Below, one piece after another: positions 1-42,836 of a DNA stretch of 42,836 bases. The notes beneath the pieces are model-generated. The model ran no database searches. It was not told the DNA's origin and was given only the letters and a program-made list of their open reading frames with translations. The stretch's first letter is position 1. Every line of letters starts with the position of its first letter. The position numbers and the translations under genes are program-made. This DNA comes from Acidobacteriota bacterium (GTDB lineage: Bacteria > Acidobacteriota > Vicinamibacteria > Vicinamibacterales > UBA2999): positions 1 through 42,836 of the forward strand of contig JAUSDY010000115.1 in the NCBI GenBank assembly GCA_030650395.1, in the 5' to 3' direction.

Positions 1-121
1 GGGACACTTCTATTTCGCTTGGACAAGAAACAGCGCCCGCGCTTGTGTGTGGGAAGGAATCAGACGATACTCAACGCCCCTACCGCGTGGCCGGTTTTCA
101 AACGTTCTTCAGTGGCCGCAT

Positions 122-466
122 TTAGACGTTCGGTGACACAATGAGGAGGTCGAGAATCTGTCCACGCGCAAGTTCGAGCGCATTTCTAAAATCTATTTCG
201 ACGCAAGTTCCGATATGGGTCTTTTCAGTCTTCTCAAGCTGGTGATGGAAGCGCCTACCTGTTTTCGCGGACTTGATGATGCCGTCAATGCAGTCCCTGA
301 GTAACTCGCCTACAAGTTTCTTGAGCTTCTCTTCGCCGCCGGCGTCCCTCAGGATACAAGTCGCGATTCGACTAAGAATGGGCAGATCTCTATGGGTGGA
401 AGGCAGACCGCCGAGGTTAGACAGCACCGCCTGAGCGGCGCTGGTGCCAGTGTGCCTCTGCCGCAT
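122..466 (-). pseudogene. NaeI-type restriction endonuclease, truncated
   Basis: The 114-residue product matches the N-terminal part of the NaeI family of type II endonucleases (from memory of NaeI, which cuts GCCGGC). The shared core is the stretch QLEKTEKTHIGTCVEID at residues 76-92. E90 corresponds to NaeI E70, and D106, exactly 16 residues later, to D86. The reading frame stops 8 residues after D106, so the expected D-C-K catalytic motif (D95/K97 in NaeI), the rest of the nuclease domain and the C-terminal DNA-binding domain are absent. The other two frames downstream do not restore that motif. It starts 30 bp after the vsr stop and sits in the same operon as vsr and the methyltransferase. 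The product should not cleave DNA. Family fairly certain, inactivity strongly inferred. Confidence 0.7.
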
Positions 467-496
467 TGGAAGAGGGCCACCATACCGTACTGCGCT

Positions 497-943
497 TCAG
501 GTAGGCACTCGAAGTCGGCGGCGAATGGCTGCCTCGATACGGCTGCGCACCAAATGCTCCACACGAACTCTCGGCTGTTTTTCGACCTCGCAGGCCCAAA
601 ATCGTAGGACTGTCCATCCTAGTTTCCTAAGTTTCCGCGCATTTCTAGCGTCGCGTCGCACGTTGGAGACTAGCTTGGGGCTCCAGTACTCCTTGTTCGA
701 TCCAGGGGAGCGCCCATCAATGCAGTTGGCATGACAATGCCAAAAGCACCCGTGAACAAAGATCGCAACTTGCAAGTCTGGCAACACGAAATCGGGCTTT
801 CCCGGAAGGTCTTTGAGTTGGGACCGGAATCTGAAGCTCAGGCGCCGTAGCACGCTGCGAACGATTGTTTCCGGCAGCGTATTCTTCGAGCGTATTCGCG
901 CCATCAGCGCGGAGCGTTTTTCGGGAGTGAAGACGTCAACCAA
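497..943 (-). CDS. vsr: Very short patch repair endonuclease (Vsr)
   Basis: Vsr nicks 5' of the T in T:G mismatches that arise by deamination of 5-methylcytosine, and so protects sites methylated by its partner methyltransferase. The 148-residue protein has the family layout: the MARIRSKNT start region, KDLPGKPDFV with catalytic D51, FVHGCFWHCH with H64 and H69, and zinc ligands C66, H71, C74 and C118 (in FWACE). These positions nearly equal those of E. coli Vsr (D51, H64, H69, C66, H71, C73, C117). The likely start is a TTG 6 bp after the methyltransferase stop; no ATG exists between them. It is cotranscribed with the methyltransferase upstream and the truncated endonuclease downstream. All key residues are present, so it is probably active. 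Confidence 0.93.
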   Translation of the reverse strand: MVDVFTPEKRSALMARIRSKNTLPETIVRSVLRRLSFRFRSQLKDLPGKPDFVLPDLQVAIFVHGCFWHCHANCIDGRSPGSNKEYWSPKLVSNVRRDARNARKLRKLGWTVLRFWACEVEKQPRVRVEHLVRSRIEAAIRRRLRVPT

Positions 944-949
944 CGCAAT

Positions 950-1975
950 CTATGCGTTGACTATATCCAACTCCGCTTGCTCAGGGGGGAACTCCACCGC
1001 TTCATCCGGTTCGTGTAACAACGCCTGCGCAATGGCGTTGCCGAACGCTTGGGCCACTGGAGGAGGAAAGGCGTTGCCGACTTGTCGATAGGCGGCCGTC
1101 TTCTTACCAAATATTTTCCATTCCACCGGAAAGCCTTGGATGAGAGCGGCCATCTCCACAGTAAGCCTCGGGGATCGTCGGAAACCCGGCGTCGGCGGAT
1201 GATCAGCTAAACCATGTCCATCAACGCCAAGCTGCCGCCACGCGAGCTTGGCTCTCGTCGGGCCAAGGTCGGCACCGCCGTGCTTCTTCGAGCCGCCCAC
1301 CAACGTTGGAGCGACGGTGGATGCCTTCTTGGCCCATTCCTCGGCGCGTCTCCAACCGCCTGCTTTCATCAAAGGAAGAAGGGTTTCTCCAACGGTCTTG
1401 GGCGTGCCTTTGATAGGAGAGGGCCATGTAAATGGGACTCTTTGGTCTTTACGAAATGCCACCAGAATTGCGCGAGGGCGAAGCTGCGGGACACCAAAAT
1501 CGCTAGCATTCACTAGATCCCATTTCACAATGTGGTAATCAAGTTTGTCGAGCTTACGACGGAGCTCCCGACGATAAGCCGCGAATGTAGTGCCCATTAA
1601 GCCGCGAACATTTTCGACCATAACGGCCCGTGGATGGCACTCTTTGATTCGCTTCAATAACAGCGGGAACAAATCGCGCTCGTCGTTCTTTCCTAGCTGT
1701 TTTCCTGCAATGGAAAATGGGGGGCACGGAATACCGGCAGCCAGCAAATCCGGTTCGGGAAACGCCGTTGCGTCGAAGTCCTTCAGGTCGTCTTCGACGA
1801 CGGGCCAGTCTGGCCGGTTCAGGCGTAGCGTTGCACACGCATTTGGATCGAGCTCGACCAGCGCCAGCGGCTCGAACCCAGCGAGTTCTAACCCTAATGC
1901 CTGACCGCCGGCTCCAGCGCACAGTTCAATTGTTGTGAGACGCCGCACAGGTGAAATGCGGACTTCGTTTCGCAC
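950..1975 (-). CDS. DNA (cytosine-5-)-methyltransferase, M.NaeI-like
   Basis: This 341-residue C5-cytosine methyltransferase transfers a methyl group from SAM to DNA cytosine. Visible motifs in order: motif I IELCAGAGGQALGLE (16-30), motif IV GIPCPPFS with catalytic C84, motif VI VMVENVRGL (E121), motif VIII QLRPRAILV, the variable target-recognition region, and motif X RQVGNAFPPPVAQAFG near the C-terminus. The start is GTG at 1975. It is the first gene of an operon with vsr and an NaeI-like endonuclease remnant, so GCCGGC is the natural guess for its target, but the target cannot be read from the sequence. With the nuclease broken it now works as an orphan methylase. The region is less GC-rich than the neighbouring chromosome, which suggests horizontal acquisition. 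Confidence 0.93.
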   Translation of the reverse strand: MRNEVRISPVRRLTTIELCAGAGGQALGLELAGFEPLALVELDPNACATLRLNRPDWPVVEDDLKDFDATAFPEPDLLAAGIPCPPFSIAGKQLGKNDERDLFPLLLKRIKECHPRAVMVENVRGLMGTTFAAYRRELRRKLDKLDYHIVKWDLVNASDFGVPQLRPRAILVAFRKDQRVPFTWPSPIKGTPKTVGETLLPLMKAGGWRRAEEWAKKASTVAPTLVGGSKKHGGADLGPTRAKLAWRQLGVDGHGLADHPPTPGFRRSPRLTVEMAALIQGFPVEWKIFGKKTAAYRQVGNAFPPPVAQAFGNAIAQALLHEPDEAVEFPPEQAELDIVNA

Positions 1976-2142
1976 GCCTCATCCTAACATCGTCAGACCC
2001 AAGTTGTAGCGCGTGTTACCGAGCGGTCCAGTAAAACTTGTGGTGTGTACCTAACGCAAATTCTGCTTTGCATTGTTAGCACGTGGTTGCCAAGATTGCG
2101 ACTCATCGGCTCGCACTTTTCTGTTCGGCTAGCCGACTCCTG

Positions 2143-3276
2143 TCAGCATAGTACATCGCGGGCGGCGAGCGCTTTTGCCGCCGCTTCTTCGACCGAATCG
2201 CCAAGCGCCGTGAGATGCCCCATCTTGCGCCCGACGCGCGGGTCGCTTTTGCCGTACAGGTGCAGTTTCACGTCCGGCACCGCCATCGCCGCCGCCCAGT
2301 CCGGCTCGCCGTTGACCCACAGATCGCCCAGCAGGTTGACCATCGCCGCCGGTTTCACCTGCGTCGTGTCGCCGAGCGACAGCCCGCAGACCGCGCGCAC
2401 CTGCTGTTCGAACTGCGACGTCACGCACGCATCGATCGTGAAGTGCCCGGAATTGTGCGGCCGCGGCGCGATTTCGTTGACCAGCAACCGCCCGTCGGTG
2501 GTCACGAAAAACTCGACGCACAAGACGCCGACGTACTGCAGGTCGTCGAGCACGCGGTGTGCCAGGTGGACCGCTTCCGACGCAATGGCGGGCGCCACGC
2601 GCGCCGGGCACACCGACAGGTCGAGGATGTGATTGTGATGAATGTTTTCGATGGCGCCGTAATGGGCAAAGCCGCCGTCAAGGCCGCGCGCCGCAATCAC
2701 CGAGATCTCCATCGAGAAGTCCACCAGCTGCTCGATGATCGCTTCCTGATGGCCGATCAGCCCCCACACCCGCTCGCCCTCTTCAATGTGGTTGATGCGG
2801 TGCTGGCCCTTGCCGTCGTAGCCGAACGCCGAGGTCTTGACGATGGCGGGAAGGCCGACGGCGCCGAGGCCAACGGCGAGCTCGTCGAGCGACTGTGCCT
2901 TGGCAAACGGCGCGACCGGGTAGCCGCGATCGGCGAGGAACCCTTTTTCGCGCGCGCGTTGTTGCGTGATGTGCAGCGCGGAGCCGCTGGGGCGGACCGG
3001 CACGACTTCGGCCGCGGCATCCGCCGCGTCGTTGAGGACGTTCTCGAATTCGAAGGTGACGACGTCGACGCCGCGGGCGAAGGCGCGAATCGCATCGAGG
3101 TCGTCGTACTCGGCGCTGACTTCCAGATCGGCGACCTGCCCGGTGGGCGTGTCGACACCCGGCGAGAAGGTATGGACGCGGTAACCCATGCGCCTCGCCT
3201 CGAGCGCCAGCATGCGGCCGAGTTGCCCGCTGCCAAGCACGCCAATGGTGGCGCCGGGCAGCACGATCCGGTTCAC
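2143..3276 (-). CDS. purK: N5-carboxyaminoimidazole ribonucleotide synthase
   Basis: PurK is an ATP-grasp ligase that carboxylates aminoimidazole ribonucleotide (AIR) with ATP and bicarbonate to N5-CAIR in de novo purine synthesis. The 377-residue protein begins with the typical [22 protein letters not shown] nucleotide-fold segment (11-32; shown here as family signature only), followed by FEFENV, the ATP-grasp stretch [12 protein letters not shown], and [12 protein letters not shown] near residue 270. The start is GTG, and its GTGA overlaps the purE stop by 4 bp, so the two genes are translationally coupled in the usual purE-purK order. Length is normal for the family. The stop lies 167 bp from the methyltransferase start, so the RM module was inserted downstream of this operon. 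Confidence 0.95.
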
Positions 3277-3761
3277 GGCAGCGTGTCCTGCCGGACCTTT
3301 GCCGTCTGCTCGGCCCGAAACTGGCGCAGCCGATCGCGCAGCTCGGGGCGCGACGTCGCCAGAATGCTTACGGCCAGCAGCCCCGCATTGGTGGCGCCCG
3401 GCTTGCCGATCGCCAGCGTGCCGACGGGCACGCCACCGGGCATCTGGACGATCGACAGCAGCGAATCAAGGCCCTGCAGTGACGCGCTCTGCACCGGCAC
3501 GCCGAGCACCGGAAGAATCGTGTGCGAGGCCACCATGCCCGGCAAGTGCGCCGCGCCGCCGGCGCCGGCGATGATCACCTGAATGCCGCGCGCCTCCGCG
3601 CCCTGCGCGAACTCCGCCATCCAGACCGGCGTGCGGTGGGCCGACACCACTTCCTTCTCGAAGACGATGCCGAAACGTTCGAGCACCTCGGCCGCGTGAC
3701 ACATCGTGTCCCAGTCGGAAGGGGAGCCCATGATCAATGCGACGAGTGGTGTGTCGGGCAC
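3273..3761 (-). CDS. purE: N5-CAIR mutase, purine synthesis
   Basis: Class I PurE converts N5-CAIR, made by PurK, to 4-carboxy-AIR. The 162-residue protein shows all hallmarks: the phosphate-binding loop GSPSDW (12-17), SAHRTP (40-45) and [11 protein letters not shown] (66-76). The start is GTG at 3761. It is the first gene of a purE-purK pair with a 4-bp overlap. The upstream region (3762-3888), shared with the divergent M16 peptidase gene, is filled by a GGGATC/TGATCCC inverted-repeat array, so the promoter must lie in or beside that array. No operator was recognised. Confidence 0.96.
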
Positions 3762-3786
3762 GGTGAAAAAAAGAAAGTATATCGCA

Positions 3787-3876
3787 GGGATCGGGGATCG
3801 GGGGTCAGCGCACAGGAATCAGGGGTGAGCGCATTTTGCTGGCTGATCCCTGATCCCTGATCCCCGATCCCTGATC
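3787..3876. repeat. TGATCCC microrepeat inverted array
   Basis: A left arm of GGGATC-type units (3787-3808) faces a right arm of about five TGATCCC/CGATCCC units (3843-3876). A spacer of about 34 bases lies between them and holds one more partial copy (CAGGAATCAGGGG). The arms are near-perfect reverse complements and could form a long hairpin. The array occupies most of the gap between the divergent purE and M16 peptidase genes, ending 12 bp before the M16 start. A short single-arm copy of the same unit lies at 31372-31393. Confidence 0.85.
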
Positions 3877-3888
3877 TAGACTGGGCGG

Positions 3889-5238
3889 ATGAAGCGTTGG
3901 CTCATCGCAACCGCCCTGGCCCTGGCCATAGCAACAACGTCGGCGCTCGGCGCGCAAGCCCCTGCCCTGTCTGTTCCGTATACGCAGTTCACGCTGCCCA
4001 ACGGGCTCAACGTGATCCTTCACCGCGACACCAGCGTGCCGGTGGTGGCGGTGAACCTGTGGTACCACGTCGGCTCGGCTAACGAACGCGTCGGCCGCAC
4101 CGGCTTCGCGCACCTGTTCGAACACGTGATGTTCGAAGGCTCGACGCACGTGCCCGAAGGCTCGTTCGATACGTGGCTCGAAGCCGCCGGCGCCAACAAC
4201 AACGGCTCCACCAGCAACGACCGCACCAACTACTACATCGATCTGCCGGCCAACGCGCTCGAGCTCGCGCTGTTCCTCGAATCCGATCGCATGGGCTTTC
4301 TGCTCGACGCCAAGGCGCCCGAGAAAGTCGACGGCCAGCGCGACGTCGTCAAGAACGAGAAGCGGCAGAGCGTCGACAATCAACCCTACGGCCAGGCCTT
4401 CGTCGAGCTGGCGTCGCTGTTGTATCCGCCCGGCCATCCCTACAGCTGGCCGGTGATCGGCTCGATGGAAGATCTCACCGCCGCCAGCTTCGAAGACGTG
4501 GCGCGGTTCTTCCGCACCTACTACGTGCCCAACAACGCGAGCCTGGTGATCGCCGGCGACATTGATATCGAGAAGACCCGGACGCTGGTCGAGAAATGGT
4601 TCGCGGACGTGCCGCGCGGCAAGCCCGTGACGAAGCTGGCGCCGCCGACGCCGGTGCTCGACGGCGTGAAGAAGAAGACGATCACCGATCGCGTGCAATT
4701 GCCGCGGCTGTATCTGGCGTGGCACACGCCGGCGCTGTTTCAGCCGGGCGACGCGGCGATGGACGTGATCTCCAACCTGCTGACCGGCGGCAAGAACTCG
4801 CGGCTCTACAAGCGGCTGGTGTATGACCTGCAGATCGCGCAAGACGTCAACGCGTTCCAGCAATCGCAGGCGCTCGGCAGCAGCTACCTCATCATGGCGA
4901 CCGCGCGGCCCGGCCAGACGCTCGACAAGCTGCAGGCGGTGATCGACGAAGAGCTCGACCAGCTGCGCAAGTCGCCGCCCGACGCGCGCGAAATGATCCG
5001 CGCGATCAACCAGACCGAAGCCAATTTCTATCGCAACATGGAACGCGTCGGCGGCTTCGGCGGCAAGGCCGATCAGTTGAACTCGTATTACAAAGCCGCG
5101 GGCACCCCTGATTATTTCGAGAAAGACCTGGCGCGCTACCGTGCGGTCACGGCAGCCGAGGTGCAGGCTGCTGTTGAAAAATACCTGCCGAAGGATCGGC
5201 GCGTGGAACTCAGTGTCGTCCCGGGAGAGAAGAAGTGA
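3889..5238 (+). CDS. M16 family zinc peptidase, catalytic subunit
   Basis: This is a secreted insulinase/pitrilysin-family (M16B) metallopeptidase. Residues 1-22 form a signal peptide (MKRWLIATALALAIATTSAL, cut near AQ). The inverted zinc motif HLFEH is at 75-79, and the third ligand E157 lies in VVKNE, 78 residues later, within the family spacing. A second M16 domain follows to residue 449. Bacterial M16B enzymes usually work as heterodimers of an HxxEH subunit and a non-catalytic subunit, and exactly such a partner follows with a 4-bp GTGA overlap. The likely role is periplasmic degradation of oligopeptides. The substrate is not deducible. Confidence 0.93.
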   Translation: MKRWLIATALALAIATTSALGAQAPALSVPYTQFTLPNGLNVILHRDTSVPVVAVNLWYHVGSANERVGRTGFAHLFEHVMFEGSTHVPEGSFDTWLEAAGANNNGSTSNDRTNYYIDLPANALELALFLESDRMGFLLDAKAPEKVDGQRDVVKNEKRQSVDNQPYGQAFVELASLLYPPGHPYSWPVIGSMEDLTAASFEDVARFFRTYYVPNNASLVIAGDIDIEKTRTLVEKWFADVPRGKPVTKLAPPTPVLDGVKKKTITDRVQLPRLYLAWHTPALFQPGDAAMDVISNLLTGGKNSRLYKRLVYDLQIAQDVNAFQQSQALGSSYLIMATARPGQTLDKLQAVIDEELDQLRKSPPDAREMIRAINQTEANFYRNMERVGGFGGKADQLNSYYKAAGTPDYFEKDLARYRAVTAAEVQAAVEKYLPKDRRVELSVVPGEKK

Positions 5239-6665
5239 AACACGCGCTGTTGCTGCTCTGCGTCCTGTGCGCTGCCTCCGGCGTGGCCGGACAAGCGCCT
5301 GATCGATCGAAGCCGCCGGCGATCGGCCCGGCGCCGGCGCTCAAGATGTCGCCTATCCAGAAGAGCAAGTTGTCCAACGGCCTTGCGGTCTGGATCGTCG
5401 AGCACCACGAAGTGCCGCTCGCGCAGGTCAACTTGATCGTGAAGGCCGGCAGCGCCGCCGATCCGATCGGCAAGTACGGGGTCGGCAGCCTGACGGCGGC
5501 GATGCTCGACGAAGGCGCGGGGACGCGCGCGGCGCTCGAGCTCGCCGACGCCATCGAGTTCCTCGGCGCCAACCTCTCGACGACGAGCTCGTTTGATTAC
5601 TCCGCCGTCCGCATCTCGGTCCCGGTGTCGAAGCTGGGCGACGCGTTGCCGCTGATGGCTGATGTCGGACTGCGCCCTTCGTTTCCAGCGAACGAGCTGG
5701 ATCGCCTGCGCAAGGAACGGCTGACCGGGTTGCTCCAGGCTCGGGATAACGTCGCCGCCCTCGTTCAACTCGCGTTTCCACGCATGGTCTTCGGCCCGAC
5801 ACATCGCTACGGCACCTCGGCCAACGGCCTGCCGCCGGCGATCGAGTCGTTCACGGTGGATGATCTGCGCGCGTTCTATCGCGCTCACTATCGGCCCGAC
5901 AACGCAACGCTGCTGGTGGTGGGCGACGTCACCCCGGCGTCGGTGCTGCCCGCGCTCGAAAAATCATTCGGCGGATGGAAGAACGACGGCATGGCCGCGC
6001 TCGTCGCCGGCGTTCCCACCGCGCCTCAGCTCACCGGCCGGCACATTTATCTCGTGGATAAGCCGGATGCCGCGCAGTCGCAGATCAGGATCGGATGGGT
6101 CGGCGTTCCGCGATCGACCGGCGATTACGCGACGCTCGAAGTAATGAACACTCTGCTCGGCGGATCGTTCACCTCGCGCCTCAACCAGAACCTGCGCGAG
6201 AAAAACGGCTACAGCTACGGCGCGAGCTCGACGTTCGACATGCGCCAGTCGGCCGGGCCATTCTTCGCGGCAGCGGGCGTGCAGACCGACAAGACCGCGG
6301 CTGCGTTGAAAGAGTTTTTTGTCGAGCTCAACGGCATCCTCTCGCCGATCCCGCCGGACGAGCTCGCGAAGGTAAAGAATTACGTCGCGCTGGGCTTCCC
6401 GGGCGAGTTCGAAACCACCGGCGACCTCGCCCGCAAGCTCGAAGAGCTCGTCGTCTACAACCTGCCCGACGACACGTTCTCGACATTCGTGTCGAGCGTC
6501 GGCGCGGTCACGGGCGCCAACGTGCAGAACGCGGCGGCGCGCTACGTGCAGCCCGACAAGATGGCCATCGTCGTGGTCGGCGACCGCAAGGTGATCGAGG
6601 GGCCGATCCGCGCGCTGAATCTCGGTCCGATCACCGTCGTGCCGATCGACGATCTATTCCGATAG
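5235..6665 (+). CDS. M16 family peptidase, non-catalytic partner
   Basis: This 476-residue M16 homologue has a signal peptide (MKHALLLLCVLCAASGVAGQ) but lacks the zinc motif: the HxxEH position reads AAMLDE. It keeps the residues expected of the second subunit of M16B heterodimers, an Arg/Tyr pair in LREKNGYSYGASS (R321 and Y328, 7 apart, as in the R/Y pair described for the Sphingomonas SPH2681/2682 peptidase). It therefore probably completes the active site of the preceding gene product in trans by binding substrate. The GTG start overlaps the stop of the catalytic subunit. Subunit role is inferred from motif and context. Confidence 0.9.
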   Translation: MKHALLLLCVLCAASGVAGQAPDRSKPPAIGPAPALKMSPIQKSKLSNGLAVWIVEHHEVPLAQVNLIVKAGSAADPIGKYGVGSLTAAMLDEGAGTRAALELADAIEFLGANLSTTSSFDYSAVRISVPVSKLGDALPLMADVGLRPSFPANELDRLRKERLTGLLQARDNVAALVQLAFPRMVFGPTHRYGTSANGLPPAIESFTVDDLRAFYRAHYRPDNATLLVVGDVTPASVLPALEKSFGGWKNDGMAALVAGVPTAPQLTGRHIYLVDKPDAAQSQIRIGWVGVPRSTGDYATLEVMNTLLGGSFTSRLNQNLREKNGYSYGASSTFDMRQSAGPFFAAAGVQTDKTAAALKEFFVELNGILSPIPPDELAKVKNYVALGFPGEFETTGDLARKLEELVVYNLPDDTFSTFVSSVGAVTGANVQNAAARYVQPDKMAIVVVGDRKVIEGPIRALNLGPITVVPIDDLFR

Positions 6666-6669
6666 TGAC

Positions 6670-6729
6670 GGGAAGGCACTTCTTGTCGGGATGACACTTC
6701 TTGACGGGAACGCAATCCTTGTCGGGATC
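6670..6729. repeat. 18-nt tandem repeat, three direct units
   Basis: Three consecutive 18-nt units (6670-6687, 6688-6705, 6706-6723) of the form GGGAnngCACTTCTTGTC, plus the start of a fourth, follow directly after the M16 stop at 6665. The same 18-nt family recurs at 37110-37239, where it has both arms. Here only one orientation is present, so no hairpin is predicted. Confidence 0.8.
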
Positions 6730-6815
6730 GTTTGATCCGCCGGCTTTTACGGCTGGGTCGTCAAGATGGGGCCGTACAATACGGCCTCGGCACTGTAAAA
6801 ATGAGGAACCAAGCA

Positions 6816-7817
6816 ATGCGACCCGCAGCCACGCTGGGCGTCTTCCTCGTTTTCGTCGCGCTGGCAGTCTCCGGTTATTCGCTGCAGTCCGTCTCATGGC
6901 GGGACGCTTCGTCACACACCGTACGGTTCGTTACAGTCGAAAAGAATGGTCGGCTGGAGGTGCTTGATTGGGGTGGCGCTGGAAGGTCTGTAGTTCTCTT
7001 GGCCGGAGGCGGGAACACGGCGCACGTGTTCGATGACCTGGCACCGAAGCTTGCGACCGATTACCGTGTTTACGGCATCACCCGGCGCGGATTTGGTGCC
7101 TCCGGGTTCTCTGCCTCCGACAACCCGGTTGATCGTCTTCGTGACGATGTGGTCGCCGTTCTCGGAGCGCTGAAACTTGAGAGGCCCGTATTGGTGGGGC
7201 ACTCGATTGCCGGCGCGGAGTTGAGCGCGGTGGCAAGCTCACACTCCGACCGAGTTGCGGGGCTCATCTACCTTGAGGCTGGCTATCCATACGCATTCGA
7301 CAATGGCAAAGGGCCGAAGATGAAAGAGTTTCAGATGGCCGGCCCTCGACTTCCAAATCCAAGTGAGTCTGATCTAGCCAGCTTCAACTCTCTCCAAAGG
7401 TGGGATGCCGAGGTGTTTGGCTTCCCGCGCCCGGAGGCGGAGCTCCGGCTGACGTGGGATGCAGATTCCTCTGGATGACCTCGGAAGGCGCGTAATTTTC
7501 CGGGCGCGCAAGCATTTGGGGCGATCATGACGAGCGACAGAGCGTACACCCGTATCCCAGTGCCAGCGCTCGTCATCTTCGCGCTTCCCCACGTTCCAGA
7601 GAGCTGGATCGATAAGAGCACCGATCCCACGACACGGGAAGCCGCGAGGATTTATTACGCCGCGATTGACGCGGCAACGGAACGGCAGGCGAAGGCGCTC
7701 GAAGAGGGCGTGCCCACCGCGCGAGTGGTCAGGGTGCGGGGTGCCCACCACATTTTTCTATCAAACGAGTGGGAGACGCTACGCGAGACGCGTGCTTTTC
7801 TTGCCCGATTGAAGTAG
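6816..7817 (+). pseudogene. Alpha/beta hydrolase interrupted by in-frame UGA
   Basis: One frame from 6816 to 7817 encodes a complete exported alpha/beta hydrolase of about 334 codons, except for a TGA at 7476-7478 (codon 221). Upstream lie a signal anchor (MRPAATLGVFLVFVALAVSGYS), an oxyanion-region GGGNTAHVFDD stretch and the nucleophile elbow GHSIAG (S130). Downstream the same frame continues as PRKARNFPGAQAF and then PVPALVIFALPH, and ends with the catalytic His region VRGAHHIFLSNEWE (H311/H312). A CGA-to-TGA change would explain the stop. The truncated product lacks the catalytic His. The start at 6816 is preferred over 6801 because GAGGA lies 8 bp upstream. Readthrough is possible but unsupported. 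Confidence 0.8.
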
Positions 7818-7867
7818 CCGATGCGGTGCTCCCAGGACGATGTGTCGAATTCCGATGTAGCGCGCGT

Positions 7868-7960
7868 ATGATCTGCGTCATCTGCGGCTCGTTTTGAATT
7901 TAGATCTGTGTTATCTGCGTTATCTGTGGCCCTGGTGATTCTTCTGTGACATCTGCGGCG
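7868..7960. repeat. ATCTGCGTT 9-nt microrepeat
   Basis: Copies of a 9-nt unit (ATCTGCGTC, ATCTGCGGC, ATCTGTGTT, ATCTGCGTT, ATCTGTGGC) occur at 7870-7888 and 7904-7930. A further copy, ACATCTGCGG at 7949-7958, lies inside the first codons of the next gene. All units run in one direction and no inverted arm is present. The repeat fills the gap before the flavoprotein gene and overlaps its 5' end. Confidence 0.75.
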
Positions 7961-9157
7961 GTGGCCGTCATAGGTGCCGGCGCCGCGGGCCTTGTCGCCG
8001 CGGCGTTTGCGGCGTCACGCGGCGCGGACGTCGTGCTCATCGAGCGCACGCCCGACGGCGGCCGCAAGATCCTGATCAGCGGCGGCGGCCGCTGCAACAT
8101 CCTGCCATCGGTCCTCGCTCCTGAACGGTTCGTCACCGACTCGCCCGCGCACGTCATGCGCGGCATGCTCAAGTCGTGGCCGCTCCACGAGCAGCGCGCG
8201 TTCTTCGAAAACGACCTGAAGATCCCGCTGGCGCTCGAAGAAGACTCGGGCAAGCTGTTCCCGAAATCGAATCGGGCGCGCGATGTCCGCGACGGGTTGG
8301 TGGCGCTCGCAGGCGAGCGCGGCGTCCGGTTGCAATTCGGCACCAGCGTGACCGCGATCGAAGCCGGTGCCGCGGGCTTCACCATCGCAACGCCAACCGG
8401 ACCAATCGCCGCCGGGCGCGTGATTCTTGCGACCGGCGGCTTATCCGTCCCGGCGACAGGCAGCGACGGAACAGGACTCGCCGTCGCAGCGGCGCTTGGT
8501 CACAAGATGATCGACACCTACCCGGCGCTGACGCCCTTGCTCGGCCGCGACGCGGGCCACGCGGCGCTCTCGGGCGTGTCGCTGAACGCGCGGCTGCGCG
8601 GCAAGGCGGGCACGCGCACCATCGAGACGCAAGGGGGTTTTCTTTTCACCCATCGCGGTTACAGTGGGCCGAGCGTGCTCGACATCTCTCACCTGGTGGC
8701 GCGAAAGTCGGATGCGGCGGCGACCATTCGCGCGCAATGGTCGGCGCTCGATCCCGCAGCATGGGACCGCGAGTTCGAGGCGCCATCGGCGTTGATCTCG
8801 ACGATCGTCGCGCGGCACGTGCCGGCGCGGCTCGGCGAGCGGCTGATGGTCGAAGCCGGCGTGCCAACCGATCGGCGAACCAGTAACCTGCGGCGGACCG
8901 AACGCATCTCGCTCGTCGGACGCCTGACGTCGTACCTGTTGCCGTGGAGCGGCGACGAAGGCTATAAGAAAGCCGAGGTGACCGGCGGCGGTGTCGCGCT
9001 GGACGAGGTCGACCCGCGGACGCTCGAAAGCCGGCGCTGCCCGGGGTTATTTCTCTGCGGCGAGATCCTCGACGTGTTCGGCCCGATCGGCGGCCACAAC
9101 TTCGCGTGGGCGTGGGCCACCGGCCGCGCGGCGGGACTGGGTGCTGGCACCCCATAA
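7946..9157 (+). CDS. HI0933/BaiN-family NAD(P)/FAD-dependent oxidoreductase
   Basis: This 403-residue flavoprotein of the HI0933 (YhiN/BaiN-like) family has the N-terminal FAD-binding GAGAAGLVAA (residues 10-19), the family-specific KILISGGGRCNI segment (about 45-56), and the C-terminal FAD closure GEILDVFGPIGGHNFAWAWATG. Members bind FAD, and their substrates are mostly unknown; one branch (BaiN) reduces bile-acid intermediates. It is cytoplasmic with no signal peptide. The start is GTG at 7946, inside a copy of the ATCTGCGG microrepeat, so the first residues (TSAAV) are encoded by repeat sequence. The stop TAA sits in the loop of an 8-bp hairpin. It is monocistronic; the exact reaction is not assignable. 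Confidence 0.9.
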   Translation: MTSAAVAVIGAGAAGLVAAAFAASRGADVVLIERTPDGGRKILISGGGRCNILPSVLAPERFVTDSPAHVMRGMLKSWPLHEQRAFFENDLKIPLALEEDSGKLFPKSNRARDVRDGLVALAGERGVRLQFGTSVTAIEAGAAGFTIATPTGPIAAGRVILATGGLSVPATGSDGTGLAVAAALGHKMIDTYPALTPLLGRDAGHAALSGVSLNARLRGKAGTRTIETQGGFLFTHRGYSGPSVLDISHLVARKSDAAATIRAQWSALDPAAWDREFEAPSALISTIVARHVPARLGERLMVEAGVPTDRRTSNLRRTERISLVGRLTSYLLPWSGDEGYKKAEVTGGGVALDEVDPRTLESRRCPGLFLCGEILDVFGPIGGHNFAWAWATGRAAGLGAGTP

Positions 9158-9166
9158 AGGGGTGCC
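9146..9166 (+). repeat. Hairpin overlapping stop codon
   Basis: GGCACCCC (9146-9153) pairs perfectly with GGGGTGCC (9159-9166). The loop contains the TAA stop of the flavoprotein gene (9155-9157). No T-run follows, so it is a stop-codon hairpin or small repeat element rather than a canonical Rho-independent terminator. Confidence 0.65.
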
Positions 9167-9176
9167 CTACGAGCAT

Positions 9177-9667
9177 ATGAAATACGAGAAGCTGCTGCTC
9201 TGGCTCGGCCTGCTGATCTTCTCCTGGTGGTCGGTCTACACCCGCTACGTCGACCTGCACGGGTTCGATCTCGTCACCAACATGCCGTTCCGCGATCTGT
9301 CCCTCGAGCAATACGAGGACCGCAATCTATTTCACCAACGACTACCTGGTGATGCTCGGGTGGTTCGCCGGAGTCGTGGCGGTGCGGCGCCGGGCGTGGT
9401 TGCTCGCGGCACTCGCCACCTTCTTCACCGCATGGGCGAAGGAAACGGCGCTGCTGATCGTGTTTGTTGTTCCTCAATGTCCTCTGGTTCTGGGCTTACC
9501 TGGGGTGGCGCCGCAGCCAGCACCCCTTCGTCACCTCGCTCGCCGGCACCCTCGCCTGCTACGTCGTGATGGCGTGGACGGTGGTATACATTCGTGAGTT
9601 GCGGCACATGTTGCCGTTTACAATCCTTGTTCTGCCTCTCGCAGTTGCTGAGCTTGAAGGAGTGGTC
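9177..9667 (+). pseudogene. Degraded membrane-protein gene in three frames
   Basis: Three fragments of what looks like one polytopic membrane protein lie end to end in different frames. Frame A (9177 to about 9325) reads MKYEKLLLWLGLLIFSWWSV and continues to EQYEDR. Frame B (about 9328-9460) reads YFTNDYLVMLGWFAGVVAVR and then FFTAWAKETALLIV. Frame C (from about 9464) reads LFLNVLWFWAYLGW and ends with YVVMAWTVVYIRELRHMLPF. Two frameshifts, perhaps with internal deletions because the total is short, have destroyed it. The last fragment has no stop and runs into the S9 peptidase frame, so an automatic caller may wrongly extend that gene. The original family is not recognised; a glycosyltransferase-like or integral membrane protein is possible. 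Confidence 0.6.
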
Positions 9668-12115
9668 ATGCGCCGAATTGTTCTCGCCCTTGCCGTCATC
9701 GTTGGATCGGTCACGCTGGGTGCCCAGGCGCCAACCGCCCCGGGCCAGTCGGGCTACCTGCTGCCGCCGAAGGAGATTGTCGACATTCTCGACGCGGCGC
9801 CGCCGCCGATCGTCGAGTTGAGCCCCGCGCGAGCCGTGGTTGTGCTCCTGGAGCGCGCGAGCATGCCGACCATCGCCGAGCTGTCGCAGCCGATGCATCG
9901 GCTAGCCGGCGTTCGCATCAACCCGAAGACCAACGGCCAGCATCGGTCGGGCGCCAGCGTCTATCCCCGCTATCGCAGTCTCACGATGAAGGTGGTTGCT
10001 GACGGCTCGGAGCGAAAGGTCACGCTGCCGCCGTCGCCGGTGTTGGCGTGGATCGGCTTCTCGCCCGACGGCAAGCGCTTCGCATTCACGCAGCACCGCG
10101 ACAACGGCATCGAGCTGTGGATCGGCGATTCAACCACGGGACAGGCCAAGTCGGTCACGACCGCGCCATTGAACGCGGCGCTTGGAACGCCATGCGAATG
10201 GGTCGGCGACGGCGGATCGCTGCTGTGCGAGTTCGTGCCCGCCAGCCGCGGCGCGGCGCCATCGGCCGGCGTGCCAACCGGCCCCAACATCCAGGAACAT
10301 CGCGGCGGCATCGCGCCCGTCCGCACCTACCAGGACCTGCTTGCCAGCGCGCACGACGAAGCGCTCTTCGACTATTACGGCACCAGCCAGCTCGCGTTCG
10401 TCGACGCCGCGAGCGGTCAACGCACCGCGGTCGGCACGCCCGCGGTCTTCGCAACGGCGGCGCCGTCACCTGACGGTCAATTCATTCTCGTCCGTCGCGT
10501 GCGGCGCCCGTATTCCTGGCTCGTGCCGTACAACAATTTTCCGGCGAGCGTCGAGGTGTGGGATCGAAACGGCGCGCAGGCGAAGCTGGTGGCGCAGCTG
10601 CCGGTGGCCGACACCGTGCCCAACGGCGGCGTCCTGCCCGGGCCGCGCAGCTTCCAGTGGCAGCCGCTCGCGCCGGCGACAGTGGTGTGGGCGGAGGCGC
10701 TGGACAACGGCGACCCCAAGGCCAAGGTGCCACATCGTGACAGGGTGATGACGATGAGCGCGCCGTTCACGGCCGCTCCCTCCGAGATGGCGCGCACCGA
10801 GTACCGCTACGGCGGCGTCTCGTGGACCGACAGCGGCGTTGCCTTGTTGACCGAAAACGATCGGACACGGCGCTGGACGCGCACCTGGGTCGTCGACAAG
10901 CCCGGCGCCACGCCGCGCAAGCTGTGGGACCGTAGCCAGGAGGACTCGTACGGCAATCCTGGCGCGCCGCAGCGGCGTGAGCGCGCGTCGGGCGTCTCCA
11001 CCATCCGCCAGAGCGGCAACTCCATCTTCCTCGCCGGCGTTGGCGCCGCACCGGAAGGCGCGCGGCCGTTCATCGATCGGCTCGACCTCACCACGCTCAA
11101 GACCGAGCGCATGTTTCAGACCACCGGCCGCTCCTACGAGACCGTGTTGGGCGTGCTGTCCCCCGACGGTTCGACGATCCTGACGCGCTACGAGAGCCGC
11201 ACCGATCCGCCGAACGTCTACGTGCGCGACCTCAAGGCCGGCACGCGCCGGGCCCTCACGTCGTACGCCGATCCGGCGCCGCAGCTCAAGGGCATCCAGA
11301 AGCAGCTCGTCACCTACAAGCGGAACGACGGCGTCGAGCTCTCGGCGACGATCATCACGCCGCCAGGCTGGACGCCGGCACAGGGGCCGCTGCCGACGCT
11401 GCTCTGGGCGTATCCGCGCGAGTTCACGGATCCGGCCAACGCCGGCCAGGTCACCGGCTCCGCCGACCGCTACACGTCGATCGGCGGCGCGTCGCACCTG
11501 CTGTTCCTCACCCAGGGCTACGCCATCATCGACGACCCGACGATGCCGATTGTCGGACCGGGCGAGACGGCCAACGACACATATATCCAGCAGCTGGTGG
11601 CGAGCGCCCAGGCCGCGGTCGACCGGGCGGTGAGCCTCGGCGTCACCGATCGTAATCGGGTCGTCACGGGCGGCCACAGTTACGGCGGGTTCATGACTGC
11701 CAACCTGCTGGCCCATTCCGACATCTTCCGCGCCGGCCTGGCGCGCAGCGGCGCCTACAACCGCACGCTGACGCCGTTCGGCTTCCAGAACGAACAACGC
11801 ACGTTTTGGGAGGTGCCGCAGATTTACTCGGCGATGTCGCCGTTCAACTTCGCGCATAAGGTCAACGAGCCGATCCTCCTGATCCACGGCGAAGCCGACG
11901 ACAACAGCGGCACGTTCCCGATCCAGTCGGAACGGTTCTACATGGCGCTCAAGGGGCACGGCGCGACCGTCCGCTACGTGACGCTGCCGTTCGAGGCGCA
12001 CGGCTACGCGGCGCGTGAATCAATCCTGCACACCGTCGCGGAGATGCTGAACTGGGCGAACGAGTTCGCGAAGAACGCCAAGCCGCGGACCACCACCACG
12101 AGCCAGCAGCAGTAA
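9668..12115 (+). CDS. S9 family prolyl oligopeptidase, glutamyl endopeptidase-like
   Basis: This 815-residue secreted serine peptidase of the S9D (glutamyl endopeptidase, GEP) type has a signal peptide MRRIVLALAVIVGSVTLGAQ, a beta-propeller-like region to about residue 530, and a C-terminal alpha/beta hydrolase domain. The catalytic triad is visible: GGHSYGG with S671, HGEADDNSG with D744, and EAHGYAARES with H778. The start at ATG 9668 is preferred because GGAG lies 6 bp upstream and a signal peptide begins there; the frame is also open upstream through a decayed membrane gene. The MetF-like gene follows 3 bp after the stop. The likely role is cleavage of peptides in the periplasm. Confidence 0.92.
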   Translation: MRRIVLALAVIVGSVTLGAQAPTAPGQSGYLLPPKEIVDILDAAPPPIVELSPARAVVVLLERASMPTIAELSQPMHRLAGVRINPKTNGQHRSGASVYPRYRSLTMKVVADGSERKVTLPPSPVLAWIGFSPDGKRFAFTQHRDNGIELWIGDSTTGQAKSVTTAPLNAALGTPCEWVGDGGSLLCEFVPASRGAAPSAGVPTGPNIQEHRGGIAPVRTYQDLLASAHDEALFDYYGTSQLAFVDAASGQRTAVGTPAVFATAAPSPDGQFILVRRVRRPYSWLVPYNNFPASVEVWDRNGAQAKLVAQLPVADTVPNGGVLPGPRSFQWQPLAPATVVWAEALDNGDPKAKVPHRDRVMTMSAPFTAAPSEMARTEYRYGGVSWTDSGVALLTENDRTRRWTRTWVVDKPGATPRKLWDRSQEDSYGNPGAPQRRERASGVSTIRQSGNSIFLAGVGAAPEGARPFIDRLDLTTLKTERMFQTTGRSYETVLGVLSPDGSTILTRYESRTDPPNVYVRDLKAGTRRALTSYADPAPQLKGIQKQLVTYKRNDGVELSATIITPPGWTPAQGPLPTLLWAYPREFTDPANAGQVTGSADRYTSIGGASHLLFLTQGYAIIDDPTMPIVGPGETANDTYIQQLVASAQAAVDRAVSLGVTDRNRVVTGGHSYGGFMTANLLAHSDIFRAGLARSGAYNRTLTPFGFQNEQRTFWEVPQIYSAMSPFNFAHKVNEPILLIHGEADDNSGTFPIQSERFYMALKGHGATVRYVTLPFEAHGYAARESILHTVAEMLNWANEFAKNAKPRTTTTSQQQ

Positions 12116-12118
12116 TTC

Positions 12119-12988
12119 TTGTCCTCTTATCTCTCGCTGCTACGGCGCGAGCCCGCCAGTGTCGTCGCCGTCGAGCTCCGCCCCCCGCGGGCAGAGCTCG
12201 AAGCGGCGGCAGGTATGGACGCGTGGATCGACGCGTACCACGCGATCCGGTCGCTCACCCGCCACGAAGTCCGCGTGATGCTGACCGACAGCGCCGTCGG
12301 GGCGCAGGAAGAAAATAACCTTCGCCACCTCGTTGCCAATCTCGGCGACAGCGTCGACCGCAGCCGGATCATCCCGTTTCTGACGACCAAGCACTCGCTC
12401 GAATTCTGCCTGGCGTATGCCGACCAGACCGCGCAAAGCGGGTTTCCGTCGCTGGTCGTCCTCGGCGGCGACAAGCATGTCGGCCGGCCGCGCTGCCTTG
12501 AACATGCGTGGCAATTGCGCCAGTTGATTCGCGGCCGGCACCCCGAGCTCGAGCTCGGCGGTTGGGCGAATCCAACGGCGGATCCCAAGGGGCAGGTCGA
12601 GTTCCTGCTGCAGCCCGATGTGAGCGCGGATTTCTACCTGACGCAGATCGTCTCGCACCATCAGGCCGACCGGGTCGAGGCGTTTCTCGACGCCGCCCGC
12701 AATAACGGGCTGGAGCTGCCGGGCGTGTTCGGCGTGTTCTTCTATCGCAGCGCCAACCCGAAGACGCTGCAGATACTCAACCAGTTCCTGCCGGTCCCAA
12801 TCGAACCGCTGACGAAGGAGTTCGCCGAAGGCGCCACGCCCATCGACATCTGCGCCAGGACCATCCGCAAGCTGATCGACCTCGGCGCCCGCCATTTTTA
12901 TGTCAGCAATTTGCCCGTGAAGAAGACAGCAGCGACTTTGAATGCGATACTGGAAAAAGCCGCGATCACGGCCCACTTGAAACTGTAA
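12119..12988 (+). CDS. MetF-like methylenetetrahydrofolate reductase family protein
   Basis: This 289-residue protein has the length and TIM-barrel features of MTHFR, which reduces 5,10-methylene-THF to 5-methyl-THF with FAD. The N-terminal AVELRPPR (E19) matches the FEFFPP catalytic-Glu motif of MetF. Later segments VVLGGDKH, GGWANP and FYLTQIVSHH (FFxTQ equivalent) fit the family. Similarity is partial, so a MetF paralogue with another folate or flavin role is possible. The start is TTG 3 bp after the peptidase stop, implying cotranscription. The last codons (AHLKL, stop) lie inside an AACTTGAAACT microrepeat. A PLP aminotransferase gene follows 70 bp downstream. Confidence 0.75.
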   Translation: MSSYLSLLRREPASVVAVELRPPRAELEAAAGMDAWIDAYHAIRSLTRHEVRVMLTDSAVGAQEENNLRHLVANLGDSVDRSRIIPFLTTKHSLEFCLAYADQTAQSGFPSLVVLGGDKHVGRPRCLEHAWQLRQLIRGRHPELELGGWANPTADPKGQVEFLLQPDVSADFYLTQIVSHHQADRVEAFLDAARNNGLELPGVFGVFFYRSANPKTLQILNQFLPVPIEPLTKEFAEGATPIDICARTIRKLIDLGARHFYVSNLPVKKTAATLNAILEKAAITAHLKL

Positions 12989-13054
12989 ACTTGAAACTGA
13001 ACTGTGAACTGAAACTTCCAACTTACAACTTACAACTCTTAAACTTTCAACTAT
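12974..13054. repeat. AACTTGAAACTG/AACTTACAACTT microrepeats
   Basis: Degenerate direct repeats of an AACTTgaAACTg unit of about 12 nt begin in the last codons of the MetF-like gene and run to just before the aminotransferase start. The stop TAA is part of the repeat junction. The 3' half shifts to AACTTACAACTT and AACTCTTAAACTTT, resembling the AACTCTTAACTC family seen elsewhere in the window. No clear inverted arm. Confidence 0.7.
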
Positions 13055-13058
13055 TGCT

Positions 13059-14258
13059 ATGGGCAAGTTCTACGACTCCGTCCCCGTCTCCGCCATCGTC
13101 CGCATCCGCGACATGATGTATTCCGTCAAGGATCCGTTCCGCCTCGATCAGGGCGATGTCTCCTTCGACGCGCCCGACACGTTCAAGCAGGCCGTGGCGA
13201 AGGCGATGGTGGAGAACCGCACCCACTACCTGCCCACGCCGGGAATCCCAAGGCTCCGGCAGTTGTTCGCGGCCAAGATGCGCGACAAGAACGGCATCCC
13301 CGTCGAATCAGACGACGATGTCGTGATCACCAATGGCGGCACGCACGGGATCTACGCGGTGCTGCACGCGCTGCTCGAGCCGGGCGACGAGATGATCGTG
13401 CCCGATCCGGAGTGGCCGCCGACGATGGCGATTACGCAGGCGGCCGGCGGCGTGGCGGTACAGGTGCGCCTGCACGAGCGGCGTGGATGGCGGTGGGATC
13501 TGGACGAGGTCGAGCGCGCGATCACGCCGAAGACGCGCGTGCTCTATCTGAATTCTCCCAACAATCCCTCGGGCGGCATCCTGACGCGGGCCGAGATCGA
13601 GCGGCTGGCGGCGATTGCGCGCGAGCGGGATTTGTGGGTGCTGTCGGACGAAGCGTACGAAGACATCATCTACAACGGCGAGCACGTCAGCATCGCGTCG
13701 CTGCCGGGCATGTACGAGCGCACCATTCCCATCTACACGATGAGCAAGTCGTACGCGATTACCGGCGTGCGGGTCGGCTACTTCGCCATCAAGGACAAGA
13801 AGATGCGCGACCGCGCGACCAAGATAGTGCTGTACACCACGAGCAACGTCTCGTCGATCGCCCAGTACGGCGCGGTAGGCGCCCTCGAAGGCTCGCAGGA
13901 CTGCATCACCGAGTTCAGGAAAGAGCTGCTCGATAGGCGCGACTTCTTTTACAAGGGGCTGGCCGAGGCGGCGCCCGGCGTGTTCTCCGGCGACGCGCCG
14001 GACGGCGCGTTCTACGCGTTCGTCAAGATCAACGCCGCGTGGGCCAAAGACGCGGGCATTGCCGGCGACTCGCTGTCGTGGGCGATGGCTGAGCACCTGA
14101 TCAAGCACGCGCGGATCGGCTGCGTGCCGGGCGTGGATTTCGGCCCGAACTGCGAAGGCTACATGCGCTTCTGTACTGGACGCGGGCGGGACGAGCTCAC
14201 CGGAGCTCTGGCGTCGATGAAGGAAACGTTTGCCTCGATCGCAGCCCGAACTGCCTGA
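13059..14258 (+). CDS. Class I/II PLP aminotransferase
   Basis: This is a fold-type I PLP enzyme of the aspartate aminotransferase family, 399 residues. Visible features: TPGIPRLRQLFAAKM near residue 60, the cofactor-binding GGTHGIYAVLHALLEPGD, the substrate region NSPNNPSGG, the PLP-contact DEAYEDIIY, the Schiff-base lysine K230 in MSKSYAITGVRVGY, and a C-terminal RFCTGRG arginine that would bind the alpha-carboxylate. It is cytoplasmic. The substrate cannot be fixed from sequence; aspartate/glutamate or aromatic amino acids are likely. It lies downstream of the MetF-like gene, separated by a microrepeat array. A more distant paralogue of the same superfamily lies at 40793-42004. Confidence 0.92.
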   Translation: MGKFYDSVPVSAIVRIRDMMYSVKDPFRLDQGDVSFDAPDTFKQAVAKAMVENRTHYLPTPGIPRLRQLFAAKMRDKNGIPVESDDDVVITNGGTHGIYAVLHALLEPGDEMIVPDPEWPPTMAITQAAGGVAVQVRLHERRGWRWDLDEVERAITPKTRVLYLNSPNNPSGGILTRAEIERLAAIARERDLWVLSDEAYEDIIYNGEHVSIASLPGMYERTIPIYTMSKSYAITGVRVGYFAIKDKKMRDRATKIVLYTTSNVSSIAQYGAVGALEGSQDCITEFRKELLDRRDFFYKGLAEAAPGVFSGDAPDGAFYAFVKINAAWAKDAGIAGDSLSWAMAEHLIKHARIGCVPGVDFGPNCEGYMRFCTGRGRDELTGALASMKETFASIAARTA

Positions 14259-14303
14259 CGTGATCGTCGCGGCAGCGACTGTGCTATCCTCGCCGATCCC
14301 GCT

Positions 14304-16577
14304 ATGATCGCACGGCTCGGCTCCGTGGCGTTGGTTGCGCTGCTCGCCGCTCCGCTCGCTACCACCGAAGACGGGGTGTTCGCCCATCAAGACGGCGCCC
14401 CGGCTCTCACCTTCTCGCGTGACATCGCGCCGATTGTCTTCGAGCGTTGCGCAGGCTGTCACCGGCCGGGCCAGGCGGGCCCGTTCAGCTTGCTGACCTA
14501 CAACGATGTGCGCAGGCGCGCCCGGCAGATCGTCGACGTGACGCGGCGCGGCTACATGCCGCCATGGAAGCCGGTCGCTGGCTACGGGGGACCCTTCCTC
14601 GAAGAGCGGCGCCTCACCGATGAGGAGATCCAGATAATCGCGCGGTGGGTCGATCGGGGAGCGCCCGAAGGCGATCCCGCGGATTTGCCCCGGAGGCCGG
14701 ACTGGCCGGAAGCCTGGCGACTTGGCCCACCGAACTTCGTCGTCACGATGGCGGAACCCTACCGGCTGCGCGCCGACGGACCGTCCGCCTTTCGCAACTT
14801 CGTGATCCCGATCCCGATCACGGAAACCAAGTACGTGGCCGGACTTGAGTACAGCCCCGGCAACGCGCGAGTGGTTCATCACGCCAATCTGCGCATCGAT
14901 CAGACGCGCTCGTCTCGGGAGCTGGACGAAGCCGATCCCCTGCCGGGCTACGAAGGCCGGCTCAGCGCCGCGGCCCAGTACCCCGACGGCTATTTTCTTG
15001 GATGGACGCCCGGCCAGTTGCCCCGGCTTGCCCTCAAGGGGATGGCCTGGCGGCTCGATCCGGGCAGCGATTTGGTGGTGCAGGTCCACATGCAGCCGTC
15101 CGGCCGCTCTGAGATTCTCCAGTCCAGCATCGGGTTGTACTTCACCGACGATCCGCCCGGACGCACGCCGATGATGCTGCGCCTGGGCCGACACAACATC
15201 GACATCCCGCCGGGCGCGTCGTCTTATGTGACGTCGGACCACTACCGGCTGCCGGTTGACGTCGAGGTGCACGTCGTCCAGCCGCACGCCCACTACCGCG
15301 CGCGTGACGTCAAAGGGTTCGCGGTGCTGCCCGACGGGACCAGGCGGTGGCTCATCTACATCGACGACTGGGACTTCAACTGGCAGGACGTCTATCGGTA
15401 CGCAGAGCCACTCGCTCTCCCGAAGGGGACGATCGTCGGAATGGAGTTCACGTACGACAACTCGGAGGGGAATCCACGCGACCCGGACCGGCCGCCCCGC
15501 CGCGTGCTCTTGGGGGAAGAGTCCAATGATGAGATGGGCAATCTCTGGCTCCAGGTCCTGACCCAATCGGCCGCCGACCGGCAGACGCTCTTCAACGATT
15601 ACCGTCCCAAGATGCTCGCGGAGGACGCGGTCGGCTACGAAACGATGCTGCTTGCCGACCCGAAAGACGCCAGCCTTCACACCGATGCGGCGTTGATCTA
15701 CTGGGACCTCGGCCAAGCCGATCGCGCCATCGCGCATTACGAGGCGGCGATCGCGATGGAACCCGACACTGTCAGGACACGGTACAACTTCGCGACGCTG
15801 CTGGCTGAACAGCGCCGTTTCGACGAAGCCGCGGCGCACTTCCGCAAGGCGATCGCGCTGCGACCAGATCACGCCGAGACGCACAACAACCTTGGTGCCG
15901 TCTTGTGGGCGCAAGAGCGGTTCGGCGAGGCGCTCGAGCAGTTCTCAGAGGCACTCGGCCTCGACCCGAAGAATTTCCGGGCGCACAACAACGTCGGCCA
16001 TGCCCTGGCGTCGCGCGGGCGCGTCGCCGAGGGAATCGGCCACTACCGGGACGCGCTGGCGCTCAATCCCGACTTCGCGGACGCGCACGTCAACCTCGGG
16101 CGGGCCCTGGCCTCGCAGGGCCGCTTCGCGGACGCCGGGCGCCACCTGCGGGAGGCGCGCCGCGCGGCTCCGAACTGGGCGGTGCCGATGGCGGATCTGG
16201 CGTGGCTTCTCGCGACGGCGCCCGACGAACGTCTGCGCCAGCCGGATGAAGCGGTGCGCCTTACGGAGCAGGCGGCCGAGCTGACGGGACGGCAGAACAT
16301 CGCGGCGCTCGATGCGCTGGCGGCCTCGTACGGCGCGGCGCGCCGCTTCGAAGAGGCGGTGGCCGCTCAAGAAGCGGCGGTCGCGCTCGCGGTCGCGGCC
16401 GGCGTGCCGCGGCTGGCCGGCGAGCTGCGAGCGCGCCTCGAGCGGTATCGCAAGCGGGAGCCGTTCGTCGATCGGCGGTGGGTGCCTCCGAAGGAGGAGT
16501 GGGATGAGCAAAAAAAGAGCGGGCTGGTGGACGTCCGCCAGCCCGCTCTGGAGGGATGCGTAGGTCGCCTCGCCTAG
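14304..16577 (+). CDS. Cytochrome c / PHM-like copper monooxygenase / TPR fusion
   Basis: This exported 757-residue protein combines three modules. Residues 1-20 are a signal peptide. A heme c site C49-A-G-C52-H53 follows, within the DIAPIVFERCAGCHRPGQ context typical of acidobacterial cytochromes. Residues 140-430 resemble the copper type II ascorbate-dependent monooxygenase (peptidylglycine hydroxylase) core: VVHHAN (H192, H193), VQVHMQ (H262), QPHAHY (H328, H330) and NDEMGNLW (M411). The spacing is close to PHM H107/H108/H172/H242/H244/M314. Residues about 440-640 are TPR repeats (YNFATLLAEQRRFDEAAAHF and similar). Copper ligation is inferred by spacing; the substrate is unknown. The 3' end contains the terminator of the convergent gene. 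Confidence 0.85.
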   Translation: MIARLGSVALVALLAAPLATTEDGVFAHQDGAPALTFSRDIAPIVFERCAGCHRPGQAGPFSLLTYNDVRRRARQIVDVTRRGYMPPWKPVAGYGGPFLEERRLTDEEIQIIARWVDRGAPEGDPADLPRRPDWPEAWRLGPPNFVVTMAEPYRLRADGPSAFRNFVIPIPITETKYVAGLEYSPGNARVVHHANLRIDQTRSSRELDEADPLPGYEGRLSAAAQYPDGYFLGWTPGQLPRLALKGMAWRLDPGSDLVVQVHMQPSGRSEILQSSIGLYFTDDPPGRTPMMLRLGRHNIDIPPGASSYVTSDHYRLPVDVEVHVVQPHAHYRARDVKGFAVLPDGTRRWLIYIDDWDFNWQDVYRYAEPLALPKGTIVGMEFTYDNSEGNPRDPDRPPRRVLLGEESNDEMGNLWLQVLTQSAADRQTLFNDYRPKMLAEDAVGYETMLLADPKDASLHTDAALIYWDLGQADRAIAHYEAAIAMEPDTVRTRYNFATLLAEQRRFDEAAAHFRKAIALRPDHAETHNNLGAVLWAQERFGEALEQFSEALGLDPKNFRAHNNVGHALASRGRVAEGIGHYRDALALNPDFADAHVNLGRALASQGRFADAGRHLREARRAAPNWAVPMADLAWLLATAPDERLRQPDEAVRLTEQAAELTGRQNIAALDALAASYGAARRFEEAVAAQEAAVALAVAAGVPRLAGELRARLERYRKREPFVDRRWVPPKEEWDEQKKSGLVDVRQPALEGCVGRLA
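16510..16549 (-). terminator. Rho-independent terminator for the Oar-like gene
   Basis: AGAGCGGGCTGG (16516-16527) pairs perfectly with CCAGCCCGCTCT (16538-16549); a 10-base loop can add two or three more pairs. On the minus strand the stem is followed by seven T residues (complement of A 16510-16516). It therefore ends the minus-strand transporter transcript, whose stop is at 16613. It lies entirely inside the last codons of the convergent plus-strand gene and has no T-run on that strand. Confidence 0.88.
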
Positions 16578-16612
16578 GCCGGGCCCCCGGCGCGGCAGCC
16601 GCGCTGGGGTGG

Positions 16613-19459
16613 CTAGAAGTCCACCCGCATACTCAAGCCGAGTATCCGGCCCGGCAGGATCTGATTGACCCGGTCGAGCGCGGGGCCGAAGGTTTCGCCC
16701 TGGTCGAGAATCGAACTCGAGTTCGTCGCGTTGAAGACATCGAACTGCCCGCGCAGCCGGACCTGGCCCACCCTAAACACTCTGGAGAAGCGCACATCCA
16801 ACTGGTTCAGGCGCGGCAGGAACTTCGTGCCCGGCTGGATGAGCGGGATGGTGACCGACGACTGCACCAGGGCCGGGAGGATGGTCCGGGTCACGTTGTA
16901 GTCGACGTCCAGCCAGGGCTCGTTGTCATCGACCTGCTGAGAACCGCCCGGGTAGCTCTGGAACGACCCACTGATCTCGAAGCCGTAGGGCAGCGGATAC
17001 ATGCCCGCGGCCTTGAACATCGTCCGATACGGCATGCCAAAGTCGCTCTGGTCGCAGAAACGGAGATTGTTCGGATCGGCCTGCTCGCACTCGATGCGGA
17101 TCTGGCGATCCCAGCTTGCGCCCCCGAAGACGGTGCCGCGGCCGACGCGCGCGTTGATGTTGGCGTCGAACCCGTTGTTGAAGCGCCGGTTTTTCTCCGA
17201 GTTCCGATCCAGCTCGTTCACGCGACCCAGCTTCAGGGGGCTGATGCTGTAGACCTGGATCGTTTCCGAGGGGTTGATCGGGCTCTGAATTGTGATCGGC
17301 GTGTAGTCACTCTGGCTGACGAGCAGGTTCTCGCGCCACGTCAACTGGCGGAACGTGCGCCGGACCCAGTTCGCCGACACCGAGACGCGGGGAATGAGCT
17401 CGCGCTGGACCCCGGCGCTGAACTCCCACTGATACGACCGCTTGATGTCCGGATCGGGATTCCGCGTGCGCACGCCGACGAGATCGAACGGCGCGTTGAC
17501 GGCCCCGATCTCGTTGTTCTGCGCGATGTCGTCGCCGTTCAGATCGGTCCAGGTCCGCCGATCGGTCTGGATCCGCATCGGGTTGTAGGTTTCGGCGAAG
17601 ATGGTCGCCTCCGAGCGCATGTATTTGCCCACGCTCGTCTTGAGCGCCGTCTTGCCATTCCCGAACAGGTCGTACGTAGCGGCGACGCGCGGCGAGACAT
17701 CCGGCCCCCAGCACGGCATGCACTCCTCGCGGGCGAACTCCCGCGCCGGGACGAAGCGGCCCGCCCCCACCAACTGCGGGCGGATTTCCGCGTTGATCCA
17801 CTCGACGCGGACCCCCGGACTGAGCGTCAGCCGGTCGATCGTCCACGAGTCCTGCGCGTACAACGCCAGATCGTGGTTCAGCCGGTTCGCGAAGTAGAGC
17901 GGCGTGTTGAAGACGTTCACCGACTCGGGGCGGCCGAGGCGATATTCCTGAACCAGGTCGACGACCCCGCTCTGCCCTAGCACCGAAGTGCTCTCCGCCG
18001 TGCCGAAGTCCCACGAGAACCCCGTCTTGAAGCGGTGCGTTCCGGTCACATACGAGGCCCAGGCGCCGAGCACATAGCGGGGACCCTTGCGGTAGCGGGC
18101 CGCGCTGTCGGGCGCGCCCCACTCCGTGCCCAGCGAGCGGTCGACGCGCGGGATGTCCGTCGGGTCCACATAAGGCTGCCGATCTCCGTGCGACCAGGTC
18201 CAGTGGCTGATCGCCATGCCCCCTTCGACGAGCAGCCGGTTGGTCAGCGTCCCGGTGTACTTTGCCTGCGCGGTGTAGTAGTTCCGGGGGTAGCGGACGC
18301 TGGTGGACTCGTGGGCATCCAGGGGCCCACCCTCGCCCCCACGCCACTTGCTGGTGCGGTCCAGATAGGCGGCGAACTTGTGGCGCGGCGACATCTGCAG
18401 CGTCAGCCGGGTCATGCCGCTCTTGAGCGTGTTGTCGTCGAGCGACTGCTGGTTGAGGTCGGGCACGTAGGTGCGGCGGGTCGAATCCAGGTTGTAGAAG
18501 GAGTTGTTCAGAAACGTGTCCGCGCCCCAGTAGCGAACCGAACCGAAGAACCACAACCGGTCCCGTCGAATGGGTCCGCCGAGCGTGCCGTTGTAGTCGA
18601 AGATGCGGTGCACCTGACCCGCTTTCTGCAGGCCGCGCGCGATCAGCTCGGGGCTCTCATTGCTGCTCCCCCAGTCGCCCGGGATATTCGACAAGAACGC
18701 CTGCCCGCTGAAGATGTTGCCGCCCTCCTTCGGCACCAAACGGATCCCCACCCCCGCTCCGGAGGTGTCGGCCCCCGAGCCGGTCGTTTCGTAGCTGATC
18801 TCCTCGAACATCCCGGTGTTGTGGTACGCCGTCCACTGCCCGTTGGCCTCCAGGCTCTTGATGCTCATCCCGTCAATCGTGTGGGCGTTGTCGGCGTGGT
18901 AGGAGCCGTGCGCGCTCATGGCGATGTACTGCACGCCCCGGGAGCCGCCCACGTCCGCGGCACCCATGGCGATGCTGGGGACGGTTTGCCCGTACGCCCA
19001 GAGGCTGCGCCCGGTGGGCACGCTGTCGAGCAACTCGCGCGTCAATACCTGCTGAGTCCGGGCACTCTGCACGTCGACCACCGGCGAGGCGCCCGAGACC
19101 GTCACGCTCTCTTCGAGAGCCCCGATGCTCAACTGGACGTCCACCGGTGCCGTGAAGCCCGCCGTCAGCACGATCCCCTCGCGCACGACCGTAGTGAACC
19201 CGGCGAGCGTGAAGGTGACCCGGTAGGTCCCCGGGCGGAGGTCGATGACGCTGTAGCGCCCTTGGCCGTCGGTCACCACGACCTTGGCGCCCTCGATTAG
19301 CACCGGACTGGTGGCCTCCGCGGTGACCCCCGCCAGCACGGCGCTCGTGTTATCTGTCGCTCGGCCGCTGATCGCGCTCTGCGCCAGCGCCGCTCCGGGT
19401 AGCAGCGCCAGCCCGATCACTGCCAGCGCGAGCACCTTCCTGATAGCCCTCTGTGTCAT
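16613..19459 (-). CDS. Oar-like TonB-dependent outer-membrane transporter
   Basis: This 948-residue outer-membrane protein has a signal peptide MTQRAIRKVLALAVIGLALL (mature from AQSAISG), a carboxypeptidase-regulatory-like domain at about 27-110 (DGQGRYSVIDLRPGTYRVTF), a plug region with RELLDSVPTGRSLWAY and SIKSLEANGQ, and a long beta-barrel ending in aromatic SMRVDF. Such Oar/CarboxypepD_reg TonB receptors are expanded in Acidobacteriota and probably import oligosaccharides or peptides. The start at 19459 is chosen because AAGGAGGAGG lies 7 bp upstream on the minus strand and it opens the signal peptide; an in-frame start at 19498 has neither. It is monocistronic with its own terminator and divergent from the kinase gene. 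Confidence 0.92.
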   Translation of the reverse strand: MTQRAIRKVLALAVIGLALLPGAALAQSAISGRATDNTSAVLAGVTAEATSPVLIEGAKVVVTDGQGRYSVIDLRPGTYRVTFTLAGFTTVVREGIVLTAGFTAPVDVQLSIGALEESVTVSGASPVVDVQSARTQQVLTRELLDSVPTGRSLWAYGQTVPSIAMGAADVGGSRGVQYIAMSAHGSYHADNAHTIDGMSIKSLEANGQWTAYHNTGMFEEISYETTGSGADTSGAGVGIRLVPKEGGNIFSGQAFLSNIPGDWGSSNESPELIARGLQKAGQVHRIFDYNGTLGGPIRRDRLWFFGSVRYWGADTFLNNSFYNLDSTRRTYVPDLNQQSLDDNTLKSGMTRLTLQMSPRHKFAAYLDRTSKWRGGEGGPLDAHESTSVRYPRNYYTAQAKYTGTLTNRLLVEGGMAISHWTWSHGDRQPYVDPTDIPRVDRSLGTEWGAPDSAARYRKGPRYVLGAWASYVTGTHRFKTGFSWDFGTAESTSVLGQSGVVDLVQEYRLGRPESVNVFNTPLYFANRLNHDLALYAQDSWTIDRLTLSPGVRVEWINAEIRPQLVGAGRFVPAREFAREECMPCWGPDVSPRVAATYDLFGNGKTALKTSVGKYMRSEATIFAETYNPMRIQTDRRTWTDLNGDDIAQNNEIGAVNAPFDLVGVRTRNPDPDIKRSYQWEFSAGVQRELIPRVSVSANWVRRTFRQLTWRENLLVSQSDYTPITIQSPINPSETIQVYSISPLKLGRVNELDRNSEKNRRFNNGFDANINARVGRGTVFGGASWDRQIRIECEQADPNNLRFCDQSDFGMPYRTMFKAAGMYPLPYGFEISGSFQSYPGGSQQVDDNEPWLDVDYNVTRTILPALVQSSVTIPLIQPGTKFLPRLNQLDVRFSRVFRVGQVRLRGQFDVFNATNSSSILDQGETFGPALDRVNQILPGRILGLSMRVDF

Positions 19460-19759
19460 TGAACACCTCCTCCTTAGAGATCCAAAAGAAGAAAACAAGA
19501 CGCGAAGAGAGCGAAACGCCGCGATAACGGAGACGGCCGGATAGCGGGAGGATAGTCAGAGACGGAAAAACTTTCGGCGCAGACGGCGTGCCTACAGCCG
19601 CCATGACAGCGCCTGCCGGCAGAAGCCCAGACGGGAGGGTATGCCGTTGTTAAAGCCAAGTCAATGCCCCAGGAGCCGATGTCAACGAGTGCGCAAACGC
19701 ACTGGCCATCCGCGCGCGCCTCGGTATAATCGCCTCGTCCGCACCACAGCACGACAGCC
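19460..19759. other. Divergent intergenic region
   Basis: These 300 bp separate the Oar-like gene and the kinase gene. A strong Shine-Dalgarno sequence for the transporter occupies 19467-19476 (minus strand). A TATAAT box lies at 19725-19730, upstream of the kinase. No ORF, repeat array or RNA gene was recognised in the rest. Confidence 0.6.
19725..19730 (+). promoter_or_regulatory. Candidate -10 box of the kinase gene
   Basis: TATAAT, 29 bp upstream of the GTG start of the kinase gene, matches the sigma-70 -10 consensus perfectly in an otherwise GC-rich stretch. No good -35 hexamer was seen 16-18 bp upstream, so the assignment rests on the -10 alone. Confidence 0.4.
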
Positions 19760-21265
19760 GTGGGCATTGAAACCGGCACTCGCCTCGGCGTGTACGAACT
19801 GCTTGGCCCGCTTGGGTCAGGCGGCATGGGCGAGGTGTATAAAGCCCGCGACACGCGGCTGAATCGCATTGTCGCGATCAAGGTCTTGGCCGCCACCGCC
19901 CTCAACCGCCCGGAAGCGCGAGCCCGCTTTCAACGTGAAGCCCTCGCGATCGCCGCCCTCAATCACCCTCACATCTGCACCCTGCACGACATCGGCCACG
20001 AAAATGGCGTCGACTTCATCGTCATGGAGTACGTGGAGGGCGAGACGCTGGCCTCGCGCCTCTCTCGCGGGAGCATCCCCGTATCGGAAGTCATTCTGTA
20101 CGCGCGCGACATCGCGAGGGGGGTCGACGCCGCGCACCGGCGGGGTGTCATCCATCGTGACCTGAAACCCTCGAACATCATGCTCACGAAGACGGGCGCG
20201 AAGCTGCTCGATTTCGGCCTGGCCAAGCTTCGCGAGATCGATGAGTCGACGCCCGGTGACAAGCCCACGAAGACCGAAGATATCTCGCGCGATGGTGGGG
20301 TGATCGGGACGCTGCGCTACATGGCGCCGGAAGTGTTGAAAGGCGGCGAGGCGGACGCAAGGTCCGACGTGTTCTCGTTCGGCGCGGTGTTGTACGAAAT
20401 GCTGACCGGCGAGCCGCCATTCAAAGGCGCGGGTAACGCCCGCATCATCGCCGCGATTCTGACCGACGAGCCTCGCCCAATTCTCGAGCTGCGGCCCGAG
20501 GTGCCACCGGCCCTCGATTGGATTACTCGTACCTGCCTCGCCAAGGATCCCGATGAGCGGTGGCAGGACGCCCGCGAGGTCGTGCGTCAGTTGAGCCTGC
20601 TCGAACAGGCGAGCCCGACGCCGACGCCTGCCGGGCGGCGAATTCAACCCAAGCCATCACGAGTGCCGGTCTGGGCCCTTGCGGCTGCGGCGGCAGCAGC
20701 AGTCGCCGTGGCTGCGGTGACGATGATCTGGCGCCAGAACGCGACAGCACCGATCGTTCCCGCGACTACTAACTCTGGGGCGGCGCCGCACGTTGTCGTG
20801 CTCCCGTACCGGCCGATTGGCGACGTGTCTGCGGCTGATCGCGCGCAGTGTGACGGCCTCGCCGCCACCTTGACGGCCATGCTCGGTCAGCTGACGACGA
20901 CGCATACCTTGCAGGTGACACCCGCCAGCGAAGTGCATAATCGCGGCATCACCAGTGTCGACGATGCACGGCGCCAGCTCGGGGCGACCCTGGCTCTCGA
21001 AGGCAGCCTGATGCGGGCCGGCGATGATCTGCGCGTGACCTACGCGCTGGTCGACACGAGCAACCGGCGTCAGCTCGATGGCGTCACGCTCACGGCCGGC
21101 GTGTCGGATCCGTTTGGCGTCCAGGATCGATTGGTCCAGTGGGCGACCGCCGCCTTACAGTTGACGGTGGATGGCAGCGGGCGCGCGGCTGCCGGTCCGC
21201 GCGCGACACAATCACCCGACGCCTACGCCTTCTCACTGCAAGGGCGCGGCTATCTCCTGGAGTAG
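19760..21265 (+). CDS. PknB-type Ser/Thr protein kinase, truncated before TPR domain
   Basis: The N-terminal Hanks-type kinase domain spans about residues 11-280: the Gly loop GPLGSGGMGEVYKA, ATP-binding K41 in VAIKVL, catalytic HRDLKPSN (D134), DFG (D151), GTLRYMAPE and DVFSFGAVLYEMLTG. A basic linker and one Ala/Val-rich membrane segment (about 305-328) follow, then a periplasmic TolB/FlgO-like domain (HVVVLPYRPIGD). Relatives in Acidobacteriota continue from a YxLQGRGYL motif into a TPR array. Here the protein stops at QGRGYLLE (residue 501), and no TPR coding is visible downstream in any frame. GTG start at 19760. The kinase itself looks intact; the sensor part is shortened. Substrates unknown. 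Confidence 0.9.
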   Translation: MGIETGTRLGVYELLGPLGSGGMGEVYKARDTRLNRIVAIKVLAATALNRPEARARFQREALAIAALNHPHICTLHDIGHENGVDFIVMEYVEGETLASRLSRGSIPVSEVILYARDIARGVDAAHRRGVIHRDLKPSNIMLTKTGAKLLDFGLAKLREIDESTPGDKPTKTEDISRDGGVIGTLRYMAPEVLKGGEADARSDVFSFGAVLYEMLTGEPPFKGAGNARIIAAILTDEPRPILELRPEVPPALDWITRTCLAKDPDERWQDAREVVRQLSLLEQASPTPTPAGRRIQPKPSRVPVWALAAAAAAAVAVAAVTMIWRQNATAPIVPATTNSGAAPHVVVLPYRPIGDVSAADRAQCDGLAATLTAMLGQLTTTHTLQVTPASEVHNRGITSVDDARRQLGATLALEGSLMRAGDDLRVTYALVDTSNRRQLDGVTLTAGVSDPFGVQDRLVQWATAALQLTVDGSGRAAAGPRATQSPDAYAFSLQGRGYLLE

Positions 21266-21294
21266 ATGGATGGACGCGAGGAGCTCAGACTCAA

Positions 21295-21348
21295 CAGGAG
21301 ATAAGGAGATCAGGAGTGGTTATTCTTCTGACCTTCTGATCTCTGTCT
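21295..21348. repeat. AGGAGATCAGGAG inverted microrepeat
   Basis: A left arm of AGGAGATAAGGAGATCAGGAG (21297-21316 region) is followed, after a 12-base spacer, by a right arm CTGACCTTCTGATCTCTGTC at 21329-21348, its imperfect inverse. It lies between the convergent kinase and DUF1569 genes and touches the DUF1569 stop. Confidence 0.65.
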
Positions 21349-21351
21349 CGA

Positions 21352-21795
21352 TCACAACCCGAACTGCCTGAAATGATGCTCGGTGTGCCGCGCCATCAGC
21401 ACACCGTAGGCGCGATGTGTGAGGTTGCCGAAGGCCGGATGATCGGCCAGGCGGGAGGCGGGGGTGACCGATGCCAGTTTCTCGAGCAACTCTCCATAGG
21501 CGCGCTGCTCGTCGGCCAGCACGGCGCCCTCACACCGCGAGATGAGCTCGGGTGCCGTCGGCACGCCCTTCGGAAACGGCAGCGCATAGATGACGAGCTG
21601 CTTGATCGCGGGATAGCGAAGCGGCACGTTGCGCGGCTTGACGGTTAGCTCGCCGAGCGCCATGCGGTAGCTGTCGTTGAGGTGCGCCATCATCCCGCCG
21701 GCGTTCATCTTTCCCCAGGCCGGCTTGGTGCTGTCCTTCAACCGTCCTGCCCGATCGATCAACGACGAGCGCAGTGACGCGTCCCACATGGTCAT
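21352..21795 (-). CDS. DUF1569 (DinB-like) protein
   Basis: This 147-residue protein resembles the DUF1569 branch of the DinB/YfiT four-helix superfamily: WGKMNAGGMMAHLNDSYRMALGE near residues 27-49 carries the conserved first His (MMAHL), and the C-terminal MARHTEHHFRQFGL carries the other His residues of the predicted metal site. The biochemical role is unknown; some DinB relatives act as thiol-dependent transferases. It overlaps the upstream SDR gene by 4 bp (ATGA), so the two are translationally coupled and may act together. Confidence 0.8.
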   Translation of the reverse strand: MTMWDASLRSSLIDRAGRLKDSTKPAWGKMNAGGMMAHLNDSYRMALGELTVKPRNVPLRYPAIKQLVIYALPFPKGVPTAPELISRCEGAVLADEQRAYGELLEKLASVTPASRLADHPAFGNLTHRAYGVLMARHTEHHFRQFGL

Positions 21796-22529
21796 TTGAG
21801 ATGCCTTCCCCCGTCAACGCGAATGGTTTCGCCCGTGACGAAATCACTTCCGACCAGGAACAAGACCGCCTTCGCGATCTCGGCCTCGCCGCCCCACCGC
21901 CCGAGCGGCGTTGACTTCGCCACCGACTCGCTTTCTTCCGCCGACATTTCCGGCGGCGCCAGGATCGGCCCCGGGGCGATGGCGTTCACCAGGATCTGAT
22001 CGGCCGCAAGCTCCGTCGCAAGCGCTTCGGTCAGCGCCTTCACGCCGGCTTTGGCGACATAGTAAGGCAAGTAGCCTTGATAGCGCGGGCGGCCGCTCGC
22101 CACCAGCCAGTCGGCGAAATTGATGATGCGCCCGCCGCTCTTTTTCATGTGCAAGGCCGCCGCGTGCGAGCACAGGAACGACGCGCGCAGGTCGACCGAC
22201 AGGTGGCGATCCCAATCGGCCTCGGTCAGCTCCGCGAACGGCTTGGACAGATAGAGGGACGCCATGTTGATCAGGATGTCGAGGCGTCCGAGCTCGCCGA
22301 CCGTGGCGGCGACGAGACGCCGGCAGTCGTCGGCGCTGGTCACATCGCCCTGCACCGTGATGGCGCGCCGGCCGGCCGCGCGTACCGACGCGGCGGTCTC
22401 ATCGGCCTCGGCGCGCGATCGGTTATAGACGAGCGCCACGTCGGCGCCCGCCTTCGCCAGGGCAGAGGCCACCACTGATCCAATTCGCCGGCCCCCTGTA
22501 ATCAGCGCGACTTTGCCGGTCAATTCCAT
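21792..22529 (-). CDS. SDR family oxidoreductase, pteridine-reductase-like
   Basis: This 245-residue classical short-chain dehydrogenase uses NAD(P)H. The cofactor motif is ITGGRRIGSVVA (10-21), with an NRSR loop suggesting NADPH preference. LINMAS replaces the usual NNAG, and the active site has YYVAK (Tyr/Lys). The TGxRRIG loop, NRS motif and the RIINFADW segment with an Asp instead of the usual catalytic Ser resemble pteridine reductases (PTR1/FolM), where Asp-Tyr-Lys is used, although the Asp-Tyr spacing is a few residues longer here. The C-terminal VTGETIRVDGGRHLK is typical SDR. Coupled to the DUF1569 gene. The pteridine role is a hypothesis. Confidence 0.85.
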   Translation of the reverse strand: MELTGKVALITGGRRIGSVVASALAKAGADVALVYNRSRAEADETAASVRAAGRRAITVQGDVTSADDCRRLVAATVGELGRLDILINMASLYLSKPFAELTEADWDRHLSVDLRASFLCSHAAALHMKKSGGRIINFADWLVASGRPRYQGYLPYYVAKAGVKALTEALATELAADQILVNAIAPGPILAPPEMSAEESESVAKSTPLGRWGGEAEIAKAVLFLVGSDFVTGETIRVDGGRHLK

Positions 22530-22542
22530 CCCGGGAATATGT

Positions 22543-22794
22543 CACGAACGGGCCACAGAGTCACAGAGACACAGAGAAGAACACACAGAGAAGACACGTG
22601 GTTCGCTGGCGTCGCCTTGCGACGCGGGTGAGATGAAACGGTCGGAAAAATGAGTTCCCTGTGCACTCGTGGAACTCATTTTGTCCGACCGTTTCATCTC
22701 ACCTAAGCCGGCCTTCGACAACAATCCAGATCGAAGGCCGGCGCCAGCGAACCTGCCGTCTCTGTGTCTCCGTGTCTCTGTGGCAACGTTCGTG
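22543..22794. repeat. Branched nested inverted-repeat element
   Basis: This non-coding 252-bp block is almost entirely paired. The outer arms CACGAACG (22543-22550) plus CACAGAG microrepeats (22552-22576) pair with 22759-22784 and CGTTCGTG (22787-22794). A perfect 12-bp stem (22600-22611 with 22742-22753) closes a four-way junction. Its hairpins are 22611-22623 (5 bp), 22627-22658 with 22671-22703 (32 bp, one bulged base, 12-base loop), and 22707-22718 with 22731-22742 (12 bp). Junction linkers are 0-3 bases. It lies between the SDR gene start and the 3' end of a VWFA gene. It could be a MITE-like element, a structured RNA or a terminator; no transposase is nearby. Confidence 0.8.
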
Positions 22795-22804
22795 GACAAA
22801 GCGC

Positions 22805-24727
22805 TCAGCGTTCGGGGATCGTGAACGGCCGTGGCACGCGCGCGATGGTGCGGCCGCTTGTCACAATCTCCGCACGCGCGACGTAACGGCCAGGCTGCAT
22901 CGAGCCCGTCGGCACCACCGCGCGCGCGACCGCCCAGGAACTCGCCGGCTTGCGCGTCACGTCTGCTGCGACCGTCATCAGAGCGTCTTCGCCGTCCGCT
23001 CGCGTGATCACGATGCGCACGGCATCCGGCAACCGCTCGCGCTCGCTCGCGTGCATCTCCAGGTACGCCATGACCTGCGAGCCGCCGACGCGATCGACGA
23101 ACGGCTCCAGCGCGTCGCCGGGGCGCGCCGGCAGCGGCGCCAGGATCAAGTCGCTGAGGCTGACGCGCTCGGCCACCGTGACTCGCGCGTCGAACGGCCG
23201 CTCGACGCTGCCCTGCCGCCCGAGCGGATCGATCGCGCCGGCGCGGAGCGTGTACAGTCCGGGCGCGACGATCGCGCTGAACGCATAGCGTCCGGCGCCG
23301 GCCTCGCGGGCTGCGGTGGTAGCGATCACACCGCGCGCGTCAATCAACACGAACCCTAGCAACGCGGTTGCATCAACTTCCGCGCTGACGACGACCCGCA
23401 CCCGGGGCGAGTCGGGCTCGGTAAACGCATACGTCGCCACACGCACGGGCAGCTCCGTCGCCATCGTCAAGGTCCGGAGCAGCGTCACCAGGCGCGCGTC
23501 GCGCGACTGCGCGGCCGGCGCCACGACCGGTAACGTGAATCCGGTTCGTGCCCGCAGCTCGCCGCCGCCGCGCGCGAGCTCGACCCGGATGCGATGGCTG
23601 CGCCCGTCGCGCTCGGTTTCGATCGGCTCGAAGGCAAGCAGATAATAACCCGACAACTCGCGCGCGATGCGCGCGAAGGGCCGCGGGTCATTGCCGGCCA
23701 GGCGGAACACCGCGCCGCGTGCCGCACCCGCCACCCGCGCCAGTCCATCACCCTTGACCTGCAGATCGCGGGACAGCGTGGGAGAAATGCGATCCTGCGC
23801 TGCTTCGAAAATCGGTACTTCGAGATGCAGCGCGTAGATCGAGACGCGCGCCGCCTGCGCTTCGGCAGCCACCCTTGCAAGGTCGATGCGCCTCGGGTCC
23901 GCCACCATTCCTTCCGACAACAGCACCACGGTCTTCGGTCCCGGGATGTCCTTCAGGCTCGCTACCAACGCTTCGAGTCCGCTCAGCGAAATACGCGCCT
24001 GGGTGTGCGCATGCTGTGCAATGCCGCGAGATTCCTGTTCGATCTGTTCAGGACACCCGTCGCGCCCTGCGCCCGCATCGTCGGCAGCGCGGGCGACGCT
24101 GACGTACTCGGTCAGCGCGCGGCCGCATTCACGCAGCACGGCGTCTGCCAGCCGCGAGCGGCTGCCCTCGGCGATCTCCAGGGCTTCGCTCAGCCCGAGG
24201 TTGAACTGCAGAAAGACGGGATCGGCTTGCCCGAACAGCGTGCCGAGCTTCTGCTTGAGCGCGACGCGGTTGCGCGTGAGCGTGAGCGCGCCGACCCGTG
24301 TCAAGCCGAGCACGCCAATGTGGTCCGAAGGATCGAGCTTGTCGATGAATGCTTCCGCCGCGCGGAGCGCCGGGCGGCCTTCGAGCCGCCGGATGTGGGC
24401 TTCGTCGACCGCCACGACGATGATCCGGCCGGTGTCTGCGGCTTCGTTCGAGGTGAAATGCCTCGCGGCGAGCTGAGGCGGAAGGGTTCTCCGGGCCACC
24501 TGCGAGACATACTGTGCAGACACGACCCGCCGGACGCGGCCGTCCACCTCCAGCCGGAAGTCGTCGGGCCCGAGGTTGTCGATCGGAGCGCCGTCGCGTC
24601 CCAGGACCGTGGCATCGAGGGTGACCAGGTCGACGCCTGAACGAAACGTCGGCTGCTGCGCCGGTAGTGGGACGAATGTAGTGACCAACAGCACGCAGAC
24701 GGCCAGCCGCTTCATATCACTTGACAT
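22805..24727 (-). CDS. VWFA-related acidobacterial-type secreted protein
   Basis: This 640-residue exported protein starts with MSSDMKRLAVCVLLVTTFVPLPAQQ (signal peptide) and then the hallmark of the VWFA-related acidobacterial family: FRSGVDLVTLDATVLGRDG followed by a LGPDDFRLEVDGR segment. A von Willebrand A-like domain spans about 95-390 (IIVVAVDEAHI in the MIDAS position, VVLLSEGM), followed by Ig-like beta domains. The canonical DxSxS is not intact (DEAHI), so metal-dependent adhesion may be altered. Function unknown; secreted or periplasmic protein-protein interaction is likely. ATG 24727 has GAGGG just upstream; ATG 24715 is an alternative. Divergent from the Oar-like transporter at 24847. 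Confidence 0.85.
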   Translation of the reverse strand: MSSDMKRLAVCVLLVTTFVPLPAQQPTFRSGVDLVTLDATVLGRDGAPIDNLGPDDFRLEVDGRVRRVVSAQYVSQVARRTLPPQLAARHFTSNEAADTGRIIVVAVDEAHIRRLEGRPALRAAEAFIDKLDPSDHIGVLGLTRVGALTLTRNRVALKQKLGTLFGQADPVFLQFNLGLSEALEIAEGSRSRLADAVLRECGRALTEYVSVARAADDAGAGRDGCPEQIEQESRGIAQHAHTQARISLSGLEALVASLKDIPGPKTVVLLSEGMVADPRRIDLARVAAEAQAARVSIYALHLEVPIFEAAQDRISPTLSRDLQVKGDGLARVAGAARGAVFRLAGNDPRPFARIARELSGYYLLAFEPIETERDGRSHRIRVELARGGGELRARTGFTLPVVAPAAQSRDARLVTLLRTLTMATELPVRVATYAFTEPDSPRVRVVVSAEVDATALLGFVLIDARGVIATTAAREAGAGRYAFSAIVAPGLYTLRAGAIDPLGRQGSVERPFDARVTVAERVSLSDLILAPLPARPGDALEPFVDRVGGSQVMAYLEMHASERERLPDAVRIVITRADGEDALMTVAADVTRKPASSWAVARAVVPTGSMQPGRYVARAEIVTSGRTIARVPRPFTIPER

Positions 24728-24846
24728 GATCCCTCAGGCGGTCCATTTTAGGCCGTTACAGGTACGAAATACCGGCCTCTGGGTGCGAGCAGGTCGCGGC
24801 CAAGGACGGGAGTGAACGGTTTTGTTCTGTTTTCCCGGAGGTGGTC

Positions 24847-27800
24847 GTGAAATTGTCCCGCCAGTCGTGTCGCGCAACCCATAAGGTGTTGGCCCTCGTC
24901 GTCATCATTCAACTTGCCGGAAGCCTCTCTGCCTGGGCGCAGACCGGCACCGCGGCCCTGGTCGGGGACGTCACCGACTCGCAGAAGCAGGTGCTCCCGG
25001 GCGTCACCGTCACTCTTACCCACGGCGCCACCTTAGCGTCGCAGGTGTCGGTCACCGACCAACGTGGCGGCTTCCGGTTCGGCAACGTGCAGCCCGGCCT
25101 CTACAACATCAAGGCCGAGCTTGCTGGATTCAAGACCTCGGTGATCGAACGCGTCGAGCTCCAGGTTGATTCGGTCAGGCGGGAAACCATTGCCCTCGAG
25201 CTCGGCGGCATCACCGAAACGGTGAGCGTCGTCTCCGAAGTGTCGCACCTGAACACGACCGACGCCAGCGTCGGCAACGTGATCTCGCGCGAGCAGATCC
25301 GCAGCCTGCCGGTCGAGGCGCAGAATGTCGTCCACCTCCTCAGCCTGCAGCCGGGCGCGGTGTTCGTACCGACCTCCAACCCGGCCACGGTGGATCCCCG
25401 CTACGGATCGGTTGGTGGCTCGCGCGCCGACCAGCAGAGCGTGACGCTCGATGGCATCGACGTAAATGACCCGCAGCTGTCGACGGCCTACACCTCGGCC
25501 ATCCGCATGACCCAGGAGGCGCTGCAGGAGTTCCGCGTCAGCACCTCGAACTTCAACGCCGAGATGGGACGGTCGAGCGGTCCGCAGGTGTCGCTCATCA
25601 CCCGCAGCGGCACCAACCAGTACAACGGCTCGGGGTACTGGACGCTGCGCCGCACGGCGACGTCGAGCAACGAGTACTTCCTGAAGCTGTCGCAGCTGGC
25701 CTCCGGCCAGCCCAGCCAGGCGCCGAAACTGGACAAGGACATCTTTGGCGGGTCCTTCGGCGGCCCGATCCGGCGCAACAAGCTGTTCTTTTTCGGCAAT
25801 GTCGAGGCCCTTAGAGAAAAAAGCGAAGCGATCGTGACCCGGGGCGTGCCGTCGAACTCGATGCGCGATGGCGTGCTGATGTATCGCTGCGCGGTCGCCG
25901 CGCTGTGTCCCGGCGGGACCGTGCGCGGCCTTACGGGGAACCACTCGGTGGAGGCGGGATTCTACGGCATGACGCCCGCCGAAATCGCCGCAATCGATCC
26001 GCTCGGCATCGGCCCGAGCCTGGCGGCTATGGAGTACTTCCGAAAATATCCGTCGCCGAACGAGCCGGGCACCGACGGCCGCAACCTGATGGACTATCGC
26101 TTTGCCGCGCCGCTCGAGAATCAGTTCTTCAATCTGATCAGCCGGGTCGATTACAAGGCGGCCAACAACCATAGCTTCTTCGGGCGCTTCGGCAAGCAGG
26201 ACGATACGATTAACACCCCGCCGCAGTTTCCCGGCGGGGCGCCCCTGCGCCAGCGCCTGTTCAACAACTTCGGCGGTGCCTTGGGCTACGACGCGGTCCT
26301 CTCGTCGGCGCTGACCAACAGCTTCCGCTACGGGTTCACAAAGATCGACGAGAACAACGCGGGCCTGACCAAGGCCAACTACGTCACCTTCCGGTTCATC
26401 TCGCCCTATGAGGGCTTCGGATCGTCGTTCACCGACACCCGTCAGACACCCACCCAGAACTTCGTCAACGACCTGTCGTGGTTCAAGGGCCTGCACACGA
26501 TGAAGGTCGGCACCAACATCCGCTTCACGCGCGTGCCGAAGAGCCGGTTCCAGACGTCGTATCTGAGTGCGTCGGTAAACCCCTCATGGGTCGGCGGTGT
26601 GGGCCGGCGCAACATGCCGGGCAACTCCTTCTGCACTGTGCCGGGCTGCAGCCTGCCGGCGGTCAATTCGAATTTCCAGGGCGGCTACGCCGACGCGTGG
26701 CTCAACATCCTGGGCGTGCTATCGGCGGCAACGCAACGTGCCAACTACAACAAGGATGGCACGCCGCAAGCCCCAGGCTCCGCGGTCGCGCGGGAAATCG
26801 CGTCCGATGAGTTCGAGTTCTACGTGCAGGATGCCTGGCAGCTCCGGCCCAACCTGACGATGACGGCCGGTTTGCGCTACAGCGTGTATTCGCCCCCGTA
26901 CGAGGTCAATGGCCTTCAGGTCGCGCCGACCGTCAGCATGGGTGCCTGGTTCGACGAGCGCGCGCAGAACGCGCTGAAAGGCATTCCCTCCAGCGCCAGT
27001 CCGATCGTCACCTTTGACCTGGCGGGGCCGAAGAACGGCAAGAAGGGCTTCTACGAGTGGGACAAGAACAACGTCGCGCCGCGCATCGCCATGGCGTGGA
27101 CACCGGCCGAAGGCATCATCGTGCGCGGCGGTTACTCGAAAGTCTTCGACCGCGTCGGCGTCGGCCTGGCGACCAACTTCGATGAGGGATTTGCGTACGG
27201 CATGTCGACGCAGATCAGCAGTCCGTTTGGCGCGCCGTACGAAACCAACCCAGCTATCCGCTTCCGCGGCATCGACCAGATGCCGCCGACGATGCCGGCC
27301 GCGCCGGCCGGGGGCTTCCCGCAGACGCCGCCGCGTCGCGCCGGCATCATCACGACCAGCATCGACGACACGCTGGTGACGCCGTCCGCCCACATGGGCA
27401 GCGCGATCGTCGGATTCGACCTCGGCAAGAACTACACCTTCGAGGCCGGCTACGTCGGCCGCTTCGGCCGCGACCTGCTGGTCCGCCGCGATCTGGCGAT
27501 GCCGCTCAACCTGGTGGACCCGGCGTCGAACACCGACTACTTCACGGCAGCGCAGCAGATCATCCGCGCCGCACAGGCCGCCGGCTTGACCGGCAACTCG
27601 CCGGCGACGGCATATGCCGGCCTGCCGGCCGTGGCGTACTGGCAGAACATCTTCCCCGCCGCGGCTGCCGGCGGGCTCACCGCCACGCAGGCGATCACCC
27701 GGGCGTACATGCAAAACGGGCCCGACTGGATCACCGCGCTCTACGACATGGACACGTCGTGCTCGCCGGCCTGCAGCAAGTTCGGGCCGTATGCCTACTT

Positions 27801-28653
27801 CGCAGAGCAGTACGACTCGCTGGCCGGCATCAGCTCGATTGGCCGCTCCAACTACAACGCGCTGAACCTCACCCTGCGGCGTCGGTTCGCGGCCGGGGTG
27901 CAGTTCGACATCAACTACACGCTGGCGAAATCCGATGACATGGGCTCGCAGGTCGAGCGCGGCAGCGCGTTCGGCAACGCCGGCAACGGCGGCAGCTCGG
28001 GGTTCCTGATCAACTCGTTCGAGCCCGAGCTGAATTACGGCCCGTCGGATTTCGACATCCGGCACCAGGTCAATGCCAACTGGCTCGTGGAGCTGCCGTT
28101 CGGACAGGGCAAGCGGTTCGGCTCCGGCGCCAGCGGCTTCGTCAATCAGATCATCGGCGACTGGTCGGTGGCGGGGCTGGTGCGCTGGACCAGCGGCTTC
28201 CCGTTCAACGTCTCGAACTGCCGCTCGTGCTGGGCAACGAATTGGAACCTGACCGGCAACGCGATGCTGGTGGATCCGAACGACCTGCCGGAGACCGGCA
28301 CCACCAAGAACATTGTCGACAATCGCCCCAGTCCGTTCGTCGATCCCGTCGACGCGTTGACGAAGTTCCGGCGCCAACTGCCAGGCGAAGCGGGCATTCG
28401 CAACCTGCTGAGGGGCGACGGCTACTACACCCTCGACCTCAGCATGAGTAAGGCGTGGTCGCTCGGCATCGCCGACCATCGCCTGCGCTTCCGGTGGGAT
28501 GTCTTCAACGCCACCAACACGCCGAAGTTCGACGTGTTCAATTTGACGAACACCCCGGATCGACCCGGCTTTGGCCGCTACAACGGCACGCTCGCCACCT
28601 GCGACGCGCAGGCCGGGCGCTGCATGCAGTTCGCTCTGAGGTACGAGTTCTAA
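24847..28653 (+). CDS. Oar-like TonB-dependent outer-membrane transporter, large
   Basis: This transporter is about 1268 residues. Signal peptide with hydrophobic core VLALVVIIQLAGSLSAWA; carboxypeptidase-regulatory-like domain at about 30-120 (GDVTDSQKQVLPGVTVTLTH, GGFRFGNVQPGLYNIKAELAG); plug at about 125-250 (NVISREQIRSLPVEAQNV, SVTLDGIDVND, EFRVSTSNFNAEMGRSSG); then a long barrel ending in CMQFALRYEF with a terminal Phe. This is the classical acidobacterial Oar type for uptake of large substrates, which cannot be predicted here. GTG 24847 is preferred to GTG 24841 because GGAGG (24837-24841) then has a 5-bp spacing. The TAA stop is the first base block of a 13-nt repeat array. Confidence 0.93.
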   Translation: MKLSRQSCRATHKVLALVVIIQLAGSLSAWAQTGTAALVGDVTDSQKQVLPGVTVTLTHGATLASQVSVTDQRGGFRFGNVQPGLYNIKAELAGFKTSVIERVELQVDSVRRETIALELGGITETVSVVSEVSHLNTTDASVGNVISREQIRSLPVEAQNVVHLLSLQPGAVFVPTSNPATVDPRYGSVGGSRADQQSVTLDGIDVNDPQLSTAYTSAIRMTQEALQEFRVSTSNFNAEMGRSSGPQVSLITRSGTNQYNGSGYWTLRRTATSSNEYFLKLSQLASGQPSQAPKLDKDIFGGSFGGPIRRNKLFFFGNVEALREKSEAIVTRGVPSNSMRDGVLMYRCAVAALCPGGTVRGLTGNHSVEAGFYGMTPAEIAAIDPLGIGPSLAAMEYFRKYPSPNEPGTDGRNLMDYRFAAPLENQFFNLISRVDYKAANNHSFFGRFGKQDDTINTPPQFPGGAPLRQRLFNNFGGALGYDAVLSSALTNSFRYGFTKIDENNAGLTKANYVTFRFISPYEGFGSSFTDTRQTPTQNFVNDLSWFKGLHTMKVGTNIRFTRVPKSRFQTSYLSASVNPSWVGGVGRRNMPGNSFCTVPGCSLPAVNSNFQGGYADAWLNILGVLSAATQRANYNKDGTPQAPGSAVAREIASDEFEFYVQDAWQLRPNLTMTAGLRYSVYSPPYEVNGLQVAPTVSMGAWFDERAQNALKGIPSSASPIVTFDLAGPKNGKKGFYEWDKNNVAPRIAMAWTPAEGIIVRGGYSKVFDRVGVGLATNFDEGFAYGMSTQISSPFGAPYETNPAIRFRGIDQMPPTMPAAPAGGFPQTPPRRAGIITTSIDDTLVTPSAHMGSAIVGFDLGKNYTFEAGYVGRFGRDLLVRRDLAMPLNLVDPASNTDYFTAAQQIIRAAQAAGLTGNSPATAYAGLPAVAYWQNIFPAAAAGGLTATQAITRAYMQNGPDWITALYDMDTSCSPACSKFGPYAYFAEQYDSLAGISSIGRSNYNALNLTLRRRFAAGVQFDINYTLAKSDDMGSQVERGSAFGNAGNGGSSGFLINSFEPELNYGPSDFDIRHQVNANWLVELPFGQGKRFGSGASGFVNQIIGDWSVAGLVRWTSGFPFNVSNCRSCWATNWNLTGNAMLVDPNDLPETGTTKNIVDNRPSPFVDPVDALTKFRRQLPGEAGIRNLLRGDGYYTLDLSMSKAWSLGIADHRLRFRWDVFNATNTPKFDVFNLTNTPDRPGFGRYNGTLATCDAQAGRCMQFALRYEF

Positions 28654-28880
28654 GGGTTCCTCACGAGGGTTCCTCACGAGGGTTCCACACGAGGGTTCCT
28701 CACGAGGGTTCCACACGAGGGTTCCACACGAGGGTTCCTCACGAGGGTTCTTCACGAGGGTTCCTCACGAGGGTTCTTCACGAAGGTTCGGAACAGAACC
28801 TCCGTGGGGAACCTCCGTGGGGAACCTCCGTGAGGAACCTCCGTGAGGAACCTCCGTGAGGAACCTCCGTGAGGAACCTA
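28653..28880. repeat. 13-nt tandem inverted array, locus 1
   Basis: Ten direct units of 13 nt (AGGGTTCCTCACG and variants with ACAC or TTCAC) run from 28653 to 28782. A loop of about 14 bases follows, then six inverted units (AACCTCCGTGAGG or GTGGGG) at 28797-28874 plus partial units. Paired units differ at two positions, one of which is a G-T wobble. The array fills the whole gap between two convergent genes: the first unit begins in the TAA of the Oar-like gene, and the last partial unit includes the TAG of the minus-strand fusion gene. Copies occur at 32728-32925 and 37895-38050. Confidence 0.95.
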
Positions 28881-31340
28881 CGGCAGCACGCGTCCGGGTC
28901 TGTTTCCCGCCGGACGATCGCCCGCCCAAACTGGCGAGCCGTTCACGAACACCGTATGAATGCCGCGAGCCCGAAGCCGTGGGCTTTCAAAGGTCGACAT
29001 ATCCAGAACGGTGGCGGGATCGAACAGCACGAGGTCGGCTTTCATCCCGACCCGAATCGTCCCGCGGTCCTTCAAGCCAAGACGCGCGGCCGGCAGTGAC
29101 GTCATCTTGCGGATCGCCTCCGGCAGGGTGAGCCACTTCTCGTCGCGCACAAACCGGCCGAGCACGCGTGGGAAGGTTCCAGCGCCGCGCGGGTGGCTGA
29201 CGCCCACGCCGCCATCGCTGGCGACCATGGCCCAGGGTTGACGGTAGAACGTCTTCATGTCCTCTTCGGCCATGGTGTGGCCGATCACGCCCGCATCCCC
29301 GTCCTGCACGATGCGGATGTACAGATCGACCTCGCTGATGCCCTCGGTCTTCGCGATGTCGTCGAGGCGGCGGCCGACGTAGGTGGGGTATTTCGGGAGC
29401 CGCGTGATCTGGATGTTGCGTCCGCCACCGACATCATCAAGCGCTTCCTTGACGCTCGCCGGATCGGTCCACTGCTTGTTCGGGACGAGCACCTTGAGGT
29501 TCGAGCTCCACGCCAGATACGGATAGACATCCGCCGTCACGTCCACCCCGCGTTTGCGCGCGGCTTCGATCAAGGCCACCACCTCGGCGGCCTTGCCCCA
29601 CACCCCCACGGTGCCGAGCTTGATGTGCGTGATCTGCACCGGCAGCCGCGCCTTTTCGCCGATCGCGATGGCTTCTCGCACCGCTTCGAGCGTGCGATCC
29701 GCTTCATCGCGGATGTGGGAGATGTAGAACCCGCGGTGGCGCGCGGCCGCCCGGGCCAGCGACACCACTTCTTCGGTCGAGGCGTAGCTGCCGACTTCGT
29801 ACTCGAGGCCTGACGACAGCCCGATAGCGCCTTCCCTCATCTCCTGCTCGACCAGCGCCGCCATGCGCGCGATTTCGGCGTTGGTGGCCGGACGCTTGAA
29901 GTCCTCGCCCATCACCTGCCGGCGGATCGTGGCGTGTCCGACAAGCATCGCGACGTTCAGCGTGGTGGGAGTCGCCCGCTTCCGCGCAAGATAGTCGCGC
30001 ACCGGGAATGGCGAGCTGCCGTCCTGGCCGAGCAGCACGGTCGTAATTCCCTGGGACACTTGCGTAATCGCTTCGGGATCGCCTTCGAGCCCGTCGGTCG
30101 AATGGTTGTGCGCGTCGATAAAGCCGGGCGCCAGCACCAGCCCCGTGCCATCGATGGTTCGATCGTCGGGATGCGGCACGATCGATCCCACTTCGCGGAT
30201 CGAATCGCCCTCGATGCGCACGTCGACGCGCTGCAGCGGCGCACCGGTGCCGTCGGCCACCTGCGCGCCGACGATCGTCCACGCGGCCGTGTCTCGCAGC
30301 TTGGGAATCAGCTGTTCGGCGATCGCGTTGACGATCCGCTCGGGCTGCGCCTGGCTGAGATTGGCGAGAGCAATAACGGTGATGCCGTCGCCCAGGTAGC
30401 GGGCAATGTAGGTCTTGAAGCCCTGCCAGGCGCCGCCGTGGCGTTGCACCTGCTGTCCCCCGAAGCGCTCGACGTCCCAGCCAAACCCGTACGGATGGCG
30501 GCGGCCGCTGTTCAGGCGTACCGGTTCGAACACGAGACGCCAGCTCTCCGGCTTCAGAACACCGCCGGCGCGCAGCCCGCGATCCCACGCGATCAAATCC
30601 TGCAGCGACAGATAGAGCGAGCCATCCGCCGTGGTGTTCAGCTGCGGCGCCACCCATTCCTGGTTTTGCAGCACGCCGTTGGCCAGCCGGTAGCCCGCGG
30701 CACGGTGCGGCACGATATCCGCCTCGCTGATCACCCGCGCCGTCGTCATGCCCAGCGGGCGGAACACGCGGTCGCGCAGCACGTCGCCGTAAAAACTGCC
30801 CGTGACCTTGCGCACGAGGGCGCCGAGCAGGACGTAACCCGTGTTGCTGTACTTCCATTGATCTCCGGGCGCGAAGTCCAGCGGCATCTCGTAGGCGAGC
30901 CGTGCGAGGTCGTCTTCCGTATAGTCGCGCCGGTAGTCGACCCTGCCTCCGGTGTAGTCAGGAATGCCCGACGTGTGCGTCAGCAAATGGCGAACGGTGA
31001 TGGAGCGCCACGACGCGGGGCCATCCGGATAGAACTTCGAAAGCGGATCCGACAGCGCGAGCTTGCCGTCTTCGATGAGGAGCATGACGACGGTGGCCGT
31101 GAACTGCTTGCCGAGCGATCCGGACTGGAAGATGGTGTCTACGGTAACCGGGACATCGTGTTCGACGCTGGCGAGACCATAGCCCTGCGCCTTGACGACC
31201 TCCCCATTCCGCACCACGGCCACCGCAACGCCAGGAATGCGTTGCGCCGCCAGTTCCCTGGCGACGATGGCGTCGATGGGATCGGCCTGGCGTGCCTGAA
31301 GGCCCGCGAGGGACAGTGCGACGAGCAGCAGCGGTTTCAC
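28878..31340 (-). CDS. Serine hydrolase (class C beta-lactamase fold) fused to D-aminoacylase
   Basis: One uninterrupted 820-residue frame joins two enzymes. After a signal peptide (1-17), residues 20-350 are a PF00144-type serine hydrolase: SxxK at S75-L-G-K78, YSN at 164-166, and QRHGGAWQG near 299-307. Residues 355-820 are an N-acyl-D-amino-acid deacylase-type amidohydrolase: VRIEGDSIREVG, GFIDAHNH with H411 and H413, HIRDEAD, THIKLG, catalytic ASDGG and the closing GLKDRGTIRVGMKADLVLFDP. Family logic suggests cleavage of D-amino-acid-containing peptides, such as peptidoglycan fragments, by the first domain and deacylation by the second. That coupling is inference. GTG start; the stop lies in the 13-nt repeat array. 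Confidence 0.88.
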   Translation of the reverse strand: MKPLLLVALSLAGLQARQADPIDAIVARELAAQRIPGVAVAVVRNGEVVKAQGYGLASVEHDVPVTVDTIFQSGSLGKQFTATVVMLLIEDGKLALSDPLSKFYPDGPASWRSITVRHLLTHTSGIPDYTGGRVDYRRDYTEDDLARLAYEMPLDFAPGDQWKYSNTGYVLLGALVRKVTGSFYGDVLRDRVFRPLGMTTARVISEADIVPHRAAGYRLANGVLQNQEWVAPQLNTTADGSLYLSLQDLIAWDRGLRAGGVLKPESWRLVFEPVRLNSGRRHPYGFGWDVERFGGQQVQRHGGAWQGFKTYIARYLGDGITVIALANLSQAQPERIVNAIAEQLIPKLRDTAAWTIVGAQVADGTGAPLQRVDVRIEGDSIREVGSIVPHPDDRTIDGTGLVLAPGFIDAHNHSTDGLEGDPEAITQVSQGITTVLLGQDGSSPFPVRDYLARKRATPTTLNVAMLVGHATIRRQVMGEDFKRPATNAEIARMAALVEQEMREGAIGLSSGLEYEVGSYASTEEVVSLARAAARHRGFYISHIRDEADRTLEAVREAIAIGEKARLPVQITHIKLGTVGVWGKAAEVVALIEAARKRGVDVTADVYPYLAWSSNLKVLVPNKQWTDPASVKEALDDVGGGRNIQITRLPKYPTYVGRRLDDIAKTEGISEVDLYIRIVQDGDAGVIGHTMAEEDMKTFYRQPWAMVASDGGVGVSHPRGAGTFPRVLGRFVRDEKWLTLPEAIRKMTSLPAARLGLKDRGTIRVGMKADLVLFDPATVLDMSTFESPRLRARGIHTVFVNGSPVWAGDRPAGNRPGRVLP

Positions 31341-31371
31341 GGAGCCGATGGTAACGCAGTCGGCCGGTGCG

Positions 31372-31393
31372 CTGATCCCTGATCCCGATCCCT
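31372..31393. repeat. TGATCCC microrepeat, single arm
   Basis: Three TGATCCC/CGATCCC units lie between the start of the fusion gene (31340) and the stop of the upstream hypothetical gene (31395). They match the right arm of the array at 3843-3876. No inverted arm is present. Confidence 0.7.
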
Positions 31394-31394
31394 G

Positions 31395-32024
31395 TTAGTG
31401 AACGATCAACCCGACGAGGATCAAGCCGAACTTGATCGTCGCGGCGGCTTGGCCTGCCTGTTTTACTTCGAAGACGACGCCGTCGTGGCCTGAGTCGTTC
31501 TTATAGGCCGACAGCACCGCGCCTGGCGCGTCCTCAGGCGGATCCAGGCTCAACGACGCGGGATGCGACGTGCCGATGGTTTGCTTCGACAGGGCCACCG
31601 CGCCGTCGAAGCCAGGCACCTTCGGATCGCGATCGACGGCGGCCGGGCTGAGAAGCAGGAATTCGCGAAACGGCGAGATGCCGAGGTGATCGCCGTTCTG
31701 CGGCTGCTGCCCGTAGCGCAGCGTGTAGACGCCCGGCTTCACGACCTTGCCGCGGATCTCTTTGAACATACCAGTCACGCGCAGCGCGCCCACCAGCGTT
31801 CCACCCTCGACGTTGCTCCAGCCCGGACCAGCCGCGGTGATGGCGACGCCATTAACCCACCAAAACTCGATAGTGCTCTCGCCCAGAGTCACCTTCGCGC
31901 CCGTCGTCTGTAATTGATTCTTGATAGCGGGCGCCAGTTCTTCGGGCGCCGGGACGGCGGAGTTCAGAGTTGTGAGTTGAGAGTTAAGAGCAAAGACAAC
32001 GATAGCCGCAAACAGGAGATGCAC
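31395..32024 (-). CDS. Hypothetical secreted protein
   Basis: This is a 209-residue protein of unknown function. The N-terminus MHLLFAAIVVFALNSQLTTLNSAVPAPEEL looks like a short signal peptide; its second half is encoded by AACTCT-type microrepeats. The mature part is rich in beta strands (TIEFWWVNGVAI, VKPGVYTLRYGQQPQNGDHLG) and has no recognisable catalytic motif; similar domains are seen as acidobacterial hypothetical proteins. GTG start at 32024. It lies between the DUF1326-like gene and the hydrolase fusion gene, on the same strand. The start codon sits in the loop of a repeat hairpin, which may affect translation. Confidence 0.65.
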   Translation of the reverse strand: MHLLFAAIVVFALNSQLTTLNSAVPAPEELAPAIKNQLQTTGAKVTLGESTIEFWWVNGVAITAAGPGWSNVEGGTLVGALRVTGMFKEIRGKVVKPGVYTLRYGQQPQNGDHLGISPFREFLLLSPAAVDRDPKVPGFDGAVALSKQTIGTSHPASLSLDPPEDAPGAVLSAYKNDSGHDGVVFEVKQAGQAAATIKFGLILVGLIVH

Positions 32025-32060
32025 TGTTCTTAACTCTTAACTCTGAACTCTTAACTCTTT
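31961..32060. repeat. AACTCTTAACTC hairpin spanning a start codon
   Basis: A left arm of GAGTT units (31961-31990) lies inside the signal-peptide coding region of the hypothetical gene, and a right arm of CTTAACTCTTAACTCTGAACTC (32027-32060) lies just upstream of its GTG. The arms are inverse to each other. In the mRNA the start codon, ribosome site region and first 11 codons are in the loop. The same family occurs at 33173-33244 and 38756-38790. Confidence 0.8.
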
Positions 32061-32062
32061 AC

Positions 32063-32728
32063 TCAGTAAGAAAAGGTCCCCCAGAACGCGGACCTTTTGT
32101 CCGGAGCACTCCATTTGGTGCCGAGTCCTTCGCCCGAAAACGCGTGGGCTTCCGCGACGCCCATGGATGACTGCGCCATCTGCGTGAAGGGCTTGAACCA
32201 CTGCATCGCGCCGCAGCTCGGGTCGTGCGTCATTTCCTTCTTGATGGTGAGCAGCAGCGTGTCGGCGGCGCTCACCTCGACGTACTTCGCCGAGGTCGCA
32301 AAACGCATCGGCGCGGTATCAACCCGAACGACCTGCGTGATCAAACCGCCGGTGAGCTCGCGCACCAGTGCGACGAGGGCCGTGCGCTGCGCCGGCGTGG
32401 CGCGCGGATCGACCGTGATGATCGCCTTGACGGCCGTCGGCGCTTCGCCGCCCATCTCGCGCATGCCGAGGTTGCGATCGCCGGCCACCGCCGCGATCAC
32501 GGTGAGGCCGTCGAGCGGCACGCCGTCGAATGCGCCGGTCGTGATCCGCCACGCCAGCACGGCCTGGCGCCCCATCGTTTCCGCCTCGCTGTTCATGATG
32601 CAGCCGCCGGCAAACACCTCGGCGGTGCGCGCCTCGACGTACTCACCGGTGAGCCGCGAGCGATCGTCGGCCGACACCAAAGCCGTGAACAGGGTCGACG
32701 CCGCGACGATGGTCAGTGCCAGTTTCAT
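32063..32728 (-). CDS. DUF1326-like secreted protein
   Basis: This 221-residue exported protein has signal peptide MKLALTIVAASTLFTALVSA. The mature start TGEYVEARTAEVFAGGCIMNSE and the following VLAWRITTGAFDGVPLDGLTV resemble the DUF1326 family, though only part of the Cys pattern is present. Biochemical role unknown. The start at 32728 is preferred because it opens the signal peptide; the frame is open to 32752 only through repeat sequence. The ATG is directly abutted by a 13-nt repeat array, leaving no ordinary Shine-Dalgarno sequence. It lies in a minus-strand run downstream of the PaoABC-type oxidoreductase genes. Confidence 0.75.
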   Translation of the reverse strand: MKLALTIVAASTLFTALVSADDRSRLTGEYVEARTAEVFAGGCIMNSEAETMGRQAVLAWRITTGAFDGVPLDGLTVIAAVAGDRNLGMREMGGEAPTAVKAIITVDPRATPAQRTALVALVRELTGGLITQVVRVDTAPMRFATSAKYVEVSAADTLLLTIKKEMTHDPSCGAMQWFKPFTQMAQSSMGVAEAHAFSGEGLGTKWSAPDKRSAFWGTFSY

Positions 32729-32925
32729 AGGTTCCTCACGATCGTTCCTCACGAGGGTTCCTCACGAGGGTTCCTCACGAGGGTTCCTCACGAGGGTTCC
32801 TCACGAGGGTTCCTCACGAAGGTTCCCACGGGGGTTCCCCATAATAGCTCCTGCCGGGGCTCTTGGAACCTCCGTCGGGAACCTCCGTAAGGAACCTCCG
32901 TAAGGAACCCCCGTGAAGAACCCTA
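32728..32925. repeat. 13-nt tandem inverted array, locus 2
   Basis: About eight direct units (TTCCTCACGAGGG rotation of locus 1) lie at 32728-32840, followed by a 26-base spacer and four inverted units (AACCTCCGTAAGG and variants) at 32867-32918 plus a partial one. Six central left units are identical or nearly so, suggesting recent expansion. The array separates two codirectional genes: it touches the ATG of the DUF1326-like gene on one side and the TAG of the 77-residue gene on the other. Confidence 0.95.
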
Positions 32926-33156
32926 TTCGCAACACCCTCTCTCACCGCCATGCTGGCACGTCGTCGGATGCACGGACAGCCCGTCCGGCCCTAACGCCTT
33001 CTGCGTGCACGTGCACCAGTAATGCGTGGCGTCGTAGCGATCGTAGAACTTGAACTCGTCGGGATCCGGCACCGACATCACGTACATGCCCTTGTGCCGC
33101 AGGTTGCTGCAGTGATGCTCGTTGACGAGCGGCGAAGCGGGCTTTGGAATATCCAT
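32923..33156 (-). CDS. Small Cys/His-rich protein
   Basis: This 77-residue protein of unknown function has two HC or CxC clusters: NEHHCSNLRHKGMYV near 13-27, WCTCTQKALGPDG near 47-59, and a C-terminal TCQHGGERGCCE. Nine or so Cys/His residues suggest a metal or Fe-S site. ATG at 33156 with AAGGA 7 bp upstream on the minus strand. It follows the FAD subunit of the oxidoreductase by 80 bp, with an AACTCTTAACTC hairpin between. An accessory role for the oxidoreductase is possible but unproven. Confidence 0.75.
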   Translation of the reverse strand: MDIPKPASPLVNEHHCSNLRHKGMYVMSVPDPDEFKFYDRYDATHYWCTCTQKALGPDGLSVHPTTCQHGGERGCCE

Positions 33157-33172
33157 AAGTAGATCCTTGTAG

Positions 33173-33244
33173 TGCAGAGTGAAGAGTTATGAGTTGAGAG
33201 CTTCTGCGTGTCCTCTTAACTCGCAACTCTTAACTGTTAACTCC
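33173..33244. repeat. AACTCTTAACTC inverted microrepeat
   Basis: A left arm GAGTGAAGAGTTATGAGTTGAGAG (33176-33200 region) and a right arm of CTCTTAACTCGCAACTCTTAACTG (33213-33244) are inverse to each other. The right arm supplies the final codons and the TAA stop (33237-33239) of the FAD-subunit gene. Confidence 0.8.
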
Positions 33245-34283
33245 ACGCGACGCCTGCGGCGCGGAGTACGGCTCTCTTGACTGCGGTCTTGGCGACGCGA
33301 ATCTTATATGCGTTGCCGCTCATCGGCTTCGCGCTCGCCAGCGCGGCGTTCGCCGCTTCGACGGCAATGGCTTCGGTGATGGTCTTGCCGGCCAGCACGC
33401 GCTCGGCGGCTTGCGACCGCCATGGCACCGGCGCCACCGCGCCCATTACCAGTCGCGCCGACTTCACGGTCTGGCCGCTCATCACCAGGTTGACCGACGC
33501 TGCCGCCAACGGCCAGTCGTGCGACTGCTTGAATCGCACTTCGTATCCGGCGCTACGTTGGCCGGGCGCAGGCAGGATCACGTGCGTGACGATCTCATTC
33601 GGCTGCAGCACGCTCTCGCCGTAGAGATTCGTGTTCGGCATCTGGAAGAACTCGCCGGCATCGATGTCGCGCGACCCGTTGGGTCCGGCGACGCGGAACT
33701 TGCCGCCGTAGGCGATCACCGGCACCGCGAGGCTCGACGGGTGCACGATGTGGCAGGGCCCGTCGCCGAAGATGGCGTGAAACTGGTTCTCGCCTTCCAC
33801 CGCAAAGCAGCGCGAGCCGCCCTTCTTGAGGCAGTTGAACTCTTCGTTCCGAAAGTACCAGCAGCGCGGGCGCTGCATGATGTTGCCGCCGACGGTGCCC
33901 ATGTTCCGGATCTGCGGCGTGCCGACACTTTCTGCCGCGGTGGCGAGCGCCGGGTACATCTTCCTCACCAGCACGTTGTCCGCCAGGTCGGCGATCTTCG
34001 TCGCTGCACCAATGCGAATGCCAGAGTCGGCTCCGGCGATCGTCTGATCGAGGCCCTTGATGCTGACGATGCGATCGGGAGAGACGATGTAGTCCTTCAT
34101 CAACCCGAGGAGGTCCATACCCCCCGCCATTGGTAAAACTCTGGCCGCCTGCCCTGAGCGAGCGACGCTCTGAGCATCGCTCAAAGCGTCGCGAGTCGAA
34201 GGGTCGCGCGTCGAAGGGGCAGTCGAAAGGGCGGCAACCGCTTCTTTCTCGTTCGCCGCGGTGACGTAGGCAAAGGCTTTCAA
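33237..34283 (-). CDS. PaoB-type FAD/[4Fe-4S] subunit of aldehyde oxidoreductase
   Basis: This 348-residue FAD-binding subunit belongs to the molybdenum hydroxylase family. The FAD motifs are MAGGMDLLGLMKD and MGTVGGNIMQRPRCW. Four cysteines (RPRC, FNC, SRC, GPC) match the ligand pattern of the [4Fe-4S] cluster that marks E. coli PaoB (YagS) and is absent from classical xanthine dehydrogenases. Residues about 21-48, just before the FAD loop, are encoded by a palindromic repeat inserted in frame (STRDALSDAQSVARSGQA). ATG overlaps the stop of the molybdenum subunit by 4 bp. It transfers electrons from the Fe-S subunit to the acceptor. Confidence 0.9.
   Translation of the reverse strand: MKAFAYVTAANEKEAVAALSTAPSTRDPSTRDALSDAQSVARSGQAARVLPMAGGMDLLGLMKDYIVSPDRIVSIKGLDQTIAGADSGIRIGAATKIADLADNVLVRKMYPALATAAESVGTPQIRNMGTVGGNIMQRPRCWYFRNEEFNCLKKGGSRCFAVEGENQFHAIFGDGPCHIVHPSSLAVPVIAYGGKFRVAGPNGSRDIDAGEFFQMPNTNLYGESVLQPNEIVTHVILPAPGQRSAGYEVRFKQSHDWPLAAASVNLVMSGQTVKSARLVMGAVAPVPWRSQAAERVLAGKTITEAIAVEAANAALASAKPMSGNAYKIRVAKTAVKRAVLRAAGVAWS
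34150..34231. repeat. In-frame palindromic element, copy A
   Basis: The core at 34150-34203 runs from TGCCCTGAGCG to GTCGAAGGG, with inner perfect stems GCGACGCT/AGCGTCGC and TGAGC/GCTCA around ATC. Two short tail repeats of GTCGAAGGGG follow to 34231. It lies inside the coding region of the FAD subunit (minus strand) and encodes STRDALSDAQSVARSGQA. Other copies are at 34827-34879 and 40469-40514. Confidence 0.9.
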
Positions 34284-36490
34284 TTCGTGCCTCCTGCTCG
34301 CTCGAGCTCCGTCAGTAATCTGTCAGGCGTGATCGGAATCGACCGCAGCGTCACACCGGTGGCGTTGCGGATCGCGTTGGCCACGGCGGCCGCGGTGGCC
34401 ACCGCCGGCGGCTCGCCAATGCCGATGACGCCGCGCTCCGGCTGATCGACCAGCACGACGTCGATCTCCGGAATGTCAGACTGGCCGGCCATGTGGTACC
34501 ACTCCATGTTCGGGTTCACCATGTTGGCGGTGTTGCGATCGAGGATGCGCTCCTCGAACACCGCATAATTCAATCCGCTGATGATCCCGCCGTAGCACTG
34601 CGTCTCCGCCGTCTTGGCATCGACGATCAAGCCGCAGTCCTGCACGCAGACGATCTTCCTGACCTTGGTGATGCCGGTCTCGATGTCGACCTCGACGTCG
34701 GCAAACTGCACGCCGCTCGTGCCGCCGGCCGAAAGCCCGCGCTCCCATTGACCGTCGACCGACACCGGAATGGTGCCGAGCAGGCGACATGCATCGCGCC
34801 ATGAAATGCTGCGCGATGAGGGAGCCTGTCCTGAGCGAGCGGCACTCTGAGCATCGCTCAGAGGGTCGCGAGTCGAAAGACTTACCAAAACGGTGCCCAC
34901 GCCCATGCTGATCTGATCGACCGGCACGCCAAGCTGCGGCGCAATGCGCTCGAACAACGCATCGCGCGCCTTGCCCGCCGTCACCCGCATCGCCGGCATC
35001 ACCGCGGCAGCGGTGGTCGATCCGCCGGATCCGGGAGCGAACGGCTGGTTGCTGTCGCCAAGCTCGATCGTCACCTGGTTGACCTCGAGGCCCAGCGTTT
35101 CGGCGACGACCATCGCCATGATCGTGCGATTGCCGGTGCCGATGTCCTGCGTGCCGCAGCGCATCACGACGCTGCCGTCGGACCCGATCTCGCAGTGCGC
35201 CCTCGCGCCCTGGCCCGCGCCGCCCCAGCGGTTCGCCGAGCAGCCCAGCCCGCGCTTGATCGGCCCCGGCGTCGGATCGCCGGTGACGTGGCGGCTCTTC
35301 CAGTTGATCCGCTCCGCGCCCATCGGGAAGTACTTCGCCCACATCGCGTTGGGCGCAAGCGGCGGCAGGTTCTTCAGCCGGAACTCCATCGGATCCATCC
35401 GGACGCGATCGGCGAGCTCGTCCATCAACACTTCCGTGACGAAACATCCTTGCGGATGCCCCGGCGCGCGCATCGCGCGCTGCTGGCCGGAGTTGATGTA
35501 GACGTCGGTGTGCGTGCGCCTGCGGTTCGGGAACGTGTAGATGTACGGCAGCGGGTAATCGGAGCCCGCGCCTGCGCCGCCAGTGCCCCAGGTTTGCGCA
35601 TCAAAGGCGGTGAGCTTGCCGTCGGCGGCGACACCGGCGCGGACCCGCGCGAAGGCCGATGGCCGATTGCCGGTGGTGAGATGCTCTTCCTTGCGATCGA
35701 GCATCATCTTCACCGGCGCGCCGGCCGCCTTTGCGACACGCGCGCAGAGCAGGCCCTGGATGTCGGGCCCGAACTTGCTCCCGAACCCGCCGCCCATGAA
35801 CTCGGTGATCACGCGGACGTTGGCCTGGGGGATCTTGAGCCCCGCCGCAAAGCCTTCGCGCGTGCCATGCACGGCCTGCGTCGACACCCACGCCGTGAGG
35901 TTCTCGCCGTTCCACTCGCAGATGCAGCCGTGCGTTTCGAGCGAGGTGTGCGTCTGCACCTGTGTCGAGTACGTGCCTTCAACGGTGTGCGCAGCAGCCG
36001 CAAAGCCGGTGTCGAGATTGCCGTCTTCCTGGGCCGTGCCGCGCCGGGTGTTCGCCGGCGTGAAGACCTGCGGCGCTTCCGGCCGCATCGACTGTTCGAC
36101 GGTCGCCAGCGCCGGCAGCACGTCCCATTCCACCTTGATCAGTCGGAGCGCATCGGCGGCCTGTTGCTCGGTTGCGGCGGCGAGCGCGCCGATTTCTTGG
36201 CCCGGATACAGCACCTTGTCGCCCGGCTTGATGGTGATGAGGAGCGCCTTCACGCCCGGTGCCTTCTCCGCGGCCGTGGCGTCGATGCTCTTCAGCCGCG
36301 CGTGCGCGTGCGGCGATCGCACGATGCGGCCGTACAACATGCCCGGGCGCAGGATGTCGTACGAGTACTTCGCGCGGCCCGTGACTTTCAACGGGCCGTC
36401 GATGCGCGAGACGCGCGTGCCGATCAGCCGCGGCTTCTCGGGCCACGCGTACTTGGGATGCTGCGCGGGCGCCGGCGCTTGACTATCCAC
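34280..36490 (-). CDS. PaoC-type molybdenum-binding subunit of aldehyde oxidoreductase
   Basis: This 736-residue molybdopterin subunit of the xanthine dehydrogenase family oxidises aldehydes or N-heterocycles to acids at a Mo site. Features: RVSRIDGPLKVTGRAKYSYD at the N-terminus, FMGGGFGSKFG, the cofactor loops GCSANRWGGAGQGARAHCEI and GSGGSTTAA, and the catalytic Glu E693 in GIGEPPAV (E692 in E. coli PaoC). The GTG start at 36490 overlaps the Fe-S subunit stop by 8 bp; the in-frame extension to 36562 lies inside that gene. Residues near 537-555 (STRDPLSDAQSAARSGQA) come from an inserted palindromic repeat. It would be co-exported with the Tat-tagged Fe-S subunit. Confidence 0.92.
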   Translation of the reverse strand: MDSQAPAPAQHPKYAWPEKPRLIGTRVSRIDGPLKVTGRAKYSYDILRPGMLYGRIVRSPHAHARLKSIDATAAEKAPGVKALLITIKPGDKVLYPGQEIGALAAATEQQAADALRLIKVEWDVLPALATVEQSMRPEAPQVFTPANTRRGTAQEDGNLDTGFAAAAHTVEGTYSTQVQTHTSLETHGCICEWNGENLTAWVSTQAVHGTREGFAAGLKIPQANVRVITEFMGGGFGSKFGPDIQGLLCARVAKAAGAPVKMMLDRKEEHLTTGNRPSAFARVRAGVAADGKLTAFDAQTWGTGGAGAGSDYPLPYIYTFPNRRRTHTDVYINSGQQRAMRAPGHPQGCFVTEVLMDELADRVRMDPMEFRLKNLPPLAPNAMWAKYFPMGAERINWKSRHVTGDPTPGPIKRGLGCSANRWGGAGQGARAHCEIGSDGSVVMRCGTQDIGTGNRTIMAMVVAETLGLEVNQVTIELGDSNQPFAPGSGGSTTAAAVMPAMRVTAGKARDALFERIAPQLGVPVDQISMGVGTVLVSLSTRDPLSDAQSAARSGQAPSSRSISWRDACRLLGTIPVSVDGQWERGLSAGGTSGVQFADVEVDIETGITKVRKIVCVQDCGLIVDAKTAETQCYGGIISGLNYAVFEERILDRNTANMVNPNMEWYHMAGQSDIPEIDVVLVDQPERGVIGIGEPPAVATAAAVANAIRNATGVTLRSIPITPDRLLTELERAGGTN
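34827..34879. repeat. In-frame palindromic element, copy B
   Basis: It runs from TGTCCTGAGCGAGCGG to GTCGCGAGTCGAAAG with an 8-bp perfect stem CTCTGAGC/GCTCAGAG around ATC. It lies in the coding region of the molybdenum subunit, in the same orientation and reading frame as copy A, and encodes STRDPLSDAQSAARSGQA between VSLS and SWRDACRLLG. Confidence 0.9.
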
Positions 36491-37079
36491 GAGCCACCCC
36501 CTTCGCCGAGAGCGCGGCCTTGAGCACACCGATGTTCGTGCCGCATCGACACAGGTTTCCATCCAGAGCTTTCTTTGCCTGATCCGGAGTCGGGTTCGGC
36601 GTCTTCTCGAGCAGCGCGACCGTCGCCATCACGAAACCCGGCGTGCAGAAGCCGCACATCAAGCCGTCGTGGTCGCAGAACGCCTGTTGCACCGGATGTA
36701 GAGTGCTGCCTTGCGACAGACCGTCGACCGTGCGGATGTTCTTGCCCTGCGCCTCGACCGCGAGCATCGAGCAGGAGTAATAAGTGCGCCCTTCGATGAT
36801 GACGGTGCACGCGCCACACGCGCCGCGATCGCACACCCGCTTCGGGCCCGTGATGTCGAGACGAGTGCGCATGGCGTCGAGCAGCGTCACGCGCGGCTCT
36901 ACCTGCAGCTGATGGCGCCGGCCATTGATCGTCAGCGTGACCGGCGCATCGCCGGGGCCGATGGCGGCGGGCCCTTGAGCAGCCTCACCCTCCCGGACCC
37001 CCGCAACGACGGCGGTGGCAATCGACCCCACGCCCACGGTTTTGAAAAAGTCCCGTCTGGAAACGTCTTTCTCTTCCAT
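36483..37079 (-). CDS. PaoA-type [2Fe-2S] subunit with Tat signal
   Basis: This 198-residue iron-sulfur subunit carries a twin-arginine signal SRRDFFKTVGVGSIATAVVAG (7-27), indicating export of the folded heterotrimer to the periplasm, as for E. coli PaoABC. The ferredoxin domain has CDRGACGACTVIIEG plus YYSC, and the helical domain has CGFCTPGF and NLCRCG, the ligands of the two [2Fe-2S] clusters. The start at 37079 opens the Tat signal; the longer open frame upstream is only 18-nt repeat sequence. It is the first gene of the Fe-S, Mo, FAD order with overlaps of 8 and 4 bp. A molybdenum-cofactor chaperone gene is not in the window. Confidence 0.92.
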   Translation of the reverse strand: MEEKDVSRRDFFKTVGVGSIATAVVAGVREGEAAQGPAAIGPGDAPVTLTINGRRHQLQVEPRVTLLDAMRTRLDITGPKRVCDRGACGACTVIIEGRTYYSCSMLAVEAQGKNIRTVDGLSQGSTLHPVQQAFCDHDGLMCGFCTPGFVMATVALLEKTPNPTPDQAKKALDGNLCRCGTNIGVLKAALSAKGVARG

Positions 37080-37109
37080 CCCGGAAGAATAACCCCTCGG
37101 GATACTTTC

Positions 37110-37242
37110 GGGAGGCACTTCTTGTCGGGAGGGAACATCTTGTCGGGAGGGAAACTCTTGTCGGGAAAATGCGCACCGGCACCTCGACAAGAAGTGCCCT
37201 CCCGACAAGCAGTGCCCTCCCGACAAGCAGTACCCTCCCGTC
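37110..37242. repeat. 18-nt tandem inverted array
   Basis: Three direct units GGGAGGGaaCATCTTGTC (37110-37126 of 17 nt, then 37127-37144 and 37145-37162) are followed by a 23-base spacer and three inverted units GACAAGCAGTGCCCTCCC (37186-37203, 37204-37221, 37222-37239). The arms are near-perfect inverses. It lies between the divergent Fe-S subunit and CHRD genes, starting 31 bp upstream of the former, so it occupies their promoter region. The same family is at 6670-6729. Confidence 0.95.
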
Positions 37243-37398
37243 ACCGTCCGTACGCGCCCCGTAATGACTTTCGCGCCGCGAAACCCGGCCATGCGGCAAA
37301 AGGCGATATTCGGGGGCGCCCGGTGAAATGGGCCTTGGCGCGCATCCTGCTTAGCCACCCTTGCGCCACAGCCATTGCTGGGCAAAAGGAGTTTCGAG

Positions 37399-37896
37399 AT
37401 GCGACGTGCACTTTCTCTGACTATTGCAATGACCGCCGGAATGCTCGCGCTGGCCGCGGCGCCGGCAGCGGCTCAGTCGTTTACTTTGACCGCACAGTTG
37501 TCGGGCGCCGGCGAAGCCACTCAGGTCGCCAACGGTGTCAACACCGGCGCCTTCGGTGACGCCACCGTCGTCCTCAACCTGACGGCGCAGACGGTGACGT
37601 GGACCGTTCGCGTCTTCAACCTGCCCAGCGGCGTGACGGCAGCCCATATCCACGTCGGCGCGCCCGCAACCCCGGGGCCGACCGTGGTGAACTTCACGGT
37701 GGTCGCGAACACCTCGAACGACTTCAGCTTCACAGGCACCGCCGCGTTCTCCACCTTCACCTTGCGGCCCGATCAGGGAATCCGCTCCCCCGAAGACATG
37801 GTGCAGGCCATCCTCGGCGAAAACACGTACATCAACGTTCACTCCACGGTGAACCCCGGCGGCGAGATTCGCGGTCAGCTCAGACTCAGCCGATAA
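37399..37896 (+). CDS. CHRD domain secreted protein
   Basis: This 165-residue protein has signal peptide MRRALSLTIAMTAGMLALAA (cut near AAAQS) followed by one CHRD domain: FTLTAQLSGAGEATQVANG, AHIHVGAPATPGP with the characteristic AHIH, and the end YINVHSTVNPGGEIRGQLRL. CHRD domains occur in chordin and in bacterial exported proteins; their function is unclear. ATG 37399 is chosen because AAAGGAG lies 6 bp upstream. The stop TAA is the first block of 13-nt repeat array locus 3. Confidence 0.92.
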   Translation: MRRALSLTIAMTAGMLALAAAPAAAQSFTLTAQLSGAGEATQVANGVNTGAFGDATVVLNLTAQTVTWTVRVFNLPSGVTAAHIHVGAPATPGPTVVNFTVVANTSNDFSFTGTAAFSTFTLRPDQGIRSPEDMVQAILGENTYINVHSTVNPGGEIRGQLRLSR

Positions 37897-38050
37897 GTTC
37901 CCCACGGAGGTTCCCCACAGAAGTTCCTCACGAAGGTTCTTCACAAGGGTTCGTCGTGCGGCGAACCTTCGTTGAACCCTCGTGAGGAACCTTCGTGAGG
38001 AACCCTCGTCCGGAACCTTCGTATAGAACCTCATGAGGTAACATTCGTGC
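37895..38050. repeat. 13-nt tandem inverted array, locus 3
   Basis: Four left units (AAGTTCCCCACGG, AGGTTCCCCACAG, AAGTTCCTCACGA, AGGTTCTTCACAA) at 37895-37946 lead into a central palindrome GGTTCgtcgtgcgGCGAACC. About five right units AACCTTCGTGAGG and variants follow, from 37964 to about 38045. This copy is more degenerate than loci 1 and 2. It fills the gap between the CHRD stop and the glycosyltransferase start, both on the plus strand. Confidence 0.92.
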
Positions 38051-38053
38051 CTC

Positions 38054-38761
38054 ATGAAACTGTCGGTCGTCATGCCTGCTTACAACGAGCAGGCCACCAT
38101 CCGCACCATCGTCGTACGCGTGCTCGCAGTGGATCTCGGCCCGATCGAGAAAGAGCTCGTGATCGTGGACGATGGGTCGACTGACGGCACGCGCGACATC
38201 CTCAAGAACATCGACGGCAAGAACGGCGTGCGCGTCCTGTTTCAACCGCACAATCAAGGCAAGGGCGCGGCGGTGTGGCGCGGCATCCAGGAATCGAGCG
38301 GCGACATGGTGATCATCCAGGACGCCGACCTCGAGTACGACCCGCGCGAGTACCCGGCGCTGATTCGCCCGATCCTCGACGGTGAAGCCGACGTGGTGTA
38401 CGGATCGCGCTTTCTCGGCTCGCCGCGCGGCCACCGCGTGCTGTACTTCTGGCACTCCATCGGCAACCGGCTGCTCACCACGCTGTCGAACATGTTCAGC
38501 GACCTGAACCTCACCGACATGGAGACCTGTTACAAGGTGATGGTGAGGAGTGTCGCGAGCCGGCTGGATCTGCAGTCAAAAGACTTCGGCATCGAGCCTG
38601 AAATCACGCAGAAGGTCGCCGCCATGCGCGCGCGCATCTACGAGGTGCCGATCTCGTACCACGGCCGCACCTATGAAGAGGGAAAGAAGATCGGATTGAA
38701 GGACGGCTTCAAGGCCGTCTACACGATTCTCCGCTTCTGGAACTGGACTCCTAAGAGTTAA
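38054..38761 (+). CDS. Family 2 glycosyltransferase (DPM1-like)
   Basis: This 235-residue GT-A enzyme resembles dolichyl/undecaprenyl-phosphate mannose synthases: SVVMPAYNEQATI (4-16), VDDGSTDGT (38-46), NQGKGAAVWRGI, the metal-binding DAD at 90-92, and GSRFLGSPRGHRV. No C-terminal membrane helices are present, so it is soluble or peripheral. It probably transfers a sugar from an NDP-sugar to a lipid phosphate for envelope glycan synthesis; donor and acceptor are unknown. The last codons (CCT AAG AGT TAA) and the stop are part of an AAGAGTT microrepeat, so the C-terminal PKS residues are repeat-derived. Confidence 0.9.
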   Translation: MKLSVVMPAYNEQATIRTIVVRVLAVDLGPIEKELVIVDDGSTDGTRDILKNIDGKNGVRVLFQPHNQGKGAAVWRGIQESSGDMVIIQDADLEYDPREYPALIRPILDGEADVVYGSRFLGSPRGHRVLYFWHSIGNRLLTTLSNMFSDLNLTDMETCYKVMVRSVASRLDLQSKDFGIEPEITQKVAAMRARIYEVPISYHGRTYEEGKKIGLKDGFKAVYTILRFWNWTPKS

Positions 38762-38790
38762 GAGTTAAGAGTTCAGAGTTAACAGTTCAG
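38756..38790. repeat. GAGTTAAGAGTT direct microrepeat
   Basis: Several AGAGTTA/AGAGTTC units start in the last two sense codons of the glycosyltransferase gene, include its TAA, and run to 38790. Same family as 31961-32060 and 33173-33244, here with one orientation only. Confidence 0.75.
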
Positions 38791-38795
38791 AAACG

Positions 38796-38859
38796 AAAAA
38801 CCCGATACTCCACACCCGCGGTCTCCCATGAAGAGCCCCCGCCGCGATGAAGTATCGGG
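38796..38859 (-). terminator. Terminator of the OmpA-like gene
   Basis: CCCGATACT (38801-38809) pairs with AGTATCGGG (38851-38859), with an additional inner pairing around 38817-38821 and 38842-38846. On the minus strand the stem is followed by TTTTTCGTTT (complement of 38791-38800). It lies 24 bp past the OmpA stop. Confidence 0.7.
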
Positions 38860-38882
38860 TCCAGCTGTGCAGAACTGCAGCT

Positions 38883-39569
38883 CTACGCCAGCACTTTGAT
38901 GACGACGCGGCGGTTCTGCGCGCGGCCGTCGCGGGTCTTGTTCGGCGCGATCGGCTTCTCTTCGCCGTAGCTGATCACGTTGATCTTGTGCAGCGGCACC
39001 AGGTGCTTCTCGTAGAGATACCGCTTCACCGACTCGGCGCGCTGCAGGCCAAGCGCGTTGTTGTACTTCGTATCGCCGACGTTGTCGGTGTGGCCTTCGA
39101 TCTCGACCCACACGGCCTTCGGGTCGGCCTTGAGCTGCGCCACCATCTGGTCGATCGCGCCCATGGCGTCGTCCGGCAGTTCCGCCTTGCCGAGCTTGAA
39201 CTTGCCGCGATCCTCGCTCAACACGGTTTCGAAGATCAGCTTGCGGGTGGCCGCTTCGACGCCGGCCGCGCGGGCATCGGCGCTCTTGCCGATCGCCGCC
39301 GCCGAGTTGGCCGCGCTGGTTGCGGAGTTCGCGGTCTGCTGCGCCGCGCCGGCCGCCGCGTTCGCCGCACCCGCCTTCGAGTCGACCTCGACGATGCGGC
39401 CTTCAGCCGTCCGCACCCGCTCCTGGGTCTCCTCGAGCGACTTGCCCATCGTGCCGACCTTTTCGTTCACTTCACCGACCGAGGTGCGCACGAACTTCTT
39501 CGTCGCGCACGCCGGCGCGACGCTCAGGGCCGCCGCGAAAACACCGACTACGAACAGGGAGTTACGCAT
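38883..39569 (-). CDS. OmpA-family lipoprotein
   Basis: This 228-residue protein has a lipoprotein-type signal MRNSLFVVGVFAAALSVAPAC with Cys after APA, a long Ala-rich heptad region (about 30-105; KVGTMGKSLEETQERVRTAE and then AGAANAAAGAAQQTANSATS) that should form a coiled coil as in Lpp/alanine-zipper proteins, and a C-terminal OmpA/Pal peptidoglycan-binding domain (VEIEGHTDNVGD, NNALGLQRAESVKRYL, DGRAQNRRVVIKV). It probably links the outer membrane to peptidoglycan. ATG 39569 is preferred (AAGGAG 8 bp upstream) over ATG 39575 (2 bp). It follows the VWFA gene by 19 bp, so the two are probably cotranscribed. Confidence 0.9.
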   Translation of the reverse strand: MRNSLFVVGVFAAALSVAPACATKKFVRTSVGEVNEKVGTMGKSLEETQERVRTAEGRIVEVDSKAGAANAAAGAAQQTANSATSAANSAAAIGKSADARAAGVEAATRKLIFETVLSEDRGKFKLGKAELPDDAMGAIDQMVAQLKADPKAVWVEIEGHTDNVGDTKYNNALGLQRAESVKRYLYEKHLVPLHKINVISYGEEKPIAPNKTRDGRAQNRRVVIKVLA

Positions 39570-39588
39570 ACTCATTCTCCTTATGAAA

Positions 39589-40578
39589 CTACTGACCACC
39601 GGCTCCCGCGACGTAGCCGCCGCGCGTCCGCACTACAAAATCCTTGTCCGACGTTCGAATCTCGATCGGGTGCCAGCCGGGCGCGGTGCCGGGCTCAAAC
39701 GCGATCAGGTAGAGATGCCGCAGCTCGTCGATCACCGATCGGGCCGCCTTGAAAGCCGAAGCCGAGGTGCTGCTGTAATGCAACGCACCCCCGGTCCATC
39801 GCGCCAGGTCTTCGATCGTCCCCACCGACGGCGGCGCCGTGCGCTTCGAGCCGGGGGTGGCATGATCCGAACCCGGGTCGTCTATCGACAGCACCGTCGC
39901 GATGATGTAAACCGGCACGTCAATCGCCGCGGCCTTCGCCGACACCTCGGCGGGCGACAGGCGGCTGGCGGTATCGATGCCGTCGGTCAGCACGACGACG
40001 GCGCGGCGCGGAAACGGACGCAATGCCACGCGCTCCGCTGCCGCCAGAATCGCATCATGTAACGAGGTGGCCCCGAATGGATCGACCTCCCCCAGCGCGC
40101 CCTTCAGGGCACGCGTATCGACCGTGAACGGGGCCACCTCGCGTAGCCGGCTGTCAAAAGCAAACAGTCCGGCTTCGTCGCGGCCCTCTACCAATCCAGA
40201 GATCAGATGGTGGGCCGCAAACTTGGCGGCGGTCGTGCGGGCGGCCACATCCATGCTGCCGCTCACGTCGAAAAGAATCGCCAGGCTCATCGGCGCCTGG
40301 TCGGACCGGAATTCGCTGATCGAGCGGCGCTCGCCGCGGTCGACCACTTCGAAATCCCGCTTGGTCAGGTCCTTCACCAATCGCCCTTTGTTGTCGCGCA
40401 CCGTCGCGCTCACCGTCACGAGGTCGACCCCCGACCGGAACGTTGCCTGTGCGTTTTCCGCGGTCCCCTGCCCTGAGCGAGACTCGGCCGTGCCGTCCGA
40501 GTCGAGTCGAAGGGCTTGCGCCAGGCCAGAAGTGGCTGGTAGAAGCGTTAGCGCGCTGGCGAGGAGGAACCGCCGCAT
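39589..40578 (-). CDS. VWFA domain secreted protein, acidobacterial type
   Basis: This 329-residue protein has signal peptide MRRFLLASALTLLPATSGLAQ. Then come a repeat-derived linker (SDGTAESRSGQG), the family entry motif FRSGVDLVTVSATVRDNKG with LTKRDFEVVDRG, and a VWA domain with an intact MIDAS: ILFDVSGSMD (DxSxS), the GATSLHDAI threonine region and VLTDGIDTAS. Unlike the paralogue at 22805-24727, this one should bind a metal. It is smaller and lacks the Ig-like tail. Role unknown, likely periplasmic ligand binding. The upstream ATG at 40620 is an alternative without a signal peptide. Probably an operon with the OmpA lipoprotein. Confidence 0.88.
   Translation of the reverse strand: MRRFLLASALTLLPATSGLAQALRLDSDGTAESRSGQGTAENAQATFRSGVDLVTVSATVRDNKGRLVKDLTKRDFEVVDRGERRSISEFRSDQAPMSLAILFDVSGSMDVAARTTAAKFAAHHLISGLVEGRDEAGLFAFDSRLREVAPFTVDTRALKGALGEVDPFGATSLHDAILAAAERVALRPFPRRAVVVLTDGIDTASRLSPAEVSAKAAAIDVPVYIIATVLSIDDPGSDHATPGSKRTAPPSVGTIEDLARWTGGALHYSSTSASAFKAARSVIDELRHLYLIAFEPGTAPGWHPIEIRTSDKDFVVRTRGGYVAGAGGQ
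40469..40514. repeat. In-frame palindromic element, copy C
   Basis: It runs from TGCCCTGAGCGAG to GAGTCGAAGGGC and shares both ends with copies A and B; its inner stem is different (GACTCGG/CCGAGTC, 7 bp). It lies between signal peptide and mature start of the VWFA gene and encodes SDGTAESRSGQG. The RSGQ end is read in the same frame as in copies A and B. Confidence 0.8.
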
Positions 40579-40754
40579 GCCCGCTCTATCTCCAAGTTCC
40601 TTGCCAAACAGGTAACTCATTTGTATTCAGTATTTTACGCTTTACCGTAGAGCTTTAGAAGACGCTCCGGGGATGTAAGGATGTAGCAATTACATGGCAG
40701 CAAGAGCCAAAGTGCGTACGGTGCGTACGGGTTCCAATGGTGCCAAGCCGGGTG

Positions 40755-40774
40755 GGCGGCACTTCAGTGCCGCC
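40755..40774. repeat. GGCGGCAC-TTCA-GTGCCGCC hairpin
   Basis: A perfect 8-bp stem with a 4-base loop lies 18 bp upstream of the chosen aminotransferase start. A 9-bp direct repeat GTGCGTACG lies just before it (about 40711-40729). It may be a REP-like element or a leader hairpin. Confidence 0.65.
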
Positions 40775-40792
40775 GAGATAAGATCACGCGAG

Positions 40793-42004
40793 ATGCCTGT
40801 GACGTCTGCGCCGATCAGAACCGCAAAGCGCGTCGATCGATTTACCTACGCCATCCGCAACATCGTCGGCGAAGCGAAAAAGGTCGAGCAGACCGGCATG
40901 ACGGTCCGCTACCTGAATATCGGCGACCCGAATCAGTTCGGCTTTCTCACGCCGCCCCACTTGATCGAAGCCGTCGTGAAGGCGATGCGCGACGGGCACA
41001 ACGGCTACACGCCGTCGCCTGGAATTGCGGAGGCGCGCGAGGCGGCCGCCGCGGATTTCGTGTCGCGGGGCGTGAACGTGTCGCCCGATCGCGTGTTGAT
41101 CACGTCTGGAACCTCGGAAGGCATCGAGCTGGCGCTGACGGGAATCGTCGACGAAGGCGAAGAAGTGCTGGTGCCTTCACCGACCTATCCGCTCTATACC
41201 GCGGTGCTGGCGAAGATCGGCGCGCAGCCGGCGTACTACCGCACCGATCACACGCGCCAGTGGATGCCTGACCTCGATCACATCCGCAGCTTGATCAATC
41301 CCAAGACGCGCGCGCTCGTGGTGATCGATCCGAATAACCCGACCGGGGCGATCTATCCCGAGAAGATGCGCCGCGATCTGATCGCGCTGGCCGAAGCGCA
41401 CGGCCTCGTGATCCTCGCAGACGAGGTCTACGGCGACCTGGCCTATGACGGCGCCGTGCCGCCCATGGCGGCGCTCGACAACGACGCGCCGATCATTTCC
41501 TACTCGAGCCTGTCGAAGGCCTACCTCGCCCCTGGCTGGCGCGCGGGCTGGATGGCCGTGGGCTCGTCACCGCGTCTCGATCCGGCGTTGGCCGCCATCA
41601 AGAAGCTCGCCGACGGACGCCTGTGCAGTCCCGGTCCCATGCAATATGCCGTGACCGCCGCGCTCACGGGCGATCGCTCGCACCAGGTATCGTTCCGCCA
41701 GCAACTGCGTGAGCGCGCGGACCTCACGACGGCGCGCATCAACGCCATTCCCGGCATGTCGTGCGTGGCACCCCGTGGTACGTTCTACGCCATGCCGAAG
41801 GTCGAGCTCCCCAAGGGCAAGACCGACGTCGACTTCGTGCTGGGGCTGCTCCGCTCGAAAGGCATTCTCACCGTCTACGGCTCGGGCTTCGGCACCGCGC
41901 CCGAAGACGGCTTCTTCCGCATCGTCTTCCTGGCCACGCCGAAAGAGCTCGGCGCCATCTATGACGATGTGGATGCGTTCACACGAGCGTTCCTTGGCGT
42001 CTGA
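40793..42004 (+). CDS. Class I/II PLP aminotransferase (alanine/LL-DAP type)
   Basis: This 403-residue fold-type I aminotransferase of the AlaA/MtnE-like branch has the N-terminal YLNIGDPNQFGFLTPPHL, YTPSPGIAEAREAAA, the cofactor site ITSGTSEGIELALTGI, IDPNNPTGA, LADEVYGDL, the PLP lysine K242 in YSSLSKAYLAPGWRAGW, and the carboxylate-binding Arg in FFRIVFLATP. It probably interconverts alanine or another amino acid with its keto acid. ATG 40793 is preferred because the family N-terminus begins there; the frame is open back to 40694 through a hairpin-containing leader. A permease gene overlaps its 3' end. Confidence 0.9.
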   Translation: MPVTSAPIRTAKRVDRFTYAIRNIVGEAKKVEQTGMTVRYLNIGDPNQFGFLTPPHLIEAVVKAMRDGHNGYTPSPGIAEAREAAAADFVSRGVNVSPDRVLITSGTSEGIELALTGIVDEGEEVLVPSPTYPLYTAVLAKIGAQPAYYRTDHTRQWMPDLDHIRSLINPKTRALVVIDPNNPTGAIYPEKMRRDLIALAEAHGLVILADEVYGDLAYDGAVPPMAALDNDAPIISYSSLSKAYLAPGWRAGWMAVGSSPRLDPALAAIKKLADGRLCSPGPMQYAVTAALTGDRSHQVSFRQQLRERADLTTARINAIPGMSCVAPRGTFYAMPKVELPKGKTDVDFVLGLLRSKGILTVYGSGFGTAPEDGFFRIVFLATPKELGAIYDDVDAFTRAFLGV

Positions 42005-42836
42005 CAACTCGCGCGCGATCGTTCGGTATGCCGTGCTCTCCACGGCGGTTGCGGTCGTGTTGATGTGGGCGTTGTACCAGGTCCGCTCGCAGATCCTCCT
42101 GCTCTATGTCAGCGCGCTGTTCGCCACCGGCCTGGCGCCACTCGTGCGCATGATCGAGCGCCGGCGGATCCTGCTGGCCGGCAAGCGGCGCATCCCGCGC
42201 GCGGCGGCCATTCTTGTGATCTACGGCACCGTGCTCGGTTTGTTGGCGGCGCTGGCGGCGGCCGTCGTGCCGCCCTTGGTGGAGCAGGGCCAGCAACTGT
42301 GGCACGACTTGCCGAAGCGCCTCGAATTGCTGCAGCAGAAGCTGGTGGAGTGGGGCCTGGTGCCGGCGGGCACGTCGTATGCGGAGCTGCTAAAACAGGC
42401 GCCCGCGGGAAGCACGGATGTCGTCACCACGGTGCTCGTCGCGATCTGGAGCATCGTCGGCGGTGTGTTCGGCCTGGTGACGATCCTGCTGCTCACCTTC
42501 TATCTGTTGGTCGACTCCGAGCGCTTGTTCAATCTCCTGGTGCGGCTGTTTCCGCCTGTGCAGCGGCAGCGTGTATCCAACGTGAGCGAGCTGGTGACGG
42601 TGAAGATCAGCGCCTGGCTCGGTGGTCAAATCCTTCTGGGTTTCATCATCGGCACCACGTCGGCTGTTGGGCTGGCCACCTTGGGCGTGCCGTACTTCTT
42701 CGTGCTGGCGTTGATCGCAGGCGTTGGCGAGATGATTCCCATGGTGGGGCCGTTACTCGCGGCCGTTCCGGCCGTTGCCGTCGCCTTCACGGTGTCGCCT
42801 GGCCTGGGATTGGCGGTGGCGCTCTTCTGCTGGGGC
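41973..42836 (+). CDS. AI-2E family transporter (PerM-like), partial
   Basis: This frame is open to the window end (288 codons seen). It encodes a polytopic membrane protein of the AI-2E/PerM family: an N-terminal membrane segment VLSTAVAVVLMWALY, LLYVSALFATGLAPLV, a helix AAAILVIYGTVLGLLAALAA (about 75-95), TTVLVAIWSIVGGVFGLVTILLLTFYLLVDSE, and the family signature GVPYFFVLALIAGVGEMIPMVGPLLAAVPA. Members export or exchange small molecules; the substrate is not predictable. ATG 41973 overlaps the aminotransferase stop by 32 bp; TTG 41994 (11-bp overlap) is an alternative. The C-terminus is missing only because of the window edge. Confidence 0.85.
   Translation, partial: MRSHERSLASDNSRAIVRYAVLSTAVAVVLMWALYQVRSQILLLYVSALFATGLAPLVRMIERRRILLAGKRRIPRAAAILVIYGTVLGLLAALAAAVVPPLVEQGQQLWHDLPKRLELLQQKLVEWGLVPAGTSYAELLKQAPAGSTDVVTTVLVAIWSIVGGVFGLVTILLLTFYLLVDSERLFNLLVRLFPPVQRQRVSNVSELVTVKISAWLGGQILLGFIIGTTSAVGLATLGVPYFFVLALIAGVGEMIPMVGPLLAAVPAVAVAFTVSPGLGLAVALFCWG

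Follow-up and report, generated by a model that had tools for sequence, protein, structure and literature searches.

A dispersed family of hairpin elements carried in frame by genes of an acidobacterial genome

A palindromic element of about 50 bp lies in three different genes of an Acidobacteriota bacterium, and the three genes are read through it; what kind of element can do this, and is it kept for its DNA, its RNA or the peptide that it encodes? The question arises from a stretch of 42,836 nucleotides, called here the window, in which we located the following features:

34147..34202, + strand: element copy 1, variable middle part (X) at 34162-34192, within the FAD-subunit gene; folded with DNA parameters
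34203..34231, + strand: degenerate right-end repeats (family D7) adjoining copy 1, not in the congeners G001 and G007
34824..34879, + strand: element copy 2, X at 34839-34869, within the molybdenum-subunit gene; ends slightly degraded
40466..40513, + strand: element copy 3, X at 40481-40503, within the VWFA gene, past its predicted signal peptide
33237..34283, - strand: host gene 1, FAD-binding subunit of a PaoABC/XdhB-like molybdenum hydroxylase (PaoB/XdhB-like)
34280..36562, - strand: host gene 2, molybdenum-binding subunit (PaoC-like); gene-caller start 36490
39589..40620, - strand: host gene 3, acidobact_VWFA protein (TIGR03436); gene-caller start 40578

The inserts of the window and their host genes

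An earlier note on this DNA had proposed that the element interrupts the FAD, molybdenum (Mo) and VWFA genes without breaking them, and this is borne out: the three copies, all on the + strand with their hosts on the - strand, are inserts of 48-56 bp lying in frame where the note had placed them, and translation of the host ORFs is free of stops across each. The units are built of GCCTGY or a variant of it, then CCTGAGCGA, a hairpin X, and GAGTCGAAGG or GAGTCGAAAG; the ends of the Mo copy are imperfect (TCCTGAGCGA and GAGTCGAAAG). The shared peptide is also as had been claimed: the FAD and Mo copies translate as STRDxLSDAQSxARSGQ and the VWFA copy has only the terminal RSGQ in common with them, its other end reading LRL.

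Copy 1 raises a question of gene start. Our crude codon-based gene caller starts the FAD gene at 34130 and so leaves the copy outside it. The stretch from copy 1 to the TTG at 34283 is nevertheless conserved in G001 and G007, two genomes of the same genus that we used for the comparison of sites, and this conservation favours the upstream start: the gene would begin at TTG 34283 rather than at 34130.

As the earlier reading led one to expect, distant homologues do not carry the Mo insert. It is missing from 8/8 homologues of at most 66% identity (alignment A1) and present in both congeners, with different middle peptides. The inserts were placed on PaoABC by sequence comparison. In an AlphaFold2 model of the Mo subunit (from the 11-sequence alignment that includes these homologues, mean pLDDT 70.3) the insert, residues 562-580, mostly has a pLDDT below 50 (564-575 and 577-581); it is modelled between two strands and partly drawn as a helix. 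For the Mo host, to which the model applies, this is no more than suggestive of an insert sitting in a loop.

The window also contains two intergenic inverted arrays. That at 37114-37243 is made of an 18-bp unit, CGACAAGCAGTGCCCTCC, and its complement, with three copies per arm, and could potentially form a large hairpin. That at 37897-38029 lies between an ORF ending at 37896 and an ORF starting at 38054; its 13-bp unit is GAACCCTCGTGAG and its 56-nt arms are 79% complementary.

Constant ends, variable but paired middle

The genome of the window, G000 (acidobacterial, 5.41 Mb in 180 contigs), was searched whole for CCTGAGCGA followed by TCGAAGG after a gap of 0-30 or 31-60 nt. This gave 61 and 55 matches; the reversed patterns used as controls gave 0 and 0, so that the matches are not due to chance. 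Once merged they make 115 places, each read with 22-nt flanks, of which one (C18:26907, 69 bp) was treated as a chance match, leaving 114 exact-ended dispersed copies. This count is one of exact ends, and copies with mismatched ends, e.g. the Mo copy, come in addition.

The consensus of the unit is GCCTGY-CCTGAGCGA-X-GAGTCGAAGG, sometimes with an added G at the right end, and its length is mostly 24-60 bp. The ends hardly vary between copies, unlike X: in the 102 copies that remain when the 12 without an exact GAGTCGAAGG are left out, 23/24, 19/20 and 12/12 X are distinct in the 48, 45 and 39 nt classes respectively, and there are a few small subfamilies with common arms. What X does retain is pairing. 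Its symmetric Watson-Crick pairing averages 84% over 99 copies (three of the 102, with an X below 8 nt, do not enter the mean) against 32% in 200 shuffles, whose maximum is 37%; at most stem positions several or all four types of Watson-Crick pair are found. Folded with DNA parameters, the + strand forms a foot of CCCT/AGGG and CGA/TCG with GAG bulges, followed by X; the two ends differ in sequence and these are their only pairings. In the Mo copy the outer pairs of the foot are lost. The commonest triloop is GAA (10/48 odd-length X), and CTTG (8) and TTTT (5) are the commonest tetraloops among 48 even-length X.

How are these copies placed relative to genes? By our own codon-usage script, which gives a coding fraction of 88% for the fetched stretches, 73 of the 115 places are inside ORFs, 9 run across an ORF end and 33 are intergenic. 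The earlier note would have been contradicted by a mainly intergenic family. This is not what we find: without C18, 72/114 copies are intragenic by the same calls, albeit under the 88% coding fraction, so that genes hold most copies yet are hit less than random landing predicts. Length depends on location, since 63/72 intragenic copies are divisible by three compared with 16/33 intergenic ones (Fisher p = 4.7e-5, C18 left out). The single reading frame that had been proposed holds for the three window copies at their RSGQ end and does not extend to the family, most of which is spread over four frames: the 73 places divide into 24 opposite-1 (C18 included), 17 same-2, 16 opposite-0, 14 opposite-2 and 2 same-0 (strand and phase), i.e. 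54/73 opposite to the strand of the host gene. The consensus ends can be translated without a stop in five of the six frames. As for the intergenic places, 30/33 are between codirectional or divergent genes and 1/33 between convergent ones. From 49 mid-gene copies we chose 20 hosts for a Pfam scan; matches span the insert or stand on both sides of it in 13/20, on one side only in 5 and are lacking in 2. The hosts flanked in this way include GyrB, PriA, NadA, a lipoyl ligase, a nickel insertion protein, an SMC-type ATPase and a penicillin-binding protein.

Comparison with the congeners reveals both empty and occupied sites. At 21 sites of G000 (C18 left out) the orthologous stretch of G001 or G007 lacks both end motifs. 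In five cases the lengths differ by precisely the element and a further 6 nt: 54, 54, 24, 53 and 60 nt, at C101:4647, C152:29250, C48:155087, C156:43378 and C19:31152. At the other 16/21 the difference takes another value, through other indels or poor alignment, which counts against the reading favoured below. No clear target-site duplication was seen in the empty-site alignments. The VWFA insert is likewise absent from 7 aligned orthologues of the same genus.

The FAD and Mo sites are occupied in both G001 and G007 by copies of the same length (50), with another X and other middle peptides. Over 11 orthologue pairs of equal length, 88 arm pairs are unchanged, 33 are changed on both arms and still paired, and 22 are changed on one arm or broken. 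These 11 pairs are not independent, FAD and Mo giving three each, and for one of them (C48:39776) the match relies on the right flank only; three pairs of unequal length were left out. In five copies of the relatives, picked because a copy is present (FAD and Mo in G001 and G007, C152 in G001), the ends differ at 1/95 positions while the flanks differ by ~10-18%. Two sites go against this picture: the C51 copy (42 nt) has an identical X and mismatched ends in G000 and G001, and at C94:5779 G001 seems to hold a decayed copy. Furthermore, in G000 the X of the FAD copy and that of the Mo copy are separated by differences at 4/31 positions, and each from its orthologues by differences at 10-16/31; sequence transfer from one site to another, or recent descent from one source, therefore also occurs.

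The two strands of the hairpin are not equivalent. On the + strand of the element G-T mismatches exceed A-C mismatches by 47 to 15 in the 86 copies that remain when those below 70% pairing are left out, and by 58 to 20 unfiltered. Opposite-strand hosts give 28 v 8 (p=0.0012), where folding of the mRNA would predict the reverse; G007 gives 14 v 3, and 124 pooled distinct hairpins 62 v 21. Weaker counts, which speak against the asymmetry, come from same-strand hosts (6 v 3) and from G001 (3 v 3). In addition X alone is predicted to be stabler on the + strand in 59 of 95 copies and less stable in 20 (DNA parameters). Because the G-T excess follows the strand of the element whatever the strand of the host, this suggests that the element acts as folded single-stranded DNA and not as mRNA. 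The excess could on the other hand arise from a strand-biased C-to-T change.

Relation to known repeats and possible explanations

REPINs have conserved ends and a variable spacer for which length and hairpin capacity are needed, compensatory changes being common; in SBW25, 14 of 1,067 sixteen-mers overlap genes (PMC3116915). The element likewise combines two conserved ends with a variable hairpin spacer showing compensatory changes, and is dispersed as are REPINs, which are thought to be mobile. It differs from them in its ends, which are 15 and 10 nt long and of different sequences instead of two inverted REPs, in being without GTAG, in that no RAYT flank was found, and in having most of its copies in genes (own gene calls), at variance with SBW25. 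Intragenic REPs are known, also in DNA repair genes, and no transposase is known for CGTC REPs (PMC3733652); REPs inside tnpAREP genes keep the reading frame (PMC6006769). With GTAG and CGTC REPs the element shares the form of a short imperfect palindrome and many dispersed copies, some of them in genes. However, no unpaired GTAG or CGTC stands at its end (115 places with their 22-nt flanks), it is mainly intragenic (72/114), its stem is nearly unique to each copy and its convergent placement is rare; contrary to the GTAG REP/REPtron arrangement, it flanks a Y1 gene on both sides at 0/55 loci. A class 3 Y1 group in Acidobacteria is accompanied by REP-like structures with a CnGA foot, which number about 600 in Solibacter usitatus (PMC6006769). 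The likeness is one of description only: same phylum (among others), high copy number, and a CTGA in the element that fits CnGA. To take such elements as undescribed in this phylum, as the earlier note was inclined to do, is unsafe, given these REP-like structures with Y1 genes.

The same note had drawn a parallel with Rickettsia palindromic elements (RPEs), which are about 150 bp long (PMC10969869) and said to lose repeat identity (PMC6649704). The parallel is a partial one: the element is palindromic and its in-frame insertions hit unrelated genes, some of them housekeeping genes, but it is mostly 24-60 bp, has no conserved peptide or single frame, and keeps its pairing at most shared sites. 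PARCEL coding repeats are also palindromic DNA translated inside genes, in their case as 75-nt tandem protein repeats with a conserved motif (PMC2996958); our element occurs as single units without a conserved protein motif. REP/REPIN-type elements thus fit the element more closely than RPEs do, and it departs from both classes in the features that define them. In the literature, element strings of 14-17 nt matched one paper, on insect RNAi judged by its title, and among the matches listed no title or abstract opening describes the element. Already published are REPINs whose arms compensate each other, REPs within genes and an acidobacterial group that resembles REPs.

Which enzyme might move such units? 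Y1 transposases of PF01797 come to mind. G000, the element-richest genome, has one such gene, at 61 bits for a cut-off of 80 (REP_Tyr_transpos), and 30/39 relatives have some. The numbers of Y1 genes and of elements correlate over 40 genomes (rho 0.41, p 0.009; corrected for genome size 0.36, p 0.022), in a calculation that ignores phylogeny, and one genome, G039, has 8 elements and no Y1 match, which goes against a link. A RAYT-like arrangement was rejected: among 55 distinct Y1 loci, a subset of the Y1 places, none (0/55) has elements on both flanks; a single complete element occurs at 2/55 (L177, L295) and a single end motif at several. These 55 loci thus tied no enzyme to the element. A class-3-like HUH/Y motif was absent from the 2.7 Mb searched, with most of G000 outside it; the CTGA mentioned above is in the 5' end of the element. 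TnpAREP of E. coli requires a bulge, a lower stem and the fold, and no given sequence of the upper stem (PMC8266576).

With modest confidence we favour a REP/REPIN-like, non-autonomous family of very small hairpins that would move as single-stranded DNA and, like RPEs, be tolerated in reading frame, with X drifting by compensating pairs. The + strand is computed to fold as CCCT-gag-CGA-X-gag-TCG-a-AGGG, i.e. a conserved bulged foot with X above it as the free part of the stem. This foot and the fold would be what a trans-acting protein for folded single-stranded DNA, probably a Y1 HUH enzyme, recognises when it moves the unit, each insertion adding 6 nt plus the element as seen at the five empty sites. 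With five of the six frames free of stops and with lengths that are mostly divisible by three, a copy landing in a gene can be tolerated as a tag of 8-21 residues (as the gene models show), probably in a loop, as suggested for one host. As only the pairing of X would matter, X would drift by compensating pairs, whether the fold is under selection, the palindrome is repaired by template switching, or both apply. If mobility were all that is selected, however, copies would not stay preserved in place across species. A more ambitious version of this reading, which we advance tentatively, is that these are mobile hairpins recognised by shape, with arms devoid of sequence information, adapted to genes by frame-compatible lengths and four frames, and whose fold is selected in place across species, including in the essential gyrB, priA and nadA.

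Could mutation be the main force that maintains the hairpins? Template switching between the arms would re-perfect the palindrome (quasipalindrome correction) without the need for present mobility or function. The excess of double changes (33) over single or broken pairs (22) at shared sites is in line with it, as is the C51 copy, which keeps its X though its ends decay; hairpins are reported to arise and persist through template switching, multibase compensatory changes included (PMC8794818), and the same mechanism has been proposed for palindromes in coding sequences of Nematomorpha (PMC6649704). It leaves unexplained the conserved ends of the other shared copies (1/95), the dispersal of copies with empty orthologous sites and the G-T/A-C strand asymmetry, and we consider it rather unlikely as the main cause. 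Template switching and mobility may well act together.

An mRNA hairpin (terminator, attenuator or processing site) would agree with the stable folds and with the 33/115 intergenic places, 30 of them between codirectional or divergent genes; it is made improbable by the copies inside ORFs, which are the majority and in 54/73 cases opposite to the gene, by a G-T excess that tracks the strand of the element and not that of the mRNA, and by the lack of any Rfam match at gathering thresholds over 33000-41000. A homologue of the Rickettsia palindromic element, or selection for a common peptide tag, would account for in-frame insertion in unrelated genes and for the STRD...RSGQ common to window copies. 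But four frames are in use (24, 17, 16 and 14 of 73, with 2 in a fifth), therefore no peptide is common to the family, and the peptides of X differ at orthologous sites; we regard this possibility as very improbable. Recombination sites resembling integron attC, which are strand-specific, folded and have a variable terminal stem, recall the conserved bipartite ends, the variable paired middle and the strand asymmetry. The attC core boxes are RYYYAAC/GTTRRRY, and the ends of the element are without them; its copies are moreover mostly single and often inside genes, which makes this the least credible of the alternatives.

What a folded-DNA enzyme reads is put to a natural experiment here, with more than 100 sequence-independent versions of a single hairpin in one genome. 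Close relatives offer both occupied and empty sites, which makes the role of palindromic inserts in protein evolution testable; the family also offers a case for telling selection on a DNA fold apart from template-switch repair.

Occurrence in other genomes

The pattern is present in 31/40 genomes (G000 and its relatives). A stricter pattern is found in 48/396 genomes of the phylum, mostly of the window's own order plus one distant family (f24). In another set of 40 genomes, reached through matches of the Mo subunit, exact ends occur in 6 (L032-L037), all of the acidobacterial group, and in none of the others, i.e. L045 and L046, titled Acidobacteria, and the other 32. Five of the six, L033-L037, are titled Acidobacteria; L032 is titled Cyanobacteria, yet its sequences are the same as those of G007, of the window's genus, and the title looks wrong.

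A looser pattern, CCTGAGC N0-30 GTCGAAGG, was found in 22/38 genomes, with 78 places in L047, titled Betaproteobacteria, for a control of 0. Judged from such pattern matches, a related repeat, a wider relative of the element, may be abundant outside Acidobacteria.

In IMG/VR, 48 stretches have the element ends. The hairpin pattern is not repeated there: only 2/19 X of at least 12 nt pair at 70%. One of these stretches (L343) bears the element ends seven times within 14 kb, in copies of only 26-28 bp. Close spacing is also seen at G027:C45:161952-162180, where four copies of 40-41 bp follow each other in a row with start spacings of 48, 47 and 94 bp, suggesting local amplification.
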